Notes under the pieces: model-generated | Told to the model about the DNA's origin: nothing | Seen by the model: only the letters and a program-made list of their open reading frames with translations | The model's database searches: none | Translations under genes and position numbers: made by a program | Part shown: positions 1 to 64,000 of the stretch, one piece after another | Position numbering within the stretch: the first letter of the stretch is position 1 | How the letters are laid out: each line of letters opens with the position of its first letter | Assembly (NCBI RefSeq): GCF_012932915.1 | Contig: NZ_VCQU01000001.1 | Span: 744,001-808,000 of the forward strand | Reading direction: 5' to 3' | DNA: 64,000 bases | Origin: Antrihabitans stalactiti | GTDB lineage: Bacteria; Actinomycetota; Actinomycetes; Mycobacteriales; Mycobacteriaceae

Positions 1-2
1 GC

Positions 3-869
3 ATCCGCCACGAAAGCACCGAGCGCAAGGAACAGCTCTGTGCCGAGGCCGAGAAGATCAGCAGCGAAGCGACGCAGTGGAAGGTAGCCGGCGATCGGCT
101 GCGGGAGATCCTCGACGAATGGAAGTCCATTCGTGGCGTCGATCGGAAGGTCGACGACGCGCTCTGGAAGCGCTACTCGAAGGCGCGCGAGGCGTTCAAC
201 CGGCGTCGCGGCGCTCATTTCGCCGAGATGGACCGTGACCGGGCCAATGCGAAGGCGAAGAAGGAAGAACTCGTCGCAAAGGCGAAGGAACTTTCGACGT
301 CCACCGATTGGGCCGCGACGTCCGCAGTTTTCCGGGAGTTGCTCGTCGAATGGAAGTCGGCCGGCCGCGCCCCGCGCGAGGCCGACGATGCGTTGTGGAA
401 GGACTTCAAAGGCGCCCAGGACGTATTCTTCGCCGCCCGTAATGCCGACGCATCCAAGAGCGACGCGGAATTCGAGGAGAACGCAAAAGCGAAGGAATCG
501 CTGCTGCAGAAGTACGCCCATATCGATCCGGCCAACGACATCGATGCTGCCCGGGCCGCATTGCGGGAACTCATCGAGAAGTGGGACGCGATCGGCAAGG
601 TCCCGCGCGAACGGATGGCCGACCTCGAAGGCAAGCTCCGCACGATCGAGAAGAAGGTGCGCGAAGCGGCTGACTCGCAGTGGCGCAGGACCGATCCCGA
701 AGCGGTCGCGCGTGCGGCGCAGTTCCGCGAACGCGTGACGGCGTTCGAAGAGCAGGCAGCGAAAGCCGAGGCAGCAGGCAAACGCCGAGACGCCGAACGC
801 GCACTCGCACAAGCCAAGCAGTGGCGCGAATGGGCCGAAGCGGCGGAAGGCGCGGTGAGCAACCGGTGA
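3..869 (+). CDS. DUF349 domain protein, 5'-truncated by the window edge
   Basis: The reading frame is already open at base 3 and runs to the TGA at 867-869, giving about 288 residues without the true N-terminus. The protein is highly charged and helical, with repeated W-K and DDALWK/R segments (for example [15 protein letters not shown] near the start and [16 protein letters not shown] later), the hallmark of tandem DUF349 repeats. Cytoplasmic; the molecular role of DUF349 proteins is not established, and no catalytic motif is visible. The stop overlaps the GTG start of the downstream MaoC gene (GTGA), so the two are probably cotranslated. Confidence 0.85.
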
Positions 870-1330
870 CCGCCACTCGGATCGACGGGCTCGCCGGGCT
901 CGAGGCGCGCGTCGGGTCCGAGATCGGCGTCTCGAATTGGATCGACGCCGATCAACCGATGATCGACGCTTTCGCTGAGACGACCGGCGATCACCAGTGG
1001 ATCCATGTCGACACCGAACGCTGCGCACGTGAATCGCCGTTCGGCGGCACGATCGCGCATGGCTTCCTGATCTTGTCGCTCGGACCGAGGTTGGCATACG
1101 ACGTCGTCGCGATCGGCGGCGTCAAGATGGGCATCAACTACGGGCTCGACCGGCTCCGTTTCACGTCGCCGCTCCGCAGCGGTAGCAAGCTCAGGCTGCG
1201 GGTGGTCCTAGCCGGAGTCGACGGCAAGCCCGACGGCAGCGTGCTGGTCCGCTGGACGTGGACGTTCGAAACCGAGGGCCAGGACCGACCTGTTGCGGTC
1301 GCGGAGATGCTGTCGAAGGTCTATCTCTGA
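866..1330 (+). CDS. MaoC-like (R)-specific enoyl-CoA hydratase
   Basis: A 154-residue single hot-dog domain protein. It carries the hydratase-2 type signature [11 protein letters not shown] (about residues 38-48), in which Asp and His are the expected catalytic pair, followed by [11 protein letters not shown]. It closely resembles the mycobacterial HtdZ/Rv0130 family, which hydrates trans-2-enoyl-CoA to (R)-3-hydroxyacyl-CoA. The start is GTG at 866, overlapping the upstream TGA by 4 bp, because the longer open frame upstream is antisense-like and lacks conserved sequence. It ends 1 bp before the convergent stop of the next gene. The physiological acyl-CoA substrate is unknown. Confidence 0.85.
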
Positions 1331-1331
1331 T

Positions 1332-1784
1332 TCACCGTCGTTCGACATCTGTGCGGACCAACTGACACCGCACAGGTTGCTCGCCGATACGCCCGACGGT
1401 GGCGAAGATGACATGGACCGACAGCGGGTAGATCTCGGGGAAGTCGATGAATGCCTTGCTGTCGGTCGACTCGAGTGCGACGGTTTGCTGCGCGGCTCCC
1501 GCCGTCGTGACAGCGGTGACCTGCACCGTGCCCGGTCCATTCGCGTAGACGATCGCAAACATGCCATGACCGTTCGTAGCGGCCCGCCACCCACTCGGAG
1601 CCTCGCATACCGGAGGTGAATCATCGCTCGGTGTTCTGTCGGGCAGGTCGATCGCGTTCGTCCGGCCACCGAGCAGGCCGAGTGCGATCGCAGTAGTGAC
1701 GATCAGCTTCCCGTGCAGACCGTTCACCAGAAACACATCCTTCGCAGCGCCCCTTTGCACATGCGATCGAGTGTCGTTCAACAT
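1332..1784 (-). CDS. Hypothetical exported or membrane-anchored protein
   Basis: I do not recognise the family. About 150 residues: a short polar N-terminus, one hydrophobic segment (LIVTTAIALGLLGG, about residues 28-41) that could be a signal peptide or anchor, a Pro/Asp-rich linker, and a beta-rich domain with two cysteines (VCEAPSGW and PVRCQLV) that could form a disulfide outside the cell. The start is uncertain: ATG at 1784 has no clear ribosome-binding site, while GTG at 1727 has AAGGA about 10 nt upstream and would place the hydrophobic segment right at the N-terminus. Stop codons of this gene and the MaoC gene are separated by 1 bp (convergent). Confidence 0.55.
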   Translation of the reverse strand: MLNDTRSHVQRGAAKDVFLVNGLHGKLIVTTAIALGLLGGRTNAIDLPDRTPSDDSPPVCEAPSGWRAATNGHGMFAIVYANGPGTVQVTAVTTAGAAQQTVALESTDSKAFIDFPEIYPLSVHVIFATVGRIGEQPVRCQLVRTDVERR

Positions 1785-1797
1785 TGAATCAAGCAAT

Positions 1798-1813
1798 AGA
1801 GTCCAAGGACTCT
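1798..1813. promoter_or_regulatory. 16-bp dyad in a divergent promoter region
   Basis: AGAGTCC-AA-GGACTCT is a perfect 7-bp inverted repeat with a 2-nt centre, in the 90-bp gap between two divergent genes (start 1784 minus, start 1875 plus). Size and placement fit an operator; no regulator is identified. Confidence 0.35.
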
Positions 1814-1861
1814 CGACACTCCCGCACTGCACCGACATGCGCGAGCCAGCAGACCTTGCGG

Positions 1862-1867
1862 CACAAT
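1862..1867 (+). promoter_or_regulatory. -10 element (CACAAT) of a leaderless gene
   Basis: CACAAT followed by 7 nt and then ATG at 1875. The geometry equals the TANNNT-N7-start arrangement seen at many other genes in this window, with C in place of the first T. Confidence 0.4.
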
Positions 1868-1874
1868 GGTTTAC

Positions 1875-2105
1875 ATGGGGGCAGAGTTCGCGGCCACGGC
1901 CACGGGGTGGCAGACATGGCGATTCGGTTGCGATGTCTGCGATCGCCGCATGTGGACGGCTCTCGATCGTGAAGCAAAGGCCATGGCGATGGCGAAGGCA
2001 AACGGATGGATCGTCGGCGCTGCAACACTGTGCCCGGCATGTGCGGTCGTCGCCCAGCATCACCGCGTCGAGCCCGAGCGTGGCGCCCAGGACGTCGCGG
2101 GCTGA
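1875..2105 (+). CDS. Small zinc-ribbon-like protein
   Basis: A 76-residue protein with two cysteine pairs: CDVC (about residues 20-23) and CPAC (about 54-57), separated by an Ala/Met/Lys helix and the segment NGWIV. This spacing is typical of small treble-clef or zinc-ribbon modules, so zinc binding is inferred; no function is known to me. ATG 1875 is preferred over ATG 1866 because a CACAAT hexamer lies 7 nt upstream and no Shine-Dalgarno sequence exists for either. The C-terminal 20 residues are low in structure. It converges on the membrane protein gene that follows miaB. Confidence 0.6.
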   Translation: MGAEFAATATGWQTWRFGCDVCDRRMWTALDREAKAMAMAKANGWIVGAATLCPACAVVAQHHRVEPERGAQDVAG

Positions 2106-2157
2106 CTACACCTTCTCGACGGTCACGTCGAGCGGTCGTCCAATCAAGAAATCCCGC

Positions 2158-2706
2158 CTATTTCGGCTGCCGCCAATCGTGTTCGGCGTCGCGCGCCTCT
2201 TTTCGTCGCTGTTCCTCGGCCGCGAGTTGGACCGCGGTGCGACTCCAGACCACGCGTATCCAGTGGAAGGTCAACAGGATGATCGCAATCCACCCAATGA
2301 TCAGCCCGATACCCGGACCGCCCGCGTGGACGTTCGGCTCCAGCGTCTGTCGGGTCCAAATTGCCAGCATGCCCGCGACGCTCGCGACTGCCGACCCTGC
2401 GAGCGCAATCCAGGCGAGCACCCAGCGCCGGGTCGACAACGCCAGCATGGACACGCCGACACCGAAAACAATTGCAAGCCAGACGAATACACGTGACGGT
2501 AGAGCGATCGACTCGCCGAGCGCAATGTCGTCGCCCACAAGCACGTCGTACCCTTTCGCCGTGCCCGTATGCGGGAGGGCGAAGGAGCCGAGCAGGACGA
2601 AGACGAGGACTGCGACGACGACTGCGCGCACACCGGGATCGATCTCGCCGGCCATCTTTCGCTCGACGGCATCGACGTCGTTGCGAATCTGATCGAAGTC
2701 GCTCAT
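2158..2706 (-). CDS. Four-helix membrane protein cotranscribed with miaB (Rv2732c-like)
   Basis: 182 residues. The N-terminus is soluble and charged. Four hydrophobic segments follow: [52 protein letters not shown] and [18 protein letters not shown]. The tail is basic. Size, topology and position directly after miaB match the mycobacterial Rv2732c family, whose role is unknown. The ATG at 2706-2704 overlaps the miaB TGA (ATGA), so translation is probably coupled; this decides the start over an upstream ATG three codons earlier. Confidence 0.75.
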
Positions 2707-4232
2707 GCCCCACACCCCATTGCTGCGGGCAGGGGCGCGGGAATGCCGATCTGTGGCAGCCCGAGACCGACGCCCACTGGTGGCGTCTTCGGTGTGATTC
2801 CGGCTTCGTGCGCATCGCCTGCTCGCGTACGCCGATGACTACGGACCGCACCGTCGGCGATGAGGAAATGCGGCGCAGCGGCGGTGACGTCGAGCGTGAC
2901 GATGTCCCCCGGCCGCACAACACCGTCGACGGCACCGATCGGCCGGAAATGCACCAGCCGTCCGTCTCGGGCTCGACCGCTCATCCGTGCCATCTCGGCG
3001 TTCCTCTTTCCTGCTGCGTCGACGACCAGCAGTTCCACCTCGGTCCCGATCAACTTCTGGTTCTCCTCCAACGAGATTCGTTCCTGCAATGCGATCAACC
3101 GCTCGAAACGCTCCTGCACAACCGATTTTGGTAACTGGCCGGGCATTTCTGCTGCGGGAGTACCCGGTCGTTTGGAGTACTGAAACGTGTACGCACTGGT
3201 GAACCGCGCCTTTTCGACCACATCGAGAGTCTCGGCGAAATCTTCCTCGGTCTCGCCAGGGAAGCCCACGATGATGTCGGTCGTGATCGACGCGTGCGGC
3301 ATGGCAGCCCGCACCCGCTCGATGATGCCGAGGAACTTCGCCTTGCGGTACGACCGGCGCATTGCGCGCAACACGCGGTCCGAGCCCGATTGCAACGGCA
3401 TGTGCAACTGCGGGCAGACGTTCGGTGTGGCCGCCATCGCCTCGATGACGTCGTCGGTGAATTCGGCCGGATGTGGTGATGTGAACCGGACCCGCTCCAA
3501 CCCGTCGATGCCGCCGCACGCGCTCAACAACGCGGCGAACGCACCGCGATCACGCCCCAGGTCCGGGTCGGCGAACGACGCGCCATAGGCATTGACGTTC
3601 TGCCCGAGCAGCGTGACTTCGACAACGCCTTCGTCGACCAGCGCCTGCACCTCGGCCAAAACATCGCCGGGCCGCCGGTCGACTTCCTTGCCGCGCAACG
3701 CTGGAACGATGCAGAAGGTGCAGGTGTTGTTGCAACCCACCGAGATCGACACCCAACCGGCGTACGCAGATTCCCGCCGTGCGGGCAGAGTCGACGGGAA
3801 TGCTTCGAGCGATTCGAGAATCTCCACTTCGGCTTCGTGATTGTGCCGGGCCCGTTCCAGCAAGGCAGGCAAGGAACCGAGGTTGTGCGTGCCGAACACA
3901 ACGTCGACCCACGGCGCCTTCTTGACGACGGTGTCTTTGTCCTTCTGTGCGAGGCACCCACCGACCGCGATCTGCATGCCAGGGCGCTCCTGCTTGATCG
4001 GCGCCAGGTGGCTGAGGTTGCCGTACAGCTTGTTGTCGGCGTTCTCGCGGACCGCGCACGTATTGAAAACAACCAGGTCAGCAGTGGTTCCAGGGTCGGC
4101 CTTTTCGTAGCCCGCCTCTTCGAGGAGACCGGCGAGACGCTCCGAATCGTGCACGTTCATCTGACAGCCGTAGGTGCGCACTTCGTAGCTGCGAGACACC
4201 TGGGCAGTGGCTTCATCGACCTTGGTTGACAC
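2703..4232 (-). CDS. miaB: tRNA-2-methylthio-N6-dimethylallyladenosine-37 synthase
   Basis: A radical-SAM methylthiotransferase acting on A37 of tRNAs reading UNN codons. 509 residues. The N-terminal UPF0004 domain has three cluster cysteines (YGCQMN C23, NTCAV C59, GGCLAQ C93). The radical SAM motif CNNTCTFC supplies C167, C171 and C174. A TRAM RNA-binding domain (about 395-465) follows, and a roughly 45-residue low-complexity tail is extra relative to many homologues. The start is GTG 4232; TACTCT lies 5 nt upstream, suggesting a short or absent leader. It is transcribed divergently from gluA and coupled to the downstream membrane protein. Confidence 0.95.
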
Positions 4233-4362
4233 GCTTCAGAGTAGCCCACGCCGCCGACACCGATCACATCTGCTCAGTCCGGGACAAATGCCCGTGTGGC
4301 TCCAATTCGACCGAATTCGCCGACCCGGAGCCAGAAGGTACGCACTCGCAACGCTCTACCCC

Positions 4363-4368
4363 TATGGT
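4363..4368 (+). promoter_or_regulatory. -10 element of leaderless gluA
   Basis: TATGGT, then 7 nt, then ATG at 4376; no ribosome-binding site precedes the ATG. Transcription would start at or next to the start codon. Confidence 0.55.
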
Positions 4369-4375
4369 CGTTCCC

Positions 4376-5125
4376 ATGACCCGAGCCTCGGAGCCCTTGG
4401 TTGTCCTTACCGACGTCAACAAACACTTCGGTGCCCTGCATGTGCTTCGAGACATCGACCTCACCATTCACAAGGGTGAGGTGGTGGTCGTCATCGGACC
4501 TTCGGGGTCGGGCAAGTCGACGTTGTGTCGGACCATCAACCGGCTCGAAAGCATCGACTCCGGCTCGATCACCATCGACGGGGTACCGCTGCCCGCCGAA
4601 GGCAAGGCGCTCGCGAAGCTTCGCGCGGACGTCGGCATGGTCTTCCAGTCGTTCAACCTCTTCTCGCACATGACGGTTGCGGAGAACGTGACCCTCGGAC
4701 CAATCAAGGTGCGCGGCATCGACAAGGCCAAGGCAAACGAGCGTGCCAAGGAATTGCTCGAGCGGGTCGGCATCGGGGAGCAATCGAACAAGCTGCCCGC
4801 CCAGCTCTCCGGGGGTCAGCAGCAGCGTGTGGCGATCGCGCGATCGTTGGCGATGGATCCGAAAGTCATGCTGTTCGACGAGCCGACCTCAGCGCTCGAT
4901 CCCGAAATGATCAATGAGGTTCTCGACGTCATGATCTCGCTTGCCAAAAGCGGGATGACGATGGTGGTGGTGACCCATGAAATGGGCTTCGCCCGTCGCG
5001 CCGCGGACCGCGTGATCTTCATGGCCGACGGTCAGATCGTCGAGCAGGCAACACCCGAAGAATTTTTCACCAATCCCCGCAGCGACCGCGCCAAGGATTT
5101 CCTCTCCAAGATTCTCGCCCACTGA
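4376..5125 (+). CDS. gluA: Glutamate-type ABC transporter, ATP-binding subunit
   Basis: 249 residues, the usual length for polar amino-acid ABC ATPases. Walker [10 protein letters not shown] is at about 41-49, then Q-loop FQSFNLF, signature LSGGQQQR, Walker B VMLFDEP with D-loop SALDP, and the switch histidine in VVTHEMGF. It powers uptake through the GluC/GluD permeases encoded downstream, with GluB as the binding protein. ATG 4376 is chosen because a TATGGT hexamer sits exactly 7 nt upstream and neither this ATG nor the one at 4364 has a Shine-Dalgarno site. First gene of the gluABCD operon; substrate glutamate (possibly also aspartate or glutamine) is inferred from the family. Confidence 0.92.
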
Positions 5126-5159
5126 ACATCTTCACTAAACATTCAATGAAGGGATCCAC

Positions 5160-6059
5160 ATGAAGTACCGCTTTCGATCAGCCGTGATCGGAGTAGCTGT
5201 CGCAGCGCTGGCATTGTCGGCCTGCGGCAAAGAGGGCAGCCCGGATTCGGACAAGGGAACCGGCAGTGGGACGGAGCCGACCTACACCGTCGCGTCCGAT
5301 GTCGCACTCGCAGGAAGCCCCACGTTCGACAAGATCAAGCAGGCCGGGACGATCAACGTCGGCGTCAAGTTCGACCAGCCCGGGCTTGGGCAGAAGCCGG
5401 CTGGCTCGAACACGCCGCGTGGCTTCGACATCGAGATCGCGGAAATGCTCGCCGCGTCGCTCGGCCTGAAGCCCGAACAGATCAAGTTCACCGAAACCGT
5501 CTCGGCCAACCGCGAACCGTTCCTCCAGAACGGCACCGTCGATCTCGTCGTCGCGACCTACACGATCAACGACAAGCGCAAAGCCGTCGTCGACTTCGCC
5601 GGTCCGTACTACATTGCCGGCCAAGATCTCCTGGTCAAGGAGAGCAACACCGACATCACGGGTCCGGACTCCCTCGGTGGTAAGAAAGTCTGCTCTGTCG
5701 ACGGCTCGACGCCGGCGCAGCGCATCAAGACCGACTATCCGACCGCAGATCTGATTACGTTCGACACCTACTCCAAGTGCGTCGAGCAGCTGTCGAGCGG
5801 CCAGGTCGACGCGGTTACCACCGATGACGCGATCCTTCGCGGCTACGCGGCCGCGCAGCCGGGTGTCTTCAAGGTCGTCGGCAAGCCGTTCAGCAAGGAG
5901 CCCTACGGCATCGGATTGCCCAAGGGCGACAACGCTCTTCGCGCCTTCCTCAACGACGCGCTCGAGAAGCACGAGCAAAACGGCGATTGGAACAAGGCGT
6001 TCGAGTACACGCTCGGCAGCACCGACGGTGTGACGCCTCCCCCTGTAGATCGGTACTGA
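5160..6059 (+). CDS. gluB: Glutamate-binding lipoprotein of the ABC transporter
   Basis: 299 residues. The N-terminus has a basic n-region, a hydrophobic core and the lipobox LSAC at about 20-23, so it is a lipid-anchored solute-binding protein on the outer face of the membrane. The mature part has the SBP_bac_3 fold signs: GTINVGVKFDQPG, RGFDIEIAEMLA, the hinge segment VDLVVATYTINDKR, and DAVTTDDAIL. Two cysteines (KVCSVDG and YSKCVEQL) may form a disulfide. GAAGGGA lies 6-10 nt before ATG 5160. 34 bp downstream of gluA. Confidence 0.92.
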   Translation: MKYRFRSAVIGVAVAALALSACGKEGSPDSDKGTGSGTEPTYTVASDVALAGSPTFDKIKQAGTINVGVKFDQPGLGQKPAGSNTPRGFDIEIAEMLAASLGLKPEQIKFTETVSANREPFLQNGTVDLVVATYTINDKRKAVVDFAGPYYIAGQDLLVKESNTDITGPDSLGGKKVCSVDGSTPAQRIKTDYPTADLITFDTYSKCVEQLSSGQVDAVTTDDAILRGYAAAQPGVFKVVGKPFSKEPYGIGLPKGDNALRAFLNDALEKHEQNGDWNKAFEYTLGSTDGVTPPPVDRY

Positions 6060-6135
6060 GTTCCTCGTTCGGCATCCGCCAGGCGTGCTGCCCGGCGGGT
6101 GCCGAACGCTCCACCGAGATCGCTAGGAGGATGCG

Positions 6136-6801
6136 GTGAAGGCAGTAATAGACAATTTCGACGTGTTCCTCGACGGCTTCTGGGGAACACTCGTGTTGAC
6201 CTTCTGGTCGGCGATCGGCGCCATGATCTTCGGCACGATCTTGGCCGCCATGCGGGTGTCGCCGTCGATCGCCTTGCGTGGCGCGGCAACGACGTACGTC
6301 AACGTCATTCGCAACACCCCGCTGACGTTGGTCATGTTCTTCACCGCCTTCGGGCTGCCCATTCTGCAAATCAAGTTCGGCGGGTCGTCGAGCACCCAGT
6401 TCCGCATCTACGCGATCCTGGCGCTCTCCGCCTACACGGCGTGCTTCGTTTGTGAAGCGATACGGTCTGGCATTCAGACGATTCCGGTCGGCCAAGCCGA
6501 AGCCGCACGCTCCATCGGCCTCACCTTCTCGCAGACGTTGCGCTACATCGTCCTTCCGCAGGCGCTGCGAACCGTTGTACCTCCGCTGGGCAGCGTGCTG
6601 ATCGCGATGACGAAGAACACGTCCATCGCGTCAGCGTTCAACAACCGCGAACTCATCTCCGCAATGCGGCAAAACATCGAGAACAACGGCAACGCGGTCC
6701 TGTGGATCCTGATCGCTACCGCACTCGCCTACATGGTCATCACCTTGCCGACGGGCTACCTCGTGGGCGTTCTCGAGCGAAAGGTGGCGATTGCGAGATG
6801 A
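6136..6801 (+). CDS. gluC: Glutamate ABC transporter permease 1
   Basis: 221 residues with about five transmembrane helices and the HisM/GlnP-type permease (BPD_transp_1) layout. The coupling EAA-like loop is visible as GQAEAARSIGLTFSQTLRYIVLPQA (key residues E-A-A and G). The start is GTG 6136, preceded by a strong AGGAGG at 6125-6130; the ATG immediately after that AGGAGG is followed by a stop after one codon and is not used. The stop overlaps the gluD start (ATGA), consistent with coupled synthesis of a permease heterodimer. Confidence 0.92.
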   Translation: MKAVIDNFDVFLDGFWGTLVLTFWSAIGAMIFGTILAAMRVSPSIALRGAATTYVNVIRNTPLTLVMFFTAFGLPILQIKFGGSSSTQFRIYAILALSAYTACFVCEAIRSGIQTIPVGQAEAARSIGLTFSQTLRYIVLPQALRTVVPPLGSVLIAMTKNTSIASAFNNRELISAMRQNIENNGNAVLWILIATALAYMVITLPTGYLVGVLERKVAIAR

Positions 6802-7649
6802 GCCAGCAAACCGTTCTCTTCGACATCCCCGGTCCGCGGGCAAAGAAGATCAACTTCGGCCTTTCTGTCGTCGGCATCCTCCTCGTCGCCGCGATCATCG
6901 CGTGGATCGTGTTGCGGCTCAACGACGCCGACCAGCTCACCGCCGCGAAATGGGAGCCGTTCACCTACGCCGACATCCAGCGCGAACTCATCAAAGGCAT
7001 GGTCGCGACGCTCAAGGCAGCTGCAGTAGGCACAGTGTTTGCCTTGCTGATGGGCGCCGTGCTCGCCGTCGGGCGGCTCAGCGACCACGGACCGATTCGG
7101 TGGCTCGCCACGACAATCATCGAACTGTTCCGAGCGTTGCCCTTGCTCCTCCTCATCTTCTTCGCGTTCGAACTTGGAGACGGCTCAATCTCGCCGTTCA
7201 TGGCAGTCGTGATCGGCCTGTCACTACACAACGGAGCGGTGCTTGCCGAGGTGTTCCGCGCGGGCATCAACTCGTTGCCGCGCGGTCAAGCAGAGGCCGC
7301 GTACTCGATCGGCTTCCGCAAGAACCAGACGATGCGGCTCATCCTGATCCCACAGGCGGTCCGGGCGATGGCGCCATCGATCGTCGCCCAGATCGTTGTG
7401 CTGCTGAAGGATTCGTCCCTGGGCTTCATAATCGCCTACCCCGAGTTGCTGCGGTCTGTGCAGCAGATCGGCTCGCAGTATTTCAACCTGCTGCCCGCCT
7501 TCATCGTCGGCGCGACGATCTACATCTCGATCAACCTCGCCGTCGCAGGCATCGCGAAGGTGATCGAGATTCGCACCCGACACTCCAAAACGGGCATCGG
7601 ACCGGCCCCGATCGGAGCGACGGTCCCCGTCACGGTCGGCAAGGGCTGA
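6798..7649 (+). CDS. gluD: Glutamate ABC transporter permease 2
   Basis: 283 residues, longer than GluC because of an N-terminal extension (about 35 residues before the first helix) and a cytoplasmic C-terminal tail. The permease domain contains the ATPase-docking loop SLPRGQAEAAYSIGF and the conserved segment FRALPLLLLIFF. ATG 6798 overlaps the gluC TGA by 4 bp, which fixes the start. Last gene of the operon; a hairpin follows about 37 bp after the stop. Import direction is inferred from the associated binding protein. Confidence 0.92.
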   Translation: MSQQTVLFDIPGPRAKKINFGLSVVGILLVAAIIAWIVLRLNDADQLTAAKWEPFTYADIQRELIKGMVATLKAAAVGTVFALLMGAVLAVGRLSDHGPIRWLATTIIELFRALPLLLLIFFAFELGDGSISPFMAVVIGLSLHNGAVLAEVFRAGINSLPRGQAEAAYSIGFRKNQTMRLILIPQAVRAMAPSIVAQIVVLLKDSSLGFIIAYPELLRSVQQIGSQYFNLLPAFIVGATIYISINLAVAGIAKVIEIRTRHSKTGIGPAPIGATVPVTVGKG

Positions 7650-7685
7650 GTTCTGCCCCTCGGGCCGCCAACGGCTGTGCAGCAT

Positions 7686-7743
7686 CGAGCGCATAGATAT
7701 GGTGGCTCCGAGCGCGGATATTTCGACCATTTCTATGCGCTCG
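7686..7743. terminator. Convergent bidirectional hairpin after gluD and recX
   Basis: 18-bp arms (7686-7703 and 7726-7743, outer sequence CGAGCGCATAGA) with one mismatch and a 22-nt loop, lying between the convergent gluD and recX stops. No U-tract on either strand; interpreted as an actinobacterial-type terminator. Confidence 0.55.
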
Positions 7744-7765
7744 GCGGCAAATGCGGATTCGTCAG

Positions 7766-8410
7766 CTACTCCTCGAACAGCCCGTCTGCATCGGCGCCCT
7801 GCTGTGCGAGCTCGGCTTTCACTACCTCGAAGGCCATGGACTGCCCATAGCCACGGCGAGCGAGCATTCCGACCAACTTGCGGACCGCCTTGTCCCGCTC
7901 GGTCCGATCGCTCGGCACCGAGACGGTCCGTAACTTCTTGCGCACCAACTCAGCCGCTCGCTCGCGCTCGTCGTCGTGGGTGACTTGCGCCAAGGCTCTT
8001 GACGCGTCTTCCTGACCGATTCCCTTGCGCCGCAACTCCATCGACAGTGCCTGCCGCCCCTTGCCCGAGTAGTTGTGGCGCGAATGCACCCACTGCTCGG
8101 CAAACGAAGCGTCGTCGACGAGCCCTACCTCTGCCAATCGGTCCAGAACTCGTTCCGCGATGTCGGAATCGAAGCCCTTTTTCGCGAGGCTCTGCGACAG
8201 TTCCGTGCGGCTGCGGGCACGGTCGGTGAGCAAGCGCAGGCACGCATCCTTCGCCTGCGCTTCAGTCCCGCTGGGTTTTTTGCCCTCCGCTTCGCTCCGG
8301 GCGGGCTCGCGGGCGCTTCGTGACGACCTCTTCCCTCTTCGCTCCGGGCGCTCGTTCCTCGCACCCTCCGACTCCTCAGTCCAGAGGTCGCCGCGCCCGC
8401 TCACGTCCAT
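7766..8410 (-). CDS. recX: Regulatory protein RecX
   Basis: 214 residues. RecX binds RecA filaments and modulates recombinase activity. The C-terminal about 155 residues have the three-helix RecX repeats: CLRLLTDRARSRTELSQSL, the LDRLAEVGLVDDASFA segment, and RGYGQSMAFEVV near the end. The N-terminal about 55 residues are a charged Arg/Glu-rich extension not typical of RecX, encoded by DNA with a 14-bp direct repeat (8290-8303 and 8337-8350). It starts 5 bp after the recA stop, as in other Actinobacteria where recA-recX are cotranscribed. Confidence 0.92.
   Translation of the reverse strand: MDVSGRGDLWTEESEGARNERPERRGKRSSRSAREPARSEAEGKKPSGTEAQAKDACLRLLTDRARSRTELSQSLAKKGFDSDIAERVLDRLAEVGLVDDASFAEQWVHSRHNYSGKGRQALSMELRRKGIGQEDASRALAQVTHDDERERAAELVRKKLRTVSVPSDRTERDKAVRKLVGMLARRGYGQSMAFEVVKAELAQQGADADGLFEE
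8290..8350. repeat. 14-bp direct repeat inside the recX 5' region
   Basis: CTTCGCTCCGGGCG occurs at 8290-8303 and again at 8337-8350. On the coding strand both copies contribute Arg/Glu-rich peptides in the variable N-terminal extension of RecX. Confidence 0.6.
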
Positions 8411-8415
8411 CCGCC

Positions 8416-9459
8416 CTAGAACTCGACCGGAGCCGGGGCGATCTCGTCGGCATTGAGGACCGCGCCGATACCCAACTTCTCCTTGATCTTCTTCTCGATC
8501 TCGTCACGGATATCGGCGTTCTCCAGCAAGAACTTCCGGGCATTTTCCTTGCCCTGCCCGAGCTGATCACCCTCGTAGGTGTACCAAGAGCCGGACTTGC
8601 GGATGAAGCCGTGCTCGACGCCCATGTCGATGATCGAGCCCTCTTTGCTGATGCCGGCGCCGTAGAGGATGTCGAACTCGGCCTGCTTGAAGGGCGGAGA
8701 CACCTTGTTCTTGACGACCTTCACGCGAGTGCGGTTACCGACTGCGTCGGTGCCGTCTTTGAGGGTTTCGATCCGCCGCACGTCCAGCCGAATCGAGGCG
8801 TAGAACTTCAAAGCCTTACCACCGGTGGTGGTTTCAGGCGATCCGAACATGACGCCGATTTTCTCGCGTAGCTGGTTGATGAAAATGGCGGTGGTGTTCG
8901 AGTTGCTCAGCGCACCGGTCATCTTCCGGAGCGCCTGGCTCATCAGGCGAGCCTGCAGACCGACGTGACTGTCACCCATTTCGCCCTCGATCTCGGCGCG
9001 CGGTACGAGTGCGGCCACCGAGTCGATCACGATGATGTCGATGGCGCCCGAGCGGACCAGCATGTCGGCGATTTCCAGCGCCTGCTCACCGGTATCCGGC
9101 TGCGAGACCAGCAGAGCATCGGTATCGACACCGAGCTTCTGGGCGTAGTCCGGATCGAGCGCGTGCTCCGCGTCGATGAACGCCGCGATTCCGCCGGCTG
9201 CCTGCGCACTCGCGACCGCGTGCAACGCAACGGTCGTCTTACCCGACGACTCCGGTCCATAGATCTCGACAACTCGCCCGCGTGGCAGACCACCGATCCC
9301 CAGAGCGACGTCGAGCGCGATCGACCCAGTAGGTATTACCCCGATCGGCTGACGAACCTCGTCGCCCAGGCGCATCACCGAGCCCTTACCGAAGTTCTTG
9401 TCGATCTGCGCCAAGGCCAGTTCGAGTGCCTTGTCGCGATCGTGCGCCTTTGGTGCCAT
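8416..9459 (-). CDS. recA: Recombinase RecA
   Basis: 347 residues, full length and without the intein found in M. tuberculosis RecA. It drives homologous strand exchange and triggers LexA self-cleavage. Walker A GPESSGKT is at 68-75, Walker [11 protein letters not shown] follows, then the L1 region [12 protein letters not shown], the L2 region with GSPETTTGG, and the nucleotide-sensing [21 protein letters not shown] lies 4 nt before ATG 9459. Upstream are a PafBC-type promoter (9505-9527) and a LexA-type box (9595-9606), so induction by two DNA-damage pathways is expected. Confidence 0.97.
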
Positions 9460-9504
9460 CGTGTTCCCCTGTCTTCGTGGTTCGCGTTCTGCGTGTCGGC
9501 GGTT

Positions 9505-9527
9505 ACGTTAGAACCAGCCACCGACAA
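9505..9527 (-). promoter_or_regulatory. PafBC-type (RecA-NDp) promoter of recA
   Basis: Read on the minus strand: TTGTCGGTG (9527-9519), 8 nt, TAACGT (9510-9505). This matches the mycobacterial LexA-independent DNA-damage promoter TTGTCRGTG-N8-TANNNT that is bound by PafBC. A start site near 9498 would leave a leader of about 39 nt containing AGGGGAA. Confidence 0.8.
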
Positions 9528-9594
9528 GTTCGTAAATCTCGGGCTTGACCTGCGGAAACTATCCAATTGTCCGGGTGTTCGTTCAAGCATAGGG

Positions 9595-9606
9595 GAACAC
9601 CTGTTC
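9595..9606. promoter_or_regulatory. LexA-type SOS box
   Basis: GAACACCTGTTC fits the Gram-positive SOS box GAAC-N4-GTTC and lies upstream of the PafBC-type promoter of recA, the same order of two control sites as in mycobacterial recA. It is also 84 bp before the divergent channel gene. Confidence 0.7.
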
Positions 9607-9689
9607 GAGTCAAATACATCCGTGTTCGACACGCCGACGGACTTGGTCAACCAGCATCACCGCTCACGCCCTCATGGCACAGTGGTCGA

Positions 9690-10358
9690 ATGTCTTGGCT
9701 ACGCGCGGCGCGCGAGCACCCCTCCGCGATCCTATTTGCGGTTCAGATTCTGGAGATCATGGTCTATCCCGCGTTGGAGGGGTCCGGCATCGGACGCGCC
9801 ACCTTCAACGCACTAGGGCTCGCCGTCGTCCTGCTCGCGCTCTGGTCGGTGCGCTATTCACCCGGCCTGACCTGGGTCGGCGTCTTGCTCGCACTGCCAG
9901 CAGCAAGCTTGCTGCTGGTTCAAGTCGTGTTCGACCTCCCCGTCTTGTCCGGGTGGTCTTCATCGTTCGAAGCGCTCCTGTACCTGTACGCGGCTGGGTG
10001 CATGCTCGCCTACATTTTGGCCGACCACGTCATCACCCGCGACGAATTGTGGGCTGTCGGAGCAACGTTCACGCTGCTGGCGTGGGCATTCGCGCACATC
10101 TTCACTGTCTGCCAAGCGCTGCAACCGATGAGTTTCACCGCAGCGGTCACGCCGGATCAGCCGCGTTCGTGGGTCGAGTTGTTGTTTCTGAGCGTCACCA
10201 CGCTGACGTCGACGGGCTTGTCCGACATCGTGCCGATCCGCCCGGTCGCGCGTGCGATCGTCATGATCGAACAGATCGTGGGATTGGGCTACGTCGTCAT
10301 GTTGGTGTCGCGCGTCGTCGGTCTGACTGTCGCGCGAACCGACAAGACCGACGAGTGA
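9690..10358 (+). CDS. Ion-channel-like membrane protein (two-TM pore domain, atypical filter)
   Basis: 222 residues, about five N-terminal hydrophobic helices and a C-terminal pore unit: an outer helix, a P-loop (about residues 166-185) and an inner helix rich in Val/Leu. The P-loop reads TTLTSTGLSD, aligned with the potassium selectivity filter TTVGYGD but with STGLSD in place of VGYGD. It therefore belongs to the Ion_trans_2 superfamily, but its selectivity is unclear. The start ATG 9690 has CACAGT 6 nt upstream and no ribosome-binding site; earlier ATGs in frame lie over the LexA box and lack conserved sequence. Divergent from recA. Confidence 0.7.
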   Translation: MSWLRAAREHPSAILFAVQILEIMVYPALEGSGIGRATFNALGLAVVLLALWSVRYSPGLTWVGVLLALPAASLLLVQVVFDLPVLSGWSSSFEALLYLYAAGCMLAYILADHVITRDELWAVGATFTLLAWAFAHIFTVCQALQPMSFTAAVTPDQPRSWVELLFLSVTTLTSTGLSDIVPIRPVARAIVMIEQIVGLGYVVMLVSRVVGLTVARTDKTDE

Positions 10359-10367
10359 CCCGTCGAA

Positions 10368-10559
10368 TTACCAGCGCGACCGCGGTACGTCGAACTCTGC
10401 GCACAGCGCCCGCCAGATATCTCGCGGGTCGACCCCATCCTCGATGGCCTGCGCACCGGTCTTCCCCAGTGCCGGGATCATGTGGTCGGCGAGAATCGAA
10501 TCGCCTCGCGCAGCACCGAACTCGGTGTGGAGAAGCTCGGTGAAATCGGTCAGGCGCAC
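10368..10559 (-). CDS. DUF3046 family protein
   Basis: 63 residues, the full length of the family, beginning MRLTDFTELLHTEFG and containing the conserved ADHMIPALGKTGAQAIEDG and WRALC segments. DUF3046 proteins lie next to recA/recX in Actinobacteria; in M. tuberculosis the counterpart is Rv2738c. Cytoplasmic, function unknown. It converges with the channel gene (9 bp between stops) and starts 13 bp after the glycosyltransferase stop, so the two are probably cotranscribed. Confidence 0.85.
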   Translation of the reverse strand: MRLTDFTELLHTEFGAARGDSILADHMIPALGKTGAQAIEDGVDPRDIWRALCAEFDVPRSRW

Positions 10560-10572
10560 CCGGCCAGCGTAG

Positions 10573-11724
10573 TCAGGTTTTCAGGACGGCGTGACACACA
10601 GCAATCGGATCCACCACATCGGCGACGGACCGCGCGGCCGCAGCCGCAGCCTCGCGGAAACTCGATTCGCCGAGCACGCGCGCCACAGCGTCGCGCACGG
10701 CCTCAGCGGTCAGCGGCCGGACCACGACCGCACTCCCCTGCCGCGCAGCCCGATTCGCCAATTCCCATTGATCGCCGCCACCTGGGACGGCCACGACGGG
10801 GACGCCGGCGAGCAAGGCCTTCGACAGCAGGCCGTGCCCGGCACCGCACACCACGACCGAGGCGTGGGCAAGCAGTTCGTCCTGGCGACCCAGCCCAGCG
10901 GTCGCCCAAGTCGGCAGGTTGGCCGGAGGCTCCTCCAGCATCGACAACGCGACGCGAACGCCGGCGCCCGCAAGACCTTCCAGCGTCGCTTCGACCATCC
11001 CGACCGCGCCCGTGAACGCGGTCGACGGAGCCACCATGACCAACGGCTCGTCACCAGGTGGCAGGTCGAGAACCTCGTCCGTCGGCTCCCAGTGCAGCGG
11101 TCCGATGACATGAGCGTGCTCGGGCCAATCAGGGCGCGGTACCTCCAGAGCCGGCAGCGTTGCGATCAACTGCGCGGCAGGCCCTGGGTCTACCTCGGGT
11201 AAACCGATACCGATTCGGGCCTGGCTCCGCTGGCGCAGACCTTGCTTGATCGATCGCCCGGTCGCCGCGCGCATCAGCCCGTCCCGTAGTCCGCCCAGCA
11301 CGCCCTCTCCCGGGGCGAGTCCACTTCCGATGGGCGGCAACGCCTTCGACGGGGAATACAGCGGGTGCGGCGACAACTCGACCCATGGAACGTCCAGTCG
11401 CTCAGCGGCCAGCCCGCCGCCCGCGGTCAAGATGTCGGAGACGACGAGTTCTGGCAAGGTCGCGCTCAGGTCGGGCAGTAGCTCGGTCGCAATGTAGGCC
11501 GCCCGCTCGTGGATCCGTCGACCGGCATCGGAGTCGTCGTCCTCGATTCGAGGAGCCAGGCCCTTCAACTTCAGCGCGATGATTCCCTCGCGCTTCGCCG
11601 CCTCCAGCCATCTGCTGCCGGTGAAGAGCGTCGGCTGATCGCCTGCGGCGAGAAACCGCTTACACAGCGCAATGGCGGGGAACGCATGCCCCGGATCTGG
11701 TCCAGCGACAACAGCTACTCGCAT
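10573..11724 (-). CDS. GT1-family glycosyltransferase-like protein (Rv2739c-like)
   Basis: 383 residues with the GT-B architecture of macrolide/UDP-glycosyltransferases. The N-terminal acceptor domain starts with VAVVAGPDPGHAFPAI. The C-terminal nucleotide-sugar domain shows ELLAHASVVVCGAGHGLLSKALLAGVPVVAVPGGGDQ-type features: the conserved G-G-H-x-T-like site is AGHGLL, followed by PVVAVP and GDQ. The same gene sits beside DUF3046-recA in mycobacteria (Rv2739c). Donor and acceptor are unknown. A perfect hairpin (11749-11788) lies just upstream of its start. Confidence 0.8.
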   Translation of the reverse strand: MRVAVVAGPDPGHAFPAIALCKRFLAAGDQPTLFTGSRWLEAAKREGIIALKLKGLAPRIEDDDSDAGRRIHERAAYIATELLPDLSATLPELVVSDILTAGGGLAAERLDVPWVELSPHPLYSPSKALPPIGSGLAPGEGVLGGLRDGLMRAATGRSIKQGLRQRSQARIGIGLPEVDPGPAAQLIATLPALEVPRPDWPEHAHVIGPLHWEPTDEVLDLPPGDEPLVMVAPSTAFTGAVGMVEATLEGLAGAGVRVALSMLEEPPANLPTWATAGLGRQDELLAHASVVVCGAGHGLLSKALLAGVPVVAVPGGGDQWELANRAARQGSAVVVRPLTAEAVRDAVARVLGESSFREAAAAAARSVADVVDPIAVCHAVLKT

Positions 11725-11748
11725 CGCCTCAGGGTGCCACAGCCGACT

Positions 11749-11788
11749 GTGCGCGAGTCTTACCCGCCCAGGGGTAAGACTCGCGCAC
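11749..11788. terminator. GTGCGCGAGT-family intergenic hairpin, copy 1
   Basis: Perfect 17-bp stem (GTGCGCGAGTCTTACCC at 11749-11765 pairing with 11772-11788) and a 6-nt loop. It follows the stop of the 58-residue membrane protein gene (minus strand) by 8 nt, which fits a terminator for that gene. It shares its outer stem with copies at 46791 and 62453. Confidence 0.6.
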
Positions 11789-11795
11789 GGTTGCG

Positions 11796-11972
11796 TCAGG
11801 GCACACGCGTCAGGTCGCCGCGGTCGCCGCTGGAGACCGCCTTGAACAGCAGGTACAACCCGAAGATGATCGCGCTGACCACGAGAATCGGGAACAAGCC
11901 CTTCAGGAGCGCGCCGATCACCGCCAGCGCAATCCAGATCAATGCGACGATCCCAATGATTTTCCAGAACAC
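11796..11972 (-). CDS. 58-residue membrane miniprotein
   Basis: A short gene that uses a GTG start. It is supported by a strong GGAGG 8 nt upstream of GTG 11972, two hydrophobic segments (IIGIVALIWIALAVIGALL, then LFPILVVSAIIFGLYLLF) joined by a short LKG turn, and a charged tail ending DRGDLTRVP. It probably forms a two-helix membrane hairpin. No family is recognised with confidence. Because the M. tuberculosis Psp locus includes small membrane partners, a link to the nearby pspM/pspA genes is possible but weak. A hairpin follows its stop. Confidence 0.65.
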   Translation of the reverse strand: MFWKIIGIVALIWIALAVIGALLKGLFPILVVSAIIFGLYLLFKAVSSGDRGDLTRVP

Positions 11973-12017
11973 GTAACCCGCCTCCGTTTGCCTATCCGGA
12001 GCATCAGATCTTGATCT

Positions 12018-12039
12018 CCGTGCCTCAATGCTGGCACGG
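12018..12039. terminator. Short hairpin downstream of the hydrolase gene
   Basis: CCGTGCC (12018-12024) pairs perfectly with GGCACGG (12033-12039) across an 8-nt loop, 45 bp beyond the hydrolase stop on the minus strand. The 110-bp gap 11973-12083 holds nothing else recognisable. Confidence 0.4.
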
Positions 12040-12083
12040 GTGAGTATGCAAATCAGCAGGTCAGAGCCGAAATCAGGGAAAGA

Positions 12084-13025
12084 TCAGGGTTCACCCTGAG
12101 CCCGAGAGCTCGGCGTGACGTCCGCGCTCAGATGCCTGGTCAGGAACCGCACCGCGTGCTTGACGGCTGCCTCGTGGAACGGCTTGCCCGGAAAGAGGTC
12201 GAAGTGGTCGCCGGGGTAGTGCCGGACCTCGGCCCGCGCAGCGAACGCAGCCTTCGCCGCGGGGTACGGGGGCGCGCTCCGGTCGAAGTCGGCGATCTGC
12301 ACCAGCACCGGGGCCGTGATCCGCTTGGCCGCCTTGGCCGGTGCCCGACTCCCGAGCTCGAGACTGACGTCTGCGGCGATCTCGTTGCGCCAACTCGGCC
12401 CGGCGATGCTCAGGTAGTCCTCGAGAGTGCCCGCCAGGGTAAGAGCACCGACTTCACCGGGACGGGCGACGATCGGCATCATCCTCGGACCGCGGCCACT
12501 GGCTGCGGACAGCTTGCTGGTGAGGCCGAGGGCGGCGGCCCGGGCCAGCTCGCTGGGTCGGTGTGACTTCGTGGCGTGCACGGCTGCCGCCATCCCGTCG
12601 ACCATCGGCACCAATGCGACGACCGCGGCAATGTCGTTGCGATCGGCCGCGACCGTCAGGACGTGCCCGCCGGCCAGCGAGACCCCCCAGAGCACGATGC
12701 GTTGCGGATCCACGCCAGGAAGTCGTCCAGCTGCCGCGATGGCCGCCCGATAGTCGTCGGCCTGGCCAGTCAGCGAGACTCGCTGCCGCGCGCTGCCCTC
12801 ACTCTCGCCGAAGCCCCGGTAGTCGAAGACCAGCGCGTCGAGTCCGGCCGCCGCAAATGCCTCGGCGAACGGTGCCAGTCCGGAGTCCTTGGTGCCGCCG
12901 AGTCCGTGCGCCAGCACGACCGCCGGCCGACCGGCCGGGCCTGCCAGCCGATCGTCTACGGCCGGGAAATGCCAGGCCGCACAGGTGGTGCCGTCCGAGG
13001 AGAAGGTCCGGTCGTGGCGGGTCAT
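12084..13025 (-). CDS. Alpha/beta hydrolase (serine esterase/lactonase-like)
   Basis: 313 residues with the alpha/beta-hydrolase fold. Oxyanion-side motif VLAHGLGGTKDS is near residue 40, the nucleophile elbow is GVSLAGG (Ser in G-x-S-x-G), the acid is in QIADFDRSAP, and the catalytic His is in YPGDHFDLF near the C-terminus. ATG 13025 overlaps the tetR TGA by 4 bp; the longer open frame upstream is a shadow of tetR. Third gene of the FMO-TetR-hydrolase unit. Hydrolysis of the ester or lactone made by the adjacent monooxygenase is a reasonable inference. Confidence 0.85.
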   Translation of the reverse strand: MTRHDRTFSSDGTTCAAWHFPAVDDRLAGPAGRPAVVLAHGLGGTKDSGLAPFAEAFAAAGLDALVFDYRGFGESEGSARQRVSLTGQADDYRAAIAAAGRLPGVDPQRIVLWGVSLAGGHVLTVAADRNDIAAVVALVPMVDGMAAAVHATKSHRPSELARAAALGLTSKLSAASGRGPRMMPIVARPGEVGALTLAGTLEDYLSIAGPSWRNEIAADVSLELGSRAPAKAAKRITAPVLVQIADFDRSAPPYPAAKAAFAARAEVRHYPGDHFDLFPGKPFHEAAVKHAVRFLTRHLSADVTPSSRAQGEP

Positions 13026-13660
13026 TCCGGGCTCCGTGTTCCGTAGATGGTGCTCAGCCAGATAAAGGTGATGGCCTCGATGTGTTTTGCTCGTGGCGGG
13101 CCGGTGCCGAGCGAGTGCCGTTCCAGCGCATGGTCGTTGACGTCGAGCAATACCGAGGCGACCGCAGCAGCATCCGGACCCTCGACAGCACGACCCGCCG
13201 CACGTTCGGTGTCGATCATGCAGCCGATCACCGCGGCGAAGTCGGCCCGGCCGGCGTCCCACATCTGTCGTACGCCTGCGCTGGAGGCTCGTGCCTCCAG
13301 CAGCGCCCGGTAGGTGTGCGGACTGTCGTCGACGGAGTCGAAAAGCAGCGTGACAGCCTGGCTGATCCGCTGCGCGGGGTCGCCCTCGGCCTTGACCAGG
13401 ATCTCGTTCGCCTCGGCGGCCGCGTCGTACAGGCCCTGCATCAGGGCGAGCACCGCGACCGCCTTGCTCTCGAAGTAGAAGTAGAACGCTGACCGCGTCA
13501 CGCCGGCGCGGCCGGAGATATCGGCAACGTTGACCGCGTCGAGGGTCTGCTCGCGGAGCAGTTCGTCGAAGGCGCGCAGGAGTGCGTCGCGGCGGGCATC
13601 ACCGCGGTTCGGGTTGCGCCGGTCGACCAGCCGGTTCCAGGCGCCGCTCTCTTCGGTCAT
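13022..13660 (-). CDS. TetR-family regulator (EthR-like)
   Basis: 212 residues. The N-terminal helix-turn-helix covers about residues 25-70 (VNVADISGRAGVTRSAFYFYFESK, key FYFYFxSK). The C-terminal ligand domain contains AAVIGCMIDTERAAG and ends FIWLSTIYG, resembling EthR, the repressor of the ethA monooxygenase, over the same positions. ATG 13660 overlaps the FMO stop, and its own stop overlaps the hydrolase start. It probably represses both divergent units through the palindrome at 15001-15012; the ligand is unknown. Confidence 0.85.
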   Translation of the reverse strand: MTEESGAWNRLVDRRNPNRGDARRDALLRAFDELLREQTLDAVNVADISGRAGVTRSAFYFYFESKAVAVLALMQGLYDAAAEANEILVKAEGDPAQRISQAVTLLFDSVDDSPHTYRALLEARASSAGVRQMWDAGRADFAAVIGCMIDTERAAGRAVEGPDAAAVASVLLDVNDHALERHSLGTGPPRAKHIEAITFIWLSTIYGTRSPE

Positions 13661-14976
13661 CTCGCTTGCGCTCGCCGGCGACCGGCCGGAATTTCGCGGG
13701 CACGGATGTCGTGCTCGTAGATGAAATAGTCGACTTGCTGGGTGTGCCGGGGCGTGTGCAACACGTGCCCGATGTACTGCTGCTCGTCGGCCACGATCAC
13801 CCGCTCCATCTCGGCGACGTCGGGCAGCGCGTAGGCACCGACCAGATGGGCCGCCGCGAGCCGGGCCTGGCTCTCGACGAACGGGAAGAGCGTCGGCGTC
13901 GCCTGGGCGAATCCGACGAAGGTGAGGTCGTCGATGCCGGGCTTGAACATCCGCTTGTAGAGAGGCAGCCGGTTCTCCGGAGCGCTGATGAAGTCAGGAT
14001 CGAAGAACGGGAAGGTGATGTTATAGCCAGTGGCGTAAACGATTACGTCGAATTCGTCGCTGGTTCCGTCGGCAAAATGAACGGTTGCGCCGTCGAGCAG
14101 CGAGACGTTCGGCTTCGGTACCACGTCACCAGAACCGAGCCGAAGCGGCAGCTCTACCGACTGGGTCGGGTGCGCCTCGAAGAATTTGTGGTTGGGCTCG
14201 GGAAGGCCGTAGAGCGCACCGTTGCTGCCGTTCAAGACCTGTCCCCACTGCATGATCTTGCGCTGCCAGGCCAGTGGCAGGTGCGGGGTGGTGCGGTACA
14301 TCGTGTCGGCGGGCTTGCCGCCGATGTACTTGGGCACGATCCAGACACCCGACCGGGTGGACAGCGTGACTTTGGTCTGCAGCGACTTGCTGGACAGCTC
14401 CACCGCGATGTCCGCAGCGCTGTTTCCGATTCCCACCACCAGGATTCGCTGACCGAAGAAGTCCAGCGGATCCTTCGGGTCGACGTAGTGATGCGAGTGG
14501 ATCGAGACCCCGCTGAACTCACCGGGAAAGTCGGCGAAGCGCGGGTCCCAGTGGTGACCGTTCCCGACGACCAAGTGGTCGAAGTATCGGGTGGCGCCGG
14601 CCTGGTCGACGATCTCCCAGCCGCTGGTCTCGCCGTCGGGCCGGCGGGCGCTGACCACACCGTTGGTGAACTCGATGTTGTCCTTGAGGTCGAACGCCTC
14701 GGCGTAGGACTCCAAGTAGTCCTTGATCTGGGTGTGGTGCGGGAAGTCGGGGTAGTCGACCGGCATAGGAAAGTCCCGGAAAGACAGCCTCTGCTTGGAG
14801 GTGTCGATGTGCAGCGAGCGGTAGGCGCTGCTGTGACCGTTCGGGTTGCCGAACGCCCAGTTGCCGCCGATCCGATCGGAGGTCTCGAAGCAGGTGTATG
14901 GAAGCCCGTAGTCGGCGAGCATCTTGCCGGTAGTCAGGCCGCTGATGCCGGCGCCGATGATTGCCGTTGTCTTCAC
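13657..14976 (-). CDS. Flavin-containing monooxygenase (class B FMO)
   Basis: 439 residues. The FAD Rossmann motif GAGISG is at 8-13, the FMO fingerprint FSGVSIHSHHY matches FxGxxxHxxxY, the NADPH Rossmann motif is VGIGNSAAD, and YATGYNITFPFF is the FATGY-like linker. It would oxygenate a soft nucleophile or a ketone with NADPH and O2. GTG 14976 is chosen because TACCGT lies exactly 7 nt upstream, there is no ribosome-binding site, and KTTAIIGAG begins the fold immediately. The longer frame from 15006 would run through the operator. Coupled to tetR by ATGA. Confidence 0.85.
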   Translation of the reverse strand: MKTTAIIGAGISGLTTGKMLADYGLPYTCFETSDRIGGNWAFGNPNGHSSAYRSLHIDTSKQRLSFRDFPMPVDYPDFPHHTQIKDYLESYAEAFDLKDNIEFTNGVVSARRPDGETSGWEIVDQAGATRYFDHLVVGNGHHWDPRFADFPGEFSGVSIHSHHYVDPKDPLDFFGQRILVVGIGNSAADIAVELSSKSLQTKVTLSTRSGVWIVPKYIGGKPADTMYRTTPHLPLAWQRKIMQWGQVLNGSNGALYGLPEPNHKFFEAHPTQSVELPLRLGSGDVVPKPNVSLLDGATVHFADGTSDEFDVIVYATGYNITFPFFDPDFISAPENRLPLYKRMFKPGIDDLTFVGFAQATPTLFPFVESQARLAAAHLVGAYALPDVAEMERVIVADEQQYIGHVLHTPRHTQQVDYFIYEHDIRAREIPAGRRRAQAR

Positions 14977-14983
14977 ATCCGCA

Positions 14984-14989
14984 ACGGTA
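14984..14989 (-). promoter_or_regulatory. -10 element of the leaderless FMO gene
   Basis: TACCGT on the minus strand, 7 nt before GTG 14976. Its -35 region would fall on the palindrome at 15001-15012. Confidence 0.5.
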
Positions 14990-14994
14990 GGCGC

Positions 14995-15000
14995 TACTTT
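14995..15000 (+). promoter_or_regulatory. -10 element of the leaderless SDR gene
   Basis: TACTTT, then 6 nt, then GTG 15007. The two divergent promoters overlap face to face within about 30 bp. Confidence 0.45.
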
Positions 15001-15012
15001 TGACACGTGTCA
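15001..15012. promoter_or_regulatory. Perfect 12-bp palindrome, probable TetR operator
   Basis: TGACACGTGTCA spans the SDR start codon and the -35 zone of the FMO promoter. One bound repressor would block both promoters; the TetR gene between FMO and hydrolase is the obvious candidate. Confidence 0.65.
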
Positions 15013-15828
15013 ACCATTATAGACAGACGTCAGACGCGCAAGGTGTACGCCGGCAAAGTAGCGATCGTGACCGGCGGAGCGTCAGGGATCGGGGCATCGC
15101 TCGTCCGCGCCCTGCGCAGCGAAGGGGCCACAGTGATCTCCGCGGACCTGCAGCCCGGTGGCGATGACGTGGCGCTGGACGTGACCCATGCGGCGGCGGT
15201 GCAAGCGTTGGTGGACAGGGTCGTCGACGAGCACGGAAGGCTCGACTTGATGTTCAACAACGCCGGGATCAGCCTGATCGGCGAGACCCAGGATCTGTCG
15301 CTCGCGCAGTGGAACTCGATCATCGACGTGAAAATCCGCGGCGTCGTGCACGGTGTCGCTGCGGCGTACCCGCAGTTCATCCGGCAGGGCAATGGGCACA
15401 TCGTGAACACGGCATCGATGGGCGGACTGATGGCGGCCGGGCTGCTGACGTCGTACGTGATGACCAAGCACGCCGTTGTCGGACTTTCCCTGGCGTTACG
15501 CTCCGAGGCCGCGGCGTACGGCGTCGGTGTGACCGCGATCTGCCCGGCTGCGGTGAACACTCCGATCCTGGACAAGGGTGAGTTCGGCACGGTTCGCGGG
15601 CGCGACTACTTCCTGAAGGGCCAAGGCATCCGCAAGCCGGTGGACCCGGACCTCCTCGCCCAGCGGGTGCTGGCGGCCGTGGCTGCTGGTCAGGCGCTGG
15701 TCGTCGAGCCCGTGCAGGCAAGAATGGCGTGGCGCTTGCAGCGGTTCCTGCCGGCAGTCACGCAAAAGGCCTCCATCAGGTTCATCGCCAAGCAGCGCAA
15801 GCTCGCTGCCGAGAAGGGAGCACGATGA
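15007..15828 (+). CDS. Short-chain dehydrogenase/reductase
   Basis: 273 residues, classical SDR. The cofactor motif GGASGIG (TGxxxGxG) is near residue 20, the NNAG motif is in MFNNAGIS, the catalytic Ser is in VNTASMGG, and Tyr and Lys are in SYVMTKHA (YxxxK). Asp in ISADLQ after beta-2 favours NAD(H). It interconverts an alcohol and a ketone; oxidation feeding the divergent FMO is inferred. GTG 15007 is supported by TACTTT 6 nt upstream; GTG 15043 is an alternative. First gene of a unit with the F420-type reductase, joined by ATGA. Confidence 0.88.
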   Translation: MSTIIDRRQTRKVYAGKVAIVTGGASGIGASLVRALRSEGATVISADLQPGGDDVALDVTHAAAVQALVDRVVDEHGRLDLMFNNAGISLIGETQDLSLAQWNSIIDVKIRGVVHGVAAAYPQFIRQGNGHIVNTASMGGLMAAGLLTSYVMTKHAVVGLSLALRSEAAAYGVGVTAICPAAVNTPILDKGEFGTVRGRDYFLKGQGIRKPVDPDLLAQRVLAAVAAGQALVVEPVQARMAWRLQRFLPAVTQKASIRFIAKQRKLAAEKGAR

Positions 15829-16313
15829 GTGCCACCAAGCCCAACGGACTCGATTCACCGCTGATCCCGAAGGTGATGAAGTACGCCGGCAAGGCGCACG
15901 TCCGGGTCTACCGAATGACTGGCGGCCGGGTCGGCGGCAAGTGGCGGATCGGCGCCGGCTGGAAGAAGCCGGTCCAGACGCTGCTGCTCGACCATGTCGG
16001 CCGCAAGAGCGGCCGTAAGTTCACCACACCGCTGCTGTACCTGCGCGACGGACCGGACGTGGTGATCGTGGCCTCGCAGGGCGGGCTGCCGAAGAACCCG
16101 CAGTGGTACGCCAACCGGATGGCGACGCCGGACACATCGGTCCAGATCAAGTCCGAGAGGCGAGCGGTGACGGCCCGCACCGCGAACGCCGAAGAGCGCG
16201 CCGACCTCTGGCCCAAGCTGGTCGATCTCTACGCCGACTTCGCCAGCTACCAGTCCTGGACCGACCGGGAGATCCCGGTGGTGATCCTCGGACCAAGATC
16301 AAGCGGCGGGTGA
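15825..16313 (+). CDS. Deazaflavin (F420)-dependent nitroreductase-family protein
   Basis: 162 residues of the Ddn/DDN family. Conserved features are the segment LLLDHVGRKSGRKFTTPLLYLRDG (GRKSG binds the cofactor phosphate), VVIVASQGG and PQWYANRMATPDTSVQI. Family members reduce quinones, enones or nitro compounds with F420H2, usually at the membrane. ATG 15825 overlaps the SDR stop. The 3' end overlaps the convergent pspM gene by 15 bp, so the last codons (RSSGG) are read on both strands. This marks the right border of the accessory block. Confidence 0.85.
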   Translation: MSATKPNGLDSPLIPKVMKYAGKAHVRVYRMTGGRVGGKWRIGAGWKKPVQTLLLDHVGRKSGRKFTTPLLYLRDGPDVVIVASQGGLPKNPQWYANRMATPDTSVQIKSERRAVTARTANAEERADLWPKLVDLYADFASYQSWTDREIPVVILGPRSSGG

Positions 16314-17069
16314 CGTCGGTCCAGGACCGATCGCCCGGGGCGCTCCAGCGAGTTCTGCGAGGGCCTCGGCCCAGCCGTCGAGACGGTCCGCCGCTACCCG
16401 CAGCTCGAGATTGGCTCGCTCCGAAGGTGTGGGCAATGCGCCCTGGGGCACGGTCATTCGTGCGGCCGCCTGCAGAAGGTGCTCATATTCACGCAGGCCG
16501 GAGTCGAGTTCTGCCCGCGCTGCCATGACCGACTGCTGCAGTTCGAATGCCGCTTGGCCCGCCAGCTTCGCGGCTTGCTCCAACGAGACGATGTCGATCG
16601 ACAGCGCGTGCAAGGCCTCGGCGGCTGATTCGGCGGCCGCGGCGGTTTCGGCCAGCTCGTCGGCAGGAACCGGCGCCGACCGAGCCACGACCGCAAGGAC
16701 GTGCGACAGGCTCTTCTCCACCTTCGCCAGCCGGACCATCGGACCGCGCGCAGCCGAACCGACCGGGGGCAGCGCACGGACCTGCGCGCCGACTGGCGGA
16801 AGCGGTTTTGCCTTCAGGCGCAAGTATTTTCGCGTCGCGAGCGCAGCGGGGACCACGAGTGCGACGGCACCACTACTGGTGATGACGACCGCCCACACCG
16901 GCGCAGCGACGATCGCCAAGCCTGCGGCGCCGACGGCCGTTGCGCCCGACGCCGCGCTGTACCGAATGCTGCGGCGGCGGGCGCGCCGACGTTTCCGAAT
17001 CTCCCGCTCGCGCGGGTGCGCCCACCGACGTACAGCGACCAACGCCGACTCGCCGAGTCCCCGCAGCAT
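16299..17069 (-). CDS. PspM-like membrane protein (Rv2743c-like)
   Basis: 256 residues. A very basic N-terminus (REREIRKRRRARRR) is followed by two hydrophobic segments (about 38-80: ATAVGAAGLAIVAAPVWAVVI and the adjacent VALVVPAALA), then a long Ala-rich cytoplasmic helical region likely to form coiled coil. Position directly after pspA and overall build match Rv2743c (PspM), the membrane partner of PspA in mycobacteria. It starts 25 bp after the pspA stop (same operon) and overlaps the convergent F420-type reductase gene by 15 bp at its 3' end. Confidence 0.75.
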   Translation of the reverse strand: MLRGLGESALVAVRRWAHPREREIRKRRRARRRSIRYSAASGATAVGAAGLAIVAAPVWAVVITSSGAVALVVPAALATRKYLRLKAKPLPPVGAQVRALPPVGSAARGPMVRLAKVEKSLSHVLAVVARSAPVPADELAETAAAAESAAEALHALSIDIVSLEQAAKLAGQAAFELQQSVMAARAELDSGLREYEHLLQAAARMTVPQGALPTPSERANLELRVAADRLDGWAEALAELAGAPRAIGPGPTSPAA

Positions 17070-17094
17070 CGTGATCTACCCGTCTGAGAACTGA

Positions 17095-17898
17095 CTAGCG
17101 TGCGGCTTCGCCTTGGCCGGGCTGCAGCTTCGGTGCGATTGCGGGACCGGCGGTGCCACCGGATGGCAGCGCGTCGCCTTTCATGGATGCACGGATCTGC
17201 TCGAGGCGGCTGTGGCCTGCCATCTGAATGCTCGCCTGCTGGACTTCCATCATGCGGCCCTGCACCGAGTTCGATGCAAGCTCAGCGGAGCCCAGCGCGT
17301 TGGCGTAGCGACGCTCGATCTTGTCGCGGACTGCGTCCAGGCTGGGCGTGTTGCCCGGCGCGGACAAGGTGCTGTCCATAGACCGCAGCGAGGCGCTGAC
17401 CTGCTCCTGCATCTTGGCCTGCTCGAGCTGGCTGAGCAGCTTGGTGCGCTCGGCGACCTTGGCCTGCAGTGCCATCGCGTTCTGCTCGACAGCCTTCTTG
17501 GCCTGGGCGGCGGCCTGCAGCGACTGGTCGTGCAGCACCTTGAGGTCTTCGACGCCGGCTTCGGCCGTCACGAGCTGTGCAGCGAACGCCTCGGCGGCGT
17601 TGCCGTACTGGATCGCCTTCTCGGTGTCACCAGCTGCCTGCGCCTGATCGGCCAGGTTGACCGCCTGGCGAGCGTTGGCGTTGAGCTTCTCGACCTCGTC
17701 GAGCTGACGATTGAGTTTCATTTCCAGCTGGCGCTGGTTGCCGATCACCGATGCAGCCTGCTGCGAGAGTGCCTGATGCTGACGCTGCGCATCCTCGATC
17801 GCCTGCTGAATCTGGACCTTTGGATCGGCATACTCGTCGATTTTGGAATTGAAGAGGGCCGCCAAATACTTCCAGGCCTTGACGAACGGATTAGCCAT
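17095..17898 (-). CDS. pspA: Phage shock protein A (PspA/IM30, 35-kDa antigen homologue)
   Basis: 267 residues, nearly all coiled coil with frequent Gln/Ala heptads. It begins [29 protein letters not shown], the typical amphipathic-helix start of the family. PspA binds and stabilises stressed membranes; the M. tuberculosis counterpart Rv2744c works with ClgR and PspM. ATG 17898 has GGAGGCGGGAT upstream; the longer frame before it runs through the promoter dyads. Upstream, 17944-17964 and 17970-17988 hold inverted repeats that could be ClgR sites. Confidence 0.92.
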
Positions 17899-17943
17899 CG
17901 GTTGATCCCGCCTCCATCTGATGCGCCGCGCTCTGCGCGACCC

Positions 17944-17988
17944 GATACGCGACCATCGCGCATCGGAACGTAGGCCCTCGGTGCCTAC
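17944..17988. promoter_or_regulatory. Two dyads upstream of pspA
   Basis: GATACGCGA-CCA-TCGCGCATC (17944-17964) is a 9-bp inverted repeat with one mismatch, and GTAGGC-N7-GCCTAC (17970-17988) is perfect. Both lie 46-90 bp before the pspA start, where a ClgR or sigma-dependent control region is expected. Assignment to ClgR is inference. Confidence 0.45.
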
Positions 17989-18034
17989 CACAGAATCTAT
18001 CCGTTTCTGCCCGAGTCCACAGCATGGAGGGCCG

Positions 18035-18050
18035 CCCGTTCTCGAACGGG
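18035..18050. promoter_or_regulatory. 16-bp inverted repeat between clgR and pspA
   Basis: CCCGTTC-TC-GAACGGG is perfect, 23 bp after the clgR stop. It could be an operator for pspA or a short hairpin after clgR. The rest of the 174-bp gap shows nothing further. Confidence 0.35.
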
Positions 18051-18072
18051 ATGTTCGCCCTCCCAGACATCG

Positions 18073-18441
18073 TCACGCCGCAGCGAGCGCCCGCGCTGTG
18101 GGAGCGGGGATCACAATGCGTGTGTCGCCACTGATTCGCGGCGAGGCCGACATTGCCGGAACAGCGTCCTGGCTCTGCGCGGCGGCCTTGCGATCTGATC
18201 GCTCGGACGAATCGGCCATCGATTCACTGACGTCGAACAGCACATCCGACAGCGGCACGGCGAGCGCATCGCAGATCGCTGCCAGCAGTTCGCTCGACGC
18301 TTCCTTCCGGCCACGCTCGACCTCGGAAAGGTAACCGAGGCTCACGCTCGCGGAGTTCGATACCTCGCGGAGGGTGCGGCTCTGTGACACGCGGGTGCGC
18401 CGCAAGCTGTCACCGATTGCCTCACGCAATAACAGCGCCAT
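18073..18441 (-). CDS. clgR: Transcriptional regulator ClgR
   Basis: 122 residues. An Xre-type helix-turn-helix (about 5-65) contains [32 protein letters not shown], the ClgR hallmark. A disordered linker ends in ALAAA; hydrophobic/Ala-rich C-termini make ClgR-type regulators substrates of ClpP in other Actinobacteria, so regulated turnover is likely. ClgR activates clp protease and pspA genes under envelope stress in mycobacteria (Rv2745c). AGGAGG precedes ATG 18441, so unlike many neighbours this gene uses a leadered message. Confidence 0.92.
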
Positions 18442-18532
18442 CTCGTTCCTCCTACAACGTCCGGTGTCTCAACATCAAATCTACAGATATTCGCTAGGTG
18501 AACGCTCGCGCCGCCACGAATGGTTCCCGACA

Positions 18533-19033
18533 CTATCGCGATCGGTCGCCCTCGACGCGGCGAATCAGTTCGCGAACCGCCGAATCGACGGCGCCTAATC
18601 GTATTTCCCACCGATCGCCGGCCAGTGCGAGCCGCACCACTTCGGTACCCGAAGTGCCTGCGATCCCGAGGTACACGGTGCCCACCGGATGCCCATCTTG
18701 CTCGTCAGGACCGGCAACGCCGGTCAGCGACACTCCCCAGTCCGAACCGCAGCGGGTGCGCGCCCCCACCGCGAGCTGTTCGGCGGTGGCGGCGGACACC
18801 GGCCCGTGCGCTGCGAGAACCTGTTCGCTCACACCGGCGAGGGTGCCCTTCAGGTCGGTGGCGTAGACGACCAGACCGCCGCGCAGGACGTTGCTCGCAC
18901 CCGGCACGCCCGCCATCGTCGCGGCGAGCAAACCTGCGGTCAACGACTCTGCGGTGGCAACCGTCTCCCCCGCTGCGATCAGCGCTGCGACCAGTTCTTC
19001 GGCCGGCGTGGCAGCCGTCAGCGGATCCCTCAC
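18533..19033 (-). CDS. CinA C-terminal domain protein (nicotinamide-nucleotide amidohydrolase)
   Basis: 166 residues covering only the CinA/PncC domain. Family features are TVATAESLTAGLLAA near the start (catalytic Ser region), GGLVVYATDLK, and GVSLTGVAGPDEQDGHPVGTVYLG. It deamidates nicotinamide mononucleotide for NAD recycling. GTG 19033 overlaps the pgsA TGA (GTGA), which fixes the start; the longer open frame is a shadow of pgsA. The same pair follows ftsK in mycobacteria and streptomycetes. Confidence 0.9.
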   Translation of the reverse strand: MRDPLTAATPAEELVAALIAAGETVATAESLTAGLLAATMAGVPGASNVLRGGLVVYATDLKGTLAGVSEQVLAAHGPVSAATAEQLAVGARTRCGSDWGVSLTGVAGPDEQDGHPVGTVYLGIAGTSGTEVVRLALAGDRWEIRLGAVDSAVRELIRRVEGDRSR

Positions 19034-19689
19034 GAGCCCGGGTGCAGCCGAGTGTGCGTCCGGACAGCCTGAATCACGTAGTCCAGCCCGGTGACGACGG
19101 TCAGGAGTACGGCGACGCCCATCAACGCCGCGCACAAGAAGCTCAGCGAAGACGGCAGCGGCAAGACGTAGAAGCCGATGGCAAACGTCTGAACCAGCGT
19201 CTTGAGCTTCCCGCCTCGACTCGCGGGAATCACACCGTGCCGGAGCACACTGAACCGCAGCGCAGTGATGCCCAATTCGCGCACCGCGATGATCAGCGTG
19301 ACCCACCAACTGAGATCGCCGAGCATCGACAGCCCGATCAACGCAGCGCCGATGAGCGCCTTGTCGGCAATCGGGTCTGCCAGTTTGCCGAAATCGGTGA
19401 CCAGACCGTAGCGACGCGCAAGCTGGCCATCGACGCGATCGGTGACAGCGGCGATCGCGAACAGCACGAAGGCAGTGATCCGCCACCCGGCGTTGTGGCC
19501 GCCGTCTTCGAACAGCGCCCAGAGGAAAACCGGGACGATCGCGATGCGGGCGGTGGTCAGAACGTTGGCGATATTGAGCAGCGGCACAGCCGGTTCGGGC
19601 GGCGGATGGTGCGACGAGGCAGGACCGGTCTCGGCAATAGGTTCACTCGGGCGATCGCCACGCGCCAGGTTGTCGTGCTGCGCACTCAC
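19030..19689 (-). CDS. pgsA: CDP-diacylglycerol-glycerol-3-phosphate 3-phosphatidyltransferase
   Basis: 219 residues, an integral membrane CDP-alcohol phosphatidyltransferase. The signature is in TDRVDGQLARRYGLVTDFGKLADPIADK (D-G-x2-A-R-x8-G-x3-D-x3-D; the four Asp coordinate Mg and CDP-DAG). About six helices follow a 35-residue polar N-terminus. It makes phosphatidylglycerophosphate; the M. tuberculosis counterpart is PgsA3 (Rv2746c). The start is GTG 19689 with GGGGAG upstream. It is divergent from argA and coupled to cinA. Confidence 0.92.
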   Translation of the reverse strand: MSAQHDNLARGDRPSEPIAETGPASSHHPPPEPAVPLLNIANVLTTARIAIVPVFLWALFEDGGHNAGWRITAFVLFAIAAVTDRVDGQLARRYGLVTDFGKLADPIADKALIGAALIGLSMLGDLSWWVTLIIAVRELGITALRFSVLRHGVIPASRGGKLKTLVQTFAIGFYVLPLPSSLSFLCAALMGVAVLLTVVTGLDYVIQAVRTHTRLHPGS

Positions 19690-19759
19690 CCAGCAACTCC
19701 CCGCAGTCGAGTGAAAGGACGGTCCGGCACAGGTCCAAGACTATCGGTACGCAAGTGAT

Positions 19760-19765
19760 TACTCT
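19760..19765 (+). promoter_or_regulatory. -10 element of leaderless argA
   Basis: TACTCT, 7 nt, ATG 19773; no Shine-Dalgarno site. Confidence 0.5.
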
Positions 19766-19772
19766 TCCACCC

Positions 19773-20297
19773 ATGACATCTCGGCCGCCGCAACACGGCG
19801 ACGACCAGTTGACGGTCCGACGCGCGCGAACCTCGGACGTTCCAGAGATCAAGCGGCTCATCGACATCTACGCCGGTCGGATCCTCTTGGAGAAGAACCT
19901 GGTGACGTTGTACGAGGCCGTCCAGGAGTTCTGGGTGGCCGAAATCGGCGGCGAAGTCGTCGGCTGCGGAGCCCTGCACGTCCTGTGGGCCGACCTCGGC
20001 GAGATCCGTACCGTGGCCGTCGATCCGAAGGTGAAGGGTCACGGCGTCGGCCATACGATCGTCCGCGGGCTCATCGAAGTCGCTCGCGAGCTGCAGCTGA
20101 GTCGAGTGTTCGTCCTGACCTTCGAGGTCGATTTCTTCGGCAAACACGGATTCGTCGAAATCGAGGGCACACCGGTGACCGCCGAGGTGTACGCCGAGAT
20201 GTGTCGCTCGTACGACACCGGTGTCGCCGAGTTCCTCGACCTGAGCTACGTCAAACCGAACACCCTCGGCAACACTCGAATGTTGCTGACGCTCTAG
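19773..20297 (+). CDS. argA: Amino-acid N-acetyltransferase (Rv2747-type ArgA)
   Basis: 174 residues, one GNAT domain. The acetyl-CoA loop lies in VAVDPKVKGHGVGHTIVRGL (R/Q-x-x-G-x-G/A-type). Strongly conserved segments shared with mycobacterial Rv2747 include ILLEKNLVTLYEAVQEFWVAE, GCGALHVLWADLGEIRT and FFGKHGFVEIEGTPVTAEV. Rv2747 acetylates glutamate/glutamine as the first step of arginine synthesis. ATG 19773 is preferred over GTG 19755 because of the TACTCT element at exactly 7 nt. Divergent from pgsA. Confidence 0.92.
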   Translation: MTSRPPQHGDDQLTVRRARTSDVPEIKRLIDIYAGRILLEKNLVTLYEAVQEFWVAEIGGEVVGCGALHVLWADLGEIRTVAVDPKVKGHGVGHTIVRGLIEVARELQLSRVFVLTFEVDFFGKHGFVEIEGTPVTAEVYAEMCRSYDTGVAEFLDLSYVKPNTLGNTRMLLTL

Positions 20298-20320
20298 CTT
20301 TTTAACTTTTAGGAGAATTC

Positions 20321-20608
20321 ATGCCGATCTTCGCCGTCGACTACACCTACTCCGACACCACGATCGAGGGCCGCAACGAGCATCGTCCGGCCCATCGCAC
20401 ATGGCTGGGCGGGCTGGTCGAGGCAGGAACCATCCTGTCGACAGGTCCGTACGCGGATGGTTCCGGTGCGCTGATTCTGTTCAGCGGCCCCGACCGCGAC
20501 ACGATCGTGGAGTTGCAGACACACGATCCGTTCGCTCAGGCCGGCCTCGTAGAAGCGGTCCGCATCACCGAATGGTCGCCGGTCATGGGCGCTTTCACCG
20601 GCGACTAG
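20321..20608 (+). CDS. YciI-like protein
   Basis: 95 residues, a ferredoxin-like YCII domain. Typical segments are HRPAHRTWLGGLVEAGTILSTGPYADGSG (His and Asp conserved in the family) and DPFAQAGLVEAVRI. YciI proteins are small dimers with weak or unknown enzymatic roles. AGGAG lies 6 nt upstream of ATG 20321, after an unusually AT-rich stretch (TTTTTAACTTTTAG) that could also end the argA transcript. 23 bp downstream of argA, same direction. Confidence 0.85.
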   Translation: MPIFAVDYTYSDTTIEGRNEHRPAHRTWLGGLVEAGTILSTGPYADGSGALILFSGPDRDTIVELQTHDPFAQAGLVEAVRITEWSPVMGAFTGD

Positions 20609-20630
20609 CCGAGCTGTCGGACCCGCCGAC

Positions 20631-20636
20631 TAAGGT
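20631..20636 (+). promoter_or_regulatory. -10 element of the leaderless DUF1906 gene
   Basis: TAAGGT, 7 nt, GTG 20644; no ribosome-binding site. Confidence 0.5.
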
Positions 20637-20643
20637 TGCGCCG

Positions 20644-21492
20644 GTGCGCAAGGGACTCGATTATGCAGGCGGACGGCCAGGCGGTGCGGCAATCCGCGCG
20701 GCGGGGTACGACTTCGTCGTCCGCTACCTGTCCGACGGCGGTCCGTCACTGCCGGGCAAGTTGCTGACTCCCGCAGAAGCCGTCGACCTACGTGCGTACG
20801 GCATTTCGATCGTGTCCAACTGGGAGACCACGGCAAATCGGATGCTCGACGGGTACGTCGCCGGCGTGAACGACGCGTCCATCGCGTTGCGGCAGGTCCT
20901 CGCGTGCGGTGGTCGATTCGACCGGCCGATCTATTTCTCGGTCGATTTCGACGCGACTCCCGCCGACCAGGTCCCGATCGACGATTACCTGCGCGGCGCC
21001 GCGAGCATCCTCGGCGCGCACAACGTCGGGATCTACGGCGGCTACTGGCCCATTCATCGCGCGCTGGACAACAAGACAGCCGCCTGGACGTGGCAGACCG
21101 ATGCCTGGTCCGGCGGCAACATCGAGTTCCGCCGGAACTTGCACCAACTTGTGCGCCAGGTTGTTGTCGGTGGCGTCGCGTGTGATGTGAACGAAGCTTT
21201 CACCGCCGATTTCGGCCAGTGGGACTACTACCCAACTCAGGAGGAACCCGACGTGACCCCCGAACAGGATGCGATCCTGCGCGACATTCAGACTCAGCTT
21301 CGCGGACCGAATCTCGACGGGTGGCCACAGCTCGGAAACCGGACGCTCGTCGACGGGCTCGCCGCCGCGCTCACTCGGATCGACGAGCTCGAAAAAGAGG
21401 TCGAGAAGCTGAACGGCGAGCTGCTCGACCGCCCGTGGTGGCAGTGGCCCATCAGCTTCATCGAGTCGATCGTTCCCGGCGGCAAGAACTGA
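20644..21492 (+). CDS. DUF1906 (Rv2525c-like) glycoside-hydrolase-like protein
   Basis: 282 residues. The DUF1906 TIM-barrel domain (about 1-200) starts with the typical GLDYAGGRPGG and shows VRYLSDGG, IYFSVDFDATP, GIYGGYWPIH and WQTDAW, with acidic residues of a glycosidase-like pocket (DFD, E in NWETT). The C-terminal about 80 residues carry a short coiled coil (DELEKEVEKLNGEL) and a Trp-rich amphipathic end. The family occurs in cell-wall-associated proteins and phage lysins; no secretion signal is visible here. GTG 20644 is supported by the TAAGGT element. Its stop abuts the convergent terC stop. Confidence 0.82.
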   Translation: MRKGLDYAGGRPGGAAIRAAGYDFVVRYLSDGGPSLPGKLLTPAEAVDLRAYGISIVSNWETTANRMLDGYVAGVNDASIALRQVLACGGRFDRPIYFSVDFDATPADQVPIDDYLRGAASILGAHNVGIYGGYWPIHRALDNKTAAWTWQTDAWSGGNIEFRRNLHQLVRQVVVGGVACDVNEAFTADFGQWDYYPTQEEPDVTPEQDAILRDIQTQLRGPNLDGWPQLGNRTLVDGLAAALTRIDELEKEVEKLNGELLDRPWWQWPISFIESIVPGGKN

Positions 21493-22482
21493 TCAGTCCT
21501 TGGCCACCGGCTGATCTCCCCGCGTCTTCAGCAAGCTCGCCCCAGCGGTGACGACGAGCACGCCGAGGATGACCGACAACGACAATCCGGTCGAGATCTC
21601 CGGGACGCTGACGTGCTCGCCACCGTTGATGAACGACAGCGTGTTCTCGTGCAGCGCGTGGAGCACGAGCTTCACACCGATGAACGCCAGGATGATCGAG
21701 AGGCCGTACGAGAGGTACACGAGACGATCGAGCAGTCCGCCGATCAGGAAGAACAACTGCCGTAGGCCCATGAGGGCGAAGGCGTTTGCCGTGAAGACGA
21801 GGTACGCCTGTTCGGTGAGGCCGTAGATCGCGGGAATCGAATCCAACGCGAACAGGATGTCGGTGAACCCGATCGCCAGCAATGCCAGCAGCATCGGCGT
21901 GACGAACCGCTTGCCGTCGATCTTCACGGTGAGGTTGCCACCGTGATACTCGTCGGTCGTCGGAACGAACCGGCGGGTGAGCGCGATGATCCTCGATTCG
22001 CGCTTCTCTTCGACTTCTTCCTCGTGACCGTGCTCGGCGACCAACTTGTACGCCGTGTACACGAGGAAGAACCCGAACAGGTAGAAAACCCAGCTGTAGG
22101 CGTTGATCGCAGCGGCACCGACGGCGATGAATCCGCCGCGCATGACCAGCGCCAACACGATGCCGATCAGCAGGACCTTCTGCTGGTTCTCTCTCGGCAC
22201 TGCGAACGACGACATGATGATGACGAAGACGAACAGGTTGTCGACCGAGAGCGCCTTCTCGGTCACGTAACCGGCGAAGTACTCGCCGCCGTACGTCCCA
22301 CCCCACAGCCACATGACCACGAACCCGAAGATGATCGCGATGGCGATATAGACCGCCGACCAGATCGCAGACTCACGAAACGTCGGCGCTTGCGGAGTCC
22401 TCGCATGGGTGACGAAATCGAATACGAACAGGCCCAGAATCACCAAACATGTGACGAGCCACCCGACCGCGGAGACATTCAT
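21493..22482 (-). CDS. TerC-family membrane protein
   Basis: 329 residues, about nine transmembrane helices. TerC signatures are KALSVDNLFVFVIIMSSFAVP (N-terminal Asp-containing motif) and the repeat-related FTDILFALDSIPAIYGLT (second Asp motif), plus MGLRQLFFLIGGLLDRLVYL. TerC proteins are linked to metal (manganese or tellurite) handling and to loading secreted metalloproteins. ATG 22482 is chosen because TAGGTT lies exactly 7 nt upstream; a TTG three codons earlier is less likely. Its 3' end abuts the DUF1906 gene. Confidence 0.9.
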   Translation of the reverse strand: MNVSAVGWLVTCLVILGLFVFDFVTHARTPQAPTFRESAIWSAVYIAIAIIFGFVVMWLWGGTYGGEYFAGYVTEKALSVDNLFVFVIIMSSFAVPRENQQKVLLIGIVLALVMRGGFIAVGAAAINAYSWVFYLFGFFLVYTAYKLVAEHGHEEEVEEKRESRIIALTRRFVPTTDEYHGGNLTVKIDGKRFVTPMLLALLAIGFTDILFALDSIPAIYGLTEQAYLVFTANAFALMGLRQLFFLIGGLLDRLVYLSYGLSIILAFIGVKLVLHALHENTLSFINGGEHVSVPEISTGLSLSVILGVLVVTAGASLLKTRGDQPVAKD

Positions 22483-22489
22483 ATCTTCC

Positions 22490-22495
22490 AACCTA
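22490..22495 (-). promoter_or_regulatory. -10 element of leaderless terC
   Basis: TAGGTT on the minus strand, 7 nt before ATG 22482. Confidence 0.5.
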
Positions 22496-22520
22496 GCGAA
22501 TAGTCGGGCAAACCGGACAT

Positions 22521-25037
22521 CTACTCGTCGTCGTCAGGCGTTGGATCCCCGCCCTTGATGGACCAGAGAAGCCCATCCAGCTCGTCGGGCTTGATCAGAA
22601 CGTCGCGTGCTTTCGAGCCCTCGCTGGGGCCCACGACGCCTCGTGTCTCCATGAGATCCATCAGACGACCGGCCTTGGCGAAGCCGACCCGCAGCTTGCG
22701 CTGCAGCATCGACGTCGAACCGAATTGGCTGGTCACCACGAGTTCGACCGCTTGCAGGAACACGTCGAGATCGTCGCCGATATCGGGATCGACGTCCTTC
22801 TTCTCGCCGACCTTCTGTGCGGTGACGCCTTCGGTGTACTCCGGCTCAGCCTGGTTCTTGGCGAAGTCGACGACCGCCTGGATCTCCTCGTCGGAGATGT
22901 AGGCACCCTGCAGACGCGTCGGCTTCCCCGCGCCCATCGGCAGGTACAACGCGTCGCCCATACCGATCAGCTTCTCGGCACCGGGCTGGTCGAGGATGAC
23001 GCGAGAGTCGGTCAGCGACGACGTCGCGAAGGACAACCGCGACGGCACATTGGTCTTGATCAGGCCGGTGACGACGTCGACGGACGGTCGCTGCGTGGCG
23101 AGCACCAAGTGAATACCGGCGGCGCGAGCCTTCTGGGTGATGCGGACGATCGCCTCTTCCACATCGCGCGGCGCGGTCATCATCAAGTCGGCGAGCTCGT
23201 CGACGATGGCCAGGATGTAGGGGTACGGGCGGTAGACCCGCTCGCTGCCCAACGGTGCCGTGATCTCGCCGGACCGGACCTTCGTATTGAAGTCGTCGAT
23301 ATGGCGGACCTTGTTGACCTGCATGTCCTGGTAGCGCTGTTCCATCTCCTCGACCAGCCACGCGAGCGCGGCAGCAGCCTTCTTCGGCTGTGTGATGATC
23401 GGCGTGATGAGGTGCGGAATGCCTTCGTACGGCGTCAGTTCCACCATCTTCGGGTCGATCAGGATCATCCGGACCTCGTCGGGCGTCGCCCGCGCGAGCA
23501 GCGACACCAGCATGGAGTTGACGAAGCTCGACTTACCCGAGCCCGTCGAACCGGCCACCAGCAGGTGCGGCATCTTCGCGAGGTTGGCGCTGACGAAATG
23601 CCCCTCGATGTCCTTGCCGAGGCCGATCACCAACGGGTGGTGGTCTTTTCGGGTCGACGGCGCGTTGAGGACGTCGGCGAGACGGACCATCTCACGGTCG
23701 GAGTTCGGCACCTCGATACCGACCGCGGATTTGCCGGGGATCGGCGCGAGGAGTCGGACGTTGTCGGTGGCGACGGCATAGGCGATGTTGCGAGCGAGCG
23801 CCGTGATCTTCTCGACCTTGACGCCGGGGCCGAGCTCGACCTCGTACCGCGTGACCGTCGGCCCACGCGTGAACCCGGTGACCGCGGCATCGATCTTGAA
23901 CTGCTCCAACACCTCGGTGATCGCCTCGATCATCGAGTCGTTCGCCTTGCTGCGCTTCTTCGGCGGGTCGCCCGCGACGAGCAACGTCATCGACGGCAGC
24001 GTGTAGTCGCCTTCGATCACCCGGTCCGCGACGAACTCGTGCTTCTCCTTGACCGGCTCGTTCTCCTTGACCGGCGGAATCGGCCTGCGTGCCTTGGGCT
24101 TCTCGACCGGCGGCGCGGGCGGCGCTGCGACTGGAATGGCCTCCGTGACCTGCGCGGCGGACGCGAATTCGTCGGCCGGGTAATTGTCGACGGGGCGGCC
24201 GTGCGGGACGTCGAGTTCGTCGTCGTCGATCCGCACGTCTTCCACGTCGGGGTAGTAATCGTCGTACTCGTCGCCTGCACTCTCCGTCGAGAAGAGCGTC
24301 CGCAGCTTTTCGGGCACCTCGCGGACCGTTGTGCCGGTCAGCAGCAGGACGCCGAATAGAATCGCCAGCAGCATCAGCGGTACGGAAAGCCAGACAGTCA
24401 GGCCGTCGGTGAGGGGTCCGCCTGCGACGTAGCCGACGAAGCCAGCGCCGTTCGCGCGACCATGAGCGTCGGAAGGCGAACCGGCAGCGAGGTGCCACAG
24501 GCCGAGGAACGGCAGGCCGACGAGAAGTGAGCCGAGAACCAGGCGTGGCCTGATCTCCGGGTGTGGTTCGGTGCGCATCAAGATGACACCGATCACGGTG
24601 CCGAGCAACGGGATTCCCGCTGCGGCAAGGCCGAACACGGCGCTGACTCCCGCATCGATCCAGCGGCCGATCGGTCCGCCTGCGCCGACCCAGACACTCG
24701 CCGCAATCACGACGCTGACCGCGATCAGCCCCAGCGCGATGCCGTCACGCCGATGACCGTGCTCGATATCGCGCGCTTTGCCCATCGTTCGGGTGGTTGC
24801 GCCGAGGCCTTTGGCTGCCAACGTCCAACCCGCTCCGATCCCCTTGCCGATCGTGGCGAAAGGCGACGCCTTCTGCCTGCGCGGCGGGTTCCGCCGCGGC
24901 GGAGGCTTGCGCGGTGTCGACACGGTCCTGGTGGTGCGCTTACGCGGCGTCGAACTCGCGGGTCGTGACGCCGTCGCAGACGCGCGCGTACTACTTCGCG
25001 GCTTCGACGCGGCCGTACTTCCGGACTTAGCTGGCAT
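22521..25037 (-). CDS. ftsK: DNA translocase FtsK
   Basis: 838 residues. A Ser/Thr/Arg-rich N-terminus, four membrane helices (about 75-245), an acidic/Pro linker, and the motor: Walker [12 protein letters not shown], Walker [20 protein letters not shown]. The C-terminal winged-helix gamma domain ([25 protein letters not shown]) reads polarity sequences. It pumps chromosome termini during septation. The start is ATG 25037 (MPAKSGST), with TAACCT exactly 7 nt upstream; the longer frame is not conserved-looking. Confidence 0.95.
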
Positions 25038-25044
25038 GAGTGTC

Positions 25045-25050
25045 AGGTTA
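25045..25050 (-). promoter_or_regulatory. -10 element of leaderless ftsK
   Basis: TAACCT on the minus strand, 7 nt before ATG 25037. Confidence 0.5.
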
Positions 25051-25140
25051 GTCGCTAATGCCCCACGAAGACCATCCGTAACAGCAGTCACACGGTTTAT
25101 GCAGGCAGGGCAGGTCCCTTGCGTGTCGCGAGATCGTGCG

Positions 25141-25764
25141 TCAGACGCTCCGGTCCAGTTGCATGACTGCGTCGACGTCGGCGGCGGTCCCGGACGCTTC
25201 CAGCCGGACCTCGTTGCGACCGAACGCGTGTAACAGCAGCTCGGACGGCTTTCCGGTCAGTACCACCTGGCGATCACCCTTGCTGCGGACCGTCGCTCGC
25301 TTGCCGTCCGGGGTCGCGAGGACCACCGTCACCGGTGACTTTCGATACGCGCGGCGCGCCATCTGTTTGCACGCCGCCCACAGTTTCGCCTCGTCGGCGT
25401 CGGCAAGTGTTCGCGGTTCCCACCCTGGCGAACCACGACGCACGTCCTCGTGGTGGATGAACATCTCGGTGGTGTTCACCAACGCGTCGAACGGCCGCAG
25501 TGGCGACCAGATCGGCGGACCGGTGCTGACATCCTCGAGCAGGTCCGCGAGGGAGCGCTGAGCCGCCTTGCTCCGGACGCTTTCGGTATAGCCGGCAAGC
25601 TGGCTGATCATGATTCCTGGCGACGCATCCGGGCGGCGTTCCCGCACGACCAAGTGGGCTGCCAAGTCACGAACCGTCCACTGACCGCACAGGGTTGGCG
25701 CGTTCGGACCCTTCTCTGCCATCGACGCGACAAGTTCATGGCGTTCCCGCTGCGCGAAGCTCAT
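25141..25764 (-). CDS. TIGR03085 family metal-binding protein (DinB-like)
   Basis: 207 residues. The N-terminal half is a DinB/mycothiol-dependent maleylpyruvate isomerase-type four-helix bundle: [33 protein letters not shown] and later [10 protein letters not shown] supply the metal-ligand histidines. The C-terminal half is a TIGR03085-type beta domain. Function unknown; related proteins use mycothiol as cosubstrate. TAGGTT lies 6 nt before ATG 25764, suggesting a leaderless message, and the gene is divergent from the permease. Confidence 0.8.
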
Positions 25765-25770
25765 AACGCC

Positions 25771-25776
25771 AACCTA
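25771..25776 (-). promoter_or_regulatory. -10 element of the leaderless TIGR03085 gene
   Basis: TAGGTT on the minus strand, 6 nt before ATG 25764. Confidence 0.4.
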
Positions 25777-25821
25777 CACACGGCTCAATCACGGCCTCGG
25801 CGGCGCGTTCAGCGGAACTTG

Positions 25822-25827
25822 TAGGGT
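25822..25827 (+). promoter_or_regulatory. -10 element of the leaderless TauE/SafE-type gene
   Basis: TAGGGT, 7 nt, GTG 25835; no Shine-Dalgarno site. Confidence 0.5.
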
Positions 25828-25834
25828 TCGAGCA

Positions 25835-26614
25835 GTGTCCATCATCGAGATGATCGTGATCGCGTTGGCAGGTTTCGCGGCTGGAGCGATCAATGCCATC
25901 GTCGGGTCCGGGACCCTGGTCACGTTTCCCACGCTCGTGGCGTTCGGCTATCCGCCGGTTGTTGCGACGATGTCGAACGCCGTCGGACTGGTCGCAGGCG
26001 GCGTCTCGGGGACCTGGGGCTATCGCCGTGAACTGAAGGGGCAAACCGATCGATTGCGGTGGCAGATCCCCGCGTCCCTGACGGGAGCCGTACTCGGTTC
26101 GTTTCTTCTGCTGCATCTTCCGGAGAAAGCCTTCACGACGGTCGTGCCCGTCCTGCTGGTGGGCGCACTGATCCTCGTCGTCACCGGACCGCGGATTCAG
26201 GCGTGGGCACAGCGGCGCGCGGAGGACGCGGGGCGCTCTGCTACCCACGTCGGTCCAGGCAGAATGGCGACTCTTGTGGTCGGCACGTTCGCCGTCGGCG
26301 TGTACGGCGGCTACTTCACTGCCGCGCAGGGCATTCTGCTGGTCGGGGTGATGGGGGCGTTGCTCCCCGAGTCGATGCAACGAATGAATGCAGCGAAGAA
26401 CCTGCTTTCGTTGCTGGTCAACGTCGTCGCCGCCGTGGCCTACACCATCGTCGCGTTCGATCGAATCAGCTGGGGCGCGGCCGGACTCATCGCAGTCGGG
26501 TCGCTGGTCGGCGGCTCCGTCGGCGCGAAGTACGGTCGCCGCCTCTCCCCCACCGCGCTGCGCGGTGCCATCGTCGTCCTCGGCCTCATCGGCCTCTGGC
26601 GGCTACTAGCCTGA
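25835..26614 (+). CDS. TauE/SafE (TSUP) family membrane permease
   Basis: 259 residues, about eight transmembrane helices in two repeats. Family motifs are GFAAGAINAIVGSGTLVTFPTLVAFG in the first repeat and FAVGVYGGYFTAAQGILLV in the second, with conserved Asn in ATMSNAVGLVAGG and MNAAKNLLSLLVN. TSUP proteins move organosulfonates, sulfite or other anions; the substrate here is not indicated. GTG 25835 is supported by the TAGGGT element. The stop lies 16 bp from the convergent RNase J stop. Confidence 0.88.
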   Translation: MSIIEMIVIALAGFAAGAINAIVGSGTLVTFPTLVAFGYPPVVATMSNAVGLVAGGVSGTWGYRRELKGQTDRLRWQIPASLTGAVLGSFLLLHLPEKAFTTVVPVLLVGALILVVTGPRIQAWAQRRAEDAGRSATHVGPGRMATLVVGTFAVGVYGGYFTAAQGILLVGVMGALLPESMQRMNAAKNLLSLLVNVVAAVAYTIVAFDRISWGAAGLIAVGSLVGGSVGAKYGRRLSPTALRGAIVVLGLIGLWRLLA

Positions 26615-26630
26615 AATCCGCCTATGTAGC

Positions 26631-29998
<3,368 letters not shown>

Positions 29999-30074
29999 TC
30001 ACTCGGGCGTGACATTGGCGCGACCGTTTCGTAATGTAACGTCAATCTGTTTCCGACTTTGACGGTGATAACGA

Positions 30075-30698
30075 GTGAGTGGTGGCCATCGCAAGAAGAC
30101 TTCGGCTTGGAAGCTCCAGGCTGCGGTCGCTTCAGGGACCGCACTCACGATCGTGACCGGCGTCTGGATTGTGAACGGCCATCCAGAGCCCGCGCAGCAG
30201 GCAGCGTTGGTCGTCACCGCACCCCGGACCGCACCCACAGCCGCGGCAAATATTGCGGCACCGCCGCCACCGGTCGCCATCGCGGCGCCCGTCGTGGACC
30301 CGGACCCCGTCAAACTGATGGGCAAGATTCCCGTCCCATGCTCGACGGAGTTGTCTGGCACGCAGCCGCACGTGGCGATGGTCGGCAACTTCCTCAAGGC
30401 GATGTTCCAGGTCAACAATGTCGGGGGCCGCGACGGCCGTGCCGGCTCCGGCGACGACCATGGCATGGGCCTCGCGCTCGACTTCATGGTCCCGAACGCC
30501 GAGGTCGGAACCATGCTCGCCGACTACGTGCTGGCCAATCGAACCGCGCTCGGTGTCACATACGTGATCTGGCAGCAGCGCTATAACGACGGCGGCGGCT
30601 GGTCGGGCATGGAAGATCGAGGCAGCCCCACCGCGAACCACATGGACCACGTCCACCTGTCGTTTGCGCCGTCCGCGGTCGTCAACCTCACCTGCTAG
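30075..30698 (+). CDS. Secreted protein with ARB_07466/M15-like peptidase domain
   Basis: 207 residues. A signal anchor (about 14-35, VASGTALTIVTGVWIV) and an Ala/Pro linker lead to a compact C-terminal domain with DDHGMGLALDFMVP, VIWQQRYN and NHMDHVHLSF. These residues (H-x-x-G-x-A-L-D and H-x-D-H-V-H) resemble the zinc site of D-Ala-D-Ala carboxypeptidase-like (M15/ARB_07466) proteins. Two cysteines (VPCSTE and the C-terminal LTC) may form a disulfide. Extracytoplasmic peptidoglycan processing is inferred. GTG 30075 is the likely start. It overlaps the convergent glycosylase stop by 4 bp. Confidence 0.75.
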   Translation: MSGGHRKKTSAWKLQAAVASGTALTIVTGVWIVNGHPEPAQQAALVVTAPRTAPTAAANIAAPPPPVAIAAPVVDPDPVKLMGKIPVPCSTELSGTQPHVAMVGNFLKAMFQVNNVGGRDGRAGSGDDHGMGLALDFMVPNAEVGTMLADYVLANRTALGVTYVIWQQRYNDGGGWSGMEDRGSPTANHMDHVHLSFAPSAVVNLTC

Positions 30699-31915
30699 CG
30701 GTTCGCCAGGGGCGCAACGAGTTCCGCAAGATTTCCGCGTTCTCCGACCACGATGTCGTCGAGTTCGAGCCAGTCCGCCAGCTGTCGCAACGACGCAGCC
30801 AACTCGGTCGCCACTCGGGGGGTCTCGTGCCCAGGTTCCGCGAACGCGCCTGGCACCAGCAGCCTCCCGGACCCTCGCTCGGCCCGCAGATCGACCCGAC
30901 CGACCAACACTCCGTCGAGTAGGAACGGGAAGACGTAGTAACCGTGAACCCGCTTCGGCTCGGGGGTATAGATCTCGATGCGGTAGTGAAAGTCGAAGAT
31001 CCGTTCGGTGCGCGGCCGGCAGAACACCAGCGGGTCGAACGGGCACAGCAGGGCCGCGCCGGTGATCCGTCGCGGCACACGCGCATCGACGTGCAGATAG
31101 GCCTTGTGCGCCCAGCCAGCCACCTCGACCGGCTCCAGGAACCCCTCCTCCACGAGATCCGCGATCGCAGGTTCGGTTTGCGAGCGATGCAGCCGGTAGT
31201 AGTCGCGCAGATCAGGTTCTGTGCCGATGCCGAGCGCCACCGCAGACCGACGGACCAACTCCCGCACCGCATCGGCTTCGCTGACCTCACGGGCCCTGAC
31301 CTGCGGCGGGAGCACCCGGTCGGCGAGGTCGTAATGGCGGGTGAAGCCGACCCTCTTGCCGACGGACAGCTCCCCCGCCGCGAACAGTTGCTCGCAGATG
31401 ATCTTGGCGTCGCTTCGGTTCCACCACGACCCCTTGCGCTCCGGACGCTCGACCTCGAGGTGGCGTTCGACATCGGCGGTGCTTGCCGCACCGATTTCGG
31501 CAATCGCGTCCAAGATGTCCTTGGCCAGTCGCGGATTGCGATCGAGCACCCGACTCGCGCCGCCCCACCGACCGTCGGCGAACTTGCGCATCCGCCACCG
31601 CATCAGTGGCCAATCCTCGACCGGAATCAACGCAGCCTCGTGCGCCCAGTACTCGACGAGCGCGCGCGGCCTGCGCGCCGAATGCGTCCAAGCAGCGTCA
31701 TCGACCAGGTCCCTGTCGTAACCGCCGATTCGACTGAAGATTGGCGAGTAGTGCGCCCTGACCACTGCGGATACCGAATCGATCTGCAACAACTGAATCC
31801 GGTCGAGGACGCGTAGCACTGCCGCGCGATTCGGCTCGGCTGAGCGCTGCCGCTCAGCGAACCCTTGCGCTGCCAGAGCTATGCGACGCGCGGTCGCAGC
31901 AGAGATCTGTCGCAT
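30695..31915 (-). CDS. AlkX/YcaQ-type DNA glycosylase (winged-helix HTH_42 family)
   Basis: 406 residues, the standard length of the HTH_42 family. The Q-phi-D catalytic-type motif appears in RIQLLQIDSVSAVVRAHYSP (about residues 41-60), as in YcaQ/AlkX and AlkZ glycosylases that unhook interstrand crosslinks. Other conserved parts are YDRDLVDDAAW, EYWAHEAALIP, RKGSWWNRSDAK, and LCPFDPLVFCRPRTERIFDF. It likely excises bulky or crosslinked alkylated bases. It ends 4 bp inside the convergent peptidase gene and starts 38 bp after the membrane kinase-like gene. AGGGAG precedes the ATG. Confidence 0.85.
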   Translation of the reverse strand: MRQISAATARRIALAAQGFAERQRSAEPNRAAVLRVLDRIQLLQIDSVSAVVRAHYSPIFSRIGGYDRDLVDDAAWTHSARRPRALVEYWAHEAALIPVEDWPLMRWRMRKFADGRWGGASRVLDRNPRLAKDILDAIAEIGAASTADVERHLEVERPERKGSWWNRSDAKIICEQLFAAGELSVGKRVGFTRHYDLADRVLPPQVRAREVSEADAVRELVRRSAVALGIGTEPDLRDYYRLHRSQTEPAIADLVEEGFLEPVEVAGWAHKAYLHVDARVPRRITGAALLCPFDPLVFCRPRTERIFDFHYRIEIYTPEPKRVHGYYVFPFLLDGVLVGRVDLRAERGSGRLLVPGAFAEPGHETPRVATELAASLRQLADWLELDDIVVGERGNLAELVAPLANR

Positions 31916-31953
31916 GCTCCCTACGATGCCCTACCCCACCGACACACAGCGGA

Positions 31954-32985
31954 TCAGTGCGCCTCGACGACCGTGCGTACCACGCCATCGCGGCCGATCT
32001 CGGTCCGCCGGTCTTCGGTCGGCACGCTGACCAGCACGGACGCGAGGTAGCGACGACCGACCGGCAGTACCCGGACCGTGACCGACCCGACGTTGGCCGC
32101 ATCCAATGCCTGCGTCGCGTAGTCCAGGACCGCGACATGCACGTCCGGCGTCGCGTCCGCGAAACCGCCATCGTCGAGCAAAACCACCTCGACACCACGC
32201 CGTCGCGCACCCCGCGCTGCCGCGACCAGCGCTTTCGACGACAGCTGGGGCGCCCGAAGTCCGTCGCGCAGTTCCGCCTCCAGCAGCCGACACTCCTCAC
32301 GCTGGGCGAAGGTCAATACCTCGCCGCTCGCAATCAGGTCCAGCATCGGCCGGGCCAGTTCGTCGAGCCGCTCGAGTTGGCGGTCGCGCTCCTCGTTCTG
32401 CGCCCGCATGGTCGCCTCCGCCGCTGCGCGGATCGTCGCGTCCTCCTGCAACGCGTAGAGCGACGTCATCGTCGGTCGCATGATCATCCGAAAGACCGTC
32501 ACCGCCGCGACCGTGCCGACCGGCGCAAGGGTGGCAACGATCGCGGCGCCGTTGATGTCGGAATCCTGGACGGCGTCTGCGATCACGAGCGCGGTTGCGC
32601 CGACCCCGGCCCACGCAAGGACCGGCCGGCCCCGAACAATCACCATGCTCACCACAAGGGCGTACGGGAGTGCGGTCCAGAAGGTGTAGCTACCCGCCAG
32701 CCGCGGTCCGGCGTCGCGAGCGGCGATGCAGGTGGTGATCGGTCCGACTGCGACGACGAACCACGCTTCCCGCAAGGGAAAAGGATCACCGTCGATGACG
32801 ATGACGGCCGTCGCCGCGACCCCGATGAACACGTAACAACCGACGATGACGCCCGCGTTCGTCGCGATCTCGACATTGCGAACCATGACGGTGCCGATCA
32901 TGAGCCAGAGCAAGCCCAACAGCATCACCATCGGCTTGCCGCGGAGGCCGAGCAGCGACCGAAGATCGCGATCCCTATCGATCAC
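31954..32985 (-). CDS. Membrane histidine-kinase-like protein lacking catalytic motifs
   Basis: 343 residues. About six transmembrane helices (30-205) are followed by a coiled-coil segment (NEERDRQLERLDELARPMLDLI) where a kinase would carry its His, and by a domain resembling HATPase_c (HVAVLDYATQALDAANVGSVTVRVLP) but without the ATP-binding N-box Asn or a D-x-G-x-G motif. GTG 32985 overlaps the upstream kinase gene by 11 bp, implying coupled synthesis. A heteromeric sensor partner of that kinase is inferred; direct function is unknown. Confidence 0.65.
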   Translation of the reverse strand: MIDRDRDLRSLLGLRGKPMVMLLGLLWLMIGTVMVRNVEIATNAGVIVGCYVFIGVAATAVIVIDGDPFPLREAWFVVAVGPITTCIAARDAGPRLAGSYTFWTALPYALVVSMVIVRGRPVLAWAGVGATALVIADAVQDSDINGAAIVATLAPVGTVAAVTVFRMIMRPTMTSLYALQEDATIRAAAEATMRAQNEERDRQLERLDELARPMLDLIASGEVLTFAQREECRLLEAELRDGLRAPQLSSKALVAAARGARRRGVEVVLLDDGGFADATPDVHVAVLDYATQALDAANVGSVTVRVLPVGRRYLASVLVSVPTEDRRTEIGRDGVVRTVVEAH

Positions 32986-34195
32986 CCGTGGACCCCCATA
33001 CCAGCGTGACCTTCGTTCCGACGCCCGGCGCAGATTCCACAAATGCTGCGCCACCCGGTAATTCACGCATGCGACCCAAGATGCTGAGGGCAACACCCAG
33101 CCGATGCGAAGGGACCTGCGCAGGGTCGAAACCCCTGCCGTCGTCGGAAATCTCGACCCTGATGCCGCCCGCTCCGACGGCAACGCCGACACGGCGGAGC
33201 ACAGTGCGCCCTGGCTCGTCGGCGTGCCTGAGGCTGTTTCTGATTGCCTCGGTCACTGCTGCTGCCAGCGCTTCCGCAGCGGCGACGGGCAGCCGCAAGT
33301 CGTCGAACCCGGCTTGCCTGCGGGCCGAGAAGACGATCTTGTTGTTCACCGCAAGCGCGGCAGCGCGCAGGAAGCCGATGGCAGCGGCGGCATCGAAGGT
33401 GTTGCGCGCGGTCGTCGTCGAACGGAATTCGTTGATCTCCCGGAGCGTGCGCTCGGCCTGCGCCGACAGCACGGTCGACTCCCGACCGCGCGAGGCATCC
33501 AGCAACGTCGAAAGCACCCCGTCGTGGATGAGTGCGGCGAATCGGGCGCGCTCGCGAGCGCGCGCTTCCGCTGCTGCAGCGATGACTGCGCTCCGCTCGG
33601 CGATGCTGGATTCGGAGTCGAGCAACGCGGTCGCGGTGAGCGCGCTGATCACGACCCACGCGAATACCGTCGACGACCCCAAGCCGCGGACGAAGTATTG
33701 GACGTAGTCGAAGATGTCCGACTGCCCGAGCCCGTGGGCGTTGGCCAACGATGCGACGGCGACGGCGAACACGGTGTAGCCGATCGCGGCGGCCGGACGC
33801 CACACCAGCGCAGCAGCAACAGCACCGATCGTCGACGTCCGCCAGAGCCACGCGGCCTGCCCGTCGAGCGCGCCGTACTCGGTGGCCAACGGATGCAACG
33901 CATTACAGACGACGAACGCAATCGCCATGGTGGCCGCCAGCCGACGGACCGAACGCAGACTTTTTCGAAGCGCCGCGTACGCCATCGCCAACCCGGTGCC
34001 GTACATCGCCACAACGGTGAGCGGTGTCCACCACCCCTCGATCAAGGTGGACTGGTGGTAGATCTCCGGCGCGTCCAGAAGCGCGTACGCGACGCCGCCG
34101 AGTCCGATCGTCGCGGCGAGGGAACGGGTGACGTGCTCGGTTGCCCGGACCGCAACCTTCCGGGCTGCGGGCGTCGCAACCACGGCCGGTGTCAT
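32975..34195 (-). CDS. Sensor histidine kinase (NarL-partner type)
   Basis: 406 residues. Six or so transmembrane helices (about 25-190) precede a HisKA_3-like region with RARERARFAALIHDGVL (phospho-acceptor His in LIHDG) and an HATPase_c domain with N-box EAIRNSLRHA, G1 SDDGRGFDP and G2 RLGVALSI. It probably phosphorylates the response regulator encoded 13 bp upstream in the same direction. The start is ATG 34195; the frame extending upstream overlaps the regulator's 3' end. Stimulus unknown. Confidence 0.85.
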   Translation of the reverse strand: MTPAVVATPAARKVAVRATEHVTRSLAATIGLGGVAYALLDAPEIYHQSTLIEGWWTPLTVVAMYGTGLAMAYAALRKSLRSVRRLAATMAIAFVVCNALHPLATEYGALDGQAAWLWRTSTIGAVAAALVWRPAAAIGYTVFAVAVASLANAHGLGQSDIFDYVQYFVRGLGSSTVFAWVVISALTATALLDSESSIAERSAVIAAAAEARARERARFAALIHDGVLSTLLDASRGRESTVLSAQAERTLREINEFRSTTTARNTFDAAAAIGFLRAAALAVNNKIVFSARRQAGFDDLRLPVAAAEALAAAVTEAIRNSLRHADEPGRTVLRRVGVAVGAGGIRVEISDDGRGFDPAQVPSHRLGVALSILGRMRELPGGAAFVESAPGVGTKVTLVWGSTGDR

Positions 34196-34208
34196 GGCCT
34201 GATTGTGG

Positions 34209-34865
34209 TCAATACGGCCCCTCGGGGCCAGGCAGCCATCCATCTTCGACGGCGCGGATATAGAGGTCGGTCTTCGTCGGTGCTGGTCGGCCTGCATCGG
34301 CGTACTTCTGCCGGATCCGCCCCAGATAGTCGTTGACCGTCTGCTCCGAGAGCCCCGTCAGTCGCGCGACGCGCGAAGCCTTCTCCCCCGAGGCGTACAG
34401 CGTGAGCACCTCCTCTTGGCGCGGGCTCAAACCGACGTCGGACAAACTCGGGTCGCCGTCGATTGCTGCCGCCCAATCGGTCGTCACCACCTGACCACCG
34501 GACGCAGCGAGCCGGACCGCGTCGATGACCGACGCCGCATCCTGCGATTTCCGGACGACGCCGAGAACTCCCGCACGGGCCGCAGACCGCACCAAGAAGG
34601 CATTTTCGGCACCGGTGAACACCAGAACCTCGATGTTGTGCTCACGCAGCCGGCGCACGTTGCCTTCCGGCGTCGAACCGTCCGCGAGCCGGAGGTCGAG
34701 GATTACCAGGTCCAGGTCGTCGGTCTGGTCGAGCAGCAGCGCGACCGTCGTCGCAGACGCGACGACCTCGAGGTCCGGCTCCACGGACAGCATCGCCGAT
34801 AGGCCGATCGCGACGGATTCGTGGTCTTCGACCAACCCGATCCGTCGCTTCTCGCCGTCCGTCAC
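34209..34865 (-). CDS. NarL/FixJ-family response regulator
   Basis: 218 residues. Receiver domain: acidic pocket LVEDHES, phospho-acceptor Asp in LVILDLRLADG, Thr in VFTGAEN and Lys in VVRKSQD. C-terminal LuxR-type helix-turn-helix: LSPRQEEVLTLYASGEKASRVARLTGLSEQTVNDYLGRIRQKY. First gene of a regulator-kinase-pseudokinase operon. GTG 34865 is chosen with GGAAG just upstream, because conserved sequence begins there, though the frame is open much further. A stable hairpin (34910-34944) lies in the likely 5' leader. Confidence 0.85.
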   Translation of the reverse strand: MTDGEKRRIGLVEDHESVAIGLSAMLSVEPDLEVVASATTVALLLDQTDDLDLVILDLRLADGSTPEGNVRRLREHNIEVLVFTGAENAFLVRSAARAGVLGVVRKSQDAASVIDAVRLAASGGQVVTTDWAAAIDGDPSLSDVGLSPRQEEVLTLYASGEKASRVARLTGLSEQTVNDYLGRIRQKYADAGRPAPTKTDLYIRAVEDGWLPGPEGPY

Positions 34866-34909
34866 GTCTTCCGATCCGTTGCCGCCAAGCCCTGCTGTCG
34901 GGCGGTCAA

Positions 34910-34944
34910 CGCCGCGCGGATGGTGCACGACCATCCACGCGGCG
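34910..34944. promoter_or_regulatory. Strong hairpin in the response-regulator leader
   Basis: 15-bp arms (34910-34924 and 34930-34944) with one position that becomes a G-U pair in the minus-strand RNA, and a 5-nt loop. It is 45-80 nt before the regulator start. The 261-bp divergent gap also has GGGGC...GCCCC at 35006-35036 and the hydrolase promoter. Confidence 0.4.
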
Positions 34945-35083
34945 CTCGCCCGACCCGAAGTAAGTTTTACCGGACAAACGTGCTTCGAAGAACCCACAAG
35001 AAATAGGGGCACGCCGGCGACCGGGGCCGGAGCCCCTCGCAACCGCCCGATTCTGGCACGCCATTTCGTACGGACTGGTTCGA

Positions 35084-35089
35084 TAGGTT
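35084..35089 (+). promoter_or_regulatory. -10 element of the hydrolase gene
   Basis: TAGGTT about 38 nt before ATG 35127. Unlike the leaderless genes, a leader with GGGAG would be made. Confidence 0.35.
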
Positions 35090-35126
35090 TCACCGGATCC
35101 GATCAGCCCGAACGGGAGTGTGCAGT

Positions 35127-36176
35127 ATGAGTGGACCCCTGCGACGCGTCGGCGAGGCGGCACTGGCATCCGGTGCGCTGGTAGCGGGCGGTATCACAGG
35201 CAGATCGCTCTACCAGCGTCGACGCAAAGCCGTCCGGGACATTCGCGCAGTTGGTCGCGGTGGTGGCGAAGGGAAAGTCGTCACTGCCGACGGCACCAAA
35301 CTGCACGTCGAGATCGACGGTCCGCCGACTGCTCCTCTCACAGTCGTCGTCGCACATGGATTCTTCATGGATCTGACTACATGGCGATACCAGCGGACGG
35401 CGTTGTCGGACTCCCCTGCCAAGATCGTGTATTACGACCACCGCGGCTATGGTAAATCCGAACCGGGACCACCCGGTGTGGCAAGCATCCGTCAGCTCGC
35501 AGAAGACATGTACGAGGTCATCGAGGCCGTTGCGCCTACCGGACCGGTCGTGGTGGTGGGCCATTCGATGGGTTCGTTCACCATTCAGGCGCTCGCAGGG
35601 CTCCACCCGGAGCTGTTCGGTCCTCGGATCGTGACGAGCGTGCTGATAAGTACCGCCGCGGAAGGATCGGTGCTCGTTCGGACGTTGCTGCGCGAGCTAC
35701 CGTTCGCGGGCAAGGTGATGAGCCCGACCGCATCGGTCCTCGACATCGTGGCGACGTTGCGCCCGTTCCTGGTCCGAGCGTTCGGTTTGGGCATGTACCG
35801 GCCGTTCGGGTTCCTCTTCGTCGACCGAAGGTCCCCCGCTCAGGCGCGACGCGAGTTCCTTGCCGTCATTTCTGCGGCTCACCTCGATGTGATGAGCGAA
35901 TACCTCACAGCCCTAGCCGCGCACGACGAGCTCACCTCATTGCCCGCGCTGGGAAACGCTCGTACCGTCATCGTGACCGGCGAGCGCGACCTCGTGGTCC
36001 CGCTCCAACTATCCGAAGCGGTTGCCGCGGAAATCCCTGGCGCAGAACACATCGTCATCGAGGGCAGTGGTCATATCGTGACGTTCGAGAGGGCCGACGA
36101 GGTCAGCGAACTACTGATCGACGTGATCGACGCAGACGCCGCGGCCGCCGCTTCGACTCATCGGGCAGGCGCCTGA
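35127..36176 (+). CDS. Alpha/beta hydrolase with N-terminal anchor-like segment
   Basis: 349 residues. A weakly hydrophobic N-terminus (ALASGALVAGGITG, about 11-24) with following Arg/Lys suggests membrane association. The hydrolase core has VVAHGFFMDLTTW (oxyanion loop), nucleophile elbow VVGHSMGSF, acid in VTGERDLVVP and catalytic His in EGSGHIVTFE. Substrate unknown. ATG 35127 has GGGAG 8 nt upstream; the GTG three codons before overlaps that site. Convergent with the flavodoxin-like gene (4 bp between stops). Confidence 0.85.
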   Translation: MSGPLRRVGEAALASGALVAGGITGRSLYQRRRKAVRDIRAVGRGGGEGKVVTADGTKLHVEIDGPPTAPLTVVVAHGFFMDLTTWRYQRTALSDSPAKIVYYDHRGYGKSEPGPPGVASIRQLAEDMYEVIEAVAPTGPVVVVGHSMGSFTIQALAGLHPELFGPRIVTSVLISTAAEGSVLVRTLLRELPFAGKVMSPTASVLDIVATLRPFLVRAFGLGMYRPFGFLFVDRRSPAQARREFLAVISAAHLDVMSEYLTALAAHDELTSLPALGNARTVIVTGERDLVVPLQLSEAVAAEIPGAEHIVIEGSGHIVTFERADEVSELLIDVIDADAAAAASTHRAGA

Positions 36177-36180
36177 GGCG

Positions 36181-36633
36181 TCAATCCATCAATTGCGCTG
36201 CGACCGTCGCACCCAGTTCCCAGCACGCCTCGAGGCTCTCCTTCGTCGGCTTGCCGGAGACCACGACGTAATCAGCGGCCTTCACCCAACCCAGCCCGGT
36301 CGTAATCGCGCTGACGCCGCGTTCTGCGCCCTCGGTACCTTCGTTGCCGTGGACGTACAGCCCGAACGGCCGTCCGCGCGTCGAGTCCAGGCAGGGGTAG
36401 TAGATGACGTCGAACGCGTGCTTGAGCGCCCCGCTCATGTAGCCGAGGTTTGCTGGTGTGCCGAGGATGTACCCGTCGGCCTCCAGCACGTCCGTCGGTG
36501 TGACGGCGAGGGCCGGCCGCCGGACGATCTCGACACCCATGATCTCGGGATCGGTGGCGCCGGACAGGACTGCGTCGAACATCTCATGCAGGAACGGAGA
36601 CGGCGTGTGATGAACGATCAGCAGTCTGGCCAT
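36181..36633 (-). CDS. Flavodoxin-like NAD(P)H/FMN reductase (Rv2771c-like)
   Basis: 150 residues, flavodoxin fold. The phosphate loop HHTPSPFLHEMFDAV follows beta-1, ADGYILGTPANLGYMSGALKHAFD is the typical FMN-binding loop, and VHGNEGTEGAERGV the second flavin loop. It starts at ATG 36633, 2 bp after the upstream stop, within the dapB cluster. In M. tuberculosis the same order dapB-Rv2772c-Rv2771c is seen. Redox partner unknown. Confidence 0.85.
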   Translation of the reverse strand: MARLLIVHHTPSPFLHEMFDAVLSGATDPEIMGVEIVRRPALAVTPTDVLEADGYILGTPANLGYMSGALKHAFDVIYYPCLDSTRGRPFGLYVHGNEGTEGAERGVSAITTGLGWVKAADYVVVSGKPTKESLEACWELGATVAAQLMD

Positions 36634-36635
36634 TG

Positions 36636-37882
<1,247 letters not shown>

Positions 37883-37907
37883 CTAGCCGCCGCCGATTCA
37901 CTAACCG

Positions 37908-37953
37908 CTCGTGAGTCTTTTTGGAGTCTATGGACTCCTAAAAGACTCACGAG
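37908..37953. terminator. 21-bp-stem hairpin after the M16 peptidase gene
   Basis: Arms 37908-37928 and 37933-37953 (outer CTCGTGAGTCTTTT) with one mismatch and a 4-nt loop. It begins 22 bp past the peptidase stop (minus strand) and 60 bp before the dapB start, so it separates the two units. Confidence 0.6.
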
Positions 37954-37975
37954 GGGCGAAGAAAATGACCAGCGC

Positions 37976-39322
37976 TCAGGAGACGATCCCCCGGACCGCG
38001 GCGGGGAGGTCGCGCTGACGTTTGTACGGACCGACGACGGCGGCAGCGAAAGGACGGTTCAACAGCTCGGCCGCCACGGCACGGACCTGCTCAGTGGTGA
38101 CCGAGTCGATCTTTGCCAAGGTTTCGGAGATGCTGCGATGGTTGCCGTAGCTGAGCTCGCTGCGGCCGATGCGATTCATCCGCGAACCTGAATCTTCCAG
38201 TCCGAGAACCAATCCCCCACGCAACGAACCTTTGGCGCGGGCGCATTCGGCGTCGGTGATGCCTTCGGCGGCAACATCGGCCAAGACCGCTCGGGCCAGC
38301 GTCGCGACGTCTTTCAGGTTCTCCGGCTGGCACGCGGCGTAGACCGAGAACGCACCGGTGTCGGCGAACGTATCGACACTCGAGTAGACCGAGTAGGCCA
38401 GCCCGCGTTCTTCCCGAATCTGTTGGAACAAACGAGAACTGAGTCCGCCGCCGATCGCGGTGTTGAGCACCGACAACGGCCAACGGTGGGTGCCCTCGTG
38501 CCTGCCGAACGCTCTGACGCCGAGCGACATGTGGACCTGTTCGCTGTCACGCGTCATCACGCTCAACGAAGGACCCGTCGCGAGGCGAATCGTTCCCTCG
38601 CGCCTCGGCGCGGGTGTCGCCGCCTGATCCAGATGACCGTCGAACGCGCGCCGGACCAACTCGACCGTGTGGTCGTGCTCGACGTTGCCCGCCACAGCGA
38701 CGACCATGCGGTCGGGCGTATAGCGGCGCACGTGGAACGAATGCAGCTGCCGCCGGTTGATCCCCTCGATCGAGTCGACCGTGCCGATCACCGGCCGCCC
38801 GATCGGATGATCGCCGAAGAGGGCCCCGAGAAAGACGTCACCGAGTAGATCTTCGGGGTCGTCGTCGCGCATCGAGATCTCTTCGAGCACGACTTGCCGC
38901 TCGACGTCGACGTCTGCACTTCTGCACTGACCGCGCAGCACGACATCGGACACCAGATCGACCGCAAGTGGCAGATCGTCGTCGATGACGTGGGCGTAGA
39001 AGCAGGTGAGTTCCTTCGACGTGAACGCGTTGAGCTCGCCGCCCGCGAAGTCCATGACCTGCGCAATATCGAGCGCGGACCGCGTCGGCGTCGATTTGAA
39101 CAGCAGATGCTCGAGAAAGTGCGCAGCGCCTGCGACCGAGCGAGCCTCGTCACGCGATCCGACGCCGACCCACACTCCGACCGATGCCGACCGAACGCCG
39201 GGCACGTACTCGGTCACGACGCGCAGGCCGCCCGGGAGCACCGACCGCCGGACCCCGGAATCGGGCGCCTTCTGCGCAACCGAACGACCCCCTCGCGCCG
39301 CAGAACGACGCAAGGGGGCCAC
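37976..39322 (-). CDS. M16-family zinc peptidase (PepR-like)
   Basis: About 448 residues. The inverted zinc motif is in AAHFLEHLLF (H-x-x-E-H) with the distal Glu in VLEEISMRDDDPE. Later conserved parts are GGGLSSRLFQQIREERGLAYSVYS and the RSELSYGNHRS segment. It matches mycobacterial PepR (Rv2782c), encoded directly after the PNPase gene. The start is uncertain; GTG 39322 leaves 13 bp to the pnp stop and a short variable N-terminus before LPGGLRVVTEY. Processing of small peptides is inferred. Confidence 0.88.
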   Translation of the reverse strand: MAPLRRSAARGGRSVAQKAPDSGVRRSVLPGGLRVVTEYVPGVRSASVGVWVGVGSRDEARSVAGAAHFLEHLLFKSTPTRSALDIAQVMDFAGGELNAFTSKELTCFYAHVIDDDLPLAVDLVSDVVLRGQCRSADVDVERQVVLEEISMRDDDPEDLLGDVFLGALFGDHPIGRPVIGTVDSIEGINRRQLHSFHVRRYTPDRMVVAVAGNVEHDHTVELVRRAFDGHLDQAATPAPRREGTIRLATGPSLSVMTRDSEQVHMSLGVRAFGRHEGTHRWPLSVLNTAIGGGLSSRLFQQIREERGLAYSVYSSVDTFADTGAFSVYAACQPENLKDVATLARAVLADVAAEGITDAECARAKGSLRGGLVLGLEDSGSRMNRIGRSELSYGNHRSISETLAKIDSVTTEQVRAVAAELLNRPFAAAVVGPYKRQRDLPAAVRGIVS

Positions 39323-39335
39323 TGTTTCGGGTTTC

Positions 39336-41636
39336 TTACTCAGCCGAAGCCGCCTCGGGAGCGGCGTCGACGGCCGGTGCCTCGGCAGGTGCTGTGTCGG
39401 CGGCTGGCGCCTCGGCAGCTTCTTCCTCGGGGACCGGGACGAGCGAGATCTTGCCGCGGTTGTCGATGTCCGCGATCTCGACGCGCAGCTTGCTGCCGAC
39501 GCTGACCACGTCTTCGACCTTGGCAATCCGCTTGCCGTTACCCAACTTCGAGATGTGCACCAGTCCATCGCGGCCCGGGAGCAGCGAGACGAACGCGCCG
39601 AAGGCAGTGGTCTTGACGACCGTGCCGAGGAAACGCTCGCCCACCTTGGGCAGCTGCGGGTTGGCGATGGCGTTGATCATGTCGATCGCGGCCTGGGCAG
39701 ACGGACCATCGGTGGCGCCGACGAACACGGTGCCGTCGTCTTCGATGGAGATGTTCGCACCGGTTTGCTCGGTGATCGAGTTGATCATCTTGCCCTTGGG
39801 TCCGATGACCTCGCCGATCTTGTCGACCGGAACCTTGATGGCCGTGACGCGCGGGGCGAACGGGCTCATCTCGTCGGGCGAATCGATGGCCTCGGCCATG
39901 ACTTCGAGGATCGTGACGCGGGCGTCGTGCGCCTGCGACAACGCACCGGCCAGCACCTGCGACGGGATGCCGTCGAGCTTCGTGTCCAACTGCAGCGCCG
40001 TGACGAAGTCCTTGGTGCCGGCAACCTTGAAGTCCATGTCGCCGAAGGCGTCTTCGGCGCCGAGGATGTCGGTCAGTGCGACGTAGCGCGTCTCACCGTC
40101 GACCTCGTCGGAGACCAGACCCATCGCGATACCGGCAACCGGCGCGCGCAGCGGAACACCGGCGTTGAGCAGCGACAACGTCGACGCACAAACCGAGCCC
40201 ATGGACGTCGAACCGTTCGAGCTCAGCGCTTCGGAGACCTGACGGATGGCGTACGGGAACTCGTCCTGGCTCGGCAGCACCGGAATCAGGGCGCGCTCGG
40301 CGAGAGCGCCGTGACCGATCTCGCGACGCTTCGGCGAACCGACGCGACCCGTCTCACCGGTCGAATACGGCGGGAAGTTGTAGTGGTGCATGTAGCGCTT
40401 GCTGGTCTCGGGACCGAGCGAGTCGACCTGCTGCGCCATCTTGACCATGTCGAGGGTGGTGACGCCCATGATCTGGGTCTCGCCACGCTCGAACAGCGCG
40501 GAGCCGTGTGCACGCGGGACGACGGCGACCTCGGCCGAGAGCGACCGGATGTCGGTGATGCCACGGCCGTCGATGCGGAACTGGTCGCGCAGGATGCGCT
40601 GGCGCACAAGCTTTTTGGTCAGCGATCGGAATGCTGCACCGATCTCCTTCTCGCGGCCTTCGAAGTCGCCGCCGAGGCGCTCGAGCACGTCGACCTTGAC
40701 CTCGTCGATCTTGTCTTCGCGGGCGTGCTTGTCAGCGATGGTCAGCGCCTCAGTCAGTGCTGCGCTTGCGGCACCTTCGACTGCGGAGAACGCATCGTCC
40801 TGGTAGGCCGGGAACACCGGGTAGTCACCGGTGGGCTTGGCGGCCTTCTCGGCGAGGTCCTGCTGGGCCTTGCACAGTCCGGCAATGAACGGCTTGGCAG
40901 CTTCGAGGCCTTCGGCGACGATTGCCTCGGTCGGCGCCTGGGCGCCGCCCTCGATCAACGCGATGACGTCCTCGGTGGCTTCTGCTTCGACCATCATGAT
41001 CGCGACGTCACCGGTATCGGTGACGCGACCTGCCACGACCATGTCGAACACGGCCTTTTCGAGCTGCTCGGTGGTCGGGAACGCGACCCAGGTGCCTTCG
41101 ATCAGTGCGACGCGAACGCCACCGACCGGACCGGCGAAGGGCAGGCCGGCGATCTGAGTCGATGCCGAAGCGGCGTTGATGGCGACGACGTCGTACATGT
41201 CCTTCGGATCGAGGCTCAGGACCGTGATGACGACCTGGATCTCGTTGCGAAGGCCGTCGACGAACGTCGGACGAAGCGGCCGGTCGATCAGGCGACAGGT
41301 GAGGATCGCGTCCGTCGACGGGCGGCCCTCACGTCGGAAGAACGATCCGGGGATGCGGCCCGCCGCGTACATGCGCTCTTCGACATCGATGGTGAGCGGG
41401 AAGAAGTCGAAGTGATCTTTCGGGTGCTTGCTGGCCGTGGTTGCCGACAGCAGCATCGTCTCGTCGTCGAGGTACGCAACGACGGCGCCGGCGGCCTGAC
41501 GGGCGAGCCGACCGGTCTCGAAACGGATGGTGCGAGTTCCGAATGCGCCGTTGTCGATTACGGCGGCGGATTCGAATACGCCCTCTTCGACCTCGATTGC
41601 TGTGCTGGTGGATATTGCTGTTTCAGTGGTTGTCAT
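39336..41636 (-). CDS. pnp: Polyribonucleotide nucleotidyltransferase (PNPase/GpsI)
   Basis: 766 residues. Two RNase PH domains ([14 protein letters not shown]...; [14 protein letters not shown]), then a KH domain with GXXG loop [10 protein letters not shown] and an S1 domain ([23 protein letters not shown]). The C-terminal about 30 residues are an Ala/Glu/Pro tail. Phosphorolytic 3'-5' RNA decay. GAGAGG lies upstream of ATG 41636. It is the third member of the ribF-rpsO-pnp order and is separated from rpsO by a hairpin. Confidence 0.96.
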
Positions 41637-41863
41637 CTTCAGTGCCTCTCGTCTTCGCCGTACCCGCGCGGACGTGCCACAACCCTCCTGGCTGCGGTAC
41701 GTACACCTGGCGCGCGTCCCCTTGGACGTGGCTGCGCGGTGGCGGTCATCGATCGAAGCTCTCCGGGCGAGCGCTCGTTTTGCGCTTCCGAAAAGCCACT
41801 ACCGAAGACCGACGCCACGAGTGGCAGGTGCATACGGCCCTTTGTGGATATCTCGATCCACGG

Positions 41864-41890
41864 TTCTTTTTCTTGTTCTTCTTCTTCTTG
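41864..41890 (-). other. Purine-only tract in the pnp leader
   Basis: Read on the minus strand, this 27-nt stretch is almost purely A and G (AAGAAGAAGAACAAGAAAAAG). It sits between the rpsO hairpin and pnp in a 366-bp gap. No protein is supported here despite a 93-codon open frame. Confidence 0.4.
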
Positions 41891-41920
41891 TACTGCGCTG
41901 ACTACACAATCGACAAACAC

Positions 41921-41966
41921 AGGTAGCCAACAGGGTCAATAGTAAGCATTGCCCTGTTGGCTACCT
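41921..41966. terminator. Hairpin after rpsO, before pnp
   Basis: Perfect 15-bp stem (AGGTAGCCAACAGGG at 41921-41935 with 41952-41966), a single bulged base and four further pairs (CAAT/ATTG) around a 7-nt loop. It begins 37 bp after the rpsO stop on the minus strand. It is either a terminator or an RNase III-type processing site. Confidence 0.65.
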
Positions 41967-42002
41967 GGGATGATCGCAAATCTGTTGTGTGCGTCAGATC
42001 GA

Positions 42003-42272
42003 TCAGCGGCGCAGTCCGAGTCGCTCGATCAGTGTGCGGTAACGCTGGATGTCGACCTTCTGGACGTACTTCAGCAGGCGACGACGACGCCCGACCAGCA
42101 GCAGCAAGCCGCGGCGGGAGTGGTGATCGTGCTTGTGTGTCTTGAGGTGCTCGGTGAGGTCGACGATGCGCTTGGTGAGCATCGCAACCTGAGCCTCGGG
42201 CGAACCCGTGTCCTTCTCGTGCAAGCCGTACTCGGCGAGAACTGCGGACTTCTGCTCGGTGGTCAGTGCCAC
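42003..42272 (-). CDS. rpsO: 30S ribosomal protein S15
   Basis: 89 residues, full length. It contains the S15 signature [39 protein letters not shown] and ends [18 protein letters not shown]. It binds 16S rRNA helices h20-h22 early in small-subunit assembly. GTG 42272 is chosen because AGGAG lies 7 nt upstream and ALTTEQKS is the usual start. The longer frame to 42359 lacks conservation. It lies between ribF and pnp, the common bacterial order. Confidence 0.96.
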
Positions 42273-42377
42273 TCGTTTACTCCTGAATGTGTATGTACCG
42301 CGTGCAAGAAACAAATGGCGCCGCCACCGCGGACCGCAGCAGACACCAGCGGTCCACAATACCAGGGGAAACGAGGG

Positions 42378-43343
42378 TCAGAGACCAGCGTCGAGCACCG
42401 TGCGGGCTTGCTCGGCATCTCGACCCATCGCGACGATCAGCTCGTCGACCGAGGAGAACTTCTCCATGCCACGAAGATGCTGGACGAAATCGACGGCAAC
42501 ATGCTGGCCGTACAGATCCGCTTCGCCGTCGAGCACGAACGCCTCGACCGTCCTGGTGCGGCCCGAAAACGTGGGATTGGTACCGACCGAAATGGCCGCC
42601 CTCGCGCGCGTCCCCGGGGTGACCGTGCCGATCGTCGGACCTGGTCCGAGCACCGTGAACCACCCCGCATAAACACCGTCGGCAGGGATCGCGGAGTACA
42701 TCGGCGGCGCGACGTTTGCGGTCGGGAAGCCCAACGCCCGCCCCCGGCCGTCGCCGTGGACGACGACGCCTTCGACTCGATGGGGCCGCCCTAGTGCCTC
42801 GGCAGCGGCGGCGACATCCCCAGCATCGACGCAGGCGCGAATATAGGTCGAGGAGAACGTGACTGCGTGCTCGCCGAGCAGCTTGACCGCGTCGACCTCG
42901 AATCCGAAGCGGTGACCTGCTTCTTCGAGGGTCTCGATCGTGCCCGCGGCCTTCTTGCCGTAGGTGAAGTTCTCGCCGACGACGACCGCGGCGACGTGCA
43001 GCCGCTCGACCAGAATCTCGTGGGCGTAGCGCGCCGGCGTCAATTTCATGAAGTCCTGCGTGAAAGGCATCACGCAGAACACGTCGACGTCGAGTTCCTC
43101 GGCGAGTTCGGCTCGCCGCGTCAGCGTCGTGAGCTGCGCGGGGTGGCTGCCGGGACGCACAACTTCCATCGGATGCGGGTCGAAAGTCATCAGAACCGCG
43201 GCGATACCGCGACGCCGCGCCGATTCGACTGCGCGCGTGATCAATTCCCGATGTCCGCGATGTACTCCATCGAATACACCGATCGTGAGAACGCAACGAC
43301 CCCAGTCTGCTGGAATCTCGTCGAGACCTCGCCATCTCTGCAC
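42378..43343 (-). CDS. ribF: Bifunctional riboflavin kinase/FAD synthetase
   Basis: 321 residues. The N-terminal FMN adenylyltransferase domain has the nucleotidyl-transferase motif GVFDGVHRGH, MTFDPHPMEVV and TFSSTYIRA. The C-terminal flavokinase domain has RVEGVVVHGDGRGRALGFPTANV and SVGTNPTF, with FLDFD-like ending. Converts riboflavin to FMN and FAD. The start is GTG 43343 (VQRWRGLDEIP): TAGGCT lies exactly 7 nt upstream. The frame upstream crosses the mntH promoter and is spurious. Confidence 0.95.
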   Translation of the reverse strand: MQRWRGLDEIPADWGRCVLTIGVFDGVHRGHRELITRAVESARRRGIAAVLMTFDPHPMEVVRPGSHPAQLTTLTRRAELAEELDVDVFCVMPFTQDFMKLTPARYAHEILVERLHVAAVVVGENFTYGKKAAGTIETLEEAGHRFGFEVDAVKLLGEHAVTFSSTYIRACVDAGDVAAAAEALGRPHRVEGVVVHGDGRGRALGFPTANVAPPMYSAIPADGVYAGWFTVLGPGPTIGTVTPGTRARAAISVGTNPTFSGRTRTVEAFVLDGEADLYGQHVAVDFVQHLRGMEKFSSVDELIVAMGRDAEQARTVLDAGL

Positions 43344-43350
43344 ACATGGC

Positions 43351-43356
43351 AGCCTA
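43351..43356 (-). promoter_or_regulatory. -10 element of leaderless ribF
   Basis: TAGGCT on the minus strand, 7 nt before GTG 43343. Confidence 0.5.
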
Positions 43357-43409
43357 CGGAAACAGCATTGGGCGGTCACCTCGGGAGCCGCTTCACGTGG
43401 TCGGAATGG

Positions 43410-43443
43410 TTGATTAAAGCCGCTCCGAACTATATTGTTCGGA
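43410..43443 (+). promoter_or_regulatory. mntH promoter with palindrome centred on the -10 box
   Basis: TTGATT (43410-43415), 15 nt, TATATT (43431-43436). The -10 is enclosed by a perfect dyad TCCGAAC-TATATT-GTTCGGA (43424-43443). A bound metalloregulator would occlude the polymerase; MntR encoded at 46056 is the natural candidate. AACCT-N7-AGGTT follows at 43451-43467. Confidence 0.6.
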
Positions 43444-43474
43444 CACCCATAACCTCCTCGTAAGGTTTGCCCGA

Positions 43475-44716
43475 ATGACATTGGCCGATACTGTCCGACC
43501 CACACTGGCACGCGCACGGTCCCGAACCTTGCTACTCGGTCCGGCGTTCGTCGCGGCCATCGCGTACGTCGACCCCGGCAACGTCGCATCGAATATCAGC
43601 GCAGGTGCACAGTTCGGCTACCTGCTGGTCTGGGTGATCGTGTGCGCCAACGTCATGGCCGGCCTGGTCCAGTTCCTGTCCGCCAAGCTGGGCCTCGTCA
43701 CCGGCATGTCACTCCCCGAGGCCGTGCGAGAAAGCTCCAGCCGTCGCGTTCGGCTCGCGTACTGGTGCCAGGCGGAACTGGTCGCGATGGCCACCGACCT
43801 GGCCGAGGTCGTCGGCGGTGCGATCGCGCTCTATCTGTTGTTCGACCTGCCGATGCTGATCGGTGGCGTCATCACCGGCGCAGTGTCGATGTGTCTGCTC
43901 CTCGTGCAGGACCGATACGGTCAGCGCCCGTTCGAGCGGGTCATCACCGGTTTGCTCGCCGTCATCGCGATCGGCTTCCTGACCAGCGTCTTCGTCGCTC
44001 CCCCTTCACCCTCCGGTGTCGCGGCGGGCCTGGTGCCACGGTTCGACGGCGCGGAGAGCGTATTGATCGCGGCGGCAATGTTGGGCGCGACGGTCATGCC
44101 GCACGCGGTGTACCTGCACTCTGGGCTCGCGCGTGACCGCCACGGCCACCCCGAGGCCGGCCCCGCCCGCAAGCGATTGCTCGGGGCTACGCGCATCGAT
44201 GTCGTTCTCGCCATGATTCTCGCGGGCGCGGTGAACCTGTCCATGCTGCTCGTCGCGGCGAAGGTTTTGCGCGGACGTGAAGGTGTCGATTCGATCGAAG
44301 GCGCACACGCCGCGATCGGCGACATCCTCGGACCTATCGTGGCCTTGCTGTTCGCGATCGGCCTGCTAGCGTCTGGATTTGCGTCGACCTCGGTCGGTGC
44401 CTATGCGGGTGCGATGATCATGCAGGGCCTGCTGCGACGCAAGATCCCGCTGTTGTTGCGCCGCTTGATCACCCTCGTTCCAGCAATCGCCATCCTCGCT
44501 CTGGGCTTCGATCCGAGCCGCGCGCTGGTCGTCTCGCAGGTCGTGCTGTCGTTCGGCATTCCCTTCGCGCTGATTCCTCTGGTCCGGTTCACCAGTAACC
44601 GCACGCTCATGGGCGACGACGTGAACCATCGAGTCACCACGGGCCTGGCTTGGCTCGTCGCGGCTGTGATCATCGTGCTCAATGTCGCGTTGATCTACCT
44701 GACCGTCACAGGCTGA
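43475..44716 (+). CDS. mntH: NRAMP-family divalent metal transporter (MntH)
   Basis: 413 residues, about eleven transmembrane helices. Metal-site motifs are DPGN in IAYVDPGNVASNIS (helix 1) and MPHAVYLHS (helix 6), the NRAMP hallmarks; ATDLAEVVGGA is the conserved helix-3 segment. It imports Mn(II) (and possibly Fe(II)) with protons. ATG 43475 has AAGG 9 nt upstream, and a metal-operator-like palindrome lies on the promoter. mntR is nearby, but a GH1 gene lies between them on the other strand. Confidence 0.93.
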   Translation: MTLADTVRPTLARARSRTLLLGPAFVAAIAYVDPGNVASNISAGAQFGYLLVWVIVCANVMAGLVQFLSAKLGLVTGMSLPEAVRESSSRRVRLAYWCQAELVAMATDLAEVVGGAIALYLLFDLPMLIGGVITGAVSMCLLLVQDRYGQRPFERVITGLLAVIAIGFLTSVFVAPPSPSGVAAGLVPRFDGAESVLIAAAMLGATVMPHAVYLHSGLARDRHGHPEAGPARKRLLGATRIDVVLAMILAGAVNLSMLLVAAKVLRGREGVDSIEGAHAAIGDILGPIVALLFAIGLLASGFASTSVGAYAGAMIMQGLLRRKIPLLLRRLITLVPAIAILALGFDPSRALVVSQVVLSFGIPFALIPLVRFTSNRTLMGDDVNHRVTTGLAWLVAAVIIVLNVALIYLTVTG

Positions 44717-44717
44717 G

Positions 44718-46004
44718 CTACCGGACCGGTTCTGTGCAGCTCGACGGCGCGTCGACGAGCGAGCAGGTCACGGCCGGCCTGGACGGCACAAAGCCGCTCG
44801 GCACACCGCCGTCACGGATGATCTCCTGGTATGCGGCGACTGCGTCGGTCGGGCGCCGAGTCAGCGACGGGTCGGTCTTCACATCGACTGTATACAACCC
44901 GAAACGCGGCGCGTAGGAGCCCCATTCGTAATTGTCGGTGAGGCTCCAATAGTTGTAGCCGATGACGTTCATGCCATCCGCTGCGGCGCGCTGCAGCCAG
45001 TAGACGTGATCGCGCAGATGCGCCGCGCGGGTGTAGCCGTCGCGTCGCGGCAGCCCGTTCTCGGTCGGCATTCCGGCCTCGACGATGTAGAGCGGACGAC
45101 CAGGGAACTTCCGGGCGTAGTGACGCAGCGTGTAGTAAAGCCCGTCCGCTTCGATCGGGAAGTCCCAGAAGTTTGCAGAAGCGGGTAATTGCGACGACGG
45201 CGACAGGCCGTAGTAATAGTCGATACCGACGAAGTCGAATTTGGCTCGGTCCAGAAATTGCTGGTCGAGTGCGGCTTCCGCGCCACCCGGAACGTAGGCG
45301 ACGTTGCTCGTCACCATCGCGTTCGGTTGGACGGCGTGGATGTGGCCGTAAATCGTGTTGCTCGCCTGCACGAGGCGGTCGAGCATCGTCGGCGCATCGA
45401 GCGGGCCGATGCCGCCGAACCGCAACTCCTGCAAGACATACGCCGACGGTTCGTTGATCGTCACCCACATCGGGTCGTATTGCGCGTAACGGTCGACGAC
45501 GCGACGCGCGTTGGCCAACCAGTCTTCGAGCATGCGCGGGTCGCGCCAACCGCCACGATCGGCCGCCCAGCCCGGATACACCCAGTGGTCGAGAGTGATC
45601 ATCGGCCGCATGCCGGCGGCTCGGATTGCACGAATCACGTTGTCGTAGAACGCGAATCCATTCTCGTCCCACACCCCCGGCTGCGGCTGCACGCGCGCCC
45701 ACTCGACGCCGGTCCGGTAAACGGTCGTTCCGAGATCCTTCGCCAGCGCGATGTCGTCGACGTAGCGATGAAGGAAATCGACGGAGTTGCCGTACCGATC
45801 GTCCGTCTTTCCCGAATCGACGTAGCGCCGCCAGTTGCTGTCCGGAGCAAACCCTTCCGACTGGAAGCCTGACGAGCTCACACCCCACATGAATCCGGGC
45901 CCGAGCGGTGCCACCGATGGCGGCGCGGCGTTGGCTGGAATCGACCCGACGAGCAGCAACGATAAGGCGATCACAACGCAGCGGCGGATCCCCGAGACGG
46001 CCAT
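44718..46004 (-). CDS. Secreted GH1-like glycoside hydrolase
   Basis: 428 residues. A signal peptide is visible at about 1-30 (RRCVVIALSLLLVGSIPANAAPP, cleavage after ANA). The mature TIM barrel has GFMWGVSSSGFQSEG at the start, acid/base WVTINEPSAY and, in place of the nucleophile motif TENG, YIVEAGMPTENG; the aligned nucleophile is the Glu of VEAG. NYWSLTDNYEWGSYAPRFGLYTVD confirms family GH1. The extracellular substrate is unknown. ATG 46004 is chosen by TATGGT 7 nt upstream. Convergent with mntH (1 bp between stops). Confidence 0.85.
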   Translation of the reverse strand: MAVSGIRRCVVIALSLLLVGSIPANAAPPSVAPLGPGFMWGVSSSGFQSEGFAPDSNWRRYVDSGKTDDRYGNSVDFLHRYVDDIALAKDLGTTVYRTGVEWARVQPQPGVWDENGFAFYDNVIRAIRAAGMRPMITLDHWVYPGWAADRGGWRDPRMLEDWLANARRVVDRYAQYDPMWVTINEPSAYVLQELRFGGIGPLDAPTMLDRLVQASNTIYGHIHAVQPNAMVTSNVAYVPGGAEAALDQQFLDRAKFDFVGIDYYYGLSPSSQLPASANFWDFPIEADGLYYTLRHYARKFPGRPLYIVEAGMPTENGLPRRDGYTRAAHLRDHVYWLQRAAADGMNVIGYNYWSLTDNYEWGSYAPRFGLYTVDVKTDPSLTRRPTDAVAAYQEIIRDGGVPSGFVPSRPAVTCSLVDAPSSCTEPVR

Positions 46005-46011
46005 GTCGGCC

Positions 46012-46017
46012 ACCATA
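46012..46017 (-). promoter_or_regulatory. -10 element of the leaderless GH1 gene
   Basis: TATGGT on the minus strand, 7 nt before ATG 46004. Confidence 0.5.
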
Positions 46018-46042
46018 ACGTGTGAAACGAGCATGGTTTGCC

Positions 46043-46048
46043 TAAGCT
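46043..46048 (+). promoter_or_regulatory. -10 element of leaderless mntR
   Basis: TAAGCT, 7 nt, GTG 46056; divergent from the GH1 promoter. Confidence 0.5.
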
Positions 46049-46055
46049 CTAGCGC

Positions 46056-46775
46056 GTGGTGTCCAAACAAGAAGGGTCCGAGGCCCGCGACAACGGGCAT
46101 CCTCAGCAATCGCTGTCGTCCGTAGCGCAGGACTACCTGAAGGTCATCTGGACCGCCCAAGAGTGGTCGCAAGAGAAGGTCTCGACGAAGCTGCTGTCCG
46201 AGCGCATCGGCGTCTCGGCGTCGACCGTGTCGGAGGCGATCCGGAAACTCGCCGATCAAGGTCTCGTCGATCATGCGAAGTACGGTTCGATCACCCTGAC
46301 CGAGGCGGGCCGCCTGGCGGCCGTCGCCATGGTCCGGCGCCATCGACTGTTGGAGACCTTCCTGGTCCACGAGCTGGGCTACGGGTGGGACGAGGTGCAC
46401 GACGAAGCCGAAATCCTCGAGCATGCCGTCTCGGACCTGCTGATGTCGCGCATCGATGCCAAGCTGGGTTTCCCCGCGCGCGACCCCCACGGTGATCCGA
46501 TTCCGTCGGTGGATGGCGCGGTCCCGACGCCGCCCGCCCGCCAACTCAGCGACTTCGCCGACGGAGAGGCAGGGCGGGTCGCACGGATTTCGGATTCGGA
46601 CCCCGCAATGTTGCGCTACTTCGATTCGGTCGGGATCGCGCTCGATACCGTGATCAGCGTCGTCGAACGCCGGGATTACGCCGGTACGGTCTCGATCCGG
46701 ATCGGCACCGAATCCGCCGACGCCATCGATCTCGGAAGCCCCGCGGCACAGGCGATTTGGCTGACCCACAGCTAG
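46056..46775 (+). CDS. mntR: DtxR-family manganese regulator (MntR/SirR)
   Basis: 239 residues, the longer form with a C-terminal SH3-like/FeoA domain. Winged helix: SSVAQDYLKVIWTAQEW, LSERIGVSASTVSEAIRKLADQGLV. Dimerisation and metal-binding segment: RRHRLLETFLVHELGYGWDEVHDEAEILEHAVSD with the His/Glu ligands of the family. It matches Rv2788 near ribF in M. tuberculosis. Probable repressor of mntH when Mn(II) is plentiful. GTG 46056 is supported by the TAAGCT element. Confidence 0.92.
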   Translation: MVSKQEGSEARDNGHPQQSLSSVAQDYLKVIWTAQEWSQEKVSTKLLSERIGVSASTVSEAIRKLADQGLVDHAKYGSITLTEAGRLAAVAMVRRHRLLETFLVHELGYGWDEVHDEAEILEHAVSDLLMSRIDAKLGFPARDPHGDPIPSVDGAVPTPPARQLSDFADGEAGRVARISDSDPAMLRYFDSVGIALDTVISVVERRDYAGTVSIRIGTESADAIDLGSPAAQAIWLTHS

Positions 46776-46790
46776 CTCACCCCCCACTCC

Positions 46791-46830
46791 GTGCGCGCGT
46801 CTCACCCCTCCAGGGGTGAAAATCACGCAC
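46791..46830. terminator. GTGCGCGAGT-family hairpin, degenerate copy 2
   Basis: 19-nt arms (46791-46809, 46812-46830), 15 of 19 positions paired, 2-nt loop; the CACCCCT/AGGGGTG inner stem is perfect. It follows the mntR stop by 15 bp. Confidence 0.5.
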
Positions 46831-46852
46831 AGTCATGCGGGGGCAGTACCGT

Positions 46853-48238
46853 ATGACCGTGTCAACTATCACCAGTGGCGAACTGCTCGAAGCACTTGTG
46901 GACGGCTTGCCCGAGGGGTCCGTCATCACCGACCGGGACCTCATCGAGTCCTACCGCCAGGACTACGCACGCGACCCCGATGCCGGCGTTCCGCTCGCCG
47001 TCGTGCGCGCCAACTCCACCGAAGACGTGCAGGCGGTCATGCGGTGGGCGACCGCGCATCGCGTCCCCGTGGTACCCCGCGGCGCTGGTTCCGGACTGTC
47101 CGGCGGGGCGACCGCTGTCGACGGCGGCATCGTGTTGACCACCGAGCGCATGCGCGGCATCGAAGTGGATCCGGTGACGCGCACGGCAGTCGTCCAACCA
47201 GGTCTACTGAACGCCGACGTGAAGAAGGCCGTTGCGGCGCACGGGCTCTGGTACCCGCCCGACCCGTCGTCGTTCGAAATGTGCTCGATCGGCGGCAACG
47301 CCGCCACGAACGCGGGCGGACTGTGTTGCGTGAAGTACGGCGTCACAACCGATTACGTCCTCGGACTGCAAGTAGTGCTGGCCGACGGCACCGCGGTCCG
47401 GCTGGGCGGGCCGCGCCTGAAAGATGTTGCGGGGCTTTCACTGACGAAGCTCTTCGTCGGCAGCGAAGGAACGCTCGGCATCATCACCGAACTCACGCTG
47501 CGGCTGATACCCGCACAGCCCGTGCAGAGCACCGTCGTCGCCTCGTTCTCCTCGCTACAGGATGCCGCCGACGCAATCCTCGCGATCACCCGGTTGCTGC
47601 GGCCGTCGATGCTGGAGTTCATGGATTCGGTGGCAATCAACGCCGTCGAAGACGAGCTGAAGATGGGACTCGACCGCAACGCTGCCGCGTTGCTCGTCGC
47701 ACGGTCGGACGCACCTGGTCCGTATGCGGCGAACGAAGCCGAGACGATGGCGAATGTCTGCCGCGACAACAACGCGACCGAGGTCTTCAGCACCGACGAT
47801 CCTGAGGAGGGCGAAGCGTTCACCGTGGCACGACGTTTCGCAATTCCGGCGGTCGAGCTGAAAGGCGATCTGCTGCTCGAGGACGTCGGCGTGCCACTCC
47901 CCCAGCTCGCTGCGTTGGTGAACGGGATCGCCAACATCGCCGCCAAACGCGAGGTGATGGTCTCCGTGATCGCCCACGCCGGCGACGGGAACACCCACCC
48001 GCTGATCGTGTACAACGCAGCCGACAAGGCGATGACCGAGCGCGCTCACATCGCCTTCGGCGAAATCATGGACCTCGCAATCTCGTTGGGCGGCACCATC
48101 ACTGGAGAGCACGGCGTCGGCAGGTTGAAGAAGGCATGGCTGCCGGACTACGTCGGCGAAGACGTCATGGAGCTCACCCGCAAGATCAAGAACGCGCTCG
48201 ACCCGAACGCAATCCTCAACCCGGGCGCGATCATCTAG
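46853..48238 (+). CDS. FAD-linked oxidase (GlcD/2-hydroxyacid or D-lactate dehydrogenase-like)
   Basis: 461 residues. PCMH-type FAD-binding domain: PVVPRGAGSGLSGGATAVDGGIVL and later CSIGGNAATNAGGLCCVKYG; then the FAD-oxidase C domain with VSVIAHAGDGNTHPLIV (His and Asp ligands of a metal/active site), TITGEHGVGRLKKAWL and the end DPNAILNPG. It oxidises a 2-hydroxy acid such as glycolate or lactate. TACCGT lies immediately before ATG 46853 and 6 nt before GTG 46859, so the second codon set may be the real leaderless start. Confidence 0.88.
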   Translation: MTVSTITSGELLEALVDGLPEGSVITDRDLIESYRQDYARDPDAGVPLAVVRANSTEDVQAVMRWATAHRVPVVPRGAGSGLSGGATAVDGGIVLTTERMRGIEVDPVTRTAVVQPGLLNADVKKAVAAHGLWYPPDPSSFEMCSIGGNAATNAGGLCCVKYGVTTDYVLGLQVVLADGTAVRLGGPRLKDVAGLSLTKLFVGSEGTLGIITELTLRLIPAQPVQSTVVASFSSLQDAADAILAITRLLRPSMLEFMDSVAINAVEDELKMGLDRNAAALLVARSDAPGPYAANEAETMANVCRDNNATEVFSTDDPEEGEAFTVARRFAIPAVELKGDLLLEDVGVPLPQLAALVNGIANIAAKREVMVSVIAHAGDGNTHPLIVYNAADKAMTERAHIAFGEIMDLAISLGGTITGEHGVGRLKKAWLPDYVGEDVMELTRKIKNALDPNAILNPGAII

Positions 48239-48245
48239 TTTGCGG

Positions 48246-48285
48246 ACGCGACGCCGATCATGTTTGACTCGGATCAGCGTCGCGT
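48246..48285. terminator. Hairpin after the FAD-oxidase gene
   Basis: ACGCGACGC (48246-48254) with GCGTCGCGT (48277-48285), extended by GATC/GATC after one mismatch; 12-nt loop. Starts 8 bp past the stop. Confidence 0.5.
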
Positions 48286-48338
48286 GCCGGTGGCGGACCG
48301 CGTCAGGCATGGAGGCGCCGTACCCCACGAGGTTCATC

Positions 48339-48725
48339 GTGAGCATCAGTTTCAACCACACCATCGTCCATGCGCAGGACCGACAAGCATCGGCTGCTTT
48401 CTTCACTTATCTGTTCGGGCTTCCTGAAGCGGTCCCTGCCGGTCCGTTTCTCGCCGTGGAGCTCGAGCACGGCGTGTCACTCGATTTCGCTGGACCGACC
48501 GAGAACATTCAGCCTCAGCACTACGCGTTCCTCGTCAGCGAGGACGACTTCGACGCTATCTACGGTCGAATTGTCGAACGCGGGATCAAGCATTGGCCGG
48601 ATCCGTTCCAATCGGCCGAGAACGTCATCAACAACAACGACGGCGGTCGCGGCGTGTACTTCCTCGACCCCGCAGGTCACTTCCTCGAGATCATCACCGT
48701 CCCTTACGGTGGCTGGCCGAAGTAG
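48339..48725 (+). CDS. VOC (glyoxalase/bleomycin-resistance) family protein
   Basis: 128 residues, one VOC fold with paired beta-alpha-beta-beta-beta modules. N-terminal FNHTIVHAQDRQASAAFFTYLFGLP carries the first metal-type His; QPQHYAFLVSEDDFDAIYGRIVERG and GGRGVYFLDPAGHFLEIITVPYGG supply further His and Glu ligands. Reaction unknown (dioxygenase, isomerase or binding roles occur in the family). GTG 48339 is preferred because GAGG lies 6 nt upstream; ATG 48309 is possible. A hairpin follows the stop. Confidence 0.82.
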   Translation: MSISFNHTIVHAQDRQASAAFFTYLFGLPEAVPAGPFLAVELEHGVSLDFAGPTENIQPQHYAFLVSEDDFDAIYGRIVERGIKHWPDPFQSAENVINNNDGGRGVYFLDPAGHFLEIITVPYGGWPK

Positions 48726-48737
48726 CCGACCGCGCAT

Positions 48738-48778
48738 AGTGTGGATTTCCACCCGCCTAGCGAGTGGAAATCCACACT
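48738..48778. terminator. Perfect-stem hairpin after the VOC gene
   Basis: AGTGTGGATTTCCAC (48738-48752) pairs exactly with 48764-48778; three further pairs follow after one mismatch, closing a 3-nt loop. It begins 13 bp past the stop. Confidence 0.55.
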
Positions 48779-48801
48779 TCTCGAGGAGCAAAGGTTCGCC
48801 A

Positions 48802-49524
48802 GTGCTGACGACCACCAAATCGACCGGCGCCTTTGTCGACGTCGCCGTCGTCGTGGTGGTTCTCGTCTGCACGAACCTGATCGCGCACTTCACGACCGTA
48901 TGGGCCAGCCTCGGCGCCGTCCCCGTTGCCGCGTTGGTGCTGGTCGCGCTGACCAGACGCCGGGGTCTCGGCTGGGAGGAACTCGGTCTCGGACGCAGGC
49001 AACTCCGTACCGGCGCCCTGTACGCGCTCGGCGCCGTTGGTCTTGTGGTCTCCGTCGTGGCGATCGGTGCAGCGCTGCCGATGACGAGGCCGATGTTCAT
49101 GGCGGACCGATACGCGACGATCTCGGGCGCCCTGATCGCGTCGATGATCGTGATCCCCCTGCAGACCGCGATCCCCGAAGAACTCGCCTTCCGTGGCGTC
49201 CTGCACGGCACGTTGTCGCGGGTCTACAGCTTTCGCGGCGTCGCGATGGCAGGCTCGCTGTTGTTCGGTCTGTGGCACATCGCGTCCTCGCTGGGTCTGA
49301 CGGCGAGCAACCGCGGCTTGAGCTCCATCTTCGGCGGCGGGACGACCGGTCAGGTCGCGGGCATCGGCTGCGCAGTCGTGGCGACCGCTGCTGCCGGATT
49401 CGTCTTCACCTGGCTTCGTCGGCGGAGCGGCAGCTTGCTGGCGCCGATCGCGCTGCATTGGTCGCTCAACGGCGCGGGTGCCCTCGCCGCGGCCGTGGTC
49501 TGGCATGCCTCGGTGACGTCGTGA
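48802..49524 (+). CDS. CPBP-family intramembrane metalloprotease
   Basis: 240 residues, about seven hydrophobic segments. The three ABI/CAAX-protease motifs are present: EE-x3-R in IPEELAFRGVLHG, F-x3-H in FGLWHIASS, and HWSLNGAG near the C-terminus. Such proteases cleave within membranes or protect against bacteriocins in other bacteria; the substrate is unknown. GTG 48802 is preceded by GAGGAG at 13-18 nt, a somewhat distant site. The stop overlaps the next start (GTGA), implying coupling. Confidence 0.85.
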   Translation: MLTTTKSTGAFVDVAVVVVVLVCTNLIAHFTTVWASLGAVPVAALVLVALTRRRGLGWEELGLGRRQLRTGALYALGAVGLVVSVVAIGAALPMTRPMFMADRYATISGALIASMIVIPLQTAIPEELAFRGVLHGTLSRVYSFRGVAMAGSLLFGLWHIASSLGLTASNRGLSSIFGGGTTGQVAGIGCAVVATAAAGFVFTWLRRRSGSLLAPIALHWSLNGAGALAAAVVWHASVTS

Positions 49525-50582
49525 CCTACCGCGTGATTCAGTGGGCGACCGGTGGTGTCGGGGCGGCGGCTGTGCGCGCGGTGCTGCGGCATCCCGACCT
49601 CGAACTCGTCGGCTGCTGGGTCCACAGCGACGACAAGAACGGTAGGGACGTCGGCGAGATCATCGGGACCGAGCCGATCGGGATCAATGCCACCACCGAC
49701 GCGGCAGCACTCCTCGCGATGGATGCGGACTGCGTCGTCTATGCACCGCTGATGCCGGACAAGAAGGTCGTCGCGGACCTGCTCGGGTGCGGGAAGAACG
49801 TCGTGACACCGCTGGGCTGGTTTCTGCCCACCGATCGAGACGCTCGCCTCGAAGCCGTCGCACAGGAGGCGGGAGTCACTCTGCACGGCACCGGTATCGA
49901 TCCCGGCGGCATCACCGATCTGTTCCCGCTGATGTTCTCGGCGCTGACGTCGGCTGCAACATTCGTTCGTGCCGAGGAATTCAGCGACATTCGCAGCTAC
50001 AACGCACCCGACGTCGTGCGATGGATCATGCAATTCGGCGCTACCCCCGCGGAGGCGATGGCCGGCCCGATGCTCGGCTTGCTCACCGGCGGCTTCACTC
50101 AGTCGTTGCGAATGATCCTGCAAGGCATGGGCTTCGACCGGAGCGCCGAGATCCGCACACATCAAGACGTGGCCGTCGCGACGGCGCCCATCGACTCCCC
50201 CATCGGCGTGATCGAGCCTGGCTTGGTCGCAGCGCAGCGGTTCCAATGGGACGCCGCCATCGGCGACAAGACCGTCGCGCGCATCGCCGTGAACTGGCTG
50301 ATGGGCGATGAAAATCTCGAACCAGCTTGGGATCTCGGGGCCGCGGGCGAACGGTTCGAAGTCGAGATCAAAGGCGACCCCGACATGCTCGTCACCATCA
50401 AAGGCCTGCAGCCCGAGACGCCGGAAGCCGGGTGGCTCCGCAACCCTGGCATCGTCGCGACGGCGAATCACCTGGTCAACTCGATTCCCTACGTCTGCGA
50501 CGCCGCCCCGGGGATCAAAAGCTACCTCGACCTGCCCCTCATGGCCGGTCGAGCCCACCCGACCCTTAGCGACCGCCCGTGA
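49521..50582 (+). CDS. DapB-N-like NAD(P)-dependent dehydrogenase
   Basis: 353 residues. N-terminal Rossmann fold YRVIQWATGGVGAAAVRAVL, then VYAPLMPDKKVVADLLGCGKNVVTPLGW and the GTGIDPGGITDLFPLM motif, features of the actinobacterial amine/2,4-diaminopentanoate dehydrogenase-like family annotated as dihydrodipicolinate reductase N-terminal domain proteins. It lacks the DapB substrate signature, and true dapB is at 37100. Substrate unknown. GTG 49521 overlaps the protease stop. The stop codon lies inside the following hairpin. Confidence 0.82.
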   Translation: MTYRVIQWATGGVGAAAVRAVLRHPDLELVGCWVHSDDKNGRDVGEIIGTEPIGINATTDAAALLAMDADCVVYAPLMPDKKVVADLLGCGKNVVTPLGWFLPTDRDARLEAVAQEAGVTLHGTGIDPGGITDLFPLMFSALTSAATFVRAEEFSDIRSYNAPDVVRWIMQFGATPAEAMAGPMLGLLTGGFTQSLRMILQGMGFDRSAEIRTHQDVAVATAPIDSPIGVIEPGLVAAQRFQWDAAIGDKTVARIAVNWLMGDENLEPAWDLGAAGERFEVEIKGDPDMLVTIKGLQPETPEAGWLRNPGIVATANHLVNSIPYVCDAAPGIKSYLDLPLMAGRAHPTLSDRP

Positions 50583-50618
50583 GTGAGTTTGGCCCTCCCA
50601 GGGGCCAAACGCACTCAC
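50579..50618. terminator. Bidirectional hairpin between convergent genes
   Basis: 17-bp arms (50579-50595 and 50602-50618) with one mismatch and a 6-nt loop. It includes the stop of the dehydrogenase gene and lies 16 bp beyond the truB stop on the other strand. The layout and loop resemble the GTGCGCGAGT family with a different stem. Confidence 0.55.
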
Positions 50619-50633
50619 AGTTCGCACGTGTTC

Positions 50634-51527
50634 TCAGCGCATGTTCGCCGGGCGGACGACCATGACCGAGGCGGCGCGTTTGCCGCGTTCGGTGAGGAGG
50701 GCGATCGCCCGACCGTCGGGGTCGATGGCGACGTAGATGCCGTCGATGCCGATGGGTTCCAACCACCGCCCCTGACTGAGGGATTCGGCTTCGTCGGCGT
50801 CGATCTGCCTGTGGGGGAAGGCGATTTGGGCAGCAGCGTCGATGTCGAGGCTGACTGTGGGGTCCAAGGCCAGGTCGTCCAACGTCCTGGCATTCGCGAT
50901 GTCGAACGGACCGACTCTTGTGCGGCGCAACGCAGTCAGATGGCCGCCGACCCCCAAGGCCGCGCCGAGATCACGTGCCAACGCGCGGACGTAGGTGCCC
51001 GACGAGCATTCGACGTCGACGTCCAGGTCGACGAACGTGTCCGTGTCACGGCGCGCGAGCACATCGAACTTCGACACAGTGACCGGCCGCGACTCGAGAA
51101 TGACCTCCTCGCCAGCCCGGATCAACGCGTGGGCGCGCTTGCCGTCGACCTTGATCGCGCTGACGCTGGCGGGCACTTGCGAAATGTCGCCGGTCAACTG
51201 TGCGACCTGGTCGGCGATCTCCGCATCAGTGACGCTCGAGGCGTCCACCGTCGAGAGCACCTCACCCTCGGCATCGTCGGTCGAGGTCGACTCCCCCAGC
51301 CGGATGGTGGCGGAATACGCCTTGGTCGTCAGCGCAAGCAGACCGAGCATTTTCGTTGCCCGCTCGACGCCGAGGACCAACACGCCGGTCGCCATCGGGT
51401 CGAGCGTTCCTGCATGACCGATCTTCTTCGTCTTCAACAGTTTCCGGCAACGGGCGACGACGTCGTGGCTCGTCAGCCCGCCGTCCTTGTCGATGATCAG
51501 GAGGCCGGCGGTATCGATTGCCTTCAT
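50634..51527 (-). CDS. truB: tRNA pseudouridine-55 synthase
   Basis: 297 residues. GLLIIDKDGGLTSHDVVARCRKLL opens the domain; motif II GHAGTLDPMATGVLVLGVERATK holds the catalytic Asp (GTLDP). SYSATIRLG-type segment is KAYSATIRLGESTSTDDAEGEV, and a C-terminal PUA-like domain ends with GKRAASVMVVRPANMR. Makes psi55 in the T-arm. ATG 51527 overlaps the pptT stop; last gene of the rbfA-to-truB series. Confidence 0.95.
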   Translation of the reverse strand: MKAIDTAGLLIIDKDGGLTSHDVVARCRKLLKTKKIGHAGTLDPMATGVLVLGVERATKMLGLLALTTKAYSATIRLGESTSTDDAEGEVLSTVDASSVTDAEIADQVAQLTGDISQVPASVSAIKVDGKRAHALIRAGEEVILESRPVTVSKFDVLARRDTDTFVDLDVDVECSSGTYVRALARDLGAALGVGGHLTALRRTRVGPFDIANARTLDDLALDPTVSLDIDAAAQIAFPHRQIDADEAESLSQGRWLEPIGIDGIYVAIDPDGRAIALLTERGKRAASVMVVRPANMR

Positions 51528-52174
51528 ACGGTGATCGCCGTGAAGACGTGGCGGTCAGTGATCAGCCAACGACCGTCGAACGAGGTCAACGGCGCGCCGC
51601 CATCAATCGTGTGGCCTGGCACCAGTAGCTCGCTGCGGAACGTTCCACCTCGGCCGTCGATCGAGAAAGTGATATGGGCTTCCTCGAAACCGAGCCACCG
51701 ATTGGTCAGCGGGAACCATGCCTTGTAGGTGGCTTCCTTGGCGCAGAACAACAGTCGGTCCAGGTGCAAACTGGACGGGGTCGCCGCGAGCCACTCCCGC
51801 TCGGCCGCCAGACTCACATGGTCGAGCACGCCATCCGGCAACGGACCGTGCGGCTCGGCATCGATACCGACCGACCGATGCTGCATCGAAAATGCCAGCG
51901 CCGCACCACGGTAGCCGTCGCAGTGTGTCAAGCTGCCGACGACTCCCTTGGGCCACAACGGCATTCCGCGCTCGCCGCGAAGGATCGGTGCGGGATCGAC
52001 ACCGAGCTTGCCCATCGCCAACCGAGCACAGTGGCGGGCACTGACGAATTCCCGTTTGCGCTTGTCGACGGCACGCGCGATCAACGATTCTTCGAGCGGG
52101 TGCGGCACCAGTCCCGGTGGGTCGACGAACAAGTCGGCCGACTCGACTCCCGGTGGGAGGATTTCCTCGATCAA
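51524..52174 (-). CDS. pptT: 4'-phosphopantetheinyl transferase (PptT-like)
   Basis: 216 residues, Sfp-type. Motifs: GERGMPLWPKGVVGSLTHCDGYRGA, VGIDAEPH (Mg-binding Asp and Glu) and LLFCAKEATYKAWFPLTNRWLGFE (W/F-x-x-K-E-A-x-x-K). It activates carrier proteins of fatty-acid, mycolate, polyketide and siderophore synthases. The start is a rare TTG at 52174 overlapping the upstream TGA (TTGA), with GAGGGCGGAG just before it. It matches Rv2794c between truB and Rv2795c. Confidence 0.92.
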   Translation of the reverse strand: MIEEILPPGVESADLFVDPPGLVPHPLEESLIARAVDKRKREFVSARHCARLAMGKLGVDPAPILRGERGMPLWPKGVVGSLTHCDGYRGAALAFSMQHRSVGIDAEPHGPLPDGVLDHVSLAAEREWLAATPSSLHLDRLLFCAKEATYKAWFPLTNRWLGFEEAHITFSIDGRGGTFRSELLVPGHTIDGGAPLTSFDGRWLITDRHVFTAITV

Positions 52175-53097
52175 CTGCGCTCCGCCCTCATCTTTTCTGC
52201 CGCTGCCTCCATCTCGGGAGTCACCTTGAAATGCCCGCCCCATTTGTTGAGCGCGCCCGGTGGGTACTCCGGAACGGGCAGGATCTGCCGAAGTAGCTTG
52301 TCGGGCAAGCCTCGTCGTTGCCATTCGCGCGGATAGCCCAACGACACCTCTTCGAACCTGACGCCGTCGTACCAGGTCGTTCGCGGGATGTGGAGATGCC
52401 CGTACACCGAGCAGATGACGTTGTACTCCTTGTGCCAGTTCTTCGTCAGAGTGGTCCCGCACCACAGCGAGAATTCCGGGTAGAACAGCACTTCGGTTGG
52501 TTCCCGGACCAACGGAAAGTGATTGATCAGCACCAGTGGCATGTCCGGATGCAGTTCGTCGAGCCTGCGCTGCGTCGACGCCACCCGTACATGGCACCAC
52601 GCGTCGCGCGTGACGTAGGGCTGGGGTGAGAGCAGAAATTCGTCTGTCGCAACCACATTGCGCTCGCGAGCGAGCGCCAACCCGTCGACCTTCGTCGTCG
52701 TGCCGGCGGGCAGGAACGAGTAGTCGTAGAGCAAGAACATCGGTACCAAAGTGACCGGACCTCCGACTCCGTCCCACACCGGGTATGGGTCCTCGGGGGT
52801 GATGACGTCGATCTCACGGCACATGTTGACCAGGTAGTCATAACGCGGTGCACCGTGGATCTGCACCGGGTCCTTCGCCGTCGTCCACAGTTCGTGGTTG
52901 CCCGGCACCCAGATGACCTTCGCGAACCGACTGCGAAGCAGTTTCAGCGCCCACCGAATGTCGTCGGTTTTCTCCGAGACGTCGCCGGCGACGATCAACC
53001 AGTCGTCCGGCGAATCCGGAAAGATCTGCTCGGTGATCGGCCGGTTTCCTCGGTGCCCGACATGGATGTCACTGACTGCCATCAACTTGGGGGTCAC
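52171..53097 (-). CDS. Calcineurin-type metallophosphoesterase (Rv2795c-like)
   Basis: 308 residues. The five metallophosphoesterase motifs are clear: DIHVGHR, GDVSE, GNHE, LINHFP and YGHLH. Dimetal-dependent phosphohydrolase in the cytoplasm; the substrate is unknown. In M. tuberculosis it is likewise encoded directly before pptT, and loss of this protein affects activity of PptT-dependent pathways. GTG 53097 is 5 bp from the MATE stop. Confidence 0.9.
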   Translation of the reverse strand: MTPKLMAVSDIHVGHRGNRPITEQIFPDSPDDWLIVAGDVSEKTDDIRWALKLLRSRFAKVIWVPGNHELWTTAKDPVQIHGAPRYDYLVNMCREIDVITPEDPYPVWDGVGGPVTLVPMFLLYDYSFLPAGTTTKVDGLALARERNVVATDEFLLSPQPYVTRDAWCHVRVASTQRRLDELHPDMPLVLINHFPLVREPTEVLFYPEFSLWCGTTLTKNWHKEYNVICSVYGHLHIPRTTWYDGVRFEEVSLGYPREWQRRGLPDKLLRQILPVPEYPPGALNKWGGHFKVTPEMEAAAEKMRAERS

Positions 53098-53102
53098 ACT
53101 GG

Positions 53103-54434
53103 CTACCTTTCCTTATCGACGACCTGCAGGTCCGACCCGGGCACCGCCCACCGGCCGGATCGCGTCCGGATCACGACCGCACCCAGCCGTAGCAGCATGA
53201 ACGCCGTCAGCCCTGCCCAGATTCCCGGCAACCCCCAGTCGAACGCGAGCGAGCACCAGATCAGCGGTAGAAATCCGACGATTGCCGCGGCGAGGGTCGC
53301 CGTACGCAGGAACTTCGCGTCGCCAGCACCGAGCAGGACACCATCGAGTGCGAAGACGATTCCGCCGATCGGAACGATCGTGACAAAGAACCACCACGCA
53401 CCATGGGTCCGCTCGACCACCGCAAGATCGTTTGTGAAGACGCCGGGAAGGATGCGATAGCCCGCCGCGAACAACACGGCCAGGCCCAGCCCGAAGACCG
53501 TGGACCACCGCGTGATCCGCCATGCCAAATCACGCGCATCCTCGGTGCGGCGCGCACCCAACGCGGCGCCGATCAAAGACTGCGCCGCGATCGCCAGCGA
53601 ATCGAGCGCGAGTGCGACGAAGTTCCACAATTGCAGGACGAGTTGGTGCGCAGCCACCGATGCCGCGCCGAACCGCGACGCGACCGCAGCAGCCGAAAGG
53701 AAGCATGCCTGGAACGCCAGGCTCCGCGCGATCAAGTCCCTGCCGAGCACCAACTGCGCTCGCATGACCGACAGCCTCGGCCGAAGCGCCACCTTCTCCC
53801 GCAGCAGCGTGCGAGCGAACAACGTCGCCGCACATGCTTGCCCCGCAACATTCGCGACGGCAGAACCAGGCAGACCCATATGCGGCGCAAACGCCAACCC
53901 GTGCACCAGAAACGGGCACAGCACACCCGAAACAATCAAGCCCACAACCACATAGCGAAAAGGCCGCATCGTATCTTGCACGCCGCGCATCCAGCCGTTG
54001 CCAGCGATGCTGATGAGAATCAAAGGCGCACCGAAAAGTGCTATTCGTAACCAGCTTTCGGCCTCGCGGGCGATGTCGTCACCACCGGCAATCACCTGCG
54101 CTATCGGCCGGGCGAGCACCTGCATCACCGCGATGATCACCACCCCGATGACCACCGCCAGCCAGGTGGCTGCCACTCCTTCGCCGACCGCGTCGCGACG
54201 ATCCCCCGCACCATGCATGCGCGCCGACCGGGACGTCGTGCCATACGACAGAAAAGTCAACTGGGTACTGACCTGGGTGAGGATCAAACCGCCGACGGCA
54301 AGCCCGGCCAGCGCCAACGCACCCAGCCTGCCGACCACGGCGAAATCGAACAACAAGTAGATCGGCTCGGCAACGAGCACGCCGAACGCAGGCAGCGCCA
54401 ACGCGAGGATCCGGCGCGGACCGGGTGAGTTCAC
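53103..54434 (-). CDS. MATE-family efflux transporter (DinF-like)
   Basis: 443 residues, twelve predicted membrane helices. Typical MATE segments are LALPAFGVLVAEPIYLLFDFAVVGRLG at the N-terminus, SIAGNGWMRGVQDTMRPF and later AAHQLVLQLWNFVALALDSLAIAAQSLIGAALG. Proton- or sodium-driven drug/metabolite export. In M. tuberculosis dinF (Rv2836c) is also adjacent to the DHH gene. GTG 54434 overlaps the DHH stop (GTGA). Confidence 0.9.
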   Translation of the reverse strand: MNSPGPRRILALALPAFGVLVAEPIYLLFDFAVVGRLGALALAGLAVGGLILTQVSTQLTFLSYGTTSRSARMHGAGDRRDAVGEGVAATWLAVVIGVVIIAVMQVLARPIAQVIAGGDDIAREAESWLRIALFGAPLILISIAGNGWMRGVQDTMRPFRYVVVGLIVSGVLCPFLVHGLAFAPHMGLPGSAVANVAGQACAATLFARTLLREKVALRPRLSVMRAQLVLGRDLIARSLAFQACFLSAAAVASRFGAASVAAHQLVLQLWNFVALALDSLAIAAQSLIGAALGARRTEDARDLAWRITRWSTVFGLGLAVLFAAGYRILPGVFTNDLAVVERTHGAWWFFVTIVPIGGIVFALDGVLLGAGDAKFLRTATLAAAIVGFLPLIWCSLAFDWGLPGIWAGLTAFMLLRLGAVVIRTRSGRWAVPGSDLQVVDKER

Positions 54435-55429
54435 CCGAGTGCGCTTCGCAACTCCGCCACGACGTCGGCGATCGGGCCTTTCGCGGTGTAACCGGCGGCG
54501 TAGCGATGACCGCCACCACCAAGCCGGGTGGCCAAGGCTGCAACGTCGATCGTGTTCTTGGACCGCAACGACACCGACCACACCTCGGGCGTAACCGTCT
54601 CCTTGAACACCGCAGCCAACTCGGCCTCCGCCGTCGTTCGGACGATATCGATGACGCTCTCGACCTCTTCGGAATTCAGCCCTTCGCGGTCGGACCTGCG
54701 AATGACCGCATGCACCAGACCACGCCCTTCAGCCGCGTCCGGCACGAGAACTGCCGAGCCGAGCACCTTCGACAGCATCGGAAGCCAACCGAACGGATGA
54801 GTGTCGAGCAGTCGACGGGCGATGAGCGCGCCGTCGATTCCGGTCGCAAGCAACCGTTCGGCGAGAAGATGGGTACCCGGGCGCACCCACCGGAACGATC
54901 CGGTGTCGGTGACAAGCCCGGCGTAAAGGCAATGCGCGATGTCGCTGTCGATCTCCGTGCCGAGCAGATCGAGGATGCGTGCGATCACGCTCGCCGTCGA
55001 TTCCGCGCTCGGATCGACGACGTTGATCGAGCCGAACATCGTGTTGGAGCGATGATGATCGAGCACCAAGCTCGACCGAGCACCGTCGAGCCGGTCGCCC
55101 AGCCGGCCCAGCCTGCCTCGGCTACCGCAATCGACGGTCACGAGTAGGTCGACCTCGCGGGCGACAGCTTCGGGCTCGACGACGAACTCGACGCCCGGCA
55201 GTTGTCGCATCGATGTCGGCAACGTCGACGGTTCGGCGAACGCAACCTGCACTGGAACACCGCGACGGTCGATAGCGAGCGCAAGAGCCAGACCGCTCCC
55301 GAGAGTGTCCGCGTCGGGCTGCACATGACATAGCACCGTGACCGACTTCGCAGCGACCAACGCGTTGACGGCTGGAGCCAGATCGACATCGCCGGAACGT
55401 TGCGCCGTCGCGTGTTCGGCAACCGTCAT
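54431..55429 (-). CDS. DHH phosphoesterase (NrnA-type oligoribonuclease/pAp phosphatase)
   Basis: 332 residues. DHH domain motifs: CHVQPDADTLGSGLAL, VTVDCGSRGRL, LDHHRSNTMFG and LVTDTGSFRW. The DHHA1 domain ends with LGGGGHRYAAGY. Degrades nanoRNA, 3'-phosphoadenosine-5'-phosphate and, in mycobacteria (Rv2837c), cyclic dinucleotides. It follows rbfA by 12 bp and overlaps the MATE gene, in the order usual for Actinobacteria. Confidence 0.92.
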   Translation of the reverse strand: MTVAEHATAQRSGDVDLAPAVNALVAAKSVTVLCHVQPDADTLGSGLALALAIDRRGVPVQVAFAEPSTLPTSMRQLPGVEFVVEPEAVAREVDLLVTVDCGSRGRLGRLGDRLDGARSSLVLDHHRSNTMFGSINVVDPSAESTASVIARILDLLGTEIDSDIAHCLYAGLVTDTGSFRWVRPGTHLLAERLLATGIDGALIARRLLDTHPFGWLPMLSKVLGSAVLVPDAAEGRGLVHAVIRRSDREGLNSEEVESVIDIVRTTAEAELAAVFKETVTPEVWSVSLRSKNTIDVAALATRLGGGGHRYAAGYTAKGPIADVVAELRSALG

Positions 55430-55441
55430 TGCGCGGCCCGA

Positions 55442-55891
55442 TCAGTCACCATCGGTGGCACCACCCTCGGTCTTGTAGGGGTCGGGTTCCCCTGCATGCT
55501 TCGCACCTGCCCTCGCGCGCGCAACTTCCTCGTCCGCAGCACGGGCCTTCGCGAGCAGCTCTTCCATCTGCCGCGCGGTGTCGGGCACCCGATCCTCGAC
55601 GAACGCCAGCGTAGGCGTGAACTTGATTCCTGTCCCGGCGCCGACCTTGCTCCGCAGCACACCCTTGGCCTTCTCCAGGCCAGCCGCTGCAGCCATCACA
55701 TCGGGCTCGGTGTTCAGATCTTCGCCCATCACGGTGTAGTACACAGTCGCCTCACGCAGGTCTCCCGTCACCTTCGCGTCGGTGATCGTGACGAACTGTA
55801 GCCGTGGATCCTTGATTTCGTACTCGATCGCCGTCGCAACGATCGCGGCGATTCGTTTCGCAAGTCGACGTGCCCTGGCCTGATCGACCAT
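55442..55891 (-). CDS. rbfA: Ribosome-binding factor A
   Basis: 149 residues. KH-like fold with [51 protein letters not shown] and the helix-bend region [23 protein letters not shown] charged, probably disordered tail of about 30 residues follows. Needed for 16S rRNA 5' end maturation and cold adaptation. AAGGGGGC precedes ATG 55891. Follows DUF503. Confidence 0.94.
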
Positions 55892-55934
55892 GGTCAGCCC
55901 CCTTCTTGTTGTGCCGCTTACCCGTGTTGTGGGA

Positions 55935-56225
55935 CTAGTCTTCCGGGCCGAAAATACGACGTCGCACCGTGAGCAACTCGAGTTCCGGCCGCCGTGCGAC
56001 CGACCGCTCACAGTTGTCGAGGACCTGGTTGAGGTAGTCGACGCCGGATGACGCAATCGCGACCCCGAGTATCGTCCGCCGATGGCGGTCCTGCTCGCCT
56101 GTTTCTGCTGCGGAGACTCCGAACTTGTGGAGTTCCGCGAGCACCGGCTTCACGATCGAGCGCTTTTCTTTCAGCGAATGAACGTCGCCGAGCAAGATGT
56201 CGAATTCGAGCGCACCGAGATACAC
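55935..56225 (-). CDS. DUF503 family protein
   Basis: 96 residues, full length for the family: [55 protein letters not shown] and an end in [12 protein letters not shown]503 lies between infB and rbfA in many bacteria and has no proven function. GTG 56225 is chosen over ATG 56240 because GGAGGAG lies 6 nt before it and the family starts at this position. A hairpin separates it from infB. Confidence 0.9.
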
Positions 56226-56250
56226 ACTGGCCTCCTCCATCCGGCAGGCT

Positions 56251-56292
56251 GAGTGTCTTTCGCAGCGGGCGAACCCGCTGCGAAAGACACTC
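56251..56292. terminator. Perfect 19-bp hairpin after infB
   Basis: Arms 56251-56269 and 56274-56292 (outer GAGTGTCTTTCGC) pair without mismatch around a 4-nt loop, 6 bp past the infB stop on the minus strand. No U-tract. It may attenuate rather than stop transcription into DUF503-rbfA. Confidence 0.6.
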
Positions 56293-56298
56293 CACGAC

Positions 56299-59244
56299 CT
56301 AGTCTCTAGCCTTCTCGCGCAGCTCGTACGCCTCGATGACGTCGCCTTCCTTGATGTCGTTGTACGTCAAGGTCAGACCACACTCGAAGCCTTCGCGCAC
56401 CTCGGTGACGTCGTCCTTCTCCCGCTTCAGCGAGGAGATGGTGACGGTCTCCGCGACAACCATGTTGTCGCGCAGCAGCCGCGCCTTCGCGTTGCGACGA
56501 ATCGATCCCGACGTGACCATGCAACCGGCGATGGTGCCGACCTTCGACGACCGGAACAACGCCCGGATCTCTGCGCGGCCGAGCTCGATCTCCTCGTACA
56601 CCGGCTTGAGCATGCCCTTGAGGGCCTTCTCGATCTCGTCGATGGCCTGGTAGATCACCGAGTAGTACCGGATGTCGACGCCCTCACGGTTGGCAAGCTC
56701 AGTCGCCTTGCCCTCCGCGCGAACGTTGAAGCCGATGATGATCGCGTTGGACGCCGACGCCAGGTTCACGTTGGTCTCGGTGACGCCACCGACGCCACGG
56801 TCGATGACACGCAACTCGACCTCGTCGTCGATCTCGATCCCGAGCAACGCTTCTTCCAGCGCCTCGACCGTTCCGGAGTTGTCGCCCTTCAGGATCAGGT
56901 TCAGCTGCGAAGTTTCCTTCAGTGCCGAATCCAGATCTTCCAGGCTGATCCGCTTACGACTGCGGGCCTGCATCGCGTTGCGCTTACGCGCATTGCGACG
57001 GTCCGCGATCTGGCGGGCGATCCGGTCTTCGTCGACAACGAGCAGGTTGTCACCAGCGCCGGGCACCGACGTGAAGCCGATGACCTGGACGGGACGCGAT
57101 GGCAATGCCTCCGCGACGTCCTCGCCGTGCTCGTCGACCATGCGACGCACACGTCCGTATGCGTCACCGGCGACGATCGAGTCGCCGACCCGCAGGGTTC
57201 CGCGTGCGATGAGCACGGTGGCGACGGGGCCGCGGCCACGGTCGAGGTGCGCCTCGATGGCAACACCCTGAGCGTCCATGTCCGGGTTGGCCCGCAGGTC
57301 CAGCGAGGCATCCGCAGTCAACAGCACTGCTTCGAGCAGCGCGTCGATGTTGGTGCCCTGCTTGGCCGAGATGTCGACGAACATCGTGTCGCCGCCATAC
57401 TCCTCGGCGACCAGACCGTATTCGGTCAGCTGCTGCCGGATCTTGTCCGGGTTCGCGCCTTCCTTGTCGATCTTGTTCACCGCGACCACGATCGGCACGT
57501 CGGCCGCCTGGGCGTGGTTGATCGCTTCCACCGTCTGCGGCATGACGCCGTCGTCGGCTGCGACAACCAGGATCGCGAGGTCGGTGGCCTTCGCACCACG
57601 AGCACGCATGGCCGTGAAGGCCTCGTGACCAGGGGTGTCGATGAAGGTGACGAGACGCTCGTTGCCTTCCAGCTCCGTGAGGACCTGGTATGCACCGATG
57701 TGCTGCGTGATACCGCCGGCCTCGCCCTCGCGGACGTTGGCCTTACGGATCGAGTCGAGCAGTCGAGTTTTACCGTGGTCGACGTGGCCCATGACGGTCA
57801 CAACCGGCGGACGGATTTCGAGATCCGACTCGTCGCCCTCGTCCTCGCCGTAGGTGAGGTCGAAGCCTTCGAGCAGCTCGCGATCCTCGTCCTCCGGGCT
57901 GACGACCTGCACGACGTAGTTCATCTCGCTGCCGAGCAGTTCCAGCGTCTCGTCGCCTACCGACTGAGTTGCCGTGACCATCTCACCGAGGTTGAACAAC
58001 GCCTGGACCAGCGCAGCCGGGTTCGCATCGATCTTGTCTGCGAAATCGACGAGCGATGCGCCGCGAGCGAGCCTGATGGTCTCGCCGTTGCCGCGCGGCA
58101 GCCGAACGCCACCGACGGCGGGCGCCTGCATGTTCTCGTACTCGGCGCGTTTCGCCCGCTTCGACTTACGGCCACGACGAGGCGCGCCACCGGGACGACC
58201 GAACGCGCCGGCCGCTCCACCACGGGCGCCGGGACGACCGCCGCCACCGCCGCCGCCACCTGGGCGACCGCGGAAACCACCGGGAGCCGGGGCACCCGAA
58301 GCGGGTGCACCGGGAGCGCCACCGCCACCACCGGCACCGCCGCGGTAACCACCGCCACCGCCACCGGGACCGCTGGGACGACCCGGTGCGCCACCGGGAC
58401 GACCGCCGGGCCTACCGGCACCGGGTGCGGGCCGAGCTGAACGAGTAGGCATCGCGCCTGGATTCGGGCGCGGCGGCATCGAGCCGGGGCTCGGCCGCGG
58501 ACCGCCCTGACCTGCGGGCGGACGGCTGGAACCGGGTGCCGGACGAGGACCGCCCTGACCTGGTGCCGGACGCGGGCCGCCCTGGCCTGGTGCCGGACGC
58601 GGACCGCTCTGACCCGGTGCCGGACGACCAGTCGCGGCCGGGCGAGGAGCACCCGGTGCCGGACGTGGAACCGGACGCTCGGTCGGCGCGGACGAGTACG
58701 GGTTGTTGCCGACGCGCGGTGCCTTCGGACCGGGCTTCGGTCCACCCGGACCGGCCGGTGCCGCAGGAGCGGCAGGTGCCGCGGCCGCGGGAGCCGCTGG
58801 CGCTGCCGGTGCAGCAGGGGTCGGCCTGGCCGGCGCGGGCTTGGCACTTGTCGCCGGGGCCTCGAACTTCGGGGGCGCCGGGGCGGGTGCGGCAGGCGTC
58901 GGGTCGACGGGTGCCTTGGCTACTGGTGCTGCGGGTGCCGCAGGGGCCGCTGCTGCAGGAGCAGGGGCAGCCGCTGGCTTCGGGGCAGCAGCGGGCTTGG
59001 GACCCGGACGCGGACCGCCGGGCTTGGCACCCGACGAAGCGGGTGCTGCCTTTGCGGGCGCGCCACCGTTTGCGGGTGCTTTGGGGGCTGCGAAAGATTC
59101 ACGAACCCGTCGCGCGACAGGTGCTTCGACCGTCGACGACGCTGATTTAACGAACTCGCCTTGCTCCTTGAGCTTTGCGAGTAGTTCCTTGCTTGTGACA
59201 CCGAGCTCTTTTGCCAACTCGTGCACGCGGGCCTTGCCTGCCAC
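56299..59244 (-). CDS. infB: Translation initiation factor IF-2
   Basis: 981 residues. A short IF2_N helix bundle ([23 protein letters not shown]) is followed by a very long Pro/Ala/Gly/Arg-rich region (about 45-380) with 9-residue repeats of RPAPGQGGP type. The G domain follows: [24 protein letters not shown]; then domains II-IV ending [11 protein letters not shown]. It loads fMet-tRNA on the 30S subunit. GTG 59244 is chosen because GAGGAGA lies 3-4 nt upstream; a GTG 13 codons earlier has no such site. Confidence 0.95.
58535..58624. repeat. 27-bp tandem repeat in the infB low-complexity region
   Basis: Units begin at 58535, 58562, 58589 and (partial) 58616, each starting GGTGCCGGACG on the plus strand and encoding nine residues on the minus strand. 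Copy-number change would keep the reading frame. Confidence 0.75.
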
Positions 59245-59348
59245 TGCTCTCCTCACTGAGAGGTCGAGCGTGGTTGTCCCCACTAGGGGGCCCGCACGAC
59301 CTCGGGTTATCTCCGACGGACGTTCATCGTTGGTGCTTCACGTTGTGC

Positions 59349-59699
59349 TCATGAGTGCTCGTGCCTGTTCTTCTCGAGGTACTCGTTCTCTGTGCGGTCC
59401 GGCTCGATCAGCCGTACCACCGCAGAGATGTCCAGAAATCCGGACACTCTCAGTGCTCTGCCGAACGCTCGACGCTTCTCCGCAATGGCTAGACAGCTCG
59501 ACACGGGATGCAACCAAGCACCCCTACCGGGAAGTCTTCGCCGCGGGTCGGGCAGAAGCTCGTAGCCTTCGGCTTCGCGCTCCCTTGCGACGACCCTGAG
59601 CAGATCGGCGGCCAGCCCTCGCTCCCGGCATCCCACACACGTCCGAACCGGAATACCGGATGGGGAGCGCGCAGAAATTGGAGGCTCGTGCTGAACCAT
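59349..59699 (-). CDS. YlxR/DUF448 RNA-binding protein
   Basis: 116 residues. The DUF448 signature PVRTCVGCRERGLAADLLRVV is followed by DPRRRLPGRGAWLHP (GRGAYxH-like) and CLAIAEKRRAFGRALR. The basic surface is thought to bind RNA or nucleoid DNA. It lies between nusA and infB as usual. ATG 59699 is the probable start; TAGAGT 5 nt upstream may be a weak internal promoter. The tail is charged and variable. Confidence 0.9.
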   Translation of the reverse strand: MVQHEPPISARSPSGIPVRTCVGCRERGLAADLLRVVAREREAEGYELLPDPRRRLPGRGAWLHPVSSCLAIAEKRRAFGRALRVSGFLDISAVVRLIEPDRTENEYLEKNRHEHS

Positions 59700-59742
59700 C
59701 GTCCACTCTACCGCTGTTGTACCCAAAGTCCCTACCGCGGCC

Positions 59743-60771
59743 CTAGGCGCGGTTCGCCCCGGGTCCGACCGTTCGCTCGGGAGCCGGTGCCGCGTCGCTT
59801 CGGATATCGATACGCCATCCGGTCAGCCGCGCGGCAAGCCGAGCGTTCTGACCTTCTTTGCCGATTGCCAGGGAAAGCTGGAAGTCGGGAACGACTACGC
59901 GCGCTGCGCGGGCTTCGGCATCGACGACCGTGACCGATACAACTTTCGAAGGCGACAGGGCATTCCCGACGAACTTCGCCGGGTCCGGGTCGTAGTCGAT
60001 GATGTCGATCTTCTCACCGGCCAATTCGCTCATCACGTTGCGCACCCGCTGGCCCATCGGACCGATACAGGCGCCCTTGGCATTGAGCCCGGCGACGTTC
60101 GACTTCACGGCGATCTTGCTGCGGTGGCCCGACTCGCGAGCGACCGCGACGATCTCGACCGATCCGTCGGCGATCTCCGGAACCTCCAGGGCGAACAACT
60201 TGCGGACCAAGTTGGGGTGCGTGCGCGAGAGCGTGATCTGCGGTCCGCGCTGACCGCGCGAGACACCGACGACGTAGCACTTGATGCGCTCACCGTGCTC
60301 GTAGTTCTCGCCCGGCACTTGCTCGGCCGGCGGAATCAGTCCGTCGGCTCCGTTGGCCTCGCTCCCGATCCGCACCACGACGGTGCCACGCGCATTGGCC
60401 CGCGTGTCCCGCTGAATCACGCCGCCGACAATCTCACCCTCGTGCGTCGAGAACTCACCGAAAGTCTTTTCGTGCTCGGCGTCGCGCAGGCGCTGCAGGA
60501 TCACCTGCCGTGCCGTCGTCGCGGCGATACGACCGAAGCCCTCGGGGGTGTCGTCCCACTCGGAGATCACGTTTCCGTCCGCGTCGGTCTCGGTGGCCAT
60601 CACGCGAACCACGCCCGTCTTGCGGTTGACGTCGATTCGCGCGTTCGGCTGATGACCGTCGGTGTGCCGATAGGCGGTGAGCAGCGCCGACTGGATCGTC
60701 GCGATCACCGTCTCGATCGTGATCCCCTTCTCGGCTTCGATAGCGCGCAGCGCCGCAATGTCGATATTCAT
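59743..60771 (-). CDS. nusA: Transcription termination/antitermination factor NusA
   Basis: 342 residues, the short actinobacterial form without C-terminal AR repeats. N-terminal RNA polymerase-binding domain ([16 protein letters not shown]...), an S1 domain ([25 protein letters not shown]) and two KH domains ([53 protein letters not shown]). It modulates pausing and rRNA antitermination. ATG 60771 overlaps the rimP TGA, so rimP-nusA are coupled. Confidence 0.96.
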
Positions 60772-61322
60772 TTGTCTGCTTCCTCTAAATCGATCGATAC
60801 GGGACCGGCAGGCGCCGGAGTGCCCGGAGCAAGGCCGGTGAGCTCGAGCTCCCGTGGGCTCGGCCGCGAGAACTCGACAAGCACGACAGCCTTCACGATG
60901 TCGGCGAGCGCCACGGTCCGTACGGACGGCTCGCGCTTTCCTGCGACGACGATCACGACCGATCCGGCGCTGAGTTCGCCGATGCGGCCCTCGATCTCTT
61001 CGGCTTCCGTCGAGATCGCCACCTTGCGACCGCGCGCCCGGCGCCAGTGGCGTTCGGCCGTGAGTGGTCGGTCGACTCCCCGGGTCGTGACCTCCAAGGT
61101 GTACGGGGTCTCGCCGAAGTCTTCGCCGTCGAGAATCTCGGAGAGCTCGCGACTGAGATCGGCGACGTCGTCGAGGCTGATGCCGCCGTCGCCGTCCACG
61201 ACCACCCGAATGACCGAGTGCTTACCCGCGGGGACTATCGCGAGGTCTTCTAGATCCAAGCCGCGCCGGGTAACGGGCTCTGCGACGAGCTCGGTAACCC
61301 TCTCCGTGGACGGAATCGGCAT
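60768..61322 (-). CDS. rimP: Ribosome maturation factor RimP
   Basis: 184 residues. N-terminal KH-like alpha/beta domain ([29 protein letters not shown]), the family motif [14 protein letters not shown] (xLEVSSPGxDRPL-like), and an SH3-like C-terminal domain. It assists 30S assembly. ATG 61322 is chosen because GGGAG lies 9 nt upstream; the frame before it is not conserved. First gene of the nusA-infB operon, divergent from the lipoprotein gene. Confidence 0.93.
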
Positions 61323-61494
61323 TGGTCTTCGCTCCCGGTTCAATTGTCTCGTGTTGCTGGATCTGGACCTGTGTTCTGGCATTTTGCATGGGCAACCCAG
61401 CCATCAGCTGGGATAACAAGCGTAACGCGCAATTGGACGGCTCGGTGCCGAGCCGCTGTGCGCAATCTCCCCAACTGGCTGGCACGATGTAGGC

Positions 61495-62016
61495 GTGCCC
61501 ACTCCGACGACGACAATACTGCTCTCGCGCCGGTCGACGCTCCGGCTGGCCGGCTACGGCGCGGTCGGCGTCGTCGCGGTCACGGCATTGTCGGCGTGCG
61601 CACCCGACGACGGAGCGGACGGACCGGCCAAGATCGATCCGCTTATCGCGCAAGCTGATCGGGCACGGACCGACGCGGCTGCCGCGACTGCGGCCGTGGC
61701 AACGATCCCCGATCGGGCACCTGCACTGGGGTTGATCGCCTCCGAGCGAACCGAACACGCGAAAGCCCTCGATACCGAGATCGCAAGGGCCATAGGGGTT
61801 TATTCCGACGGTTCGCCGCCGAGTGCTGCCGCCACAGCGAGCTCGTCGACGACCGAGACGGTCTCACCGCCGACCCTGGAGCAGTTGCGGACGCGCATCG
61901 CTGATTCCCAACGCGGTTCCGCTGCGCTGGCGACCACCGAATCCGATTACCGCGCTGGCTTGTTGGGTTCGATCAGCGCCGCATGTGGCGTGCACGTGGA
62001 AGTTCTGTTGCGATGA
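61495..62016 (+). CDS. Lipoprotein paired with a ferritin-like protein (Rv2843-like)
   Basis: 173 residues. An Arg-containing n-region (SRRSTLRLAG, Tat-like twin Arg), a hydrophobic core and the lipobox LSAC (about residues 32-35) indicate a membrane-anchored exported lipoprotein. The mature part is a helical Ala-rich bundle (IDPLIAQADRARTDAAAATAAV, SERTEHAKALDTEI) resembling a half ferritin-like fold. GTG 61495 has CACGAT 6 nt upstream. Its stop overlaps the next start. Function unknown; the pair also lies beyond rimP in mycobacteria (Rv2843-Rv2844). Confidence 0.8.
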   Translation: MPTPTTTILLSRRSTLRLAGYGAVGVVAVTALSACAPDDGADGPAKIDPLIAQADRARTDAAAATAAVATIPDRAPALGLIASERTEHAKALDTEIARAIGVYSDGSPPSAAATASSSTTETVSPPTLEQLRTRIADSQRGSAALATTESDYRAGLLGSISAACGVHVEVLLR

Positions 62017-62447
62017 GCCTCGGTACCGAACAACAGGCCCTCGTCGACGCCCTGGCTGCCGAGTACGCCGCCGTGTATGCCTACGGCGTGATCGCTGCGT
62101 TCTCGAATCCCCAGCGCGCACAACTGATTGCGACTGCCGCGGCCGCCCATCGTGCTCGACGTAATTCGACCATCGACGCCTTGGTGGCCGCAGACGTGGA
62201 CGCGCCCCCGGCCGCGCCCGCCTATGCCCCGCCGTTCCCGGTGAACGATCCTATTCCCGCCGCACAGTTCGCGATCGCGGTAGAAAACGATTGCGCGGTC
62301 GCGTGGCGGTCGCTGATCGAACGGGCCCAGTCCGAGGCCACACGCAAAACCGGCATCGACGCCCTGACCGAAACGTCTGTGCGCCTGGCGAACTGGAAAC
62401 AGATATTGGGAACGACACCGTCGACGGTGCCGTTCCCGGGTTCCTGA
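62013..62447 (+). CDS. DUF4439 ferritin-like domain protein (Rv2844-like)
   Basis: 144 residues. A four-helix ferritin-like domain: QQALVDALAAEYAAVYAYGVI (helix 1 with Glu), AAAAHRARRNSTIDAL (helix 2 with His/Arg), FAIAVENDCAVAWRSLIE and TETSVRLANWKQILG. The Glu/His positions could bind a metal, but a complete di-iron site is not evident. No signal peptide. ATG 62013 overlaps the lipoprotein TGA, so the soluble and anchored proteins are made together and may interact only after export or across the membrane. Confidence 0.82.
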   Translation: MSLGTEQQALVDALAAEYAAVYAYGVIAAFSNPQRAQLIATAAAAHRARRNSTIDALVAADVDAPPAAPAYAPPFPVNDPIPAAQFAIAVENDCAVAWRSLIERAQSEATRKTGIDALTETSVRLANWKQILGTTPSTVPFPGS

Positions 62448-62452
62448 ACACC

Positions 62453-62494
62453 CGTGCGCGAGTCTCACCCCGCCAGGGGTGAAACTCGCGCACG
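62453..62494. terminator. GTGCGCGAGT-family hairpin, copy 3
   Basis: 19-bp arms (62453-62471, 62476-62494) with one mismatch and a 4-nt loop, between convergent stops of the DUF4439 and MFS genes. Its outer stem CGTGCGCGAGTCT matches the copy at 11749. Confidence 0.6.
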
Positions 62495-62502
62495 GTTCGG
62501 GG

Positions 62503-63936
62503 TTACTTCTTCGGCATCCGCGCCGCGGCGATTGCGGCAATTCCGACCGCACCCATCCCGACCAGCAGCGCCGGGCGGAGCGCGTCGGCGTAGCCGCCGG
62601 GTGCGAGGGTGCCGTCGAAGCCGAGGAAGACCGCGGTCAACAACGCGATTCCGACTGCGATGCCGATCTCACGGATGGTCGAGTTCGCAGAGCTGGCCGT
62701 TGCGTGGTCCACGTCGGCCATGTCGGCGAGAACCGCAGTGGCACTTGGGGCGAAGGTCAAGCCCATGCCCACACCTGCCATGACGAACGCGGGAACGGTG
62801 TCGAGGTAGTGGACGCCGGGCACGACGATCAGGGCCATCCAGCCGAGCGAAAGCGTTTGCAGCACAAGACCTGCGAGTAGCAGCGGACGAACGCCGAGAC
62901 GTGGTAGGAGCATTCCGGCAATCGGAGCGACGATCATCGGCGCCGCGGTCCAGGGCAGCGTACGAATGCCGGCTTCCAAAGGCGTGTAGCCCATTTCGAT
63001 CTGCATGAACTGCGAAAGCAGGAAGACCGCGCCGAACATTCCGAGCGAGAAGCCGAAGCCGACGATGTTGGCGATGGAGAAGCTTCGCGAACGGAAGAGC
63101 CGCAGCGGGAGAACCGGGAACTCGACGCGCAGTTCACGAGCAACGAAGACCGCGAGCAACACAGCTCCTGCCGCCAGCGATCCGAGGACCGACAGCGAGG
63201 TCCAACCGTCGTCGTTGCCGTGCACGATGCCCCAGACTGCGGAGAAGATCGCAGCGCCCGCGAGCAGGGTACCGATGACGTCGAGCGGCTTGGGCTGCCC
63301 GACCGACTCACGAAGTGCGAACAGCACCAACGGGATTGCAGCCAAGGCGACGGGCACGTTCAGCCAGAAGATCGCCTGCCAGGAGACGCCGTCGACGACC
63401 GCGCCGCCGACCACCGGACCGAGCGCGACGCCGAGGCCGGACACGCCACCCCAGACGCCGATGGCCAACGCGCGCTTCGACGCAGGGACCGCTCCGGCGA
63501 GCAGAGCGAGGGAGAGCGGCATGATGCCCGCGGCGCCGACACCTTGAATGGCCCTGGCAGCGATCAGCATCCCTGGCGTGGTCGACAGTGCGGAGGCGGC
63601 GGACGCGAGAGTGAAGAGCGTGATCCCGCCGATGAACACCCGTCGGCGACCGAGTCGGTCACCGAGGGTGGCGGCGGTGAGCATCAAGGTTGCGAACGCG
63701 AGTGTGTAGGCGTTGACGAACCACTGCAGCTGGCCGACGGAGGCGTTCAGGTCGGCACGAATGACCGGCAGTGCGCTGGTCATCACGAGATTGTCGAGAG
63801 TCGCCATGAACATCGGCAACGACGCCGCAATCATGGCTAGCCAGATAGGGACGGTCCGCGAGTGGCGCTGCTCGGATGCAGTTACAGGCGCCGCAACGAC
63901 GGCGGGAAGTTCGGGTGGATCGGCAACGATGGTCAT
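62503..63936 (-). CDS. MFS transporter, DHA2 (EmrB/QacA) drug:H+ antiporter type
   Basis: 477 residues, fourteen predicted helices. DHA2 features: MFMATLDNLVMTSALPVI in helix 1 (LDxTIVNVALP-like, Asp retained), motif A GDRLGRRRVFIGG, and motif C-like SGLGVALGPVVGGAVV. It exports hydrophobic or cationic compounds. ATG 63936 has AAGGAGC upstream; the upstream frame is not conserved. The promoter region holds a dyad at 63963-63987, suggesting control by a TetR-type repressor, perhaps encoded just beyond the window. Confidence 0.88.
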   Translation of the reverse strand: MTIVADPPELPAVVAAPVTASEQRHSRTVPIWLAMIAASLPMFMATLDNLVMTSALPVIRADLNASVGQLQWFVNAYTLAFATLMLTAATLGDRLGRRRVFIGGITLFTLASAASALSTTPGMLIAARAIQGVGAAGIMPLSLALLAGAVPASKRALAIGVWGGVSGLGVALGPVVGGAVVDGVSWQAIFWLNVPVALAAIPLVLFALRESVGQPKPLDVIGTLLAGAAIFSAVWGIVHGNDDGWTSLSVLGSLAAGAVLLAVFVARELRVEFPVLPLRLFRSRSFSIANIVGFGFSLGMFGAVFLLSQFMQIEMGYTPLEAGIRTLPWTAAPMIVAPIAGMLLPRLGVRPLLLAGLVLQTLSLGWMALIVVPGVHYLDTVPAFVMAGVGMGLTFAPSATAVLADMADVDHATASSANSTIREIGIAVGIALLTAVFLGFDGTLAPGGYADALRPALLVGMGAVGIAAIAAARMPKK

Positions 63937-63962
63937 CGTGGCTCCTTGTAAGCATCGAATGA

Positions 63963-63987
63963 TAACTAACGCTTTCAATGTAAGTAA
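63963..63987. promoter_or_regulatory. Operator-like dyad upstream of the MFS gene
   Basis: Outer arms TAACTAAC (63963-63970) and GTAAGTAA (63980-63987) match at 6 of 8 positions; the inner CTTTCAATGTAAG (63972-63984) is palindromic apart from one pair and the centre base. AT-rich compared with the surroundings and 27 bp before the start. Confidence 0.45.
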
Positions 63988-64000
63988 TCGACTGATAACA

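Follow-up and report, generated by a model that had tools for sequence, protein, structure and literature searches.

Gene organization of the locus

Five genes in two divergent units occupy positions 12084 to 16313 of the window, which here denotes the whole 64,000-nt stretch of DNA analyzed. The features of the locus are as follows.

11746..11791, minus strand: strong hairpin lying between the hydrolase gene and the UGT-like gene that follows, a possible operon end
12084..13025, minus strand: alpha/beta hydrolase (Abhydrolase_1), 313 aa, final gene in the minus-strand unit
13022..13660, minus strand: EthR-family TetR repressor (EthR_C and TetR_N), 212 aa
13657..14976, minus strand: probable class-B flavin-containing monooxygenase (FMO; FMO-like domain), 439 aa, proposed start GTG 14976
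14979..15013, minus strand: proposed FMO promoter with TTGACA lying in the operator, an 18-bp spacer, TACCGT, and then 7 nt to GTG 14976
15000..15013, unstranded: main putative operator, the perfect palindrome TTGACACGTGTCAA, between the two units
15007..15828, plus strand: SDR (adh_short), start at GTG 15007 or GTG 15043
15020..15033, unstranded: second, weaker candidate site with two mismatches, 20 bp from the main site
15825..16313, plus strand: Ddn-like F420-dependent reductase family protein (F420H2_quin_red, TIGR00026), 162 aa

The first-pass annotation had described these five genes as two coupled divergent units with three ATGA overlaps, and both the layout and the outer coordinates were confirmed in the sequence. 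On the minus strand, the start codon of the TetR gene (ATG 13660) overlaps the stop codon of the FMO gene (13657-13659) in one ATGA, and that of the hydrolase gene (ATG 13025) overlaps the TetR stop codon (13022-13024) in another; on the plus strand, the third ATGA joins the start codon of the Ddn-like gene (ATG 15825) to the SDR stop codon (15826-15828). Such overlaps are common in bacterial operons, and those observed here are therefore taken to indicate operon structure and nothing further. Read from ATG 13025, the hydrolase has 313 aa, compared with 392 aa in the ORF list. The most likely FMO start is GTG 14976; GTG 15006, the start in the ORF list, falls within the palindrome. The end of the Ddn-like gene overlaps the 3' end of the convergent pspM (16299-17069) by 15 bp. 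The hairpin beyond the hydrolase gene has 20-nt arms that are 95% complementary (−39.9 kcal/mol, z −5.0); it has no T-run, and the terminator scan gave no site there.

Protein family assignments

All five families named in the first-pass annotation were upheld by domain or family profile matches. The FMO matched the FMO-like domain at 2.8e-79. The embedded TetR exceeded the Pfam cut-offs for both EthR_C (4.9e-21, 75.6 bits; cut-off 27) and TetR_N (2.2e-08, 34.2 bits; cut-off 24), which places it in the EthR family as had been proposed, and EthR was its best solved relative (3.9e-19). Orthology to EthR was rejected on the basis of gene order, as the gene lies inside the FMO operon, and because relatives carry separate EthR/EthA-like pairs. 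In five Mycolicibacterium genomes (L136-L140) these pairs are divergent, with separate, weaker EthR-like genes adjoining an FMO relative of 23-27%. No second EthR-family match at 1e-8 was found in the host's own genome among the 150 of 167 candidates scored.

The hydrolase matched Abhydrolase_1 (1.8e-13, 51.1 bits; cut-off 25.8), and Ser116, His274, and Asp246/Asp248 were invariant in 10 aligned sequences. With the domain above its cut-off and the Ser-Asp-His residues present, it belongs to the esterase-type alpha/beta hydrolases, and its structure model (pLDDT 80.9) matched esterases, lipases, and thioesterases. Assignment as a UilS lactonase was rejected (115 bits against the 400 required). 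The SDR matched adh_short at 5.5e-42; a mycofactocin-coupled SDR was rejected, since TIGR03971 scored 133.2 bits against a cut-off of 300. The Ddn-like protein matched F420H2_quin_red (1.5e-37) and TIGR00026 (111.5 bits; cut-off 46.35), and the host's F420 pathway was represented by two CofH matches above cut-off. Together these place it in the Ddn/F420H2-dependent reductase family; a Ddn-like reduction step in the pathway may be proposed from family membership and the host F420 genes only.

Predicted chemistry of the FMO

The accessible part of PMC10682829 gives the class-B FMO fingerprint as FxGxxxHxxx(Y/F)(K/R) and the Baeyer-Villiger monooxygenase (BVMO) fingerprints as FxGxxxHxxxW(P/D) and GGxWxxxx(F/Y)P(G/M)xxxD. 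The FxGxxxHxxxY portion was present in the window FMO and in the FMOs of all 82 loci compared (82/82). The terminal K/R was absent from the window FMO and found in 1/82 loci, and the FMO fingerprint is thus partial. Both BVMO fingerprints were absent from the window FMO and from all locus FMOs (0/82), so that its designation as a BVMO by sequence was rejected. The first-pass annotation had the FMO inserting oxygen into a ketone. With FxGxxxHxxxY present and neither BVMO fingerprint, this reaction is possible and is not indicated by the sequence. Baeyer-Villiger oxidation is documented for some FMOs (PMC10682829, accessible part), and such chemistry by the window FMO is plausible.

The leading alternative is that the FMO, like most of its family, oxygenates a heteroatom (nitrogen or sulfur) in a xenobiotic or plant compound, of which the hydrolase cleaves an ester or amide; the locus would then serve detoxification or alkaloid catabolism, still under the proposed switch. 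This fits a fingerprint of FMO rather than BVMO type, and FMOs are described as acting predominantly by heteroatom oxygenation (PMC10682829, accessible part). Solved relatives included an alkaloid N-oxygenase, an S-oxygenase, and trimethylamine monooxygenases; these were obtained by sequence search and from a structure model of low confidence (mean pLDDT 62), whose PDB matches are for that reason usable as names only. However, a hydrolase almost always beside the FMO, together with relatives of CoA ligases and neighbors of acyl-CoA type, better matches the breakdown of a carbon skeleton, and the heteroatom reaction is regarded as possible though rather unlikely.

Conservation of the gene set

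The FMO and hydrolase genes are adjacent in 78 of the 82 loci, counts that are not independent, given that the loci share ancestry and were selected by FMO similarity. This neighborhood is beyond chance and bears out the link between the two enzymes drawn in the first-pass annotation. The expectation that all five genes would co-occur in other genomes did not hold, as the complete set was found in only 4/82 loci; both the SDR of the window and its Ddn-like gene are therefore considered optional parts. In 43/82 loci an SDR of some kind is found no more than 700 bp from the FMO-hydrolase pair. An AMP-ligase relative occurs in the surrounding DNA of 24/82 loci, P450, acyl-CoA dehydrogenase, and MaoC families are among the locus neighbors, and no CoA ligase was found in the 64,000-nt window. 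FMO relatives at E 1e-120 or better were present in 146/301 sampled genomes of the host's family.

These counts also bear on the explanation that the operons have been shuffled, so that only the FMO and hydrolase belong together and the SDR and Ddn-like protein serve something else. In its favor, an SDR at 55% identity or above was found in only 14/82 loci and the Ddn-like gene in 4/82. On the other hand, where present (L008, which is Nocardioides marmorisolisilvae, L013, L038, and L056), the SDR/Ddn-like genes face away from the FMO, with this operator region between them, and the window has retained both despite the block being accessory in the genus. Shuffling was judged unlikely, slightly more so than heteroatom oxygenation.

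Putative operator and built-in promoter

Nothing else in the 6.76-Mb genome comes within one mismatch of the palindrome TTGACACGTGTCAA at 15000-15013, and at this stringency a larger regulon in that genome was rejected. Matches to the looser CTGACNNNNGTCAR (12 forward and 17 reverse) are deemed background, as the reversed control gave similar counts (13 and 11). Across the loci, TTGACNNNNGTCAA with at most one mismatch was found upstream of the FMO in 30/30 loci with the embedded TetR and in 4/52 without it, and the exact site was found in 0/2646 other windows. In the four exceptions, the TetR is located elsewhere in the genome behind its own copy of the site, each with TAGTGT at 17 bp. The same pattern was observed in a second set of 29 loci, where the site was present in 2/2 with the TetR, 0/23 with another TetR, and 0/4 with neither.

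The operator is deduced to contain the −35 element of the FMO promoter, since TANNNT occurs 16-19 bp after the left half-site in all 35 site-bearing loci (35/35), compared with 1.6% of background positions. From the distance between this promoter and GTG 14976, the FMO mRNA is predicted to be leaderless. A generic sigma-70 scan gave no promoter in 11600-16500, and the indications of a promoter on the SDR side are at most suggestive. At the exact offset of the candidate second site (15020-15033), a match with at most three mismatches was present in 17/35 loci. In two Mycolicibacterium genomes (L151 and L152), sites also precede a GXWXG/DUF4334 gene, with no TANNNT at 15-19 bp. The operator, the promoter within it, the likely foreign origin of the block, and the exchange of regulators in relatives had been missed in the first-pass annotation.

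That the palindrome is merely a promoter element or another regulator's site, with the embedded TetR acting elsewhere, is highly improbable: the left half doubles as a −35 hexamer and could alone conserve TTGAC, but this leaves the conserved right half without explanation, and the site is missing from the 42 loci in which another TetR and another site lie beside the same FMO and is present before the four displaced TetR genes. At the level of sequence, the comparison establishes the putative operator, the predicted promoter it contains, the association of the site with the embedded TetR, and the tie between FMO and hydrolase.

Origin of the block

In the trees, the FMO and TetR grouped with Nocardioides, and this placement was the same with and without the distant, very long outgroup row (L089). 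None of three genus relatives carried a close FMO (3/3 without). These two observations argue that the five-gene block was probably acquired horizontally. It is accessory in the host genus, and the window has nonetheless kept the SDR and Ddn-like genes.

Proposed function and significance

We consider it somewhat probable that the locus is a horizontally acquired, inducible catabolic (or detoxifying) module in which an EthR-family TetR governs an FMO-hydrolase ketone route. The repressor, a product of the operon it controls, would bind TTGACACGTGTCAA. Since this site contains the FMO −35 element and touches the divergent SDR start region, a single bound repressor could silence both units, and a second TetR dimer may occupy the weaker site at a distance of 20 bp. 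The repressor would be released by an inducer, for which the substrate or a pathway intermediate is the likeliest candidate. The FMO would then oxygenate the substrate, most likely a ketone, to an ester or lactone, which the hydrolase would split; in many relatives the resulting acid may be taken by a CoA ligase, for which the window has no gene. The SDR would interconvert alcohol and ketone, and the Ddn-like protein may be an optional F420-dependent reductase. The joint pathway suggested in the first-pass annotation is thus supported in part, as to operon structure, protein families, the EthR-like TetR, and the FMO-hydrolase link, and is not supported as to the co-occurrence of all five genes.

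The enzymes are of ordinary kinds, and the proposed switch controlling them is legible in the DNA. In the literature searched, the TTGACACGTGTCAA string was not found, nor was a description of the widespread FMO-hydrolase pair, nor a paper joining FMO, TetR, hydrolase, Baeyer-Villiger, operator, and Actinobacteria. The locus therefore offers this pair a base-level, testable switch consisting of repressor, operator, and promoter, and a reporter on the FMO promoter would make the substrate question an induction screen. The occurrence of two different TetR-operator pairs beside the one enzyme pair is a clean case of regulator replacement. The physiological role of EthR is called unknown in the accessible part of PMC4482099, and the ligand of the present repressor could inform what EthR-family repressors sense. 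A bolder reading, which we hold to be speculative and more doubtful than the alternatives of heteroatom oxygenation and shuffling, is that the ancestral role of EthR-type repressors is to guard oxygenase-hydrolase operons for ketones or esters. The window module, with repressor, operator, promoter, and enzyme pair still together, would be a living model of that role, and in other lineages, where another TetR with an operator of its own governs these two enzymes, a different TetR protein would have converged on the same pathway. If so, the kind of ligand natural to EthR could be deduced from the module's inducer.

Comparison with known systems

The Ddn-like protein shares the TIGR00026 family and the YQSWTDR block with the deazaflavin-dependent nitroreductase Ddn, and differs in that its gene shares an operon with an SDR. 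In the mymA operon of M. tuberculosis, genes of the FMO, hydrolase, and SDR families are likewise clustered; its gene order and regulator are different. In the mycobacterial ethionamide-activation locus EthA-EthR, whose regulator is well known from the tuberculosis drug response, an EthR-family repressor adjoins a flavin monooxygenase, as in the window. However, EthA is a BVMO and the EthR gene is divergent from ethA, whereas the window FMO has no BVMO fingerprint and its repressor sits inside the FMO operon. The EthR motif is described as larger, more complex, and not classically palindromic (PMC4482099, accessible part), while the window site is a classical palindrome. Ketone-BVMO-esterase pathways, such as the Acinetobacter 2-ketone pathway (PMC12753306), that of the Gordonia TY-5 acetone monooxygenase (PMC6215540), and the sad cluster, have in common with the locus the logic of oxygenase, ester hydrolase, and alcohol dehydrogenase, as outlined in the accessible part of PMC12753306. 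These pathways employ BVMOs, in contrast to the probable class-B FMO without BVMO fingerprints found here.

Gene content and genomic setting

The five genes and positions of the first-pass annotation were confirmed, as was a 4-bp ATGA overlap at each of the three joins. The block and its surroundings are laid out as follows.

8416-9459: recA-like gene, named from its translation alone
10573-11724: UGT-like glycosyltransferase gene, neighbour of the block
12084-14976, minus strand: flavin monooxygenase (FMO), TetR, and alpha/beta hydrolase genes
15000-15013: palindrome between the two units, predicted operator
15007-16313, plus strand: SDR and Ddn-like genes
16299-17069: pspM, neighbour of the block, as is pspA

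Pfam/NCBIfam searches assigned an FMO-like domain to the FMO (2.8e-79), TetR_N plus EthR_C (4.9e-21) to the TetR, Abhydrolase_1 to the hydrolase, adh_short to the SDR, and F420H2_quin_red/TIGR00026 to the Ddn-like protein. GTG 14976 is the preferred start of the FMO, and the SDR may start at either GTG 15007 or GTG 15043. At 11746-11791, in the gap separating the hydrolase operon from the UGT-like gene, lies a long hairpin of very high stability that has no T-run.

The spot at 11724-16302 was compared with three other genomes of the genus (G001, G002, and G003; loci L145, L146, and L147). The gap from the glycosyltransferase to pspM is about 335 bp in G002, with nearly nothing between, and other genes lie there in G003 (MarR-, DinB-, and PIG-L-like) and G001 (PIG-L- and MMPL-like), all named by reading translations. 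The gene content of this spot thus differs from species to species, and here the UGT-like gene and pspM flank an accessory insertion, the five-gene block. The FMO was found in none of the three genomes at 1e-120; G001 holds a relative at 37% identity.

Pairing of the predicted operator with TetR

The reading that the data support best is a predicted control circuit, composed of an EthR-family repressor, its putative operator, and a promoter inside that operator. The sequence TTGACACGTGTCAA (15000-15013) forms a perfect palindrome, and the genome holds no other copy of it at up to one mismatch. The first set comprised 82 loci (80 genome loci plus plasmid loci L088 and L089, with a third plasmid locus, L090, left out), and an EthR-like TetR lies between FMO and hydrolase in 30 of them. 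When the 300 bp preceding the FMO were searched for TTGACNNNNGTCAA with at most one mismatch, it was found at all 30 TetR-bearing loci (27 exact) and at 4 of the 52 loci without the embedded TetR (4 exact). Exact copies were absent from the 2,646 other 303-bp windows of the 82 loci and from 4,100 shuffled windows.

The four site-bearing exceptions (L067, L070, L078, and L086) are Mycolicibacterium or Mycobacterium, and their genomes carry a TetR elsewhere with 42-43% identity to that of the window (E 2.2e-49 to 1.7e-48). These displaced TetRs match the window's TetR as well as do the in-place TetRs of L075 and L080 (45-46%), and each is preceded by a TTGAC(N4)GTCAG site of its own, with TAGTGT at 17 bp. 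The single site-free control genome, that of L060, yielded no such TetR at 1e-15, and six weaker EthR-like genes (L135-L140) lacked such a site over a range of about 1.5 kb. In one Mycolicibacterium, an APH/EcKL-type kinase gene (L153:4003-5741) directly follows the displaced TetR; this family also occurs near the FMO in other loci.

In a second set of 29 host-family loci, whose species may overlap those of the first, the site was present in 2/2 loci with the TetR, 0/23 with another TetR, and 0/4 with neither. Selection by TetR at 1e-35 gave 10 positives among 24 genomes around the genus of L008 (Nocardioides marmorisolisilvae), four of these 10 (G308, G310, G312, and G313) also holding first-set loci; the FMO was directly upstream in 9/10 and the exact site present in 8/10. 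At L162 the site has one mismatch. At L163, only FMO pieces lie upstream of the EthR-like TetR and there is no exact site; this may be a decayed copy.

A different TetR, with only a TetR_N match in the one representative, is divergent from the FMO in 42 of the 52 loci that lack the EthR-like TetR (e.g., L017, L028, and L034). Between the two genes, 40 of these 42 loci carry a 26-bp site, GTAGACA-N12-TGT(C/G/T)(T/C)A(C/T), in fixed-base form GTAGACA-N12-TGTCTAC; the site was seen at 0/30 EthR-like loci and in 1 of 2,645 other windows. Because these 40 loci carry another site, two different predicted TetR-operator pairs are deduced to run the same FMO-hydrolase pair.

Predicted promoters

Among the 35 site-bearing loci (30 TetR loci, four exceptions, and the window), TANNNT was found 16-19 bp past the left half-site in every case, against a background rate of 1.6% over 10,150 upstream positions of these loci, which argues that the predicted operator contains the -35 element. 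The layout in the window is TTGACA-18-TACCGT-7 nt-GTG 14976, and the FMO mRNA is predicted to be leaderless; L008, L009, and L012 read likewise. A second, weaker site (up to three mismatches) is offset by exactly 20 bp, on the side of the divergent gene, in 17/35 loci, the next commonest offset having 7. On the SDR side, the window reads TTCACA-17-TACTTT-6-GTG 15007, with similar strings in L008, L009, and L012. A second leaderless promoter here is only suggestive because the stretch also encodes the FMO start and 18/35 loci lack such a hexamer. A generic sigma-70 scan gave no promoter in 11600-16500.

The genomes of L008 and L038 hold a second exact copy of the palindrome, in both cases before one amidohydrolase gene (Amidohydro_3, 81% identical; L149:4830-6652 and L150:4148-5970), which is likely a second target in these two Nocardioidaceae. 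These sites have TTCGAT at 17 bp and then ATG after 6 nt, outside the TANNNT rule. No second exact copy was found in four other Nocardioides-type genomes searched, and the host encodes an amidohydrolase at 71% identity but carries no second site within one mismatch. Two Mycolicibacterium genomes have an exact copy of the palindrome (L151:4660 and L152:4643) ahead of a GXWXG/DUF4334 gene adjoining an alanine-dehydrogenase-like gene (named by reading).

Origin of the block

Among named genomes, the closest FMOs (81-89% in the first seven of the 80 loci) belong to Nocardioides and one Propionibacteriales bin, an order different from that of the host, and the top FMO from the host's own family reached 77% (301 genomes). 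In quick trees, with rows picked by similarity, the window's FMO pairs with that of N. marmorisolisilvae (111 rows, support 97), nested in a group made up of the window and six Propionibacteriales (support 100), and its TetR groups with three Propionibacteriales (32 rows, support 96); an earlier run placed the window identically. Transfer between a Nocardioides-like lineage and the host is the simplest reading, with the direction inferred. Against a simple transfer, host-family member L114 (G043) joins this TetR group one node further out (8 rows, support 96), and the orders lack clean clades, with 5 changes versus a minimum of 2. The module probably moved between orders.

Gene linkage and chemistry

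The FMO and hydrolase adjoin in 78/82 loci, and an SDR of any kind is found no more than 700 bp from the pair in 43/82. An SDR at 55% identity or more was present in 14/82 and the Ddn-like gene in 4/82; co-occurrence of the five genes in other genomes, a proposed check on the pathway, came to a complete set in only 4/82 (L008, L013, L038, and L056), some of the 82 loci being cut by contig ends. The FMO-hydrolase neighbourhood is a catabolic setting: an AMP-ligase relative occurs in the DNA covered for 24/82 loci, a Pseudonocardia plasmid locus has CoA-transferase, AMP-binding, and MaoC neighbours, and other families, with one representative each, include P450, acyl-CoA dehydrogenase, MaoC, APH-like, and luciferase-like. 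On two further contigs of the host genome (L121 on C25 and L122 on C24), two separate F420-pathway genes scored over the CofH cut-off, and they lie in open frames (869 and 911 codons) that contain weaker additional matches, as fused genes would.

Hydrolase residues Ser116, Asp246, Asp248, and His274 were kept in 10/10 aligned sequences, and its predicted model resembles esterases, lipases, and thioesterases. The alcohol-ketone-ester pathway proposed earlier is plausible for the FMO and hydrolase, the chemistry being putative, and weak for the Ddn-like step. By the definitions in PMC10682829, FxGxxxHxxxY was found at 82/82 loci and each of the two BVMO (Baeyer-Villiger monooxygenase) fingerprints in 0/82 FMOs. 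The same paper documents some FMOs as exceptions performing Baeyer-Villiger chemistry; because the BVMO fingerprints are absent, such chemistry would rest here on context and on these documented exceptions rather than on sequence.
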